A stretch of DNA of 64,000 nucleotides from Datisca glomerata. Taxonomy: Eukaryota; Streptophyta; Magnoliopsida; Cucurbitales; Datiscaceae. The position numbers were made by a program, and so were the translations under genes. Positions 1-64,000 of this stretch are shown here, piece by piece. How positions within the stretch are numbered: the first letter of the stretch is position 1; every line of letters starts with the position of its first letter. The notes beneath the pieces are model-generated. The model was given only the letters and a program-made list of their open reading frames with translations, had not been told where the DNA came from and ran no database searches. The stretch covers positions 253,921 through 317,920 of the forward strand of contig QANY01008047.1 in assembly GCA_003255025.1 (NCBI GenBank), read 5' to 3'.

Positions 1-500
1 ATTAACAAATTACTATATGTGTGCACATAAATATTACTTTTCTTTTCTTATATCGAATTTGTAATTGTTAATTTATTTTAGTTGCCCATGGGAATACTAG
101 GTTTTTTGCAATATATTTTGATGAGATGGAGATTATAATGAAAAAAAATTCATATTATAAAAAGCTGTCTTAATATATATAATATAACGAGATTGGAAAT
201 AATTCAATTATTAACGTAAAATATGATATTTAAAGACATAAATGATGTTATTGCTTCCGCACAAGAGATTATAAAAGTTCCGCTTTAACCATCATCAATA
301 AGTAGAAAAAAAAAAAGAGACAGTAGAAAATGGAGTTAAGTGATCAGAAATTCAAGGGAGAGCAAAATGTAATCAGTATGACTACAACATTTTGTTTTTC
401 AGATTTCCATCTCAATGATGATTGATTGCTAGCATATGCCAAACATTTTGCATAACATCTTGGAAACCTTGTTTATATTTATAACTGAGTTTTATAATTA
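1..500. other. AT-rich intergenic stretch, no gene seen
   Basis: Nothing recognisable was found on either strand. There is a short A-run near 306-317. The last bases before 501 (TTATAATTA) resemble the bases after the Mutator-like element's other end and may be a decayed TSD. Confidence 0.5.
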
Positions 501-661
501 GGAGATGGATCCTCTCCTCTACTTTCCCCTCCTTGTCTATCCTTGCTTTTCGATCATAGCCGTCCATCTCTACTATGTCATCTAAGGGCTATATTCATGC
601 CATGACATTAAAATTTTCCTTCTAATACCTAAGTCGTCAATTCTTTAAAATATATCTAACC
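501..661 (+). repeat. Left terminal inverted repeat of the MULE
   Basis: Pairs with the reverse complement of 2048-2197. Shared blocks include CTCTACTTTCCC, CATCTAAGGG, TGACATTAAA and ATATATCTAACC, in the same order and at nearly the same spacing. Confidence 0.85.
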
Positions 662-1347
662 ATAATTATCATGGCATGTCATTGTTATTTTATTTAATCA
701 TCATAACTATTAAATCATTAATCGTCATCTAAAGAAAAAAAAACCCTAATAATATCAATTTAGATTTCCAATGATAAAATTATTTTACAAGATTGTTAAT
801 TGTTCACGAAACAAAATGCAGTATGAAGAATTTGCCATAACAACTCACTAGAAAGCGTATCGCTATTTTTCATAAAACTTGTTAACATGATCCAAGAGTA
901 AGAAACTGAAATCAAATGACACTATATATTTGAGATTTTGCGGGTCTTGAAATTCATACCCGTTGCTATTAGTTTGAAGTAATTGTAAAAGCTCATATAT
1001 TGTTTCTCCTGAGGTGGCATTCATAATACTGAATTGAGCATTTTATCTACATATTTGCTGCGGTTATAATCATTGTAAGCATCATAAAAAATTAAATAAA
1101 TAAATAAATAAATAAAATACATCAAATAAGATACAAGTACTTACACGATTATTCATCGCTAGAGGATATTGGATACCATCACTTTACTCAAATCATATTA
1201 GATAAGTTTTAAATAACAAAACCACCAAACTAAATTCACATTATCTGTGACCACAAAAAATATGATGAATATGTATTGTCGACATGCAATGACCGAGAAT
1301 ATGATGACATTCGCCGTTTTTTAGCTAATGCTTTCTTCAAGCCACTC

Positions 1348-1860
1348 TTAATTCGTCTTCTTCCACTTGAACCCTCCCTTCTTTTTCAATCCTTTTGCTT
1401 TTCTAACATCCGAGATACTCAGAGAGTTTATGCTATCAATGTTAGATTCGTTATGTCCACCACAATCAATTTTGAAACTCAATAAATCTTCTATAGTTTT
1501 GCTCAATTCAATTGCATGAGAAAGAGCTACATTGTATGTTTCTTCACTTTCAGCAGCCCTAGATGGTATCTTGGTGAATGTGGAGCACAACAATCTATAA
1601 TGAGAAGATTGTTGCAACCTTTTGTCTGTTTGGATGTCTTGACCATGAATGTGCCTTTCACATTTTGTGCTCTTCCTTTTCTTGTTCACCTTTTTAAGAT
1701 ATATTGACAAGGAATTTCTTGCAAATTCAAGATCACTCTCAAAATCTTTATAACATGACTACAATTGACTCCTTAAATAACCTACAACTACAAGATAATC
1801 ATTCTTACTCCTTCTAACTTGTATTTCCCTTGAGCTACCATGGTGAAATACATATAAATT
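1348..1860 (-). pseudogene. FAR1-RELATED SEQUENCE-like transposase fragment (C-terminal part)
   Basis: An open stretch at 1348-1710 ends with a lysine-rich tail (KGLKKKGGFKWKK). It contains FTKIPSRAAESEETYN followed by an IELSKTIEDLLSFK-like segment. This pattern resembles the region after the SWIM zinc finger in plant FAR1-RELATED SEQUENCE proteins and in Jittery-type MULE transposases. The same frame continues upstream to about 1860 with one in-frame stop near 1758. No SWIM finger or catalytic DDE core is visible. Its position between long inverted repeats argues for a transposase remnant rather than a domesticated host gene. The family call rests on a short conserved stretch. Confidence 0.55.
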
Positions 1861-2047
1861 TTTTTTATGTCCTTCTATCATAGTTTTCATGTATAGTCCA
1901 AGAGACTCGATATACATATTCTAAAAATCCTAAAAAAATTGCCTCCGTAAAAGTGTTTCCTGCTTCAGTTACCATCTTAATTGGTAATATCACTTTAGGT
2001 TTTTTGTGGCACAAAGAATACTCTAGCATTAATTCTTGGTAAATGAA

Positions 2048-2197
2048 GGTTAGATATATTTTTAAGAATTGACAACTTAGATTAAAAGGAACAGTTTAAT
2101 GTCAGGGTATGAATATATCCCTTAGATGATACTAATAGAGATGGATGACTATGATAAAAATCAAGGAGAGGGAAAGTAGAGGAGATGATCTATGTCC
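2048..2197 (-). repeat. Right terminal inverted repeat of the MULE
   Basis: This is the inverted partner of 501-661. Small indels account for the length difference. Confidence 0.85.
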
Positions 2198-2734
2198 TAA
2201 TATTTAGTATTCCAGTTTTCTCATACGCTAACTCACTCCTTGTTAGTTTGAAAGTCCAACGAACTGATAATATGGTGATATGAAGTCATGACATTCGATT
2301 TTTTGATTCGACATCTGCGTCATTGAGTATACCATCCATAATTTTATTGAGTATGAGGTAAATTTCACTGATCGAATAGATGTTATATGAAGGTTGTCAG
2401 ATCAAAAAAGATACAATTCATTACATAACAAAATAAAACCATGAAAATTCATAAATAAACTCAAAATATAATTGTGCACATAAACTTTATGTATGAAAAG
2501 AAATAGTGATCCACAAGAAACAACTTCTAGCTAGTTTAAAGATCAACTACTAAGGCCGTTTTCCCCTTGAGGTTGTCAAATCTAATCTAAACAACCACAA
2601 AAGACCAAACTGAAATGACTAAAAATAGTTATACGACACTAAAGTGCCGAACTACAGACTGTAGGATTCTCAGACAACTGGCTAGTGTAACAATATATCT
2701 TCTACTGTCTAACATCGTACTAATAGCAATTTTT
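2198..2734. other. Intergenic, no feature recognised
   Basis: AT-rich sequence with no coding signature. It may belong to the unclassified repeat that is clearer from 2735 onward. Confidence 0.4.
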
Positions 2735-3346
2735 TTCTTGTAGATGCTAAAAAGTTATTGTCGAAGATATTTTCACATGTTGTTTAAGGATTTCCTGGTG
2801 AACACAAGAAAAAAAAGAATGTCAAGGTATCAGCTCGACACTGAAGTGATGTCTAATAATACGCGACGACACTCTAGTTAGTGAAGTGAATGAGGCAAAA
2901 TAATAATAATAAAGTGAGAGTGTAAAAAATCATACATCTTATGAGATTGGTCTTCTATATATAGGGTTTTTCGCTTAGAATAAGATAATACAATATATTT
3001 ATTTCAGAATATAATAGGGCTCATTATTTATTTAAGAAAATCCCTTATTCATTTCATAATATGATAAGGATTCATCTTTATTTTGGATATTTGTGTCTCT
3101 CGATCATAGTTGAACATAAATTTTGGGACACTTACGTGTTTCATTCGGTTTATATCATCATCAAACTTCTAGATGTGAATGGAGTTTTATAGGCCCTTAT
3201 AAGGAAAGGATCCACTATGACATTTTTGCTCTATATATTTCATACACTACTTTGGTACGACTGAAAGCTTCAGGCTCAAAAAGTATGATGCTAGGCCCTT
3301 ATGAGGATTTATCAAAGCTGCTTTCTAGTGGCTAATGTCATTTTGA
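2735..3346 (+). repeat. Unclassified dispersed repeat, copy 1 (uninterrupted by the LINE)
   Basis: Positions ~2740-2905 resemble 23555-23718, sharing blocks such as GATGTCTAATAA and GTGAAGTGAATGAG. Positions ~2990-3232 resemble 29115-29345, sharing ATTTATTTCA, ATCATAGTTGAA and CATCATCAAACTT-like blocks. Here the two halves are separated by only about 90 bp; in copy 2 they are separated by a ~5.4-kb LINE. No coding capacity was recognised. Confidence 0.6.
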
Positions 3347-3866
3347 CATTTGAACATCATACATGGCTTATAAGTCAAGTCGTTGATTAGGCTGTCATTA
3401 ATATGACAAGGCCTGGGCACCAGACTATACGCAAGAGGAATTTTAGTGGGCTAAAGGTCATGAGTGCTAAGCTTCATCGAGTTAGGACTTTGTGGTCTAA
3501 CCCCACTAGGTGAGGATTTATGCCACACTCTGTCAAGTTGGGAATTAATGGGCTAAGGGTCATGAGTGGTTAGGGCCTACTTGCCTAACTTCGTGGTGGC
3601 TAGGACTCTTTTGCTCCAATCATGCGAGCGGGTGAGGTAAGTGCCCGACTTTATGGAGTTAGGTCTTTATGGGGATAGGGTCGTACAACCAACTAGGGCC
3701 ATGCACCTAACTTCGTCGAGTTAGGTCTTTTTGTTTGGCTAAAATCTCGAGGGCGCACATGGTGAAGCCTCGAATGGTGTATTCACGTGAGTGACTCACG
3801 ATTATGTTTGTTTAGTGTTGTGCTTAGTTTTGACTCAGAAATATAAAGGCTAATGTCGTTTGGTTT
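3347..3866 (+). repeat. Tandem array unit 1 (~520 bp)
   Basis: First of three units of a complex tandem repeat. The unit begins near GGCTTATAAGTCA and ends with GGCTAATGTCGTTTGG. Internally it repeats short phrases such as TAACTTCGTCGAGTTAGG and GGGCTAAGGGTCATGA at roughly 90-bp spacing, so it also has sub-unit structure. After removal of later insertions, unit-to-unit spacing is about 520-535 bp. Function and parent element are unknown. Confidence 0.7.
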
Positions 3867-4830
3867 GGTTTGGTTCGCTAAGAAGCTCGAGGATCCACAT
3901 TAGTTCAGCTTGGTTCACTAAGAAGAAAAAACTGATGTTTTGGTTCGGGGTTTGCCTGTTTTTTAACCGTTCAAACTAAACCGAACCGAATAAAAGAATA
4001 TATAAATATAAATTAAATACATTATGTCATTGAAACCCTTACTCTCATTATATCCCCTTCTCCTGTCTACCCTCCCATTATCTCTTACTGCCTCTTTCAT
4101 CTCTCTCTTTCTCACATACACACACATAGAATCGCAGTCCCTCTTTCTCCTCCACTCACTCTCAATTCAGAATCGCAAGCTCTTCTTTCTCTTCAACTCA
4201 GTCTTTAATTAGGTGGATCCTTATCAAATCAGATCTCCTCTCACACTCAAATCCAATTGTAAGCCCATCTTTTTTTCCTCCCCTCACTATCAAATCAGGT
4301 CACAAGCTTCTAGATCCTGAGCTTTCAGCAGATAGAGGGTTTCTTTTTGTTGCGAACACGCTTTCAGTAGATCGAGGGTTTTTAGTATCATCCATTCAGT
4401 TCATTGTGTTTCATTAATCTGTTGCATATCTCTTCTTCTTTAACTTTTCTATAGCAGGTTGCTAGATCTATTGTTGAAATAGAAGTCGACTGGTAACTTT
4501 TTTTAGGAACTGCATGTTCGATTTTAGAGTTTTGAGTTGAGTTAGGGATTGATTTGCTTGTTTATATTCAAGGATTTACTTGTATATATGTATGTAAGCC
4601 AAATATTTAGGGTTTTATTCAGTAATTTTAATTTTCATCGTTTGATTTTTGCTGGATTTTTATGTTGGCCATTTAAACTTTATGTCTGGTCATCTGTCAT
4701 GCCTAACCGAACAACTCCCACCAAATTGAATTGAATGTTTCGGTCAGGTTCAATTCGATTCATAAAATGAGCGAACCGCTTAATTCAGTTCAGTTAATTT
4801 TTTAGCTTCTAACCGAATCGTGAACACCCT
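3867..4830. mobile_element. hAT-like non-autonomous insertion between array units 1 and 2
   Basis: The segment separates two tandem units that are contiguous at the unit 2/3 junction, so it is an insertion. Its ends are rich in GGTTTGGTTCGG-like and CCGAACCGAA-like sequence, and it finishes with GTGAACACCCTAA, resembling ends of small hAT-type elements. The core (4020-4480) is CT-rich and looks like a plant 5' UTR, with many CTCTTTCTC and CTCACTCTC tracts, suggesting captured genic leader sequence. No 8-bp TSD could be placed, and the left end may be eroded. Confidence 0.45.
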
Positions 4831-5210
4831 AATTTGAACCTCGTGCTTGACTTATAAGTCAGGTCTTTGATTAGGCTGACATGGAATGACAAGGCCTAGG
4901 TGCCCAATTCCACGCATAAATACTTTATTGAGCTAAAGGTCATCACTATCTAGGACCTGATGCCAGACATCATTATCTTGGAACTTCATGGCCTAACCTT
5001 GTCAGGCGAGGAATCAATGCCAGACTTCGTCGAGTAAGGACTTAATTGGGCTAAGGGTCATGATTAGCTAAGGCGTATTTTCTTAACTGCTTGAGGGCTA
5101 GGACTTTTTAGCTCCAATCTCGCGAGCGAGGGAGGTAGGTGCCTGACTTCGTGGAATTAGGTCTTTAATGAAGCTAGGGTCGTATACTCGACTAAGGCCA
5201 TGCCTCTAAC

Positions 5211-7111
5211 TGCTGGATCGGGTTTTATATTTTGAAGAAAAATTAATGAACCATGACTAGTTCATGGGTGGAATTTCAAAAAAATCCATACAAACGTTTA
5301 ATCTAATTAACACTAAACTAACCAATGAACGTGCATAATCATATAAATGTATCGAGAAAAGATTGAAACAATTTATACCTTTTTAATTAATGAAGAATTT
5401 TTTATTTGGCGAGATCCAACTTCTATTTCGCATTCTTCGTTCTTTGCAGAGCTTAGTAATTGATCTTTGCACCAACAACCACCCATTAGAATCAGAAGTA
5501 TATATATCTCAAGGATATCTATATGAATTGAGTGTGGGCTCTTAAAATAATTATTAGAAGAGAAAAATCCAATCCTTCCTTAATGTATTTCGGCTACAAC
5601 AAGCTTTTGGNNNNNNNNNNNNNNNNNNNNNNNNNGGGGGGGGGGGGAGATAAAAACTCTTTTTTAGCTCTGTCTAACACTTAAGTTAGCTTAGGGTTAG
5701 GTTTACAACCCTTTTATATTTAGTTATAAAATTTACCCATATACCCCTATAAGTCAAAATCCAAAATTCCCCATTCCATATACACTTATATGTGATTTTC
5801 ACTTCTTCCATGAAGTCGAAATTGTGTTCAAACTGATGAATTAAATTGATCCCAATTATTTTTCTTTTATTTACTAATTATTCAATAATTAAAAAATAAT
5901 AAAATAATTAATTTGAACATTAATTTTGGTTTTCACCAAAATACTGATGACACTCATCATCTTTGAGCTCAGGAAGTGTGCATTGGTCCAAATCATATTT
6001 TTGTCCAACTGATGTTGTTTCTCATTCGTATCCTTACGAGCTACTTCTGAGACTGAATGAACTCACATGAATAAAGCTATGAGATTCAAATACCCGACTA
6101 ATTTATCTACATAAATTTCTGACCTATTTAATCCCGACATTATACGACTCCACTATAGGTCTGATGCCGATAAAACTTGATTCATGCGCTCTACATATTT
6201 TATTGGTGCAAATAAACATTTATATTTCACGGTCCATAAACATTTATATTTCATAGTCCACAGAATATTTTATGATATTACCTTTCGTGAATATCAGTAA
6301 CAAGAGTGTGATCTAAAATTATCATTTTACCCCTCTAGTTGTTATTTCCTTAACTCTTTTATTGACGTTGAATAAGAAAGACATATCATTGAAGTGTTTC
6401 ATACAGATCACCATGTCTTATTCAATGAGTCACGTCATCGAGTACCAGGCTCTATTTATTTATTCACACACTCATCAATAAAACATAAGGTGATATTGTT
6501 GCTTTTACAATCTTACCGTGAATTTCATATATGTGAATCACGCAACTTCAACATAGTTGAATCTCGGTCCCAATAGCCGAGATATTGTCCAACATTTCAA
6601 ACTCACTCATTTAGCATATCAAAGATCGCAAGTAATTAAGTCAAGTTTCGTATTCACCTCAGGATTAAGATAATTATGAAAGTACCCTTAAGGTGTAATA
6701 ATTAAGTTTAGAGCTAGATAAGTGACTTTGCTCTAAACTATCTAGTTATTGGTCTATTAAACATATTTCATAGCATGTCTAGATCAACCGTTAGAATCTT
6801 TATTAACATGCCCCAAGATTGGCATTCTTCGGTTCAACCTAACATTCATAATCAGATTTGATTGCCTAGTTGACCTTAAGACTGTGAATAACATTCTGAA
6901 TTATATCATAAGAGTTTATTTGGAAGACCACTCAGTTTTTACTCTTCTTACGTTGATAATAGTTTCAGGACTTAAGTAAATTACAAACATACTTTAATTA
7001 AAAAAAAATTTTGATTTATTCATAAAATTCAGTAATACATAAGTGTCAAAGAAATAACTATTTACTCATAAAATAGTTATTACACCCTACTTTATGAACA
7101 TAATTCCAACA
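5211..7111. mobile_element. Solo LTR (family A) with 5-bp TSD CTAAC
   Basis: The insertion begins TGCTGG and ends CCAACA, giving TG...CA ends with a short imperfect inverted repeat. It is flanked on both sides by CTAAC (5206-5210 and 7112-7116). Joining the flanks restores the tandem-unit sequence. No pol motif is present in the 1.9 kb, so this is a solo LTR, probably left by LTR-LTR recombination. Caveat: an assembly gap lies inside it, so a longer element cannot be excluded. Confidence 0.8.
5611..5635. other. Assembly gap (25 N) next to a G homopolymer
   Basis: Twenty-five N are followed at once by twelve G (5636-5647). The G-run is probably a read-end or assembly artefact, and the true gap length is unknown. 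Confidence 0.95.
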
Positions 7112-7283
7112 CTAACTTCGTTGTGTTAGCTCCTTTTATTTGGCCGAAAGCTCAAGGATGAACATTGTGAAGTCTCGAATGGTGTAGTCACGTGAGTGAA
7201 TCACAATTATGTTTGTTTCACTTTGCGCCTAATTTTTACTCAAGTTTCTAAAGGATAATGTCATTTGGATAATTGAACCTCCA

Positions 7284-9764
7284 GTTTGACTCATAAGTCA
7301 GATCTTTGATTAGGTTGTTGTTGGAAAACACGGCGCTCGCATGGTGGAGGGGTGGTGATTTTTGAAAAATTTATTACAAATGAATCATATTTTATAAAAG
7401 AAAATAAGAGCAAAGCAACGGTTTTTAAAATAAAAACTTTTATTGAAAACTTCTTTTCAATCATGATCCATTATATATTTATATATTAAATCGAAGACAT
7501 ATATGACTTGGAATCATATACCTTTGTAATCTATATCAAGCGTCGTTACAAATTAACGATCTTGTGTACCCACAAACAACGGACTTTGAGATTCACACCA
7601 AGATTTTTCAAATCAATTCTCAAAAGCACTAAGACGTGTGTGGGCATGAGAATAATTCAAAGATATTTTTATGTCTCTAGATATACTCAACACATGAGAT
7701 CTAGAGATTTTTGGAGAATAAAAATTTTGTGAGACTAATTTCTGAGAGAATACAATGATTATTCGTTCAGAGTTTTTGATTAACTTTTTAATCACATAGA
7801 AAATTCACCCTGGTAGCAATTGTGTTCGTTTACTCACAATCAACACTGAGACCAATAGAATAATATCCATATATTTTCTAGATAATGACATATCATATTT
7901 TTAGTGATAAACTGAAAATAATATTATTTTAAAACTACCATTGCAATGGGACCCACTACAATTTGTGCACAGCAGCAGTGCAACACGGCATTGTAGTTGC
8001 CATGAGCCATCACAGTGCCTCACCACATTGTGTGTCACGACATTACTGTAGTGTCGTGTGGCACTGCAGTATTGCACGCCCACTATTGTAATGTCAATGG
8101 CACTATATTAGTTCATGTCAATCTCCAATTCTCAATCAGTGATTAACACGCGATAATTACTGTGAATTAAATATTTATTTTAATCAGATAAATATCTAGA
8201 TATCAGTTAATTCAAAATTAACTTATCTAATTATCCCTCTAAATATCTTATCAGTTAGTTCAAAAATAACAGATTTAGTTGATTCAAATTTTAGATTATT
8301 ATCTAATAATAATTCAACATTATCCAAATTCATAAATTAGATATACAGTCTCACTTATCGATAATTAAAAAAATAATCGGTATAATTATTTATATAATTT
8401 CTAAAAATTACTATAAATAACTTAATTAATCAAATCCTAATTAATTAATCACACATAATTATCTCATAAGTATGTACTTGTCTCAGAATAAAAATTTCTT
8501 TTACAAGTCAGTCATTTTCTCATGTCCTGAAATATTCACACCCTCGACTGCATAATACAGAGGTGACTTGGGGACCATAGATCTATAATCTTAAGCTTCA
8601 ATAAATCAGATTATTAATTAAACTCTTTAATTAAATAATCTTATTTATTAATTCCATTATTACTATACTATAAATATGGAATTGAACTTTTGGAGATTAT
8701 AGAATGTATTTATAGAGTATTCTTGTGTAGTCCATTGATATAATCATTTCACGTAGTTATGTCATCTAATTATTGGTTCGTAAATTAGAGCCAGTCAAAA
8801 TTATCATTTTACCATTTTAATTACCTCATGATCCTTAAGTACCATTAATTCATTAGTGATTGATTAATTTATAATATAAATTTGAATTCAATAACCATTT
8901 AGTTCCAAACAATACTGAAGGGAACCAATATACGATTTATTAGGAAAACTTGGATTCTAAATCTTGTAAGATCATGTTCCTCAACCATCCATATCACTGA
9001 ATTCACAAAACAAAAGTCAGTATCCTATTTTACAAACAAACATTAACGTCTAAATCAAGTGATCTAGTAGACATGTATAGGAGTTCATGACTGCCCAAGA
9101 TTCAGATCGATCTATATATGATCATCATATTGATGTGTATTAAATATTTACGATAAATGACAAGTTAATAAATATATTAATTTACATCGGTCATATCATA
9201 TATAATCTTATTATATAAAGTACATTCACTAAGATACCTATCTACATCAATTATCTGGATGTAGATCATATGCATTAATAATGTTTAGTGAACCGTACTA
9301 GCAATCATTCATTACAGACTTTAATATGTTGCCAAAAATTTTATTCATTATCTGTGATCTTAGTTCTCTCGTACTAATACAAGATCATAGTCTCATTAAC
9401 GAATATGGAATTTTTAGATATTAATATAAATTATTTAACAATAATTTAAAAGAATAATTATAAGAAAAATGTATTCCATTAAATTTCATATTAAAATGTC
9501 AGTGCACTTACTTTGAGGATATTACCCCTAACAGTTGTCATAAATATGATAAGGCTTAGGTGCCTGACTCCACGCAGCATGACGTTTAATGAGCTAAAGA
9601 CCATGACTGACTAGCGCCTGGTACGAAACTTCATCAACTTAGGACTTTGTGGCCCTACCCCACCAGGAGGACTTAATGCCAGAATCCAACGTCTGGACTT
9701 AATGGCTAAGGGTCGTGACTGCCTAAGGCCTATTTTCGAAACTCATAGATATTGCTTCAATAAG
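7284..9764 (+). repeat. Tandem array unit 3, interrupted by a solo LTR and truncated by Copia-1
   Basis: Unit 3 consists of 7284-7318 plus 9534 to about 9764. It starts TGACTCATAAGTCAGATC, is broken by the 2.2-kb solo LTR and resumes with CATAAATATGATAAGGC. It then fades out where the truncated Copia-1 LTR begins near 9765. Confidence 0.65.
7319..9533 (-). mobile_element. Solo LTR of the Copia-1 family with 5-bp TSD GTTGT
   Basis: The 2,215-bp insertion starts TGTTGGAAAACACGG and ends CCCCTAACA. It is flanked by GTTGT at 7314-7318 and 9534-9538. Removing it with one TSD copy restores the unit as GATTAGGTTGTCATAAATA, matching GATTAGGCTGTCATTAATA in unit 1. It is homologous over nearly its full length to the LTRs at 16663-18885 and 59201-61426. 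The orientation is taken from those elements. It has no internal coding region. Confidence 0.88.
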
Positions 9765-11443
9765 CAGATTGAATAATATCCCTATAAATATTCTAGGTTA
9801 AGGCTCATTAGATTTTTGGGTTTAATAAAATAATAAATTATTTATAATTGTGCCACTACAGTCTACGCCACACTGCAGTGTCGTGTGGCATTGCAATGTG
9901 CCGTGAGGCACTACAATGTGGAGCTACAATACGACACGTGCCACTGTACTATCATGTGGCACTACAATGTGCCATGTCAATCTCTGATTCAAAAAATAGT
10001 GATTGACATGTGGCAGTCCAACATGTCATGTGGTAATTTTTTCAAATTTGTTATTTATTTTAATCAGAGAAATATATAGATATCAGTTAATTCAAAATTA
10101 ACTTATCTGATCACACTTCTCAGCTAATTTACTTGTTAGATCAAAATTAACAGATTAGTTAAATCAAATTTAAATTATTATCTCATAATAATTTAATATT
10201 ATTTAATTTCATAAATCAAATATACTGTTTCATTTATCGATTAGTGAAAAACTAATCGATATAATTAGTTAATTTCAATTTGCAAAACTTACAAAAATAT
10301 TTAATTTTTTAATTTTTAATTAAATAAATTAACATAATTATCTCATAATTATATATTTGACCCAAATATTTAAATCTTTTTGCAAGTTAGTTCTTTTCTT
10401 ATGTCCTGAAACATTCACACCCTAGACTATGTAGTACAGAGGTGGCTCGGGCTATGGACCCATAGTTCTTAGTTTCAGTAAATCAGATTTTTAATTAAAT
10501 TATTTAACTAATAATCTTATTCAGCAATTTTATTATTATTCTACTATAAATATGAAATTACACTCTGAGTAATTACATAATATATTTACAGAATAATCTC
10601 TTGTAGTCCATTGATATAATCACATCGTGCGGTTATGTCCTCCAATTATTGGTTTGTAAATTATAGCTGGTCAAAATTATAATTTTACCCATCTAATTAT
10701 CTCTTGATCCTTAAATACCATTAATTCACTAGTGAACGGTCAATTTATAATTGTATTATAAATTTGAGCTCAATAACCATTCGGTTTTAGAATTAATACA
10801 TAAGAGAACCAATATATGATCCGTTAGGAAAGCTTAAATTATAAATCTTGTAAGATCAAGTTTCTAGTCATCCATGTCACTGAATCTTCAAAATAAAAAG
10901 TCACTAGCCTATTTTACAAACAAACATTAATGAGTTAATCAAAAGATCTAGTAAACATGTATAGAAGTTTAAGATTACTCAAGATTTAGACTGGTGTATA
11001 TATGATCATCAGATTGATGTGTATTAAATTTTTATGATAAACGGTAAGTTAATAAAGATATTAATGAATATCGGTTCTATCCTATGTAATCTAATTATGT
11101 AAAATATTTTCACTAAGATGTCTATCCACATCAGTGATCTGAATTTAGATCAGTGATCTGAATTTAGATCAGTTACCTTCAAGATGCTTCACGAACCGTA
11201 CTAGCAAGCATTCATTAAAGATTTTATACTTTATTATGTTAAGGATTATTTTATTCATTATCTGTGATCTTAATTCTCTCGTACTAATACAAGATCATAG
11301 TCTCATTAATGAATATAGAATTTTCAGATATTTGTACAAATTATTCAATAATAATTTAAAAATATAATTATAAGAAAAATATATTTTTATTAATTTCAAA
11401 TTAAAATGACTTTACACATGTTTTGAGGGTACTATGTCAAACA
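9765..11443 (-). repeat. 3' LTR of Copia-1, truncated
   Basis: Homologous to the last ~1,680 bp (plus-strand sense) of the solo LTR at 7319-9533, but the first ~530 bp are missing. It ends ATGTCAAACA at 11443. The next bases, reverse-complemented, give a purine tract (AAATGAGAGAG) in the right place for a polypurine tract. The truncated edge abuts tandem unit 3, so the left TSD is lost. Confidence 0.8.
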
Positions 11444-11469
11444 CTCTCTCATTTGCCCTAAGCAAATAT

Positions 11470-12790
11470 GTCATCTCTCTGAACCTTGTATGTCACACAT
11501 GACCTTCAAAACACTTCGCACAGTACATGATGAGTGACTTATCCTTACCTGAAACTACTTTCAGATCAGTATAGAACTTTCTAAGCCATACCGGTTCTTT
11601 TACAGCTGTAGAAGTCTCTATATATTCGATTTCCACAATGAAATCTGCAATACTGGATTCTGGACTATAGCTCCTCCAACGAGGGTAAACACTTATCCAG
11701 ACGTTGACTTTTGACAGTACCTATCTAATTTTAAATTAGAAGTAGTATATCCAGTGGGGTTCAGGTCTCCACCTAAATAAACAAGCACATAATTTCTCAT
11801 TCTCCAAAGATACTTGAGAATGTGCTTTACTGCAATCCAATGTTCTAAACCAGGATTTGATTGATAACAACTGACAAATACTATCACATAACATATGTCA
11901 GGTCTCGTACACAACAGGGCATACATGAGACTCTCAACTACTGAAGCATAATGAACCTTTCTCATATCATCTTCCTCATGAGGTATCTCCGTACACTGCT
12001 ACTTGAAAAGGACAATTCCATGTCTGGTCGGTAACTGACCTTTCTTCAAATTTTCATAGAGAATCTTTCTAGCACCTTATCAACATAAGATGCCTAAGAA
12101 AGTTCTAAGAGTTTGTTATTCTCCCTTAAGATTTGGATGCCTAGAATATAGCTCACATCTCCCAAATCTTTCATTGGAATTTCTCAGCTATTCACTTCTT
12201 TACCGCCGACAAAGTTTCTACATGATTCCAAAGAGTAGAATATCGTCTACATAAAAAACTAATAAAACTACTATCTTATTTTTGATGTATTTATAAATAC
12301 AAACTTCGTCAATATTTTGTTCGAAGCCATATGATTTAATAATCTCATCAAAAGTAAGATTCCAAGATCTTGATGCTTGCTTTAATCCATAAATGGATTT
12401 AAGCAACTTGTATACTTTTTTATCTTGCCCATTTTTCACGAACCCTTCTAGTTGCATCATATAGATGTTTTCTTCAAGAGAGCCATTCATAAAAGATGTC
12501 TTGACATCCATTTGCCATATATCATAGTCTAAACTAGCGACTATGGGTAAAATAATGCGAATGGATTTTAGCATGGCAACGGCAGATCATGTCTCTTCGT
12601 AATCGACTCCATCCCTTTGTATATAGCCTTTGGCTACTAGCCATGCCTTGAAAGTCTCTACTTTCCCATTTGCACCTATTTTCTTCTTGAAGATCCATTT
12701 ACATCCTATAGGCCTGACATCTTTAGGTAGATCTACAAGTTCCCAGGCAGAATTAGAATACATAGAATTCATTTCTTGGTTCATGACATC
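11470..12790 (-). pseudogene. Copia-1 reverse transcriptase and RNase H remnant
   Basis: RT is recognised at 12784-12587 (IGCKWIFKKKIG, AWLVAKGYIQRDGVDYEET) and 12574-12218 (QMDVKTSFMNGSLEENIYMM, IYGLKQASRSW, and the catalytic motif FYVDDILL). RNase H and its C-terminal extension follow at 11965 to about 11474 (LMYALLCTRPDICY, YQSNPGLEHW, KHILKYL). The usual GYTDSD catalytic block reads GYTTSN here, so a key aspartate is lost. Frame breaks near 12580 and 12000 split the domains. A product would have been part of the retrotransposon polyprotein; this copy cannot be functional. Confidence 0.85.
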
Positions 12791-12959
12791 TTACCATTTC
12801 TCATTTTCATGATCTTCCATCACCTCTTTAAAGGTTAATGGATCATCCTTATCACTGTCTGACACTAGAACATGTGCCTTAAGTTCATGGGGAATAGGTT
12901 GTCTGACAACCCTCCCACTATGACGTTGCACCGGGGGTTCCTAAACAGGAACAGTTGTT

Positions 12960-14140
12960 GTTTCTATAGTTTGTCATTTATCAGTTAATGATGTATCACT
13001 TGTCGATACAAACACCTTTTGATCCTTGTGACTGTAAAAGTACTCACCTCTTGTTTCTGGAGCATAGCCAACAAATATAACCACTTCAGATCTTGAGTCT
13101 AACTTTCCAGTGTTAGGTCTATGAACATGAGCTGGACAACCCCATATATGTAAATGACGTAAACTAAGTTTGGACTCATTCCATAGTTCTAAAGGTGTCT
13201 TGCTTACGGAAATAGAAGTAACTACATTCAAAATGTAGGTTGCCCTTAGAATTGCATATCCTCAAAATGTGAGTGGTAGTGATGAGTAGCTTAACATCGA
13301 CCTAACCATATCCAATAAGGTTCAATTTCTCCTTTCTGAAACACTATTTTACAGTGGCGTTCCAGGTGTTGTGAGTTAGGATAGAATTTCATACTCCGGC
13401 AGGTTATCCTTGAATTCTAAATCCAAGTATTCACCACCTTGAACTGATCAAAGTGTTTTCAAAGATTTACCTAATTGCTTTTTAGTTTTAGCTTTGAAAT
13501 CTTTAAGCTTTCCAAAAGTTTCAGAGAAAAGTATCTTTGTCATTTTACCCTTTAGACATGATTCACAAATCAGAACACTCATAACTTTTAGTTCTCTCAA
13601 AACACCATGTTTTGTTAATCAGTTTATTCTGTCCAAATTAATATGTCATAACCTAAGATGCCATATATACGTATCATCTTTCTGAATAATTCTTTGTCAT
13701 TTGTTACTTTTTGGATTTGTTATTTTAAATAATTCTGAATTATTTAATATATCTTCAGTTGGTTTAAGGATATACAGTTCGTTTGAAACTCTTGAATGAC
13801 AAATATCGAATCTATTCTTAAAAATAATAAACATATTATTATCAAGAAAAATATCAAAACTTTGTTCATGAAATAACGATAAAGAAATCAAATATCTAGA
13901 AAATTCAGGAATAAAATAAACATTGTTCAAAACAACATAATTATTTACAAAATTTAAACGGATTGTCTACAATGCTTTCACCTGATACCAGTGCACCACT
14001 ACCAACTCTCATTATTATCTCGCCGTCAGCAAGCTCCCTTGACGAATCGAGCATCTACAAAGAAGAACATACATGGTTAGTGGCTCCTGAATCTATAATC
14101 TAGGATGACAAATCATATTCCACAAAACAAGCTTCAAGTA
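12960..14140 (-). pseudogene. Copia-1 protease and integrase remnant with an internal deletion
   Basis: The protease motif IIDSGATNHVC is readable near 14100, with the preceding conserved Trp changed to a stop. A YFIPEFSRYLISLS-like segment follows at 13930-13697 (pre-integrase linker), then CESCLKGKMTK of the zinc-binding region near 13570. Compared with Copia-2 (63583-63783), the sequence jumps from there to the ETFGKLKDFKAK region, so much of the catalytic core, including the first Asp block (HSD), is deleted. The C-terminal part is readable at 13231-12974 (LELWNESKLSLRHLHIWGCP, EVVIFVGYAPETRGEYFY). Several stops are present. Confidence 0.8.
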
Positions 14141-14159
14141 TAAGTAAATCATTTTTAAC

Positions 14160-14900
14160 TTTCTTTATCAGCTCAGAGAGATACTTGTTACAATTTCTCT
14201 ATCGATGACTTTCAACCCCACAATGGAAATATTTTCCCTTGGTTCTTTCTTCTTGGAGTTATTGCTTTTCTTGTTCTTCTTGGCCTTTAGGTGACTTTTC
14301 AGCTTTCTTTCTTTTCTCATTCTTACTTTTGTCCTTACCATTGTTCTTCTTCCTTTTGTTAGTATTAATAACAGTGGAAGAAGGATTTTGCTCAGCAACA
14401 TTTACCTCGCCCCCTTTGGTCATACTCTTGTCGATGCCCCAAAAGTCTGCAGTTCATTCAACAATGGGATTTTGTTGAATTGCAACTTGTTCATAACATA
14501 GTTGGTAGGGAACGCAGAAAAATCAGGTGTGAGTGATTCAAGTACAACTATATCTTGACTTCGCACATCAATGGTAGCCCTTGATAAGATAAGCAAGTCA
14601 GCTCAACAAGCAACAGTTACTACTATGAGTATCTGCTCTATTGTTCTAGTCCCTTCGGTCTTTAAACAAGGGATTGATATCCTCCAATGATACATATCTA
14701 TAACCTAAGTATCATATTTGTCTAGAACATTTTTTGGGGCATCGATAGCAGGCTCTTCAAGACATTCCTCAATAAGAATAAACTTGTGGCTCTCACATAT
14801 GAGCATCTAATTTGATTCTCATCTTAAAATGTTATCACCATTGAATTTTTTGAGTGCAACAAAAGCGAGAATGGGGTAGCGCATGGTAGACATATTAAAA
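14160..14900 (-). pseudogene. Copia-1 gag remnant
   Basis: On the minus strand from about 14899, reading frames show ILAFVALKKFNGDNIL, then FILIEECLEEPA and NVLDKYD, the N-terminal pattern of Copia gag proteins. Lysine-rich sequence follows, then a zinc knuckle near 14230 reading YFHCGVESHR, in which the first Cys is Tyr and a stop sits inside the motif. The protein would have formed the nucleocapsid. Stops and frameshifts occur throughout. Confidence 0.7.
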
Positions 14901-16646
14901 ACTAAAAATAAATAAAATATACTTCATTCAATATAATTGAAACAAATATAAAAAAAATTGAAAAGTAAATGTGATGCATGAATGCAACACATAAAACACA
15001 TAAACTTAACAATTACTAATCTATGATAAGACAACCTAACAATTAATGTACCGCTTTAGGGTCGGTCATATTAATTTTAAACTGACTATGAGATATTCTC
15101 ATCCCTATTAATTAAAATTTATAAAATCTATTTTAATAATAATAAGGTACCGTTAATTTGGTCATATTAATTTTCTCTTTTAATAATAATAAGGTACCGT
15201 TAATTTGGTCAAGTCACAATTATCCACTCAAAGTTAATTGTGACTTTGTGAGTGTAAACCATTATTTCATATTCCATGACTTAATTAAGAAAATGTCATC
15301 TTAGGGTCGGTCAAGTCTAAAGTACATTACTTAGTCCTATCCTCTAAAGAAGTCAACATTTGTATTGTTAAAGTTCGAAACCTTCCTTAGGGGGACGAAA
15401 ACAAAGCCACCTCGAGGCCCTCACCATATCTTACATTGTTGTACTAATAATGGAGACCATAGTTACATTGACATGCCAACCTTCTCATACTCACTATTTT
15501 GTAATTAATGTTTTTATTTAACTAATCAATTAATTTCAAATTAATTACTAGTTAAAATAACCCTATGATGTAAAATTAATTATTAATCTAATTTTATTGG
15601 TCTAAGTATATTTAACCTTCTAAAGAGCTAAAAATAAATTTAGGTGAATTTAGAATAACTAATTAATTACATTCATCAAACTTTAATAAATTACTTTCAA
15701 TAAAGTTGGTTATCCTAAAGGCCTAACTAAACACATGCCTTTAGAGTTGTATGATTACTTAGTTTCACTAATTAAGACTTAGCATTTTACATGCAATTGA
15801 TTTCGTAAAGTAATTCATATAAACACAGTAGGATAAGCCTAATAAATCATATTTTTACTAATGAGATGCATAATTAAATAAAACTGTGTGAGATTTCATG
15901 TATGGCATGTGATCGATTAATGCATGGTCATGTTATTAATCAAATCAATAAATATTTATTTAAATAAATAAATGATGAACTGGCTGACTATTGAGTATTT
16001 CTAAATTTATAACCTTTGAAAAATAAAAATAATTACAAAGCGGACTTCAAGAATACATATTTCAAAAAATGCTCCTTCTCCATTAGAGCTACATAATCTT
16101 CAAGCTTTTATCCAAACCCCTTTAATTATGATAAACTACTTTCCTAATTAAATAATCTCATTAATTATCTTTTTAAACTTAATTGAATTTTGATTTGTCA
16201 AAAAATAATTTGATGACTCATCAAACTTGGGTCAAACACAATCAATTAATTGATTTTAAGTTTCAGAAAATTAAAATTAATAACTAATTTTTAAACTTAC
16301 ATTAATTTTAATATTAAAAAATAAAAGAGCGGAACTCAATAACGGAGCTCCTTCTCCTTATTCTCCTTGTTCGTCTTTTTCATTCTTCATCTTCTTGCTT
16401 ACAGAATTTCATAACAGAATATTCAAAATAAATTTACAAATATTCCTATGCCCCAGATGGATTACACAATATCTAAAGAAAAATTAAGACCAAAGCCTAA
16501 ACCCAAAAGTCACCATACAATTAACGTTTCATCATTAACCATACATTCCAAAAACATAAACATCAATTCATGCATACATATCAAAATATATATATTGAAT
16601 AATGCAAGAAAACCCACACAGAATTTAACGTATACATATATAAAGG
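14901..16646 (-). other. Copia-1 untranslated leader, AT-rich
   Basis: The stretch between primer-binding site and gag holds no recognisable domain. There is a local direct repeat of TAATAATAAGGTACCGTTAATTTGGTCA-like sequence around 15138-15210. A separate AT-rich insertion inside the leader is possible, but no ends were found. Confidence 0.45.
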
Positions 16647-16662
16647 CTGCTCTGATATCAAT
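16647..16662 (-). promoter_or_regulatory. Primer-binding site of Copia-1 (tRNA-Met-like)
   Basis: The reverse complement next to the LTR end reads TTGATATCAGAGCAGC. This is close to TGGTATCAGAGC, the sequence complementary to the 3' end of plant initiator tRNA-Met that primes minus-strand synthesis in many plant LTR elements. It fixes the minus orientation of the element. Confidence 0.75.
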
Positions 16663-18885
16663 TGTTGGAATCACGGAGGGCGTAACAGAGGCATTTAGTT
16701 TAAAAAAATTTATCGACCGGGAAATAATTGTGACGTCACAGGTTCCAAAAAAAATTCTTAATGAAAAATATTTTTTCTTATCGGATCCATTATGTATCTA
16801 TACATTACATCATAGACATACGAAGAACGGAATTATACATCTTGTATTCTATCAAGCATCCTTGCTAACAATGAACTTCAGATTCCACAAACAACGGACT
16901 GTGCGATCCACATCAATATCTTCTGAACCAATTGACGAACACACAAGGATGTATGTGGGCACATAGAATAATTCAAGAATAATTTTATGTCTCTAGGTGT
17001 ACTCAATACATGAAATCTAAAGATTTAGAGAATGATTTTTTGAGACACAACTCTAAAAGAGAATTAGACAATTCACAGAGCTTTTGATTAACAAGTAATC
17101 ACACAGATTACTTCTATTAGGCCAATAGAATAATATATATATATATATATATGTGCTAGTGTCGCGGGACCTACTGTAGTCTGCGCCACACTGTAGTGCC
17201 GTGTGGCACTAGAGTGTGCCAAGAACTACTGTAGTGCTGTGAGACACTACAAAGTCCTACGCACCACTGTAGTGTCATGTGGTACTACAGTATGTCATGT
17301 CAATCACTGATTCTAAAAACAATGATTGACACGTGGGAGCCCAATATGTCACGTAGCAAATTTTCTAAATTTATTATTTATTTTAATGAGATAAATACCT
17401 AGATATCAGTTAATTCAAAATAAATTTATCTGATCACACATCTCAACTAACTTATCTGTTAGTTCAAAATTAACAGATTAGTTAATTCAAATTCATATTA
17501 TTATCTCATAATAATTTAATATTATTTAATTTCATAAATCAAATATACTATTTTACTTATCGATTACTACAAAATTAATCGATATAATTATTTAATTATA
17601 ATTTCAAAAAATTACAATAAATAAATTAATTAATTAATTCACATAATTATCTCATAATTATATATTTACCCCAGAAATTTAATTCCTTTTGCAAGCTAGT
17701 CATTTTATTTTATCTTGAAACATTCACACACTAGACTGTGTAGTACAAAGGTGGCTTAAGGACCATGGACTCATAGTTCTAAGCTTCAATCAACTAGATT
17801 ATTGATTAAAATCTTTAATTAAATAATCTTATTTATTAATTCTACTATTACTCCGCTATGAATATGAAATACACTCTTAATAATTACATAATATATTTAC
17901 AGAATAATCTTGTGTAGTCCATTGATATAATTACTTCATGTAGTTCTATCCTCCAATTATTGATTCATATATTAGAGTTGGTCAAAATTACCCTTTTACG
18001 CATCTAATTACCTCATGATCCTTAAGTAACATTAATGCATTAGTGAATGGTTAATTTATAATCGTATTATAAATTTAAGTCTAATAACCATCAGTTTCAG
18101 AACTAGAACTTAATGGAAGCAATATACGATCCGTTAGAAAAGCTTCGATTCCAAATCTTATAAGATCATGTTCATGGCCATCATATCACTGAATCTCCAA
18201 AATAAAAGTTATTAGCCTGTTTTACAAGCAAACCTTAACGGGTAATTAAAAGATCCAGTAGACATGTATAGGAGTTCATGGAAGCAATATACAATCCGTT
18301 AGAAAAGCTTCGATTCTAAATCTTATAAGATCATGTTCATGGCCATCATATCACTGAATCTCCAAAATAAAAGTCATTAGCCTGTTTTACAAGCAAACCT
18401 TAACGGGTAATTAAAAGATCCAGTAGACATGTATAGGAGTTCATGGCTACTCAGGATTTACATTTGATCATCAGACTGATGTGTATTAAATCTTCATGAT
18501 AAATGGTAAGTTAGGAAATATATTAATCCACATCAGTCATGTCCTATATAATCTAATTTTATAAAGTACATTCACTAATATGTATATCCTTATCACTGAT
18601 GTGGATATAGTTCACTTGCATTCAAGATGCTCAGCGAATAGTACTGACAACCATTTATTAAATATTTCATACTTTAATATGTTGCGGACTATTTTATCCA
18701 TTATTTATGATCTTATTCCTCGCGTACTAATACAAGATCATAGACTCATTAATGAATATGGAGTTTTCATATATTTATACAAATTATTCAATAATAATTA
18801 AAAATGAGAATTATAAGAAAAATATTTTTTATTAATTTCAACTTAAAATATCTTTACACATACTTTGAGGGCTCTATGCCCAATA
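16663..18885 (-). repeat. 5' LTR of Copia-1
   Basis: It begins TGTTGGAATCACGG and is homologous throughout to the solo LTR at 7319-9533 and the Copia-2 LTR. The far end is decayed (GCCCAATA in place of a CA end). It contains a degenerate palindromic minisatellite (17155-17300), an (AT)n run near 17131-17150 and a private 165-bp tandem duplication. Confidence 0.85.
18113..18442. repeat. 165-bp tandem duplication inside the Copia-1 5' LTR
   Basis: Two head-to-tail copies, 18113-18277 and 18278-18442, both start ATGGAAGCAATATAC and differ at only about three positions. Other LTR copies in the window carry a single unit, so the duplication arose after this insertion and looks recent. Confidence 0.9.
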
Positions 18886-20316
18886 AAAAATTTCTTGAGT
18901 CAAATAGTTAGATGCTCGAAGTTGACCAATATGCACAATTATTCTTTTCCAAGTAGTATGTATGAAAACCCAAATTATGTTCTGAAAAAACCTACTTGAT
19001 ACTGATATCCATATCTTTCTAACGATATATGAATCGTATTGTTCTCCTTGACATTGTATAGTTTATTGGAAGAAGTAGATTAATTTGCACTATTTCTCCT
19101 TTTCTGAATAACCGGTATGAAAACTGTCATAGCTTTTTCTTGAGAACTCCGAATCGTGTTTTGAAAAATCCTATATGAAGTGAACATCCGTATCTCTTTA
19201 ACGATATATGGATTGCAATATTTTTTTAAGAAGCTCCAGTTTAATGGGAGAACTCAACCGATTTGCATAGTTTCTCCCTCTCCAAACACTCTCTAACGAG
19301 TGTTGCTATAACATTTTCTAGCCCGCTTCGAATCATGTTTCTCCATGTGAAGTTGATATCTATCTCTTTCTGTCAGTGTATGTTTCATAAAATAATTTCA
19401 TCCGAGTCAATACAGTTTGATAAATGAAACTGGCTGATGCTCGCATTACGCTTCAGGGCTCTGCATTAAGGAGTTCCTCGGTAGAGTGGCTGAATCTTAC
19501 AAATAGTCAAATATACAATCTCGATAATCTTATATTGGACTTACAATCTTGCTAAATACATAAAACTGTATTTTGATATTAATATCACACTTCCAAAAAT
19601 GTTAATATTAATGGTGCGCGAAGACATCAATATTAATAATGCACAAAAACATCGATAAAACATAATAATGCGCTAGAGTATTATGATGATGTACGGAGAT
19701 GATAATATAACGACGCACAAATATATTGATGATGACTAGGTCTTTAAAGAGTAATATTTAGCATGGATCTCCATGCGAATGTATGACCAAATCATATTAG
19801 ACGATAACAATTAATATGAGAATCAAACATGAAAGGACATGGTTTGCCCGATCGATAACCTGATCGAAATATGATAATATGAATGAACTACGATAAGGGG
19901 CAGCCAAATACAATAAACATGATTAATATGAGTGAAATAATAAATGATAAAACATTATGAACTTTGAGTTTAGCAAGGCAGCTAAATATGATCGGCGTAA
20001 TCCACGCAATTGATAATAAAGTCGATTTTTATTAGTGGTTTGGGCAATTGTAAAAAAGATTATCCTATTTTAATGGATGAGTTCCTTAAAATTATCGATT
20101 ATCTCATGAATGAATAAAGTGCATTTGCTTAAAAGTATGAGGCTAAAAAATATTGGTAGAGCAATAGTTAGAAAGCTAGATACTTAGCTTTTGGTTCAAT
20201 ACTCATTTCTAGCCGGAGGAAATAATGATGTGGTGTGTATGCTAGAGGTTCAGTATTATATAGTATGACCAAACTTTGATGACTGAGCAAGGTTGGGTCG
20301 TTTAGCACACATTATT
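18886..20316. repeat. Non-coding region with diverged ~170-bp tandem units
   Basis: From about 18960 to 19440 three diverged units repeat the phrases ATGAAAAC, CGAATCGTGTT-like, TCTTTAACGATATATG and GCATAGTTTCTCC-like. Around 19600-19740 short phrases such as GATAATATAACGACGCAC recur. The rest shows nothing recognisable. Repeats like these are often leftovers of LTR-element non-coding regions, but no element ends were found. Confidence 0.5.
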
Positions 20317-21434
20317 CAGGGCTCGCTAGTGCCCAGGTCATTGAGGCAATGGTCTTGGGCCCTCAATGGCTAGGGTATATTTTGATTGTTATTATTAATT
20401 ATATATATAACTAAGGGAGAACTATAAAAATGATTCATTTATTAGTTTAAGTTATAAAAATTGTTCAGAATTTTTTTTACAAAAAAGGTCGAAATATTAT
20501 AAATACCTTATTTATTACTATATAATTTTAGTAAATAAATTATTTATCACGGTCATATTCAGCCACTTTTGCAACTCCACCTCTGAAACCTGTATTTTTC
20601 TCCTATTTTCTTTATAATTAATTTTAGTTCAATCTATTTTCTTGAGATAAATTACAAATTTAAATTTTATTTTTGTAAACTACTACATATTATTTTCTTC
20701 ACAAAATTTATGTCTTTTTTGTCAAAGTTATATTTAAAGAAAATATAAAACACTAGAACCTAGAATCTATATGCTGTGTGTCTAGGAGCTTAATCACTAA
20801 AAAATAAATAAAATATTTGCTAATTTTATATTTTCGTTTTTTATAGTTTGTTTCTTATATAATCATTTTTTTTGAAAATTTTAGAGCAATCACATATAAA
20901 TAAAAATTACAAAGTATTGTAATTTCTTATTCTTTTATGTTTTCTTTACTATTTTTTTGTATTGTTCTTAATAAAAAATCCAAAGAATAAATGAACCGAC
21001 ATATATTCATATATATATATATATATATTTATTTATTTATTTATTTTCCTGAGTGTGTATGGATATACATATGGCCGTATGATAGTATATATTTTTTATT
21101 TAGACGTAATCTTACCAATAATATAGCTCAACTATTGTTGTGTTTAAGTTTGACAATGTTTCTTTTCTATAGTAAACAGATTATTGAATTTTTACATATG
21201 ATGTTTAGTGATAGACATGTATTATGACAGAAAAGAAATATTAGAAAGTGAACAATAAAATTATAAAAAAAGATCTATGTATATATTTAATAAATTTTAT
21301 TATTTTATATATTCAAGGCCCCATTTTATCACTTCGCCTTAGGTCACAAACTACTTTGAGCCACCCCTGACGTTTCTTGAAGCCCTGTTTTATAAATTTC
21401 GCCTTAAGCCTCAAACTACTTTAAGCCACCCCTG
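20317..21434. mobile_element. Non-autonomous hAT-like element (CAGGG...CCCTG)
   Basis: The left end reads CAGGGCTCGCTAGTGCCC and the right end GAGCCACCCCTG-like, as in many plant hAT elements. The flanking 8-mers ACATTATT (20309-20316) and TCGTTATT (21435-21442) match at 6 of 8 positions, fitting an aged 8-bp TSD. The right terminal sequence occurs twice in tandem (about 21314-21371 and 21386-21434). The 1.1-kb interior is AT-rich, with an (AT)n tract at 21009-21028, and has no transposase. Confidence 0.6.
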
Positions 21435-22370
21435 TCGTTATTCTTGAGGAGTCTTGAAATAATTTGGTCTTTTCAATTTAAGAAACGCAATAAATCAATT
21501 GCAAATAAAATAGATAATAAATAATTATGAATACGAGTCGCGTATGCATAGGGTAAACACAAGTATGTCATGGAGGACAAGGGTTAGAGCAGGCGTTGTG
21601 AACGATACTGTTGGTATAGAAACAATTGGACATGGTAACCATGAGTTTCGAAGCACCGATACTCAGATAAAAAAGTGAATACTGGATTCTTCAAAACCTT
21701 GCCAATGGATTGTGCCTTAAAAAGGATACACTTGGGCTACCTTAAACTGATCTTCCTTGAACAAATGCGTAGTTTTAAAATAGAAGAACATCAATGTAGG
21801 CCATTTTAAAAAAAAACAAGGATGAAAATAAAATAAAAAGTACACACCCTCAAATTAAAAAAAAAATGATGCAAAATAAGGACTCATCGCATCCAACAAA
21901 ATTAAGTCCAATGTTTATATAATATATATTATATAAATTTTTTAGGATTGAAGCAGTTTTCTACGAAAGACGCCCGAATTGTTTTCTCACCTGATTTTTT
22001 ATTTTAGGACTCATACAGTGATTATTTCTAATGTTTTTTAATACTAATGATTAATTTTAATGATTTTACTCATTTGTCATCATTACTTTTCTGAAATTTC
22101 GTGCATAGTGTAAGACTGGAACATGGCTTGCGATGAGGTGTTGGCCTCTGGTTCATGGCTTGGATAGGTGGCGCTGGGCTTGGAGCAAAACTTGGACAGC
22201 CCACGAATGGCGCTGGGCTTGCAAAAGGGCATGAACGCGAGTCGCAGATGCGAGTTAAAAAATGGATCATCCATAGAGCATGATGGAGCACGTCCGCTGG
22301 TCGAATTGTATTGGGTGGACATAATATGGCCGGAGGAAGCAAAGTCTCCCGCACTCGGCGCGAGTGCCAT
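21435..22370. other. Intergenic, no gene recognised
   Basis: Mixed AT-rich and moderately GC-rich sequence (22100-22370). Reading frames overlap on both strands there, but none shows a known domain or a consistent coding pattern. Confidence 0.4.
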
Positions 22371-23400
22371 GAGTTACCATGTCTGATGGTTTCTGCGACC
22401 TGTAAAGAATTGAAATGCATAGAAACATATTGTGAGATTACTGATATAAATAAGACCTATGAAAATTTTTGTTTTTAGTAAATCTGAGATAGAAGTTTTA
22501 GAAACAAAGCGGCACCAGGTGTCGGCAGTTCCAGTGACTTTTATGATCGTCGTTGGTTCGACGAAGGAGTCGGCGGCTATGGAGTTTGAGGTGGCTGTGT
22601 ATAGCGGAGGACTACGATTGGCGTCTGAAATAGCGGTCAGCATTAGCAAATTGTTGTGGCTTTGAGTGGAGTTCATCTAACTTAAGTTTGACAGAACTAT
22701 TTAGATGGAACTCTGGATTAATTGTTCTGGAGTACTCTGTTGGGCTATTCAACAAATTGTACTAAGACAAGCGCGTGAGTGACTTGTGGTTGTTGGTTTC
22801 GAGCCGTGGGTTGCAAGGCGAAGACTGCAGTGCAATGTGGCATATTGAATTTGAAGTGGGTCGTGAAGGGAGTTACAAAGGACGTGTTAGGCTTGTAATG
22901 GGCTAAACATCTAATGCTTTAGGCAATGGGTCTTGAGCGATGTTGATTGCAGGTCAAATCTTTAAGTGGATCGTGTAACTTTCAAGTCACTCAGAAGACA
23001 AAGACAGAGGTTGGAGAGTCTCCCGACCGCGGTGCGTGGGGGTGCATACAACCTCTTCCAGTGGTTGATGGTGACCTGTAAAATATAAAAATAAAGAAAA
23101 AGCAGCCCTGAGTTTATTGATGTTGAATTAATTAATACTTCGGAGTTGCTTGTTTTTCATGAATCTGAGATGAAACTATCATTGACAAAAGTGGAGATGA
23201 GTCTAGACGGTTCCAGCGGCTTTGAAGATTGGAGCATGTCTAGAAGGAGGTCTGATTATGGTGGTTGTATGCTCCGGTGTTCCGCGACTTGTGACCACAA
23301 TGGTGGTCCGTTTATGATGGTTATTGTCAGACTGCTTCTTTTCTATTCACTTTTCTTATTTTTTCTTCTTTGTTTTTCTTGACACGAATTCGATACAACT
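22371..23400 (+). repeat. Diverged ~650-bp duplicated non-coding segment
   Basis: 22385-22650 and 23060-23340 share an order of short blocks: GACCTGTAAA, GTTTTT followed by AATCTGAGAT, ACAAAG or ACAAAAGT, and GGAGTC or GGAGGTC. This suggests an old tandem duplication inside an unclassified element whose 3' part is the repeat starting at 23420. Divergence is high and the boundaries are approximate. Confidence 0.4.
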
Positions 23401-23419
23401 TATGGTTTCCGCTCTGATC

Positions 23420-23718
23420 CAACTCGATGACCTGGGTGGATTATTTTAAGAGAAATTGTCTCCTGTGTTCAACTTCGCAATATATAGCAATATTTTTCGA
23501 TGAATTATGAAGGGAAATTCTGTCATTTTTCTCAATACAAAGCCAAACTATAGTAGCTAAAAATGTACTGTCAAAGATACAGCTACACATCGATTGAGGA
23601 TTGCCCGGTGAATAAGAGAATATGAAAGAGGGTGAATGTGTTAGCTTGACACCAATATGATGTCTAATAAAATACACTTCAACGTTCAAGTCAGTAAAGT
23701 GAATGAGACAATAATATT
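23420..23718 (+). repeat. Dispersed repeat copy 2, left part (upstream of the LINE)
   Basis: It includes GATCCAACTCGATGACCTGG and GTGTTAGCTTGACACC-like phrases and aligns with 2740-2905 of copy 1. It ends GACAATAATATT at 23707-23718, next to the LINE tail. Confidence 0.6.
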
Positions 23719-24049
23719 ATTTTTTATAAATGAAAAGTATATTAGAAACAACCAAGACTACAAAAGCACAAAGACATACCCTAGCAACACAAGCCCAGAT
23801 AAAAATCAAGGAGACTTTTCTAAAATACGAGGAGGTAAGTCTCACTTCTGTAGAAGCACACTATTAACATGAGTCCAAATAATAAACATTTGAGACCAAA
23901 GTCTATCCCCAACAGTGTTGACTATAATCCTAGCAAGGAATTCCTGTCTCTAGTCTTACCCTAAAAATTTCTATTGTTCATCTCCATCCACAAGTTATAC
24001 ACAAGAATTAAAAACAACCTTAAGGATTAAGGACTTAAGGTCTTTTCTC

Positions 24050-26943
24050 CTAGTAATCTGGGCTAGTCACTCAATTCTGTGATCCTAGCTAACACAATAA
24101 CATTGAAGATCACATAATTGAGTGATAACTGTCTAAATAATTGATCAAAAGAACAATAGAAAAGAAAATGATCCCTAGTCTCCAAACTGTTACTATACAA
24201 AATATAGTAAAAATCAATAAGAATGCCCCATCCAACTAGTTTGTCCTTAGTGGTCAGCTTATTCTTGCAGTCTTGATCTCTCTAAGAGATAAGGCACTAA
24301 TGACAGGCCAAGACGACAAACCATTGCTGATCACCCTACTGACTTTGGTGCTAAGGCTCCAACCTATATAAGTCATGATAGCTCTGCCGAACTTGTTGTA
24401 AAGCATACCTAACTGATGCCAAGGGCCACCCCAAAGAGATATAGTAGAACCACCAATTCTAGCATGTAGAGGGCAGTAAACCAATCTCTAGCTTTCATCA
24501 GTTTTCTCTAAATCTAGAAGCAATCATTAGGAGTTTTGACAGTGAAGATAGTGTCTTCCTTGATCAAGTGCTAATAGCACCAATTGCTCCATATAGTTTC
24601 AACTAACAATATCTCTCAACCCAAGCCCACCATTTTCCTTGGGAGAACAAACCTCAGGTCATTTAACTTTAGAGCTAGTATGTCTAGCACAATTTCCAAA
24701 CCAAAGGTAGTTTCTCACTATGCTCTCTATGTCATGTAAGATCCTCTTTGTTAGGATAAACAACCCAGCCTAAAATTTTTGAATAGCCATAATAACAGAC
24801 TGGATAAGCTGGAGTCTGCCAGCAAATGACAAATGCTTAGCCTCCCATCTCTTGATTCTGGCAGTAATCTTATAAACAAAATAAGCATATAATCATCTCG
24901 TCCTAGCTTAGTGGAAATTTAAGGAAAGCCAAGGTATCTAACAGGAAGGTTGCCATTCTGAAATTCCAAAGTTTCAATACAAATATACTTGACATGTTCG
25001 AGAACTCCATAAAAAAAGATCTAGCTCACCATTAATGTTTATAAAGAATGAGGTATAAGTAATGCAAGCCATAATCTAATTGGTGAAAACAATAGAGAAA
25101 CCAGTGATGTTCAGACTTTTCTTAATAAAGGCCCAACTGACACAATCATAAGCTTTCATGAGATCTACCTTAATAGCACACTTAGCCATGTGGGAATTCC
25201 TAACTAGCTCCTTAGACAAGAAAGTGTTATCAGTAATCCTCCAACCTGGCACAAAATCATTATGATTATCACTTATCAGGGTTGGGAGCATATCTTTCAG
25301 CCTGTTAGCAAGGAGTTTGGAGAGACACTTGTAGATCATATTGTAGCAAGATATAGGTCTGAAATCATGGATACTTTGGGGATGAGTTAACTTAGGAATT
25401 AGGGAAATAGAGGTGTGATTCAACTGAGGTAGCATCACTCTAGTTTGAAAGAAATACATGATAACCTTGTTGACATCACAACAAACAACATTTCAAGCTT
25501 TCTTAAAGAAGCTTGCAGTGAAATCATCAGGACCTAGAGCTTTGAAATCATTGTTGGAGAAGACAATCTCTTTGATTTCACTGGCAATAACAGCTCTGGT
25601 GAGGTTGTTGGCTTGCATAGAAGACACATTCCTTAAATAAAGTAGCTGCAAAATATTCCAGTCAATGAGATGCTCCCTATTCTTAGTACCTAGAAAGGAT
25701 GTATAATGTTGCACAATAAGGTCTTTAATGTCATCTCTTTTGTTTATGGCATTGCCCAGATCATCAGTGAGCCAGACAAGCTTGGCTTTGATGTTATTCC
25801 TCTTAACCAACTTGTAAAAATAGGCAGTGTTATTATCACCTAAGTTAATCCATTGAGCTCTATCCTTCTCTCTAAGAAAGCTCTCCCTAACCTGCCTCAA
25901 AGAAATGAAATTCTGAAAAGCTAGATGCTAACTAGACTGTAAGATATGATCATGAGGCCTACAAAACAGCTCATTCTGAGTAGTTTCCTGCTTAACCCTA
26001 GTATCTAGGGCTTTGAGAAATATTAAAGAATTAGGTTCTTGAGAGCAGCTTTGGTTGCCTTAAGCTTCCATAAGAGACTTTGCATATGAGACACATACCC
26101 TGAACTATTCCAGGCTTGAGAGATACAAGGCAAAACCTCCTCTCTATCCGACCATAAATCAAAGAACTTAAAGCTAAAAGAAGGCCTGTAGATGGAAACT
26201 TTGATATGCAAGACAACAAAACAATGATTTGATATGCCAAAATGAAGAAACACTAAATAGGAATATTAAAATTGGGATAACTAGTGCTCATTTACAAGTA
26301 CCCTATCAATCTTGTTCATGATAGTGCTATTACCATCATTGTTATTAGTCCAGGTAATTTAAAGCCACCAAAACATAATTTTTTAACAACAATGTAATTC
26401 AGACAAGCAATAAAATCAGTAGAGCTCTCATCCCAAGGCTTAGACCCACTAGCCTATTCAGAATGATGGTTAATCACGTGAAAATCCTCAAGGAGAACCC
26501 AAGGTTAATGCACAATACTGGGGGCCTAATTAATTATATGATTCCATAATTCTTTTCTACTATTGACAAAATTGGAGGCATATATAATGTATGCAACAAA
26601 CTTATCCCGACTACTCACAATAATAATGAAACAATGTAAAATTTGATCAGTTTGACTGATAATATTAAGAAAGAATAGCAGGATCCCAAGCAATCCATAA
26701 ACTCCTATTGTTAGCATAAGAATAATTAGCAGCACAAGTCCAACCTCTAAAAATACTCCTACTACTAGAAGTAAACTTCCAAAATACTCATCCTAATAGA
26801 AGCAAACTTCATTTCCTTAACTCTAGTTTCCAGAATAACACAGAAACTAATATGGTTATCAAAATGAAGCATTCTAACCTCAGACTTCTTAAGAGGATTA
26901 TTAAGTCCTCTGATATTCCAAGCTGCCATATTGATCATTGGGG
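24050..26943 (-). pseudogene. LINE ORF2 remnant: endonuclease, reverse transcriptase, zf-RVT
   Basis: The endonuclease start is readable at 26943 (INMAAWNIRGLNNPLKKSEV) and carries the catalytic-Glu block ILETRVKE. A linker and pre-RT region follow at 25900-25493 (REKDRAQWINLGDNNTAYFY, FKALGPDDFTASFFKKA). RT is at 25459-25076 (ISLIPKLTHPQSIHDFRPIS, LANRLKDMLP, IKVDLMKAYDCVSW). The C-terminal region is at 24700-24100 (NGGLGLRDI-like, GGSTISLWGGPWHQLG, LETRDHLFF). The expected FADD-type RT motif was not found. Stops and frameshifts separate these blocks, so the encoded enzyme, which nicks the target and primes reverse transcription there, is not made. Confidence 0.85.
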
Positions 26944-27079
26944 ATTTGCAGGGGTGGCTCTGACCCTGAAGCTTCTCCTACATCCATCCTTGGTGTTGCT
27001 CTTCAATTTAGCTTTGCTACCCTTCTTTCTAGTAATTTTGAGGAAGTTTGATTCTGAGCAGGTAAAAGAGCAACTTCAT

Positions 27080-28798
27080 CATCCTCTTGATCATCAATTC
27101 CCAAGCTGAGCCCATCATCCTTATTTTCATAAGCTTCATCTCCTTCCATCAAAACCTTTTACTCCCCAACACATCCCCTAATGCAACAAAAGCATTATGC
27201 ACGGTTACCGTACCAGGATCAGAGTGCTCCTGATTAATATGCATACCAGTATCATTCACCTTTTATGTAGCATAGTCAGTATCAGTTTGGGAAGTAGGAT
27301 TGGGTTCCACCACAGGTTCACTCCTCCTCATAGGGATCCACTATTGCCTGGTTTTGACAGTGGTTTTAGTCGTCTGAGGATGTTTAACTTGAGCTTTCAC
27401 AGTAGCACAATCATGACCAAACACCTTGCATTTCATGCACTTACTAGGTAAGCCCTGGTATTCCACTCAAATTTGTATATGCTTGCTGGCACACAACCTC
27501 ACATCAATAAGCTCCAAGATATCTGAGTTAACATCCACCTCAACACATATTATGGCAAATGAAATTCTGATGCAATTGTCTGTCATAGAGTCAGCAAAAA
27601 GAAGGAGCCCCAAAACACTAGCAATTCTACTCTAACCTTCCCCATTTTAAAGTTCTCAAGGAACATCCCACAACTTGATCCAGATAGGAAGAATTTGGAG
27701 AGCCTCCTTGGAAAGCTTCATATTTTCATGTCAGCCCTCAGTCTACCAACCAGGTGCCATAGACATTCATCTAAAATACAATCCATTAGCTTAAGGGAAG
27801 CAAACTTAAAGAAAAAAAAAACTTGTGTTTGAAGCTAAAACTTATATCTGACCATAAGTTGTGGGCTGCCTAATGCACCATAGAGAAATGAGGCTTTATG
27901 TCAATGAAATGGCCAACAATACAGGCTTTCCAGCTCTTCTTTCCCTTGTTCACAACCTCTTCAGGAATTTAAATCTCAACATCTTTCCTTCCTTTGATAG
28001 GTTCAACAAAAGCAAAAGACATTTTACAAGCTTTTCTTCCCTTGACCTTCTCATCCCACGACGACTTGTTGGTGGGAGCACCATTAAGTCTGTCACTGTC
28101 GTGACCAACATTGGAGGGACTAGCTTCACAAGCTCATAGGAGATAAGGAGTTTAAAGGGATAGTACTATTTACATTACTATTCATAACCTTAATTAGACT
28201 GAAGTAAACCTTATTGGAGTTAAGGTTAAGAGTTTGTAACATATGAGAGTTGCAAGGACAATATCCTTTCCTTTATCTTTTATAACTTAGACCAAGAGAT
28301 GGTCCCTTAAAGAGCTTTCCCGAGGCAAAGTAGGCGATTCTTTTTCAAAAAGTTATGATGTGCTAAGGGTGACATCATCATTGTCATTTTCTCTTTCATC
28401 ACCAAAATTCACCATCAGAGAAGCTGTTGCAACCAAGTTCGTGGCACATTAGAGCTCCATATCATTGCAGCTTCTTTAATCATTTGGTCATTAGACCCAA
28501 GAACATTAGGAATGTTGTTTAGAACTTCGTCTTTAAGCAACTTCATCAAAGACTCAACAATTTCTTTTCTAGTATTCTTCATTATTATGTTTATCTCATC
28601 ATTCTCAATGCTGAAGCTTACTCTGTCAACTTCATTCTCATTACTACAAACTACCCGACTAGCTTTCATACCAGACTGTTGTGACAAAAACTCAAGGCTA
28701 ACACCACAACCTTCTAACTGACTATCATAAGCTTCATCATAGTTATCCTTACTCTCTCCACATGGATCATCAATGTTACTAGACATTAAGGCTCCCAC
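27080..28798 (-). pseudogene. LINE ORF1 remnant (DUF4283 and zinc knuckle)
   Basis: The N-terminal part is open at 28798-28415 and acidic. It is followed at about 28040-27600 by the DUF4283 pattern of plant L1 ORF1 proteins (WKACIVGHFI, LSKEALQILPIWIKLWDVP-like) and near 27430 by a Cys-rich knuckle reading CMKCKVFGHDC. ORF1 products bind the element RNA. Several stops interrupt it. Confidence 0.7.
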
Positions 28799-29124
28799 CC
28801 AAGGAGGGAGGCAGAAAAAAGCTTGCCCCCTGGAATTCCTTCTAAGGCCGTTGAATAATTTTTATGGATTCCGTCATTTCACCAAGTCTAACTAAATAAC
28901 GAGCTAATGAATCTCCTTCATTTTGCCATTGAACTTCCCAATCAAATTCGTCATAACACATAATGGTCAACTTTACAAAGATCTCATTGTAGTTAGTTCT
29001 CATCCTTCAAAGACTACGAGTGTTTGAAATTCGCCTAGAGAGATAAGCTCTCACTTTTTTATACTAGAGATAAGCTCTCACTTAGAGAGATAACAATTGT
29101 GTAGAAATGTGACAAAATAATATT

Positions 29125-29345
29125 TATTTCAAAATATGATAAGTCTCTTTATTTATTTTAGAATTTAATAGCATTTTATATTTATTTATTTCTATATTTC
29201 AATCATAGTTGAATGTGATAAGATCAATGACAGTTTGAGATACTTTCAGGTGTCATTTAAAGATATCATTATCAAACTTTTAAATGGGAGTTGAATCGAG
29301 TGGATCTTGCGAGAAAAATATCCTCTATGCCATTTTTTGCTCTCT
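29125..29345 (+). repeat. Dispersed repeat copy 2, right part
   Basis: It continues copy 2 after the LINE and aligns with ~2995-3232 of copy 1 (ATCATAGTTGAA, TATCATTATCAAACTT, GCCATTTTTTGCTCT). It stops exactly where the CACTA-type element begins. Confidence 0.6.
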
Positions 29346-29629
29346 TAGTACAAGAAAACAATGCTATTGTGACATTTTTTGGTCTATCACGACAGTTCAA
29401 AAACCATCAGGATTGCCGCCGTCGCGGAAACAATTGCGACCATTTTCTTAACCGTCAGAGGAGACTAAAAATTCATCTATCGCGACGGTTATGAATCGTC
29501 GCCATAGACTTTCCATTGCGTCGGTTTCGCTGTACCGTCACAACGGTTTACAAATATTTTATTTATTACGGCAGTTTTAAAAAAAAATTATTCACATATA
29601 TTACTTTTGAGTGCAACTACATACTAATT

Positions 29630-30347
29630 GAAGCAGAAAGTATATCTCCAGCAAGCCAGTCATTTATATAAATTTCTTACTTGTTACTTTCACTTGATCA
29701 TTTAAGAGTGGAAAACTACAAAATAACAAAAATAGAGAAGAATTTTGACCAAAGCATACAAGTACAACTACACTTAAGACATGCTTTACAAAATGTTTCA
29801 AATAAAGCACAAAATTAAGCCAGAAAATATATGGAATTTCATGATGCATTTTCATGACATAAAAAGGAACTTGACAATTAATCAACACTAACTTCTAAAA
29901 ATACTCCTAAATCTAGAACAAATTGAGACCATGAAAAAATGGATAAGGAAAACAAGAACAATTAGGAAGAAGTAGCATAGTTATCCCAATACATAACCAC
30001 CATAAAAAAAATTATGACACAACTTGGTACAATGATAATCTGCTGACCTGAGCAGCATATCCAAAGGAAATAAAATTGAGACAATTTCCAAGAATGACAA
30101 ATACAATACATGTTGCATATGGAAGTTAACACAATCAGATTTAAAGATGACATCTACCATCTGTATTACAGCACATAAGCAATAGATTAAGAATCGTCTA
30201 TTGTATACCATGAGTTGATTATTAACATACAAAATTCATTGAGGACTTTCTACAAGAAGATTGTGAGCAAAGAAAACTAACATTTTCATTGAGGACTTTT
30301 AAAATCACAATTACAATAATTAGGGTCAGTTACAATGATTCTCTTAC
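29630..30347. other. Left interior of the Pack-CACTA, no gene identified
   Basis: AT-rich sequence. Some may be intron or downstream sequence captured with the G6PDH exon, but no further exon of that gene could be read. Confidence 0.4.
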
Positions 30348-30743
30348 CGTAAGTTTCAAGTAAATGGCTTCTGAAGGTTGTAGGCGTATCACAAGTTGGT
30401 TCCTCCCTTGCTTTTGACCTACATTGTGAGACCAAGTTCAAGTAATTTATAGTTCAGAGATTATGTCTATTATTGTTAAATTTAAAATTTGAATCAACAG
30501 AGAGGAAAGGAAAGCAAGATAAATTGATATTTCAAAGAATTAAAAGATAACATATTGTCCAAGAATAATCTCTTCATCATTGATTGGGATTATTGATTGA
30601 AGAACCCGAGCATAACAAATGAATGAACATATTGGTCACAAATGAATGAATACATATTATGGACAACAATAAAGAAAAACTTCATTAACATACAAAATTC
30701 ATTGACGACTTTCTACAAGAAGATTGTGAGCAAAGAAAACTAA
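30221..30743. repeat. 60-bp direct repeat flanking the captured G6PDH exon
   Basis: 30221-30280 and 30684-30743 are 60-bp copies with one mismatch (GAGG versus GACG). They flank a ~400-bp block containing the G6PDH exon. A partial third copy (CATTTTCATTGAGGACTTTT) lies at 30281-30300. Confidence 0.9.
30348..30418 (-). pseudogene. G6PD: Captured exon of cytosolic glucose-6-phosphate dehydrogenase
   Basis: G6PDH catalyses the first, NADP-reducing step of the oxidative pentose-phosphate pathway. The minus strand here encodes [20 protein letters not shown] and then KLT. This matches the well-conserved C-terminal-half segment of plant cytosolic G6PDH, family pattern [20 protein letters not shown]. 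The 71-bp exon is bounded by an acceptor (ATGTAG) and a donor (GTAAGAG) with AT-rich intron sequence on both sides. No neighbouring G6PDH exon was found, so a single internal exon with parts of two introns was captured. It has no stop, but it cannot give an enzyme. Confidence 0.8.
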
Positions 30744-30756
30744 TATATTTTCTTAC

Positions 30757-30889
30757 CTACGATGACCAACCAACCAGAGGTAAGGACCAATCTTTTGACC
30801 CCTAAGAACAACCCCATTTGAGGGAAAGAGGATGAAAATTGAGATGCACAGATAACATTTAGCGAAGGAGAATTAGGGCAAGAAGCCAT
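30757..30889 (-). pseudogene. Unidentified captured first exon, transit-peptide-like
   Basis: An ATG at 30889 opens a Ser-rich frame (MASCPNSPSLNVICASQFSS) and runs 44 codons to a good donor (GTAGGTAAGA, exon end 30757). A TATA-like GGTATAAATT lies about 55-60 bp upstream. The composition resembles a plastid targeting sequence. The source gene is not recognised. A one-base shift after residue ~24 gives another plausible frame, so the exon may be frameshifted. Confidence 0.4.
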
Positions 30890-31187
30890 TTATGGAGGGA
30901 AAGAGCCTTGTAGCTCAACCTAAATCCAAATGAATAATTTATACCCAAGAAGCCAGAAATTCTAAGAAAATTATGATTACATGACGGATATTGATTGTAG
31001 TCGTTAAGTAGCTAAAATGGATATTCCTGTATTAAAATAGAGCAGATGTATATCAAGAACAAGTTCCTTGAACAAACATTTCTTTGATGGGCATATGGTT
31101 TAAAGAAATGAACAAACAGAGCTCATAAGGAAAATAAAACATAAACAAAATTTTGAAAGCAAATATCAATTACACGTCTTACCTAAT

Positions 31188-31536
31188 CTAACTAGATTCA
31201 ACGATTATGTTGTTGATTAGAATGAAGATCAGTTTGACAAGGAATCCAACGAATCCCATCACGAGGAAACCGATTGCAATACGGAAGACGACCTTAGTGA
31301 ATTCTGTGCCATAAACACCACAAGAGCACCAAGAATCTCAGAAACCAAATCATGCAACAAAAGAACCAAATTTGGAGATCTGATACACAAATATCCAAAC
31401 AAGATAAGAAATAAATGAGAAGGGGGGTGGGAACGAACAAAATACCTTTACAATTAGGCTTGTGGCACCTCTAAACAAGGTGAACGATATCCTCGAACTC
31501 TCTGATAGGATCAAAGATTGAATCTAGGGCATCCAA
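31188..31536 (-). pseudogene. SEC61G: Captured near-full-length SEC61 gamma gene (two exons), decayed
   Basis: SEC61 gamma is a ~69-residue tail-anchored subunit of the ER protein-translocation channel. Exon 1 (31536-31446) reads LDALDSIFDPIREF, a stop two-thirds through the exon, then RCHKPNCK. Exon 2 (31303-31188) reads [20 protein letters not shown], then [15 protein letters not shown], and ends at a stop in the native place. The intron (31445-31304) has GT...AG ends and lies in phase 1, splitting the Glu codon that joins both halves. Total length is 68 codons. Defects are the start codon (TTG in place of ATG), one in-frame stop, and the loss of one residue near position 15. The transmembrane segment is largely preserved. 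Confidence 0.88.
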
Positions 31537-31561
31537 ATAAGTCTTGTGCAGCACCAACTTT

Positions 31562-31668
31562 ATTGTAACAAATTAAACAGACCCCATCTTTTATTTCCAC
31601 AAGTCTTCGGACTGATACAAACAAAAATATTATTATAACAAATTAAACAAACCTCATCTTTCAGCATA
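31562..31668 (-). repeat. 31-bp direct repeat, 76 bp apart, duplicating the SAR1 splice-donor region
   Basis: 31562-31592 and 31638-31668 match at most positions. The shared sequence spans the exon-1 end (AAAGATGAGG or AAAGATGGGG) and the intron start (TTTGTTTAATTTGTTA-like). Confidence 0.8.
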
Positions 31669-31781
31669 TGCAGCAGAGTGGTCTTTCTGGCGTTATCAAG
31701 CCCCAGAAACAAGATCTTAGCTTCTTTGTGTGAGAGGCCAAGCGATGCTAGGTCTCCATAGAACCATTCAACGAGAAACAT
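31653..31781 (-). pseudogene. SAR1: Captured exon 1 of a SAR1 GTPase
   Basis: SAR1 is the small GTPase that starts COPII coat assembly on the ER. The minus-strand ATG at 31781 encodes [16 protein letters not shown], then [20 protein letters not shown] and MLKDE. This matches the plant SAR1 N-terminus: the membrane-binding helix, the first beta strand and the P-loop. The P-loop carries GLDNARKTT where the family has GLDNAGKTT, so an essential Gly is Arg. The exon ends at a GT donor (31652). The exon-end and donor sequence is repeated at 31562-31592, offset by 76 bp. No later SAR1 exon (DLGG, NKID) is present. Confidence 0.9.
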
Positions 31782-32340
31782 CTTTCTCTTTCAAAATTTC
31801 AACCACGAAAATAAAATTTCTTTCACCTCAACTTCAATGAGAGAATTGTCAAATAGCCAGGATATCCTAGCGAGGGGAGAAAGGAGAGAAGGGAAACATA
31901 GGGGAAGAGATCGAAAAAGGGGGCATGGTATAGGATTTCAGACAACATATGAGAGAATGGAGAAAGGGGAAAAAAGAAAGGGTTTCTGATAGATCGAGAG
32001 GAGACTCTAGAGGGCTTGGCACGTATTTTGATGTTGCTTCAATTTCGGTTCGATTTTTCTTATTTTTTTGAGATGAGACATGGGGGAAGAGATCGACGGT
32101 TATGTTAAGACCGTAGCAAAAAAGTACCTCAATTGCGACGGTTATGTTAAAACCACATTAATAAATTAATATATTGCGAGTGTTTCTTCTAACAGTCGCC
32201 ATAGGTCATTATTTGACAATTTTCATAAAACTCTTCGCTTTTTCATGACAGTTTATACAACCGCCGTCATAAAACTCTCATGTTCGCTTTTCCGTGACAG
32301 TTTTTACAGCCGTTGCAATATGTCAATTTTTTTTGCAGTG

Positions 32341-33255
32341 GATCTACAGATCTAGATATTAACTTTATTTACAATCACAATCAAATACTTCAAAGTTATT
32401 ATTTCATTCATGGCCACTGAGATTGTTCAACGGTGGAATCTGTTAATAGAAGACCTGTAATGTAGGAGAGAAAATCATGATCCAAAGAAAGATCGCCACA
32501 TGTCACGCATGGCTTGGGTCTAGATTGGCAATCATGAGTTGACCTTTTTATCTCCGTTTGCCAAACTTCCAGACTCATCTTCTGACAATAATAGTCCAAA
32601 ATCGCCTGCAAGTCCCAAACCATAAGTAGGAGCTTAAACATCCCAGAAATTATATTATGTTTAGAGAGAAATGCATAATAATGCATACACGTATGCTCTA
32701 TTTAAATATTTCAAAAAACTTCTGTTATTGCAATCTGATTACAATCACTTTGACCATAAAACTTATTCTTCATTTTTTGTATAACGAGAGCGATAATTTC
32801 GGGGATTAACCACTATTCCTGGGAAGTTCTTTGTTTTTAATATTCTTGGAACACTCAATCTTATCCTAAAAACAAGTAGTTTTAGTTCTTAACTACCGAT
32901 AATTTGTTGTTGGAGGCATAGAATATTTTTCTTTATAGTTAGATATTTTTTTTTATATTTAATCACATAAAATAGTTTGTGGGTTGGAGAAAATGATAAA
33001 ATTCCATTATTGCGAAATGCAGGCGTGTGTGTAATGCAGGGGTGTGTGTAAATATTAAAAAGTTAATTATACAAAATAATAAAAAAAATTAATAATTGGC
33101 GTACTATGTATGACGACTGTTGACTCACTTATTCATGTCATGCACGTTCAAGAAGTGCCCTACCATATTTGAAAAGAAAAATATTTTCTTTAAATTATAA
33201 TTGAAAATTGTAAAGACAATTTTTCTTTAGAACAACGATCATCCTTAAATACTTC
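32341..33255. other. Intergenic region between the Pack-CACTA and the USP gene
   Basis: It contains the possible minus-strand exon at 32408-32605. The remainder (32690-33240) is AT-rich without recognisable coding sequence and must include the USP promoter. Confidence 0.5.
32408..32605 (-). pseudogene. Possible terminal exon of an unrecognised protein
   Basis: The minus strand has a good acceptor (GGGACTTGCAG, exon start 32605). A 65-codon open frame follows, with a balanced, protein-like composition (LDYYCQKMSLEVWQTEIKR, KPCVTCGDLSLDHDFL, ending in SQWP and a stop). I do not recognise the family. A lone CxxC (CVTC) is the only motif. The upstream exon would have to lie within ~600 bp before the divergent USP gene, and none was seen, so this is either a fragment or a chance frame. 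Confidence 0.35.
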
Positions 33256-33263
33256 ATATATAA
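33256..33263 (+). promoter_or_regulatory. Candidate TATA box of the USP gene
   Basis: ATATATAA lies 46-53 bp before the first in-frame ATG (33309) and about 180 bp before the second (33438). A TATA 25-35 bp upstream of transcription start would place the start near 33285-33295. Confidence 0.45.
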
Positions 33264-33308
33264 TTGAAACTTGGGGGCATATTGCAACAGTCTGAAACGA
33301 GGCGTGGC

Positions 33309-34634
33309 ATGGCGTGCTTTCCGCTATTTTTCTGGCTAAGTCGATCCAACCCCAGCTCGAATTCTGTATGCCATATTCAGAAAACAGAGCTGCTCGGCTA
33401 TGGTAGGGAAGACTATAGCGCAGAGAGCGAAAAATCTATGAATGAAAATGGGAAGAAAATAATGGTGGTGGTTGATTCTAAGGTTGAAGCTAAAGGAGCT
33501 CTTGAATGGGCTTTATCTCATGCTGTTCAAAGTTCAGACACTATTGTACTTCTTCATGTTGACAAGCTTTCTAACCACGGTAAGACTCTGTAATAAAAGG
33601 TTCTGTTTGGACTTCGGAATTGGTGGTCCAGAAAAAAGACGATACATTTATTTATATTTTCATTATCTAGTTTTAAAGTAGTTGAATTGAACCGTTTGCT
33701 GGCTAATTTGTAAGTCTTCTTTTCTTTTCTTTTTTCCTCATTGTTTTAGATTTTCTCATCTTTCTTTCTTTTTAAATTAGCAAATCGAACCATAGCATTA
33801 AGCATAATTCATGTAATCAACACTTATTCCTGTGTGGATGTAGGGTCAAAAGAGAGGGTTAAAATGAAGGCATATGAGATTCTTCTCTTTATGCAAAATG
33901 CATGCCAAATGAGGAAGCCAGGGGTTAGTGATTTTCAAACTGTAAGCTTTTCTTTTTCTTAAATCCATGTCAATCCGAAAAGAATGTACTTTCTAAATGC
34001 TTAATTGATTGGATATTTCTCTCTTGGTTTTTCAATCAATGGAGAATGCCATTTTTAGGACTAGAAACACATATTTGATTCATGTTAACCGAAAGATATT
34101 TTGGTATTAATTATTGAATCTCTTCATTTGCATTAAACGTGAAACTTTTAAGAAAATATAAGATTGTCGTGAAATTAAGATATCACAATTGAACAGATTG
34201 TTTCCCGCCAATAAAAACTTGACATCCGAATATATTTACAATATATAATTAATAATGTAGAAAAAAAGATTTGAACAAAGATGACCATCTTCCTACAATC
34301 CAAGGTGACAGTCTTTGGAATAATATTGATTATATTCGAGTAGGTACATGTGGAGATGACATTGCTCCAAGGGAATAAAAGGGCTCCTATAATTGTGGAA
34401 GAGGCAAAGAGACAAAGAGTTCATCTACTTGTTCTCGGGCAACGAAAGCGATCGAGATTTCATCGTCTCGTTAACCGGTGGACGTCACGGGGACAACGGG
34501 GTCGCCATGGAGTCGTGGAGTACTGCATCCAAAATTCATTATGTTTAACTGTTGGAGTGAGGAGGAAGAGCAAGAAACTTGGAGGATATCAAATCACCAC
34601 TAAACGTCACAAAAAATTTTGGCTTTTAGCTTAA
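33309..34634 (+). CDS. Universal-stress-protein (USP) family protein, 3 exons, apparently intact
   Basis: A plant member of the USP/adenine-nucleotide alpha-hydrolase-like fold, probably a soluble ATP-binding stress or signalling protein; its exact role is unknown. Exons are 33309-33579, 33844-33923 and 34344-34634, giving ~213 residues. An alternative exon 2 donor at 33941 would give 219, but family spacing (RKPGV joined to HVEM) favours 33923. The domain opens with KKIMVVVDSKVEAKGALEWA, whose Asp56 is the usual adenine-contact position, and IVLLHV. It continues with IIVEEAKRQRVHLLVLGQRK and VVEYCIQNSLCLTVGV and ends KKLGGYQITTKRHKKFWLLA, a tail typical of this plant subfamily. The classical G-2x-G-9x-G(S/T) nucleotide motif is not intact (GQRKRS). 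Residues 1-43 precede a second ATG at 33438, which could be the real start. No stops or frameshifts were found. Confidence 0.85.
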
Positions 34635-34713
34635 CTCTGTAATATCGACAGTTACTTCTTTTTAGCTGTACAATAATTTAAAATGCTATACTTAATAAGA
34701 GAGCCATTTGGTG

Positions 34714-34719
34714 AATAAA
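34714..34719 (+). terminator. Candidate polyadenylation signal of the USP gene
   Basis: AATAAA lies 80 bp after the USP stop codon and 66 bp before the LINE insertion at 34785. Confidence 0.5.
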
Positions 34720-34784
34720 TTCTCTGTTTCATTCAATAGCCCCTAACTTTATACTCAAATTGATACAATTTAGATCCTATTCTA

Positions 34785-36456
34785 TTTTTTGGTCAAAGGA
34801 AATCAATCTATTAATCAAGGGGAAGTACATCAAATCTCGCTCAAGAAAAAGAGTCGAGTTCATAAAAGGTGGCTGCAAAATAAATCAGTAAATCTAGACC
34901 GGCCCTCGTAAGCGCAAGAGTGAGCTGAGACGTTTTGCTCTTGAAAAACTTGGAGAGTTCCCAGACATTGAAACTAACTAGAACAATTTCAGAAGCAGTG
35001 AGACACTTATTATGAAACGTATCTCTGAACAGTCCGAATAAACAAGCAGTGATTCCGAACAGAATTGTGGACACACCTCCACACCCCAAAGAATCCCGTA
35101 AGTTTTAGCTTTAAGTACCGAATCCACCCAAGAATTTGGCTTAAAACCAACCGCCACAAAACGCCCAGCCAAGACCCCACAGTTTTCTTCTCGAAGCCAT
35201 GAAGAGTCCGTGAACAAAAACCAGCAATCATCGCCTCTATTTGGAGTCGAAAGAGCCTTGGCGTCCCATAACCCGTTAGTCATATTGTAGCTCGACGGTA
35301 TCCCAGCCATATTATTTTCATCAGCCTTAACAGCAACAGTCAGATCAAACTCTCCACTATTAAAACATAAATCATTTTTTAAGTAACAAAGTAGAGGGAT
35401 AAACCAAATCCTAGATATTCAGATTAGTGGGGAAGTAAGTTTGCAAGTGCAGAAGTGGATTAGTGGCCGGCATAAACCGAAGTGGACATGTTGCTGTTTT
35501 ATTGCTTTATTTCCATTTATTATGCTTTTGTTTTATTTTCATGTTTTAGTTTCAGTTATTTTCCTTAAATTGTGGGCACTCTTGTTAATGGCTTTGCTTA
35601 TTTAAGCAGCCCAGAAATTATGAATGAGTATGGAAAATATTCAGTAAACTCAATGTGTTCTTATAATTGGCACCTAACAACCTGCATTTCCATAACTGCC
35701 AAAGATGAAGAAAAAAGACTCCATGCTAATCTCACCAACCGAAGATTTTCACACCATCTCAGAAATATCCTGTCTCCAAATCTCGATCAAAGAGCTCCCT
35801 TCGAGTCGATCCGACCGTAACCAAAATCTACCAACGAAGTAGAACTGATTTGCATGAGGGCATTGAAACATCATATGAAAGATAGTTTCCGCTCAACCCT
35901 ATAGAAAGTACAAGCATTCTTGATATGGAAGCCCCTCCGGAAAAGATTGGCTTTACAAGCTAAGAAATTATTATGTTAGAGCACAGAAAGTCATGAAGTT
36001 TTGGAGGGATTTTGAGTCTCCATAATCCTTTCAAAACTCCCATATCCACCTTAGAGCTACAGTTGCCAACCATTTTCCCCTACTTCGCCTACCATCATTT
36101 AGAAGATTCATGTCCACTTTGTACCAGGATTTAGCAGTGTAGAAATTGAATTTATGGAAGTGCCAAATGAGGCCGAATTAGAGATTAACCAACCTTGCTT
36201 TGCTAAGAGCACCAAATTAAAGCCTATGAGATCTCTAAAGCCAATGCCTCCCTCCTTCTTGGGTTTAATAAGCTTGTCCCAAGAACCCTAGCGTATACTG
36301 CGTTTAAAAAGGTGAGGAGTTCCACCAAAAATTCGCCACCTTGCTACAAATTTTCTTACATAAGGAAATAGCATGAAACAAGGCATGGTATAACTAGGAA
36401 GAGGAGAAGCCACGACCTTAATTAAGATTTCTATGCCCGCGGGAGAGGAATCTCTC
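34785..36456 (-). mobile_element. LINE-2: 5'-truncated L1-type insertion, 1,672 bp
   Basis: Bounded by a perfect 19-bp TSD. Its 3' end is at 34785 on the minus strand with a six-base A-tail (TTTTTT at 34785-34790 on the plus strand). The 5' end is cut inside the RT region at 36456, as is usual for aborted target-primed reverse transcription. The body still encodes recognisable ORF2 C-terminal domains, so it is younger than the LINE at 23.7-29.1 kb. Confidence 0.9.
34978..36456 (-). pseudogene. LINE-2 ORF2 C-terminal remnant: RT end, zf-RVT, RNase H
   Basis: From 36456 downward the minus strand reads VASPLPSYTMPCFMLF, then [20 protein letters not shown] and LLAKQGW (after RT), then AETIFHMMFQCPHANQ (zf-RVT). 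After an interruption it reads DDCWFLFTDSSWLREENCG, the start of an RNase H (RVT_3) domain, continuing to ~34978. Several stops occur. About 240 bp (35400-35640) between zf-RVT and RNase H fit neither domain and may be a small later insertion. Confidence 0.8.
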
Positions 36457-36475
36457 CAATTTAGATCCTATTCTA

Positions 36476-37389
36476 ATGCCAATCAATTAGCTTAAAATCT
36501 TAACAAGAATGGTAACAAACTAATAACGAAATATACAATACATATTTTCCTATTTTACAAGATTTTCAACACTACCCCTTAAGTTGGAGTGTATGTAAAT
36601 GATACCTAACTCACTGAGTAGTGTTTCAAATTGTGAGTACTCAACTAAAAGCCTTAGTGAACAAGTAAAGAGGAGACATTGTAGTATCAGAAAATGCATC
36701 AGTGGAATATTTAGCAGACGCTTTAACAAATACTTGAACTACAAAAGTATTTGGCTCTCATGCAGAGAACATGAGGTTAATCAGATTGTAGATGTGCTTT
36801 GGACAAGTAAGAGATTGCTAGCATTGTGCCCTAAAACACGTACGAGAATTATATGTTTACTTGACATTGTTTTAGGTCGTAAACTGATATTTTTATGTCA
36901 CTTGTATACATTCTTGTAAAGGTTCACAAGCATATGATACTCAATTTATTGGTCCTATAGAGCTTAGCTTATAGGAACAACGTACAAACAAAGAGTTTTT
37001 TTTATGATTTAAAAAGCTTATTGTTTTATTGTTTAGTGAAGCTCGGCGTTTTCATTTGAAAGACTATAGTGTGTTAATTCTATCATGTAGAGTGATTTAC
37101 CTTGATTATTAGGTGGAATGTCTGATTTTTGACAAAATACTATCTTAAGAAAATCTTGACTCGGTGCTTTTATATTGTGAATCCACTTAATCTTGAGAGA
37201 TTTATTGAGTCATATTTAATCATTTAGCTGAAAATGAGGCTCGATGAGTCATTACATTCCATAGGTTGGATAATTTGATTATTAGATAGTGGAGATGAAT
37301 AGATCCTCAATAGCAGAGTTCATAGATACTTTTAAATAAGTGAGACAATACCCTTTGATAAATTTACTTGAGGCATCATGTATGGAAAG
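36476..37389 (+). mobile_element. Copia 3' remnant: RNase H end, polypurine tract and LTR start
   Basis: Positions 36675-36785 encode DIVVSENASVEYLADALT, a stop, then TTKVFGSHAENM, the C-terminal signature of some Copia RNase H proteins. AAGTAAGAGAT is a polypurine-like tract just before an LTR-like start TGCTAGCATTGTGCCC at 36816. The LTR runs to the Tekay-type LTR at 37390 and is probably cut by it. A second sequence resembling this LTR lies at 45600-45780. The part before 36660 (CCCCTTAAGTTGGAGTG) looks like untranslated sequence from another Copia element. Confidence 0.6.
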
Positions 37390-40173
37390 TGTAACGACCA
37401 AAAAAATTTACTAAGGTTTTCTTCATTATTTTAAACAAAAGCTCATGAAAGTTAGGTCAATTTTATTCACTTAGAATTAAGATTACAAATAAAATCTTAA
37501 ACATAATTTTATTCAATTCAAATCATTTAGAAATAACGTTTAACAATGATTCAAGACCAAGATATGAATTGTCCAACAAAATTGTTTAATAGAAAAGTGA
37601 CACAATTTAAAGAAAACTCCAAATGTTTCCCTAGACAATATACTGACTCTCGTCCCGTACCAGATATTGTAAACTTCATCCGTAACAAACACATCAGCAT
37701 CATCTGAAAATTTTAGAATAAAATAGAGTGAGTATAAAAATATACTTAGTAAGTAAAACTATACATACATAACATCACTACAATCACGATCACATACAGT
37801 ACATAAAATTCGTTTAGACTTTCAGATATTTTTTACAGAGTATAACATACTGTATGTATCATTCATTCAAAACTTTCATATCTTTCTTACACAGATTGCT
37901 GGCCAACTTCTATTAGAGTCTGTCACCACACGTACAACAAAACATAGATTACTCGTCGGTAATTGTTAGCTTGTGGGGTATGTACAAGTGTCCTTCCTCC
38001 TAAGTACCACTATGCACCTTCAAAAAGATGGAATCAGTTACAAAAAGGCCTTCCAAAAAGACTAACTAGAGCATATATACAGGCCATCTCTCGAAGGATG
38101 AGGTAAACAGAGACCATTCCTGAAAGATAAGGTAAACAAAACAGAGTTAGTAGGTACGTGACTTTAACGACACATAGTATCTTTTTTTTTTTCTGTAATG
38201 TAATCATGCAATAACATTTCTTATCTTAAAACATATCATCCATTCACAAATCCAGATTCGCGTATCACAACATCATCATAGAGTAAACTATAGCAATACA
38301 AATAAAACATCACAAAACAACAACCATCACAGAGAAAACAATCATAGTTTCATTCTAAAATTTCGAGGTATAAAAAATACATAATTACATACATAAAGTT
38401 TCACTTAAATGATCGCTTGATAGAGAATATAAATAACAAAATTTCCTGAAGCAAATAATAATATGCTTCTCAGAACAATACAATTGTAAATTTAAAAACT
38501 AATGCTATAACGTAACACTGGGTAAAATCATCACAAAATATCCTATAAGTTCTTAAAAATTCTAAATTTCTTCCAATCACTACTATAATGCTTCAGATTT
38601 TTACCTATCAAATTTTTTAATAATTCGATGCTATTTAGGTTGTCAAATGTGGAAACTAAAACGACACATAAAACTGTTTTTCAGTTAAAGCAGTAAAATT
38701 TGAAAAAACCTTTCAGTATAAAACTTTTCCAAAAATTCTGATTTCAGTATTGATTTTAAAATTTTTGTTATCTAAACGTTCAGAGATTTATAAAATATTT
38801 ATTATCTAAGCTTTATATAGGCATTTAAAAAAATGTAAGAATAAATATCCCATTGAAATTTTAAATTTAGTTATGTTTTAAAATTTTAAATTCTAAAGGA
38901 ACTAATGTCAAGACAGAAAAATATTGAAAGATACGTAAAACTGTTTTTCGGCCAAAACAGTAATTTTTGAAAGAATATTTCAGTATCTAAAATTCATCAA
39001 AAGGTTCTGAAAATTAAAAGTATTAACGTAGACATACTCAAAGTGTTACAATACCTTTTTCAGAGAAAAATGACTTAATATTGATACAAAAATAATCTAA
39101 AATTAAAAAATTATCAATGATCTGTTTTTACTGTACTGACACATAAATTTTCGAACATTTTTAGAAAGGCACAGGAGTCTTGTTTTTATCTAAATTCTTT
39201 ATAGTACAGATATTAAAATGTTAGAAAATGCCATAAAAATTTTCAGATTAAAAATAATTCGTTTGATTAGGGAAATATTAAACATTTTAAAAAATGTCAG
39301 AAAAAAACAGTTTCCAGAAAATTACGTCCACGTTTCCAAAATGGTTAGAATGATTTTCCGATGATACTTAAAACCCGAATTTCATAAAAATCATATAATT
39401 CTAGAGATCTAAAACATAAAAAAAAAATTCTCGAGAGAGTTTACCAAATCAAACAATTATTTTGTAAATGAAGACACCGTTTTCAAAGACCGTTGGATAT
39501 GAAAAATTAGTACAAAAACGTCAAAAGAAAACAAAGTTTTAAAATTGGCATCTTACGAAAAAAATAGTTTCCTTCAACTTTGATTAGTCAGAAAGAAACT
39601 CATGTCTTGATTGATTGTCAACAATGGAGAATGAAAGACTCTAAGAAAACTAACGAGAAAGGAGTTTTGGTTTTGAAAATAATCAAAGATGGTGAATCAG
39701 TTGTGATGAGAGGTTTAAAAAAACAATTCAAGGAAGAAGGTAAGTTGTCTGAGATGAGCTGATTATTTGAAGATGTACGGAGAATAAGATAGTAGATAAA
39801 CTTCTCAAAATAAGCTTGACTTAGTGGCATTTTATTTATCTTTTTCTTGAAGTTGGATAACCAATTAAAGTAAAAGAGAGGGGGAGAGATGGATCAAAAT
39901 TCTAAATGAATAGAGTACAAAATAAATCTGATGCGAAAATTTGAATTTCAATTTAGCAGTCTCCTATGAAGATAAAATCACCATTTGAATTAAGCAAATT
40001 ATTGGCAAAGGGACACCACACGACTAAATGGTGAATCATTTTTCTTCATATTTCAGTTTCTCACAAATGTATACTATAAATCATTAAAAAAAAAAGAAAT
40101 AAGAGCATTACTATATACCACATAATTTTTTTAGGGTAACTAGAGTACTCACTGAAAAATGTTGGGTCTTACA
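37390..40173 (-). repeat. 3' LTR of Gypsy-1, 2,784 bp
   Basis: Begins TGTAACGACC and ends GGTCTTACA, so the terminal TGTAA and TTACA pair perfectly. Next to the end, the reverse complement gives a polypurine tract, AAGGAGGAGATGA. Confidence 0.85.
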
Positions 40174-42780
40174 TCATCTCCTCCTTAAGAAAATTTTTAT
40201 CCTCTAAGATTGTTAGAATCATACTTGAAAGAGGTTTGGATAATGAGATTGATCTATTTATCCCATTCCCAAGTGCCTTTTTCTATATGATGGTTTATCT
40301 AGAGTACCTTGACAAAAGGATCCTCCTTGGTGTGTAACACTTGCATCTTTCCAGAAGTTAGATCTCCACGTAAATGGAAAAGCTCATAATTTAGAATGTG
40401 CGGAGGTTCAACGTACTTTCACAACATTGATGCATGAAACACATCATATATTCCTGCCAAAGTTGAGGGTAGAGCTACACAATAGGTGACAATCCCGATA
40501 CGTTCTAAGACCTCAAATGGACCCATAAAGTGAGAGCTAAGCTTTCATTTCTTTTCGAGTTTCCTTTCATAGGGACAATCTCAATAAACACCATGTCATC
40601 AACTTAAAATTTCAAGTACTTTAATGTTAACATAAATTTTCTAATGAGAATAGTTTGATTCTTTCTCAAGTTTTTACCAATGTGTTATTCGATTGTTGAC
40701 TAGTTCTAGACTTCACAACTACATTTCACCAGTTTCATCCCAATGAATAGGTGATCGACACCTTCATCTGAATAAAACTTCAAATGATTCCTAGTTGTTA
40801 CCTGATAACTAATTTTGTAAGAAAACTCAAGATGAAAATGATTTCTTCAACTATCTTCGAAATTCATAATACAAGCCTCGATCATGCCTTTCAATTGTAT
40901 GAATGGTCTTTTCATATTGTCTATATGTTTGAGGGTCAAATGTTGTACTAAAACTAAGCGGAATACATAATGCTTCCAAAAAATTAAATGTAATCTTAAA
41001 AGGGAATCTTGGATCAAAATAAGTTAAAATTGATACAGGTATGCCAAGTAGTCTAACAACCTCCTCTAGCATACAACCATTCCCAATCTTTTACGACCTA
41101 GTAGAAAGTGATCAGACTTAGTTCAACCGATCGATTATAACTAGATCAAAATCAAATTCCTTCACATTATTTTGTAATATTGATACAAAATCCATCAAAA
41201 TATGATCTCATATCCATTATGAGATTGTCAAATGTTGTAAGGGATTGGAAGGGTGCTGTCGTTCAGCCTCCACATGTTAGCAAGTAAGGCATTGTTTCAT
41301 TAATTTTGCCACACACACTTCATATTTTTCCTCCAAAAGTGCTCATCGCTAATCCTGGTGGATTTTTTACTACCCCAAAGGATCCAATAAAGAATGATGT
41401 GTGCTTTTAAGAGAATTTCTCTCCACCACTCAATCTCAGGTACAACAACTCTATTGTTGAACTAAAACACATCATCTCATAAAACTTACAAGTTCTTCTA
41501 TTTCTTGTATCCCAATTCTGATATGACCTTTACTAATGTGGCATCATTATTAAGTTGGGCGTCACGGATGCTATCTTGGAGTATAGGTTACACCATCATT
41601 TGAGCAAGTTTAGTTAAGGCATTCTAGACCAAGATCTCTATTCAAATCTCTCTAGATCATTTAAATTGATTGATGTGTAGAAATGAGGGCTCTCCTACTA
41701 AATGTATATGCTACCTCATTAACTTTAGCAGGATGGCAATTAATTACACAGTCCTAATTATTAACAAGTTCCAACCACCTACGCTGCCTCATATTAAGCA
41801 CATTTTTGAGTGAAAAGATGCATCAAACTCTTATAATTTGTGTAGATTTTGACTCTTGTCCTATAAAGATAATGGTGTCAAATCTCAAAGCAATAACTAC
41901 AATTGTGAGTTCCAAATCCTGGGTTGAGTAGTTTTGTTCATAATCTTTCAACTACCAAGAAGCATAGGCTATAACCTTCCTGTGTTGCATCAATACATAA
42001 CCTAGGCCTACACATAAAACATTACTATAGATAACTACCCAATACTCCTAGAGGGAACATTAAGAATTGGAGCTGACATAACCTAGTTTGAGTTCCTAAA
42101 AACTTTTTTTTCACACTTCCGACAAAAGGTACCATGTATTCCTCCTTGTCAATTCTCCATAATCAATCTAAAGCCTCGTGGATCTATATTTCTTCCTAAG
42201 GAAAATTCTTGTACTCTCAAGGAGAACCAATAGGTGGATGACTACCTTGTCCAATGATTTTTTGTCCAATAATTTTTATAGTTGCTCCTCAGTATTTTCA
42301 CCAGATGATATGGAGCCTTTGAACTAAGAGTAGTTCCAAGAACTACTTCAATATTCAATCTCACTTTTCTATTCAGTGGAAACTTGATGAATCTTAAGAA
42401 AAACTTTAGAAAATTCTTTAACCACTTTCACAACTTCAATCAATAACTTTTCCTTTCACATGTCCAACACACTCGCCAAGTAACTCCGACCTTCACATTA
42501 TCCAATAGTTTGTTTAACTCATGACTGAGAAATGATGTAGGTAACGATATAGATTCAAATCCTTAAACTTAACTATCGACTTAACAGAAGGTTTTAATAA
42601 CATTCCCCGTTTGTGCCATAAAATTTTGGCACAGTTAAAAGCTAGCCAATTCATGCCAAGAGTAACAATAAAATAATCACTTAAAAGAAAAAGTAAGAGT
42701 AGCATCCAAAATTCTATCAACACTACCAATAGAACGAGACTAACCGTATACTACAAATTGATCCTAACACTAAACATGTA
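40174..42780 (-). pseudogene. Gypsy-1 pol remnant: protease, RNase H, integrase
   Basis: The protease-like segment is at 42729-42514 (FIVTLGMNWLAFNCAK, cf. the family pattern FDVILGMDWL). The RNase H end is at ~41860-41700 (IYTNYKSLMHLFTQK, then after a frameshift RQRRWLELVNN and AKVNEVAYTFSRR). Integrase is at 41072-40851 (LLGIPVSILTYFDPRFPFKI, LSFSTTFDPQTYRQYEKTI). Conserved positions are altered (SDRDPRF reads TYFDPRF) and there are many stops. RT motifs were not clear on this strand. Confidence 0.7.
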
Positions 42781-43084
42781 CTATCTTCAGAAAGTATCTT
42801 CTTTTGGATCTTCGTCTCAGTCATCATCAAGATTTCATTAATTACTGGTGAATTTTGTCCATCATGAACATTGGTTTCACGACCTAGTGAAAAAGTTCAA
42901 ATGACAAATGCTCTAAGTTTTCCTTGTTAAAAAAAGAACTAAATGCATTGGCTAATCATCTTCATTTCAATGACATCGGTAAGGGGTCTAGTCCCCACTC
43001 CAAGAGGAACATCATATAAGGTGAAACGTAACTGCATGCTCTCCTCTTTAAAACACATGTGTCGTCTAATTTGGTAATAGAGAA

Positions 43085-43330
43085 TATTGAACCCCATCAT
43101 GAAGGAGGTAGTATAAAAGGAGATTTTCAAGTGGCTTGATGCTGGAGTCATTTACCCCATCTCAGATAGTTCTTGGGTAAGTCCAATTCAGTGTGTACTT
43201 AAGAAAGGAGGAGTGACATTAGTTGCCAATGAACAAAATGAATTGATACCCACTCGAACGGTCACATGCTGTAGGGTATGTATGGATTACAGGAAGTTGA
43301 ACACCAACCCCGATGAACAAGTCTCCTAAC
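43085..43330 (+). pseudogene. Athila/Tat-like Gypsy RT fragment on the opposite strand
   Basis: The plus strand encodes NPIMKEVV, KEIFKWLDAGVIYPISDSSW, VSPIQCVLKKGG, NELIPTRTV and RVCMDYRKLN. This matches the N-terminal RT region of Athila-type Ty3/Gypsy elements, a different lineage and strand from the surrounding Tekay-type element. It has one stop (VV*KE) and ends abruptly after VCMDYRKLN. It is best read as a fragment inserted into, or recombined with, the Gypsy-1 interior. Confidence 0.75.
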
Positions 43331-43633
43331 ATACTTCTCAAGTACAAAGATAGAGGTATAATGACTGCTATTGATTCAACATTTATGTTTTCTATATCTT
43401 AAAATTTCAATTCAAAGATGTTTAATCAATCTATTTCTATTTAAAAATTAACACATAGATCATTAAAGAGGGTCACAAACCGTACAAACATTTAACAGAG
43501 GAAACAATATCAAAATCCTAATTTATGGCATGGACTCCTAAAATTCATAAAAATTTCCATAAAAGAATTATCCATAGACTCCAAAAATTCAGAAAAAGCT
43601 CCATAAAAGCATTTTAGCGTTGGAATTGTTTAT

Positions 43634-43645
43634 GCTTTGATACCA
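43634..43645 (-). promoter_or_regulatory. Primer-binding site of Gypsy-1
   Basis: The reverse complement is TGGTATCAAAGC, one base from TGGTATCAGAGC (initiator tRNA-Met). It sits next to the 5' LTR end and confirms the minus orientation. Confidence 0.8.
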
Positions 43646-43647
43646 AC

Positions 43648-45142
43648 AGTAACGAATAGAGAATTTTACTAAGATTTTCTTAGTTATTTTAAACAAAAGC
43701 TCACTGAAACTAGGTCAATTTTTTTAGCATAAAATTAAGATTGCAAATAAAATCTTAAACATGACTTTATTCAATTAAAATCATTTTGAAGTATTGTTTA
43801 ACAATGATTCAAAATTAAGTCATTAATTATCGAACAAAAGAATTTTAAAGAAAAGTGACGCAGTTTAAGGAAAGAAAATAAACTTCAAATGTTTTCCTAG
43901 AAAACTTATTGACTATCGTCCCACTCCAGAGACTATAAACTTCATCCATAATGAACAAATCCTCATCATCTGAAAATTTTAAAATAAAATGGTGTGTGTA
44001 TAAAGATATACTCAGTAATCAAAACTATATATACATAACATCACTACAATTACAATCACATATAATACATACCGTTTGTGGTTTCGAGCTCCAATGAAGC
44101 TGGCCAACGAACTTTATGAGAAATATATGAATGTTCTGAATGAATGATATGTATTGTATATCATACTCAGTAAGAAAGATTTAAAAGTCTACACAAAGTA
44201 GATCGAATTGGGATTTAAAGCCTAAACCCTAAAAGTATATTTCTCATGATATACTATCCTGAGCAAGGTTCTTTCATTAAAGAGAAAGAAACAAGAAGGT
44301 GGAACCCGTTGCAAAAAATGTCTTCCCACAAGACTAACCAGAGCATATACATAGACCCTCTGCTGAAGGATGAGATAAACGAAGATCTTTTCTGAAGAAT
44401 AAGGAAAATAGAACATAGTTGGTAGGTACGTGACCCTAATGGCACAAAGTGTCTTTTTTATATAACTATGCGATAATTTTTTTTTATCTTATAACATATA
44501 ATCCCTTCAAAAATACAAATTCACACATTACAACGTCATCACAGAGTAAATTAAAGAAACATAAGCAAAACATCACAAAACAACAACCTTCACAGGGAAG
44601 CCGATCGTAGTTTCATTATGAAATTTTAAGGAATACAAAACACACAGTTAGAGTTTGTTTTATTAGGAAAATATTAAACATTTCATCCTCTATTAGAAAA
44701 AATAGCTTTTCAAAAAAATATGTTTGCACTTCTAAAAAGGTTAAAATGGTGTTTCTATGATACTTAAACATGACTTTCATAAAAAGTATATAATTCCAGG
44801 GTTATATCAAATAAAAAAATTCTCGATAGCACTTACCAAATCAAACGTTTATTTTGTTGAAGAAAGAGCATAGTTTCAAAAAACTTCAACTTTGATTAGT
44901 CACAAAGAAACTCACGTCATGATCGATTGTCAGCAATGGCAAATGAATCATTCTAAGAAAACCGAGGAGAAAGGAGTCTTAGTTTTTAAGTAAAGAAGAT
45001 GTCTTTCAGAAAATAATCAAAGATGGTGAATTGGTGGTTCAGTGGAGAGATTCAAAGAAACAATTCAAGAAAGAAAGAAAATTGTCTCAGATGAGTTGAT
45101 GATTTGAAAATGTATAGAGAATAAGATAGAAGATAAACTTCT
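43648..45142 (-). repeat. 5' LTR of Gypsy-1, internally deleted and truncated
   Basis: Homologous to 37390-39810 but lacks a block equivalent to about 38390-39255. It stops at ACTTCTCAAA (45142), short of the last ~360 bp of the LTR. The distal TSD is therefore gone. Confidence 0.75.
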
Positions 45143-47879
45143 CAAAGATGGTGAATTGTTCTTGAGATGCTTAGTGCGAGATACAAATATCTTATGAATA
45201 TTTATGATCCTTAGAACTTTAAATCTCTTTTGTAGATTTCTTTTGGTTTTTCCCTTGCATAACCATTAAACGGACAACCTATGAGGAGATTTTTTCCCCT
45301 TAGATGTATATATTTTTGGAAAAATTTCTTGTAATCTTTCTTAATGAAAGTTAGGGTTTTTATGATGTAAAAGCCTTAATCAAATAGAGAGTCAAAGTTT
45401 GCAAAAGAGGAGTCAAAGAGCGAACGATGAACGGATCCAACGGCTACACAAAGCGCAACTACTATACAGCAAGGCAGTAGCGTCAACACCACCATCCTTT
45501 AGTACCATGTCATGCTACTTCCTTATGATAGTAGTTGGTCGCTGCATGAGCAGCAGCTAACAGCTGCTTGAGCAACGAAGGCTGCAGGTCGTGATTATTG
45601 GGATTGTTCCTTTAAAGCACGTGTATTTAATGTTTTACCGAGACATTTGTTTTAATTATAATAAATGATTATTCTTATATTACATGTAACACATTCTTAT
45701 AAAAGGTCCACAAGTATGTATTACTTGGTTTATGGGTCCAATGAAGTTTAGCTCATAGGAATAAAGTTTTTAACCATAGATAAAATTATATTAACCTAAA
45801 ATTACTAACTAATTGAAGTAGGTTATTAAAGATTAGATTGACTAATTATATAATAACATTGAGTAACTGATGGTAATAAAAACTAACGTCTTAAAATTCA
45901 ACTGAGAGCATGATTCCTAATTGAAACTCATGATATCCATTATTGGATCATATTAAGTTGCTAGGTACCTTGTATTCAATCTTGGAAGATACCTAAAGGA
46001 GGGTATTTGAACCATAAGATGTTATAAGTATAATCTTCGTAATGATCACCTTGATAAGTGTATAATTGAGATTGATCTACATATATAAGCAGAAGTTATC
46101 CACTTAGCACAAGTTTGATGGTGAAATAATTGTGTACAATTGACTCATTTCTGTAGCATCCTGCCTAAGAGATTCTTATTATTTATTTTGAGAGACCGAA
46201 GCATAACATGAGTTGATTACTGAAAATTAATATCAAATTTATGGAGTACTAGGTATTAATATCAAATTTATGGAGTACTAGGTATTAATATCAAATTAGT
46301 AATTAATTAGATTAGAATCATTGGATTATCGTACCTAACTTTTAAATGTGCGTCCTACCTAAGCGTGCATATATTTATGAGAGTTGCAATATTATTGTAT
46401 ACTATCCCATGATTTTTGAGTTTCTATTTTATGTTTTTAATACGTATGCTTAAATTAGAATGTGCAAGTAATGGTTCAAATTTTTATCATTTTTCAGTAA
46501 TTAAAATATCTTCCATGAGCTTATTAGTATCGATATTTAAGGAAACAAACTTGATGAGACAAATTTTGTTAGTTGGAAGAGTAGTCATGATGTTATCTTA
46601 TCTGTTGAGGGAAATATATTTGTTCTTACAGAGTCTTGTCCTCTAGCCCCCACTGAACTTTCCCCTAGGAGACAAAAGCACATTGCGGCCCTGAGGTATG
46701 CCCCTCAATTTTGTGTAGCTTGTCCGAATTAATATACTTATCTATACAAAAAAATCAAATATGAGTTTTATTGGTAGAGATTTTTAATTATTTAGCTAAG
46801 TAGTTTTATTCGTACAATCCCCAAGCTAGCTTATAGGTACCTAGTAGTCAACTATTAGGTCTTATTTTAGTGACAAAAATTATTAATTTAATTATTTCAA
46901 TTAACGATATAAATATTCAGCTAGGAATGATCTCTCAATCCTAATCGTTTGATGTTACTATTGATAGGATGCTTCTCTTAGTCTACGGTTAAGTCTGTCA
47001 ACACCAATAGTTGAAAGAAGATGCAACTAGAGAACCCCTTCTCTAGCTAAAATTTGAGAGAGAGAAAAGAGATATATTTTCTTGTTCTTGAGTGTCCACA
47101 ATGTCGTGATTTGACAGTTCAAGGAAAATCAAGGGAGACGGCAAGGTATCGATACTCATATGATTCAATCACACAAGTGTTTGACTATGACTTTGCATGG
47201 CGGTGTGGATAGGATAAGAAGGCACGACTTCCTGATATTTCACACAGATCTAGGTGATGCACTATGGTCGAGGTTTAGATCTTGAATTGGAAAATAAGGA
47301 AACGATTAAGCATAGGCTTGATTGTCTAATTTATAAATAACAAATGAGGACAATTTTCACTGTTAAATTCCGTCAATTGGTATTGGAGCGCCAATTATGT
47401 ATTTGTTGGATTCCATTCGCTACAAAGAATACTATGTGCATAATTTCATTCATAGGACTCTAACTCTTTGCAATATTATTTTTATTGGTTTAATCACCCT
47501 TGCATAACCGATAGATATTTACGTGTAATATTTTATGTTATGTAATTAGAGAGACAACCTCCGAAGAGGTTGTTTTTCCCATATATTTGTATTTAATTTT
47601 TGTAGATTTCTTGTAAGCTTTTTTAAGGAAAGTTATGATTTTTTATGATGTAAAAGTTTGAATCAAAAGGAGAACCAAAGTATGCGAAAATGAGAGTTCG
47701 GACTCAGGACGTGGGAGGCACGTATTTGATGCAGCAACTGCTACATGCGACCGCAATAGATGTTGATAGTTACGTTGCTATTGGTGCAACAATATGTGGC
47801 TTGATAGTTACAACAACGTTATTTTGATCATTATTTCTTATCCAATATTGGAATGCATTGATACGAAAACATCTGGAAA
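45143..47879 (+). mobile_element. Cluster of Copia LTR and leader fragments with a gag remnant
   Basis: 45230-45450 and 47480-47720 are diverged copies of one leader sequence (CCCTTGCATAACC, GTAGATTTCTT, TTTATGATGTAAAA). 45600-45780 resembles the LTR at 36816-36970 (AAAGGTCCACAAG, AGCTCATAGGAA). A Copia gag start is readable at ~46510-46700 (SLLVSIFKETN, then after a shift FVSWKSSHDVILSVEG and ESCPLAPTELSPRR). A primer-site-like TTGGTATTGGAGC lies after an LTR-like end near 47378. The pieces cannot be joined into one complete element with confidence. Confidence 0.5.
46226..46299. repeat. 29-bp tandem repeat, ~2.5 copies
   Basis: A unit starting ATTAATATCAAATTTATGG occurs at 46226-46254 and 46255-46283 with no mismatch, followed by a partial third copy. 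Confidence 0.9.
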
Positions 47880-48754
47880 TATAACGCAAAGACCAATCAT
47901 TTTATAATTCAAGAAGGAGATCAAATTCAGACATTTTCCAGGTCAAATTTAGCTCTAAATCAACGTGATAGTGAGCGGTCAAATTGATTAGTTTTTCGTG
48001 GCTCAGTTTACTTGGTGATTCAATGGGTCATGGTAGCAAGGGTTTACAGAAAATGCGTTATTTTTTCAAAAACTCAATTGATCAAAGCTTCTCCCTTCAA
48101 GTAACTAGGGTTTTAAAGGAATGAGAGAGGAGGGAATTTTCGCGCAAAGGGAAGAGGAATAGGGTTGCCGCCCAATAGAAGGAATCAAGAAAAAAAATAG
48201 GGCAAAATAATCATAACAACCCTTTAAATATCAAACATCAATTAGGTTTAGATAAGATAAGATGATAACACAAAATATTGTAAAATCAGCTATTTAAATT
48301 TGAAAATCAAATTTGAATGAGATAGAACTAACTCAAAACAATATTAAAGCAAAGGAAATTTTCGGTCAACATAGTTTCAAATCAAACATTTTAAACTTTG
48401 AAAATAAAATGACAAAAATGAAAGTCAAAGAGTCCAAACAAAATAGAACTCAAAACTATGTCAAAGATTTACATAATTTCCCCTAAGAGAATGAACATGG
48501 CCGGCCACATAAGAGAGTGGAAGACAAATAATAAAATCCTAAAATAAAAAATTATAATCATAAAAATCAACCAACATAAAGATAATTCCCAAACATACTA
48601 CAACTCTTATAGCAAAAAATTACTCTTAATCACATGCACATAACATAAAAATGCAATGCATACATCAAATTAAAGTAAAATACTTGTGTGTGTGGGGGGG
48701 GGACGACCAAAATGCCTCTAACCTTAGATAAGCCAAAAAAATAGGGGTGTTATA
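47880..48754 (-). repeat. 3' LTR of Gypsy-2 (Tekay/Del type), ~875 bp
   Basis: Begins TATAACGCAAAGACC and ends GGGGTGTTATA, a decayed form of the TGTAACGACC...GTTACA ends. The adjacent reverse complement AAGGAAGAGAGGA is a polypurine tract. It contains a G-run at 48694-48702. Confidence 0.65.
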
Positions 48755-50475
48755 TCCTCTCTTCCTTATAAAACTTTTTCGTCCCCAAAAATTACCAGAG
48801 ACAAAGATCTTAGAAAAGATCAGGATAATGTGTTCGAAGTTCATCCTCTCGTTTCCAAATGGCTTCTTCTACTTGTGGTCTTTCCAAAGTACCTTGACTA
48901 AAGGAATTTCTTTTGTATGTAAAACTTGTGTCTTTCTATCTAAGATCTGAATTAGAATTTCTTTGTACGATTGATCTTCCTGTAATTTTAGTGGCTCATA
49001 ATTCAGGATGTGTGACGGGTCAGAAATCTACTTCCATAACATAGCACATGAAACACATCATGTACTCCTTCCAAAGCTGGAGGTAAGGTTACACGATATG
49101 CGAACTTTAATTCGCTCCATGATCTCGAAATGTCCTATGAAATGATGACTAAGCTTACCTTTCTTTCCAAATCTCGTAACTCCTTTGACTGGTGCAATCC
49201 TGATAAACATCATGTCCCCAACTGTAAATTCTAGGTTTTTCTTACGTACATCCACAAACAATTCTGATGACTCTGAGTGGTTTGGATCCTTTTCCAAATC
49301 TTACCAATATCTTCATTTGCTTGTTGGACCATTTCTGGACTAAGCAACCTCCTATCACCAACTTTTTCCCAATGAATTGGTGATCGACATTTTCTTTCAT
49401 ATAATGCTTTGAACGACGCCATCCCAGTTTTTGCTTGATAACTTTTATTGTCTGAGAACTCAATTAGTGACAACTTGTCACTCCAGTTCCCTTGAAAGTC
49501 CAACACACATGCCCGTAGCATATCATCGAGGGTTTAGATGGTCCGCTATGTTTGTCCATCCATTTTAGGGTGAAAAGTCGTGCTAAAGTTAAGTTGGGTA
49601 CCCAAAGCCTCTTGAAGACTTTGCCAAAATATGGAAGTGAAATTTGGATCACGGTCTGATACTATAGATATCGGTACCCTATGGAGTCAAAAAATCTCTT
49701 TACTGTATAACTTGGCCTGATCTTCTCCTGAGAAAGTCACTCATACCGGTAGAAAATGAGCAAACTTAGTCAAACAATCGACTATAACCCAAATGGAATC
49801 AAAACCTCTTGTAGTATTTGGTAAACCCACTACAAAATCCGTCAACATATACTCTTATTTCCATTATAGGATCTCGACGTTGGCGTTCAGCCTTAACTTG
49901 TTGACAAACAAGACATTTCTCCACAAACTTTGCCACATCGATATATACCAAAAATGCTTGCGTAGGTCTTGATACATCTTTGTACTACCCGGGTGAATCG
50001 AATAGGGAATAGAGTGGAATTCTACAAGAATCTCTCTTTTTAACTCCTCATTAAGAGGTACAACAACTCTATTATTGAACTCGAGTACTCCATCTCAAGA
50101 ATAAGAAACATTTCCTTGTGGTGCTCCCAATCTCTAATGTAATCTATATTAAGAATGGGTCCTCATTTTGTGCGTCATGTATCCTATCTCGTAGTGTAGG
50201 TAGCATCGTCAGTTGATCCAACATAGCTGAAGTATTCTGAACCAAATTTTCCAACCCTAAACTTTCTAAATTCTCTTGGATGAATTTCTAAGTGGAAAAG
50301 TTAGCTCCTAAAGACCCTGATTTCCTACTTAATGCATCTGCTACCATGTTTACCTTTCTAGGGTGATAGTTAATCACACAGTCATAATCCTTAACAAACT
50401 CTAGACATCTACGCTGGCTCATATTAAGCTCCTTCTACGTGAAAAATTACTTCCAACTCTTATGATTCGTGTAGA
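48755..50475 (-). pseudogene. Gypsy-2 pol remnant: RNase H end and integrase
   Basis: From 50475 downward the minus strand reads IYTNHKSWK, then KELNMSQRRCLEFVKDYD and NMVADALSRKSG (RNase H end), then integrase zinc-binding and core segments. It reaches LRACVLDFQGNWSDKLSLIE, ALYERKCRSPIHWEKVGDRR and a C-terminal domain reading VKGVTRFGKKGKLSHHFIGH. This is the Tekay/Del pol layout. The element is cut off upstream inside RNase H, so the 5' half and 5' LTR are missing. Frameshifts and stops are present. Confidence 0.8.
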
Positions 50476-50770
50476 TCTCAGTTGAAATGAAAATCTGTAA
50501 AAGACTCAGTTGAGATTGATGTTGGTTTTGTATATGTTGGCGATTTGGTTGAGATTAGTTAAAAATTAGGTTGAGATTTGGTTGAAATTTGATGAGTTTT
50601 CTACTTTTCTTTACATCTTATGGTCCGGTTTGATTTTTTGTTATTTTTGAGCGGTTCGGTTCGGCTCGATTTTTGAAGATTGAGTGGTTCGGTTGTTAAT
50701 GGTGTAAAATGGTATGTTCGGCTCACTCCTTAAACCGAGCCGAACAGAACCACTTACACCCCTAATATTG
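50476..50770. mobile_element. hAT-like terminal sequence, MITE-sized
   Basis: Contains GAGCGGTTCGGTTCGGCTCG and ends GAACCACTTACACCCCTAATA, like the GGTTCGG/ACACCCCTA ends of small hAT-type elements. A left end could not be set. The first ~120 bp repeat the phrase GGTTGAGATT. Confidence 0.4.
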
Positions 50771-50799
50771 ACTATTATTAAGTAATTTTCTTGTTGTTA

Positions 50800-51561
50800 T
50801 TTTGTTGATGAATTTTATTTCCTCATAAAGATAAAAGAAGATTTGAACTACTAATTTTAATATTAAATTATATACTTTTTCAATTATTTGAAATAATTTG
50901 ATCTATTTAAACCAATTTATTTCTGATTTTTTTACAACTCATATATTTTTATTAGTTGAAATAATAAATATGATTATGGTAGAGAGAATATCATGAGACG
51001 TTCAATTCAAAATTTCATATAATAGTCATGACATTTGTAAAAAGATGTTTTCCCCTCCTAGTCCCATTTATATATAATATAGACCTAAGAAAGGGTAAAA
51101 ACATATTTAAAGTATTAATTTCAATATCAAATTATTCATTTATATAAGTTTTTTACAAAATTCGATCTATTTAAACTAATTTATCTCTCAATTTTTCATA
51201 ATATATATTGTTAACAATTGACATGATAAATGTGATTTTGGTGGAGAGAGTACTAAAATACTTATCAATTTGGAATTTAATGTAATAGTAAGGGCAATTT
51301 GTGTCTAAAAATATTTCTCCACACTCCTAACTCTTTTATTCTTAACTCTCTCATTTACATTAGAAGTAAAACTCCTAATTGTAAGTTTCATTATTATATG
51401 TTTCTCTTATGTTGCCTATAAAATGAAGATATTGCCCATGAATAAAATCAAGAGAAACAATTGGTCTCCTCCTCCTCCTCCTCCTCCTCCTCCTCCTCCT
51501 CCTTCTTTATTTAATGCTATTTTATTTCTTGCATTCTTGATTCATCTTATCTTTTATAACA
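50800..51561 (+). repeat. 5' LTR region of Copia-3, with an internal tandem duplication
   Basis: It ends TTTTATAACA at 51561, followed by CGTTATTAGCACGA, the junction typical of Ale/Retrofit-type Copia elements. A TATA-like CCTATAAAATG lies at 51414-51424. Two diverged ~275-bp tandem copies (about 50,840-51,060 and 51,110-51,340) share GATCTATTTAAAC, CTAATTTAT-like and GGTAGAGAGA/GGTGGAGAGA blocks. The LTR start is not resolved. Confidence 0.6.
51465..51502. repeat. (CTC)n microsatellite in the Copia-3 LTR
   Basis: About 12 uninterrupted CTC triplets lie between the TATA-like box and the end of the LTR. Confidence 0.95.
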
Positions 51562-52417
51562 CGTTATTAGCACGAAACTTTAACCACACTTTGTTGTTAA
51601 GGTGAAAATTTAATTGTGGACTATTATGTTATGTTTTAATATTTTCTCAAATCTTAGTTAACAATCTTGTTTGATTTTATATTTGCTAATTGATTCGAAT
51701 CTTAGATAATAAACTTGTTTTTATTTTATGCATGGTAATTGTATATACATTATAACAGGTAGTTATAAGTAGTATTTATCTAGAATTAGTTGCTAATGAG
51801 ATGTTGTTACTTCTTTGTGTTCTTACGTAACATATTCTAATTTATGTTTAAATGACAATTGGGAAATTACTATAAAATAGATTTTTAATATAATTTTATC
51901 TAATAAAATATAGTTTGTTAATTTCATTTCCAATTAAATTGTTTAACATGTTCTTTTATCAATTGATAGATAATTTTCATATTCAAGATATAAAATAATA
52001 TTAGTTTTTCTTAAATTTAGTGTAACTTATTAATGACACATGAGATAATATCTTACAATATTTTTTATGATAGTGGTACAAGTTATGGGATATTTATAAA
52101 AGAATATAATATTGAATATTAGAGAAAACTCCAAATTAAATATTTTTATGGCATATGTTTATGTTGTTATTCATATGTTGTTCTTAAAATGAATGTTTGT
52201 GTAAATGAGAATTGATTGTCCATTCGGGGACATCCGATAAAATAAGAATTGATTTACGATATCATTTTAATATTTGTTACTATATTTAAATTTATTCATT
52301 TATAATTTTTCCTAATAATCATCTAATATTATATTTTAATGTATTATAGCATTAATTTTCTATCTATTTATTCTAACTACGCTATTATTTTGTCATGCAA
52401 TTATTAGAGATCTAGAA
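51562..52417 (+). other. Copia-3 leader, AT-rich
   Basis: No coding motif was seen. At ~855 bp it is longer than the short leader expected for this Copia lineage, so an AT-rich insertion is possible, but no ends were identified. Confidence 0.4.
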
Positions 52418-52656
52418 ATGTCAAATTTTATAAAACTCGAGTTCATTGCTATTGACATTTCGAGTAAAAATTATTTATCATAGACTCTTGATGTGGAAAT
52501 TCACCTTGATGCCATGAACTTGGAATATATAATTAAATAAGGAAATCAAGCATCCATGCAGGATATCTCACGCATTTCACATAATTGCTTGATATCATCT
52601 TTATCACAAAATGTTCTAGCATTATCATAACTAAAAATGACTCTCTCATATCGATT
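52418..52656 (+). pseudogene. Copia-3 gag, N-terminal part
   Basis: From the ATG at 52418 the frame reads MSNFIKLEFIAIDISSKNYL, then a stop where Trp is expected, then TLDVEIHLDAMNLEYIIK and GNQASMQD. This is the conserved start of Ale/Retrofit-type gag. The reading can be followed, with shifts, to a TKNDSLI segment near 52650. Then homology stops at the CACTA insertion. Confidence 0.8.
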
Positions 52657-53399
52657 GTAATGGCCTCATCCGCTCCCATCTTCTCGGCCATTGTGTATCG
52701 ATACTTTTAGGACTCATGGAAGGTTTACATGCAATGGGTTTTGAGTAATAGGCTCTATACGATATTTCTTCGTTAGAGATTTGTCCTGAATACAAAGCTA
52801 ATTTAGTGTTTCACACAAGATCATTACAACTTTTAAATAACTAATAAATATAAAAATCATATTACCTCTATAACTGTGACTAGGTGTTCAAGCCAGGACA
52901 TATGACACCCCAGAGCCTAACTCACAGTCTACAGCTCATTCTGAACTAGGATATGTAAAAGGGCATCATCAATCATGACTAAATCAATTGACACACATAC
53001 TTTCCCTTCTCCTACTAGAACATCATTACTTGTTGTGTCAATAATTATGCCATATGCGACAACCTCATCATCAATATCCACTACCAACTTGCACGCAATT
53101 TTTTAAAATAGTTTAAAACATTATGAGTATGCGTACGTATAAATATTATTTACTAAAAAAATCAATCAAGTTTATAACTTATTGAAAATACATTTACAAC
53201 TTTCCTCTAAATCATAGAAAGCCCATCCTAGCATTTGGGGCAGCTCGTCTTATCTGATGCATGAGTTATTTTAGAATCACTTTTAAGTGTCTCTTGCTCC
53301 AACTCCTTAGATTTGGCACTCCACTTTAAATTCTCCTCATTCACAACTTGATCACGGACTTGAGTCAATTTCTGCTCAATTCCCCCTTCGAGTTGTGTC

Positions 53400-54560
53400 G
53401 AGAAAGTTTAAAATATCTGGTTGGGGTCACAAAATGGCCCAAACCCCTTATCCGACCACCATCTTCGGGATTACCTAAAACTATGGTGAGAATGTTCTAG
53501 GTATCGGAAGTAGGCACCCATTTCTCCTCAAGTTCATCCTACAATTAAAACACATATAATTAAACTAAAATAATTATATTAAATTCAAACTAATTAAATA
53601 AAATGAACTAAACACACTTATAATTTTTTCGCCTTTCTTCAATGGCCTCATCCTTGAATCTTCCTTTTTTATCGATACGGGCACACTTCGACAATGTTGC
53701 CCGATTTATTGGCTCGTCAGTACCTTTTTCTTTTTGCTTTCATGACGGTTAGTAGTAATTAAAGATATAGTAATTTGCAAATAAATATTAAGTTCTGAAG
53801 AGGTTTAATAATCCTTACCAACATTTCCTCCAATCTTGCGTATCCCATACGAGATATTTTATGGTTATATTTATTTTGCGTTGATTCAATTATTTTTGTT
53901 CCCTTAATTTCTATAGCTGAATAATTAATAGTAACTATGCCAAAATTTATAGTTAAAAAATGAACGTGAAATTAAACGCAAAGTAAAGGATTTTACCAAA
54001 CATTCTAGAGTAAGATGAGATTTCACAAAGTCATCCCAATGCAGTTGCTCGACAAAGTTATACTTGACTGGTGATTGCCTTAACTTTTCGGGGTTGTCCA
54101 AATAAGGGAAATTTTTTTTTGAATGAGACTATACTTAAATTTACACCATAGTTCGTCAGCATTCATCAAGATATTCCCCCTTGAGTGCTGGATCTATCAC
54201 ATATTGAGTCAACACTAAAAGTAATTAATAAAGATTTATAAAGCTTTAATTTGAATCGTGAATAACAACTAAAAATAATTTATTAAAATGTGAAAATACC
54301 TCAATAGCTTCGTACACCTTCTCTTTCACCTCTTTTGAAACATGGCGGTCTCAATCCCTGTAAGTTATTGAAACAAATGAACATACACAACTTCCAATAA
54401 AGCTTTTAAATTTGGGAACATTCTCACCTACAGGTTGTCCCTTAATATTTGCACTGATAATTTTTTTTCAAAATTCCTTCTATCAGCTTTCAAGGAAGTG
54501 AGATAAGTTGGTCATCTTTTCCCTCTTCTTTTCATCGTACTAGTCGTCATATCTATATTC
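53400..54560 (-). pseudogene. CACTA transposase-associated (Transposase_24, Ptta/En/Spm) remnant
   Basis: The minus strand encodes, around 53540-53400, DELEEKWVPTSDT, then ILTIVLGNPEDGGRIRGLGH and FVTPTRYF. This is the conserved PF03004-type block, family pattern LGTPEHPGRVRGVG...VTPTxYF. Upstream, around 53900-53820, it encodes NHKISRMGYARLEEM (family: HxxGRKGYAxLEE). A start-like segment MKRRGKDDQLISLP is near 54530. AT-rich stretches between these may be introns. Stops are present. Confidence 0.7.
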
Positions 54561-54899
54561 AATCTATCTAAGTTATTGATATTCATATTATCATCACTCG
54601 AGTTTCTCTATCCATATTTACAAGTTACAGAATTGCATAACATATTAATTATTCATTCAAGTACACATGAGACAGGAAAAAGAGTAAAATAATAGACCAC
54701 ATAACCCAATTGGGTAAAGAATGAATTAATTAATCAAAGGTGCACCTACGATATGAAATATTGATCATCAAGTTCATAGTCATTTCATATAACTCAAAAG
54801 GAAATTCATATAGGAAGTACCAAAAACATTGTGTAATCCAAAAAACCCCCAAGAAAACTCATTTGGATTTCTCAAGTCCATAGTAAATTCATATAACCT

Positions 54900-55440
54900 A
54901 ACAAATTTAAGTAAACAAAACCATGGAACAAATGTCAAACAATGGCAGAAATAATGCAAAGATCATGGCAAAATTATCAAACAATGGCAGAAATAATATG
55001 GTAAAAATATCAAACAATGGCACAAATACATCAATGGCAACCATGCTACAACTAAGAATATGGCCTGGGGGATGAACTAATGCAAAAGAAGACAATGGCA
55101 TAATAATATGGCAAAAATATCAAAGATTCAGCAAAAATAACAAAGAAATAAGAAAATCAAAGAAACAGTGCCATGGTATCAAACGGTGGCAGAAAGGGCG
55201 TGCGACTGAGGGCATACGTGAAAATGATGAAGATGACGGTGGTAGAGACAAGGCGACGATGACATAGAGGAGATGATGGTGGACATAAAAATACGAGGCT
55301 GGACGCAAAACTACAATGGTGGAAGGAGGTAAGAATCGTGGCACTACAAGATAAAGATGGTGGGGGTAACAGCTTCGGATATAGGGCAGGGGAGAAGATG
55401 AATTAAAAGTTTCTAGGGTTTTAAAATATAAAGTCACCGA
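54900..55440. repeat. Degenerate short tandem repeats in the CACTA 5' region
   Basis: Phrases such as TATCAAACAATGGCAGAAAT recur four or more times between 54930 and 55180. The rest (to 55440) is purine-biased and may be 5' untranslated or first-exon sequence. No protein was recognised. Confidence 0.6.
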
Positions 55441-55906
55441 GCACGACGGGGTATCGAGATACCGTGGTGCTTGTCCCTAAAAAAATGACGGGCCTCGAAA
55501 CCCCGTCGTGTGTTGTAGCAACTTACTTACGACGGGGTCTTGGGACCCCGTCGTATTGTTCTAATTAAAGAACAAAATGGTGGGGTCTTGAGACCCAGTC
55601 GTGCTTGTCACTAAAAAAATGACGGGGTCTCGAGACCCTGTCGTGTGTTGTAGCAACTTACTTACGACGGGGTCCCAAGACCCCATCGTATTTTTCTAAT
55701 TAAAGAACAAAATGATGGGGTCTCGAGACGCTTCGTGTCTTTCACTGTCTCACTTACGACGGGGTCACTAGAACCCATCTTTTTGTTCTTTAATTGAGTA
55801 CAAAATGACCGGGTCACTAGACCCTGTCATGTTAGTTATGACGAGGCTTCAAAGCCCCAGCATTTTCGTGTTTCATATTGTTTAAAATGATGGGGTCACT
55901 AGAGTG
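55441..55906. repeat. Palindromic subterminal repeat array of the CACTA element
   Basis: About ten hairpin-forming units of ~24-28 bp follow the pattern ACGACGGGGTC-n-GACCCCGTCGT, for example at 55525-55553 and 55662-55691. They are organised in a ~134-bp higher-order repeat (TTGTCCCTAAAAAAATGACG at 55471, its copy at 55605). CACTA subterminal repeats are known binding sites for element-encoded proteins. The units weaken toward 55900. Confidence 0.85.
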
Positions 55907-56690
55907 TAAAGGATAGATATGACCATCAGAAACAGTAATACTTCTAACGGCTCGTTATGACTGGATGCACCTGAGGTTGCAAGATTACAAATCATTAGTG
56001 AATATAACTCATCATTATTCAGAATAAGCTCACAATTAACATTTTGTGGAGAAATTGTCACTGAAAATAATATGTTAGAGAAAATATATTCTACGTGTCA
56101 TGCCTTGAATGTGCTCTTGCAGCAGCAACATCGAGAGCATGGATTTAAGAAATTAGTCTCTTGCTTACTTGTTGTTGAGAAAAATAATGAGCTTTTAATG
56201 AAAACCATCAATCTCGCCCAACTTTCTCAACATCATTCCCAGAAGTGAATGTCACATCATTTAGTAATCGTGGGTGTGGGCGTGGACGTGCTCGTGGTCG
56301 AAGTAATCGACACCGTGGTGGTCATAATCATAATAGTAAATCATATGGTTATCAAAATAAGAAAACGACACTATATCACCAGATAGATGAAAACCATAGA
56401 AAAGGAAAGGGAGCATAATAAGCATTCCAAAAATTATGAAGAAGTTTGTTATAGGTCTAGCATGAAAGGTCATTAGTCGCTTATCTTCCACACACCTAAG
56501 CATTTTACTGATCTATATCAAGCTTCTATGAAGGAAAAAGGGAAAGAGATTGAAATGAATTTACTGATCATAATAATTCAATTGGCATGACCCACTTAGA
56601 TGTTTCTGACTTTCTCGAGCAATCTACAGAGAATGTAGATAATGTTATTAATCATGCACACATTGTTTAAGTTTACATTTCTTTATGTAT
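55907..56690 (+). pseudogene. Copia-3 gag, C-terminal part
   Basis: Resumes with RYDHQK and continues through segments typical of the lineage: QDYKSLVNITHHYSE-like, CGEIVTENNMLEKIYST-like, LLQQQHREHGFKKL and LIVVEKNNELLMKTIN-like. A Gly/Arg-rich tract follows near 56260-56310, then the zinc-knuckle position near 56450 (CYRSSMKGH), where later Cys residues are lost. KEKGKEIEMN and THLDVSDFLEQSTENVDN end the region. Many frameshifts. Confidence 0.75.
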
Positions 56691-56799
56691 TTTGATGTCT
56701 CTTTAACTACTTTCAATAACAAGACTATAAAAATTATTTTGTAGTTTCTTCATAAGTAAAAGTTTATTATTTCCTTTGTTAATGAATAAATATAACTTT

Positions 56800-57930
56800 T
56801 ATAGATAACTAGATGGAGTGTGGTTATCATATTGAGACAATTGATGAAAATAATATGGAGTATTTTATGCATTTCTTCATATGGCTCAGGTGAGAAGAAA
56901 TATTGGAGAAGCTTTCATCTTTGTCCTCCAGGTTATATTATGCAATTATAAGCTCAATTGAGTTAACTAATGTGATGAACCATAAGCTCACTATCCCAAA
57001 GACATTTATTCTTTGGCATGATTGATTAGGCCATCATGGATCCATAATGAAGAGAAGAATTATAAAAATTTCACATGGACATCCACTAAAGAACTAGCAG
57101 ATTCTTTTATCCAGTGATTTTCAATGCAAAGCTTGCTCTGAAGGCAAGTTGATTATCAAACCATCTTTAACTAAACTTGTAACAGAATCTCCTAGATTTT
57201 TACAGCATATTCAAGGAGATATTTGTGGACATATACATCCACATGTGGTCCATTTCAGTATTTTATGGTGCTAATGGATGCATCTACATGTTGGTCACAT
57301 GTAAGTCTTATTCCCACTTGTAATGTAGCTTTTGCTAGAATATTGGCTCAAATAATTCGATTACGAGTACAATTTCCTAATTATACAATTAAGACGATTC
57401 ATCTTGATAATGTTGATGAATTTACATCAAAAGAATTTGATGATTATTGCATGTCAATTGAAATTGATGTTGAACACTTCGTTGCCCATACTCATACTCA
57501 AAATGGTTTAGCAGAATCATTGATTAAATGATTACAATTAATTGCTAGACCATTACTAATGAGATCAAAATTACCTTTTTTTTTGGGGACATCCTATACA
57601 TGATGCATGATGCATCATTGGTACGTGTAAGGCCCATTGCTTACATACTGCAATCCCCGTTACAACTTGTCTCAAGACAGGAACCAAATATTTCTCATCT
57701 AAGGACTTTTAGTTGTGCTTTATATGTTCCAATTTCCCCACCCTAGCATACAAAAATGGGTCCTTAGAGACAGCTTGGGATTTATATTGGCTTTGAATCT
57801 CCCTCAATAATTAAATATCTAGAATCACTGACGGGCGATATGTTTACAACAAGATTTTCTAATTGTCATTTTGATGAGATTATGTATTCAGAATTAGGGG
57901 AAGAGAAGTCACAACTAGAGAATAAATATT
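56800..57930 (+). pseudogene. Copia-3 protease linker and integrase
   Basis: Readable blocks in order: ECGYHIETIDE; KTFILWHD and LGHHGSIMKRRIIKISHGHP (zinc-binding His residues); CKACSEGKLIIKPS; and the core at 57223-57531 with FQYFMVLMDASTCWSHVSLI, IKTIHLDNVDEFTSKEFDDY and TQNGLAESLIK. The three catalytic acidic positions fall on MDAS, LDNVDEF and NGLAES, so the DDE set is still visible. A C-terminal segment (GPLETAWDLYWL-like, then FTTRFSNCHFDEI-like) reaches about 57890. Stops flank the open core. Confidence 0.8.
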
Positions 57931-57949
57931 AAATTTCTTGGAATGCTTT

Positions 57950-59200
57950 ATCCTTGTCTCATCTAGATCCTCGTACAAATCAATGTGAGTTGGAAGTTCA
58001 AAAGATTATTTATTTGCACAATATTACAAATAAATTACCTAATGAATTTGTTGATACAAATAAAGTGATAAAATCACACATACCAGCTGCAAATGCTCCA
58101 ACGCAGATTGACATCCCAGTAGGACAAGTTGTTAGATCAAAAGATAAAATGCCCTAGAAGAAAAAAGGGTAAAGAAATAATGAATGAGGGTGAAGCTCTT
58201 GAAGATGCCACTCTAAATAAAATAAATGACATGTATGATCAATTGGATGACATAGAATTCGTTTCTCCAGAAGATGAAGTACATTAATTATAATAAGGAG
58301 ATCTCTATAAATTTTGTCAGTACTGGAAAATGTTTAGATCACAATGAAATCATTGATGAAATATTTATAAATAATGTGGTACTTGATATTCTAAGGATCC
58401 TGAAGATCTTGTAAATCTGACGAAGAATGTTGGCAGAGAAAAGATTGGCTAATGCGGAAAGAAGCAATACATGCAGAGCTTGATAGCTTTCACAACGAGA
58501 AGTATTTGGACCTGTAGTCCAAAAACCTAAAGGTGTAAAACTAGTTAGATACAAATGGGTATTTGTATGAAAGCGTAACGAGAATAATGAAATTGTTAGA
58601 TACAAAGCTCATAGCACAAGGTTTCTCACAGAGACCTAGTCTAGATTATGATGAGACCTACTCCCCTATGATAAATGCAATTACCTTCTAATTTTTAATT
58701 AGTCTGGCTGTTAGATAAGAATTTAATATGAATCTTATGGATGTGGTAACAACATACTTGTATGGCTCACTTGACAGTTAAATATATATGAAAATCCTAG
58801 AAGGATATAAAATGCCTGAAGCATATAATTCAAAATCCCATAACATATGTTCAATTAAATTACCATAATCTTTATATGGTTTGAAAAAGTCTGGGCGTAT
58901 CTGGTATAATCGCCATAGTGAATACCTTTAGAAAGAAGGTTACGTGAACAATATAATGTGTCCATGTGTTTTCATTAAGAGATCAAAATCAGCATTCGCC
59001 ATTATTGTTGTGTATGTAGATGATTTAAATCTCATTGGCACCTCTGCAGATCTAGATAAGGCCATAACTTATCTAAAAAGAGATTTTCAAATGGAAGACC
59101 TTGGAGACACAAAATTTTCTCTGTGCCTATAAATAAAACATTTATCAGATGGAATATTAATCCATAAATTGGCTTACATAAAAAAGTCTTAAAGCACTTT
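57950..59200 (+). pseudogene. Copia-3 reverse transcriptase, truncated by Copia-2
   Basis: A linker at 57954-58157 is followed by RT blocks: EAIHAELDSFHN (58460), GFSQRPSLDYDETYSPM (58620-58670), FNMNLMDVVTTYLYGSLDS, IYMKILEGYKMPEA, SLYGLKKSGRIWYNR and, at 58944-59132, the catalytic VVYVDDLNLIG. The frame then reads HLSDGILIH and YIKK before the Copia-2 LTR. Stops at several points. Confidence 0.82.
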
Positions 59201-61426
59201 TTACCGGTCATCGCGGCGTGTGCATGACGGAAACGTGTGGTGTGTGACCATTTTAAAAACTAAATTTTTAATAAAAATTAAATCTTTTATTAAAACAAAA
59301 TCGTGTAACGCTACGATAATAAAAAAAATTTATCGAAAACTTTTTTTCAATCAGTCAGGTTTCATTATATATTTATATATTAAATCTACAACATACAAGG
59401 CTAGGAATCATATTCCTCTTGTAATCTAATCATTCCAACGATCGGCAGACTATGAGATCCACAACAAAAACTTTCAAGTCAATTATCAACGCACTAGGAC
59501 GTGTGTGGGCATGTAGAATATCACGAAGACACTTTTCTGTCTCTAGATGCACTCAACACATGAGATCTAGAGATTTTACTGAGAATGACTTTTGTGAAAT
59601 GATTCTCTGAAATAACGTGATAATGATTCTTTTAGAGATTTGATTAACTCTTAATCGTAAAATTACTTTTTCGAGAATTATTTTCTTCTCTCATCTCTTG
59701 ATCGATGAACTGAATCTTTGATTAACCTGATTGAATATCTTAGGCCATCAAAATAATATCTGTATATTTTTCTTGATAATGGCATATCAAATATTTTGGG
59801 ATAATTAAAATAATATTTAATTATAAGATTACCAATAGCAGTGGGACACACTACTATTGTGCACAACTGTAGTGTCATGTGGCATTGTAGTGTGCCATGA
59901 AGCAGCACAGTGCCTCACAGCACCACTATAGTGTCGTGTGGCACTACAGGTTTGCACAAACACTATTGTAGTGTCACGTGGCACTACATTAGTCAACGGC
60001 AATCTCTGATACTTAATCTGTGATTGACACGTGGCATTTACTACGTATTAAATATTTATTTTAATCAAATTAAATATCTAAATATTAGTTCATTCAAAAT
60101 TAATGAATCTAATTATCTCTATCAACTAAATTATATATTATTTCATAAATAATTGACTTTAGTTTATCTAAATTATTATCTAATAATAATTACACTATCT
60201 AATTTTATAAATTAGATATTTTGTTTCACTTATCGATAATTAAAAAAAATCGATAATTATATATATATATATATATTATAATCCAAAAATTATATTAATA
60301 TATATATATAAATAATTTAATTAATTAATTACACATAATTATCTTATAATTATATATTTGCCCCAGAATAAAAATTTCTTTGCAAGTAGGTCATTTTCTC
60401 ATGTCCTAAAATATTCATACCATATACTGTGTAGTATAGAGGTGACTTGGGAACTATGGACCTATAATCTTAAACTCCAATAAACCAAATTATTATTTTA
60501 ACTATATAATTGAATATTCTTATTTATTAATTCTATTATTACTCCACTATAAATATGAAATTGCATTCTTAGAGATTACAGATTGTATTTACAGAGTATT
60601 CTCATGTAGTCCATTGATATAATCATTTCACATAGTTCTGTCCTCCAATTATTGGTTCGTAAATTAGAACTGGTCAAAATTATCATTTTGCCCTTTTAAT
60701 TATCTCTTGATCCTTAAGTACCATTAATCCTCTAGTGAATGGTTAATTTATAATCTCATTATAAATTTGAGCTTAATAACCATTCGTTTCAGAATTAACA
60801 CTTAAGGGAACCAATATACGATCAGTTAGGAAAGCTTAGATTCTAAATCTTGTAAAATTATGTTCCCAGCCATCCATATCATTGAATCTCCAAAATAAAA
60901 GTTACTAGCATGTTTTCCAAAGAAATCTTAACGAGTAAATCAAAAGATCCAATATACATGCATAGAAGTTAATGACTACTCAGGATTCAGACTGATCTAC
61001 ATATGGCCATCGAATTGATGTGTATTAAATCTTTATGATAAACAACACGTTGATAAAGATATTAATTCACATTGGTCCAGTCATATATAATCTAATTATA
61101 TAAAGCATATTCAGTAAGATGTATATCCATATCAATGATCTGAATCTAGATCACATACATTCATAATACTTAGTGAACCATACTAGGAACCATTCATTAA
61201 AGATGTCATACTTGAATATGGTGCTGATAATTTTATTCAGTATCTATCATCTTAATTCTCCTGTACTAATGCAAGACATAGTCTCATTAATGAATATGAA
61301 AGTTATAGATATTTATATAAATTATTCAACAATAATTTAAAAGAAAACTTATAAGAAAAATGTAATCCTCATTAAATTTCATACCAAAATGTCAATACAC
61401 ATGCTTTGAGAGCATTACCCTGAACA
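59201..61426 (-). repeat. 3' LTR of Copia-2
   Basis: The first bases are decayed (CCGGTCATCGCGGCGTG versus GGAAAACACGGCGCTCG in the solo LTR). The end is intact as CCCTGAACA at 61426. It has the same palindromic minisatellite (59840-60000) and an (AT)n tract at ~60255-60310. Length is ~2,226 bp, nearly equal to the solo LTR (2,215). Confidence 0.85.
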
Positions 61427-62720
61427 ATCTTCCATTTGTCTTAAAGTAAATATGGCATCTATCTTAACCTCATGTTTTGCACATGATCCCCAAACAACTT
61501 CGCAGGAAGTGTCTTATAATGGGTCAGCCAGGCTATGATCCAACATTATCTTCATAACAGTCAAAGCCAGATTATGATCAAATGTTATCATTATAACAGT
61601 TAGATCACCTCGATGTATGACCCAGACGTTTAATTTTGACTATCCTTATTAGATTCCTAATTAGTATATCCAGTGAGATTCAGGTCTCCACATGAATAAA
61701 TAAGCATATAGTTTCTCGTTCTCCTAAATTATTTGAGAAAATGTTTTACTGCAATCCAGTGTTCCAAACCTGGATTCGATTGATAAGACTAAAAATTATC
61801 ATTGCATAACAGATGTCCGGTCTCGTTCAGAACATGGCATACATGAGACTTCCAACTGCTGAGCATAGGGAACCTTTATCATATCATCTTCCTTCTGAGG
61901 TGTCATAGCACATTATTCCTTGGAGAGGACAATTTCATGTCTGTCAGTAGTTGACCTTTCTTATAATTCTCCATAAAGAATTTCACCAGCACCTTATCAA
62001 TATAAGATGCTTGAGAAAGTGCCAAGAGGTTGTTCTTTCTATCCCTTAAGATTTGGATGTCTAGAACGTAGCTCGCCTCTCCCGAATCATTCATTTGAAA
62101 TTTCTCCGCTAACCACTTCTTTACCTTTGATAGAGTTTCTACACAATTCTCAATGAGTAGAATATCAACAACATAAAGAATTAGGAAAATCACTATCTTA
62201 ACTTTGATGTATTTATAAATACAGGCTTCGTTAACATTTTGTTTGAAGCCATAAATCTTTAAAATCACATCAAAAGTAAGATTACAAGATCTAGATGCTT
62301 ACTTTAATCCATAAATGGATTTAAGCAATTTGCATACTTTCTGATCTTGACCCTTTTGTACTAACCTTTATCGTTGCATCATATAGATGATTTCTTCAAA
62401 AGATCCATTAAGAAAAGTTATCTTGACATCCATTTGTCATATCTCATAGTCAAAACTAGCGGCTATGGACAAAAATATGCGAATGGATTTTAGGAAGGCC
62501 ACAGGGGAGAATGTCTCTTCATAACTGACTCACTCCCTTTGTGTATAGCCTTGGCTACTAATCGTGTCTTGAAAGTCTCTACTTTCCCACATGTACCTCT
62601 TTTCTTCTTGAAGATCCATTTACATTCAATGTGTCTGACATCTTAAGGTGGATCTACGAGTTCCCAAACGTATTTTGGAATACATAGATTTAATTTCTTG
62701 ATTTTTGACATCTTGTCATT
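61427..62720 (-). pseudogene. Copia-2 RT and RNase H remnant
   Basis: The open stretch at 62268-61903 carries YGFKQNVNEACIYKYI, an RT motif decayed to LYVVDILLIE (family YVDD), KKWLAEKFQMNDSGEASYVL, and DIQILRDRKNNLLALSQASY. RNase H follows at 61860-61440 with stops. Upstream RT blocks (LKSIYGLK, QMDVK) are readable with frameshifts at 62270-62650. Confidence 0.82.
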
Positions 62721-62892
62721 TCTCCTTTTCAGGATTATCCATTACTTTTTCATAACATAATGGATCGTCATTATCAGTGTGTGACACTAGGACATATGCT
62801 TCTAGTTTGTAGTGAGCTGGTTGTCTCACAACCCTCCCACTACGACATTGCACCAGGGTTTCCTTTGCAGGAACTATGATTTCTTTGGTTTA

Positions 62893-64000
62893 TCATTTAT
62901 CAGTAGAAATTGAAGGTCGTCTGATCTTATTAGTTGTTAATTCCTCGAGAACTAGTTTGCTATGAGGTTTGTAATTTTGCATATAGTCGTGTTCATGGAA
63001 GGTTTCATTTGTCGACATATAAACCTTGTGATCCTGGTGAATATAAAAGTATCCACCTTTAGTCTCTAGAGTACAACCTACGAATATGCATACCTCAGAC
63101 CTTGCGTCTAACTTTCTTGTCTCAGGTCTAAAAACGTGAGCTGGAGACCCCCATATACGGAAATGACGCAAACTAGGTTTGGAACTATTCCATAACTCTA
63201 AAGATGTCTTGCTTACAGACTTAGAGGGCACTACATTCAAAATGTAAGTTGCTGTGTGTAGTACATATTCCCAAAATGTAAGTGACAGTGATGACTAGCT
63301 TTACATCGACCTAACCATATCTAATAACGTTCGGTTTCTCTTCTGTGCAACACCATTTTGCTGTGGTGTTCCAGGTGCTGTGAGTTGGAATAAGATTCCA
63401 CACTCTAGTAAATAATACTTGAATTCTAAATCCAAGTATTCACCCTCTCGATCGGATCGAAGGGTTTTCAATGATTTACCTAGTTGCTTTTCAGCTTCAG
63501 CTTTGAAGTCTTTCCATTAAGTATAACCATATCTTGAGTGATCGTCAATAAAAGTGACAAAATTCTCATACCTACCTCTAGTTTATACATTGATCGATCT
63601 ACACACATCACTATGTACTAGCTCAAGTGGTTCATTGGCTCTTTGGCCCTTTCCTGTTAAAGTTCTTTTGATCATTTTACCCTCTAGACATGATTCACAA
63701 ACATGAAGAGTTTTAACTTCTAGTTCTCTCAACGCACTATGATTTGTTAACCTGTTTAACCTATCTAGATTAATATGCCTCAACCTAAGATGCTAAAGAT
63801 ATGTGTTATTATTATCGTGAGAAACTCTTTTTCGTTTGTTTTTTTTAGGTTTTGCTACTTTAAATAATTCAGAATCATTTAACGCGCGTTCTGTCAGTTT
63901 AAGCATATATAGTCTGTTTATTAATAAAAGAAATTTTGAATAATTGTTCTTGCAAAAATGAAAGAGAAAAATTTCTCGAATCTAGGAATATAATAAACAT
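62893..64000 (-). pseudogene. Copia-2 integrase and pre-integrase remnant
   Basis: 63783-63583 encodes MRHINLDRLNRLTNHSAL, CESCLEGKMIKRTLTGKG and PLELVHSDVC, the zinc-binding end plus the first catalytic Asp. The core continues with breaks (TFIDDHSRYGY, KTLRSDREGEYLDLEFK, PGTPQQNGVAQKRNR), so all three catalytic blocks remain. 63240-62893 gives the C-terminal region (LELWNSSKPSLRHFRIWGSP, EVCIFVGCTLETKGGYFYIH). The upstream protease and gag lie at or beyond the window end. Confidence 0.82.

Follow-up and report, generated by a model that had tools for sequence, protein, structure and literature searches.

A Decayed, Transposase-Less CACTA Element of Datisca glomerata with Pieces of at Least Four Host Genes

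Introduction

Capture of several host genes by CACTA transposons is already documented in soybean, morning-glory and maize (PMC1947982, PMC5105172, PMC8903248, in the parts of these articles cited here). The soybean element Tgm-Express1 is described as 5.7 kb in length, with five host gene fragments that splicing brings together in chimeric RNAs (Zabala and Vodkin 2007, PMC1947982). In the Tpn1 elements of Ipomoea nil, the internal sequence has been replaced by host sequence while the ends were kept (PMC5105172), and multi-gene capture is documented most of all for the Pack-CACTAs of maize (PMC8903248).

Here we describe positions 29346-32340 of a 64,000-nucleotide stretch of Datisca glomerata DNA, the whole of which is called the window. 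We conclude, with a probability of about 0.93, that this interval is a Pack-TYPE transposon of the CACTA (En/Spm) superfamily, non-autonomous and now decayed, that no fewer than four host genes contributed pieces to it (SAR1, SEC61 gamma, a NIPA magnesium transporter and G6PDH), and that the composite was moved by a transposase from elsewhere in the genome. A first-pass annotation of the locus had called multi-gene capture of this density seldom described for CACTA elements; the precedents above contradict this, and the element is of a known kind that is already in print.

Results

The interval was compared with its own genome, a 678-Mb assembly of 1358 contigs in which the window lies on contig C761, and this revealed at least 60 matches (40 of the 107 first-look candidates were scored), the long matching blocks outside the window showing 85-91% identity to the query. 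The body of the interval recurs at 7 further loci, at least two of which are partial, and eight copies were compared: the window copy, L009 (contig C512), L010 (C890), L011 (C1008), L012 (C410), L013 (C481), L014 (C1122) and L015 (C862). L009 to L012 have the same body as the window copy, L013 and L014 have its left and right parts with a different middle, and L015, at 865 bp, is a short derivative that retains only the left part. For the captured host gene fragments, intact candidate parents lie on C438 (SEC61 gamma), C874 (SAR1), C433 (G6PDH) and C896 (NIPA), four contigs that all differ from each other and from that of the window. As judged by ORF length (longest stop-to-stop ORF, 96 amino acids), the element has no transposase gene of its own, and an Rfam search of the window gave no match. 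The window copy is one old member of a small transposase-less CACTA family, and its features are summarized in Table 1.

Table 1. Features of the element in the window copy, with the evidence for each
Feature	Position in window	Strand	Evidence
CACTA shell, left terminal and subterminal region	29346..29585		Alignment with L009-L012 and L015, whose left ends are of the CACTACAAGAAAACAATG type; repeats
Segment with short matches to contigs C737, C896 (420925), C504 and C967	29586..29930		Genome matches
NIPA-type Mg transporter fragment: exon 30048-30116, donor GT, flanking intron	29931..30194	-	88% to C896 (L018)
Copy a of the 66-bp direct repeat that flanks the G6PDH piece	30221..30286		Repeat comparison
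G6PDH fragment: exon ~30345-30422, intron, truncated upstream exon 30552-30602	30297..30634	-	C433 match; Pfam PF02781 on parental exons
66-bp direct repeat, copy b	30684..30749		95% to copy a
Segment with exon-like reading (KIGPYLWLVGHRR) and GTAAGA donor	30750..30906	-	Sequence reading
Further NIPA piece, from upstream of the C896 coding exons	30907..31067	-	94% to C896
SEC61 gamma pseudogene: exon 1 31447-31536 (no ATG, TAG), kept intron, exon 2 31191-31304, 3' flank	31120..31536	-	84% to intact gene on C438 (L016)
32-bp SAR1 intron stretch, repeated	31560..31591, second copy 31630-31661		Single matching stretch in SAR1 parent
SAR1 piece: 5' flank, exon 1 (31653-31781), donor GT, start of intron 1	31587..31875	-	92% to C874 (L017)
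CACTA shell, right subterminal region and terminus	31876..32340		Common to family copies and further CACTA-ended loci L026 and L027

Well-preserved copies start with CACTACAAGAAAACAATG and finish with ATATGTCAATTTTCTTGTAGTG. In the window copy, the left terminus CACTACAAG is mutated to TAGTACAAG, and the right terminus reads CAGTG in place of TAGTG. The left end was recognisable in 8/8 copies, in mutated form in the window copy (TAGTA), L013 and L014; the right end could be placed in seven, decayed in L014, and no right end was found for L010, which has the left end only. CACTA...TAGTG was present at both ends in L009, L011 and L012, the left motif only in L010 and L015, and the right motif only in L013. 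Perfect 3-bp duplications, read by eye, border four of the seven copies in which both ends could be located (L009, TCT; L011, AGC; L012, TTT; L015, TAA), and the chance of at least four in seven is ~1e-5, assuming a match rate of 1 in 40. The other three, namely the window copy (flanks TCT/GAT), L013 and L014, have mutated ends and no matching 3-bp duplication. The CACTA-type ends proposed at first pass hold for the sister copies L009, L011 and L012, but the window copy lacks them in intact form. A left-end pattern search of the genome allowing at most one mismatch gave 5 places, 2 of them in the family of the window element. Repeated subterminal motifs bound by a TnpA-type protein are a trait of CACTA (En/Spm) elements, and repeats such as GCGACGGTTATG (families D3, D5, D6 and D11) near both ends of the window element are candidates for such motifs.

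The right shell (about window 31876-32067) also stands beside other sequence in at least 8 other CACTA-like loci, three of which were fetched (L023, L026 and L027), and in L023 and L027 it is bordered by exon-like readings. At L026:661-990, plus strand, a Transpos_assoc domain (PF13963, 56.2 bits) is a sign of a nearby CACTA transposase gene, and this domain apparently belongs to another element than the window family. Elsewhere in the window, at 12218-12586 and 62893-63294 on the minus strand, are remains of Copia-type retrotransposons with RVT_2 and SH3_retrovirus domains.

Both PDB and Pfam name the rightmost captured piece as SAR1/Arf family, and its copies lie at K2P distances of 0.068-0.089 from the parent on C874. 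SAR1 exon 1 and the two SEC61 gamma exons lie on the minus strand, as stated at first pass. The repeated 32-bp SAR1 intron stretch sits at the joint between the SAR1 and SEC61 gamma pieces. At the parental locus, SAR1 first exons stand in tandem on the minus strand (L017:3067-3195 and 5902-6030), ~2.8 kb apart. A second repeat family, of ~1.3 kb or more, contains part of SAR1 exon 1 together with intron 1, within other limits than the piece in the window element (L024, L025 and L057-L062, on contigs C927, C62, C28, C742, C142, C312, C701 and C1284); its body is common to 8/8 fetched loci, and a right end like TTTGTAGTAGTG was found in 7/8. At least 14 loci matching about window 31570-31749 were set aside as candidate members of the window family; the 8 that were fetched are of this other repeat family.

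The SEC61 gamma parent on C438 is an intact gene, at K2P distances of 0.059-0.135 from the copies, the window copy being the most diverged (0.135), and a second SEC61 gamma gene on C487 is more distant from the copies. The intron is kept with its GT and AG and aligns to the parent at ~85% over 99 bp; therefore, capture occurred at the DNA level, as had been proposed. The first-pass annotation had also linked SAR1 and SEC61 gamma through their action at the ER, and this is best read as coincidence, since NIPA and G6PDH do not fit.

Two pieces match C896 in the same order and orientation. A composite of the exons at that locus (L018) scored 51.5 bits for PF05653 (Mg_trans_NIPA) against a cut-off of 26.2, and a shorter exon set only 20.6. 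For the 5' piece, the copies stand at K2P distances of 0.052-0.109 from C896. In the intron flanks of exon 2, a paralogue on C408 (L028) is nearer to the copies than C896 (106 sites, K2P 0.049-0.136), but the stretch with the NIPA exon is absent from C408, and for the second piece a match was found in C896 alone. The second match in C896 borders on an N and a poly-C run, which makes the spacing of 695 bp between its two pieces an uncertain figure. A NIPA-type magnesium transporter is the fourth captured gene, one missed at first pass, with C896 as the candidate donor and C408 as a competing one. The exon that the first-pass annotation had left unnamed (~30750-30790) lies within 30750-30906, for which own-genome searches gave no source outside the window family.

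For G6PDH, 30297-30552 and 30551-30634 match the parent on C433 (L019), and 325 bp of the parent are absent between them. This gap begins inside an exon and finishes inside an intron, and it is therefore a deletion and not the result of splicing. The parent lies at K2P distances of 0.106-0.158 from the copies. The minus-strand exon reported earlier was recovered, but it is not the only one, as a truncated second exon is present (Table 1). Homology of the piece to C1028 continues to 30654. We considered whether the G6PDH pieces of C1028 and the window family may have a non-parental joint (GAACATATTGGTAACAAATGAAT) in common; the same pattern would result if the C433 gene itself had suffered a deletion. 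At C1028:887192-897400 (L022 plus L056), a G6PDH fragment is found among three CACTA left ends, and a 4.4-kb CACTA element is nested there with the duplication ATC/ATC.

The G6PDH piece separates the two NIPA pieces, and the 66-bp direct repeat stands on either side of it. Both halves of the repeat are present in 4/5 copies of the G6PDH-bearing type, one half being lost in L011; neither half was found in L013-L015. Between NIPA and SEC61 gamma, L013 carries a different sequence of ~1.4 kb, and we take its exon-like readings to be from a DEK-type chromatin protein; a Pfam search of these peptide readings gave no family. The last ~50 bases before SEC61 gamma in L014 are, by eye, the same as in L013, and the rest of its middle is presumably a retroelement terminal repeat. 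The shell and the outer pieces thus remained in place across copies whose middles are not alike. Copy-parent distances gave no ordering of the captures.

The strongest competing account of how the pieces came together, to which we give a little less than an even chance, is the fusion of two neighbouring CACTA insertions, in which the outer ends and everything between them are mobilised and the newest host DNA is central (the model of Catoni et al., as told in PMC8903248 and given again in PMC13317346). G6PDH inside NIPA, and another middle between the same flanking parts in L013 and L014, are as this model predicts in the account of PMC8903248. Against it, the sequence between captured pieces showed no remnant of an inner terminus, copy-parent distances fail to rank the pieces by depth, and the 66-bp repeat at G6PDH and the 32-bp SAR1 repeat look, from general knowledge of the mechanism, more like break repair with fill-in. 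Direct repeats around an inserted patch fit the repair of a staggered double-strand break. The differing middles fit both fusion and break repair; the direct repeats favour repair, and the CACTA cluster with the nested element at C1028 favours fusion. We tentatively put forward, while rating it rather unlikely as a whole, a shell with an exchangeable middle, in which break repair, and not neighbour fusion, would have put G6PDH into an older NIPA piece and left the 66-bp repeat, the whole middle would have been swapped for a DEK-like gene in sister copies, and all dated pieces would read in the sense direction to the right end. If this were true, the family would separate two models of Pack-CACTA capture.

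Lesions in the captured genes are shared across the family. In 7/7 copies with SEC61 gamma exon 1 (window, L009-L014), the ATG has a different first base at the capture junction, one codon (three bases) is missing, and the same lysine codon reads as a stop (TAG in five copies, TAA in L012 and L013). The claim that the SEC61 gamma gene is whole fails on these lesions, and an intact gene is ruled out by the lost ATG and the stop. In the SAR1 piece, likewise in 7/7 copies, the P-loop glycine codon now reads AGA or AAA, and GAC has replaced a valine codon. These results indicated that the pieces were broken before the family spread, and that one already broken progenitor was amplified. Copy-copy distances (SAR1, 0.063-0.103; SEC61 gamma, 0.053-0.190, with the short rows of L013 and L014 included) are close to the copy-parent distances, as would be expected in a star-like spread soon after capture.

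The same lesions bear on whether the element is a functional chimeric gene under selection, giving a SAR1-SEC61 gamma-type product or an RNA that regulates the parents, which we regard as very improbable. The identified pieces all lie on one strand in sense order, the SAR1, SEC61 gamma and NIPA donors and the SEC61 gamma acceptor are kept, the reading frame of the SAR1 exon is open in the window copy, and the pieces in Tgm-Express1 are spliced into chimeric RNAs (PMC1947982). Nevertheless, a common orientation of all four captured genes has a chance of 1 in 8, the SEC61 gamma lesions and the P-loop change are found in every copy with these pieces, and several other copies have stops or shifts in SAR1.

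Gene fragments without a transposase are typical also of Helitrons, Pack-MULEs and retrocopies, but an origin in one of these classes is the least probable reading of all, given the CACTA...TAGTG ends and the 3-bp duplications in four copies; for a retrocopy, the mRNA structure is not retained, and retroposition is ruled out by the kept SEC61 gamma intron and by the G6PDH gap that runs from exon into intron.

Discussion

A transposase-less CACTA-type element with pieces of at least three host genes had been proposed at first pass, to be abandoned if the pieces and introns matched no parental locus or if the ends were absent from other copies. Both checks were run and the proposal survived them: parental loci lie on other contigs, and ends and target-site duplications are common to sister copies. 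In the course of events that we envisage, a CACTA shell, consisting of the ends and subterminal repeats, would have taken up DNA from SAR1, SEC61 gamma, NIPA and G6PDH genes, possibly in steps through double-strand-break repair, with G6PDH arriving inside an older NIPA piece. Mobilisation would have occurred in trans by a CACTA transposase made elsewhere in the genome, and the captured cargo is probably now without protein function.

The family allows the order of capture to be read from nesting and shows one broken progenitor behind all copies, and the two proposed routes of gene capture predict different things for it. Annotation pipelines may call its SEC61 gamma and SAR1 pieces genes.

Compared with the described systems, as far as the cited parts of the articles present them, the element is like Tgm-Express1 in being a non-autonomous CACTA transposon that carries fragments of several unrelated host genes with introns kept; Tgm-Express1, however, is young, lies within an F3H intron and was shown to be spliced, whereas the window element is 3 kb long, older and decayed (PMC1947982). 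With Tpn1 the family shares conserved terminal regions, captured internal sequence and a transposase supplied elsewhere, the last probable for the window family; Tpn1 elements number in the hundreds (339 annotated) and are still mutagenic, in contrast to a family of at least eight copies, each of them mutated (PMC5105172). The likeness to the Pack-CACTAs of Arabidopsis and maize extends to CACTACAA ends, 3-bp duplications, coding DNA from several loci and the newest DNA inside, and the window family differs from them in the 66-bp direct repeat that frames one captured piece and in the lesions that reveal its one broken progenitor (PMC8903248).
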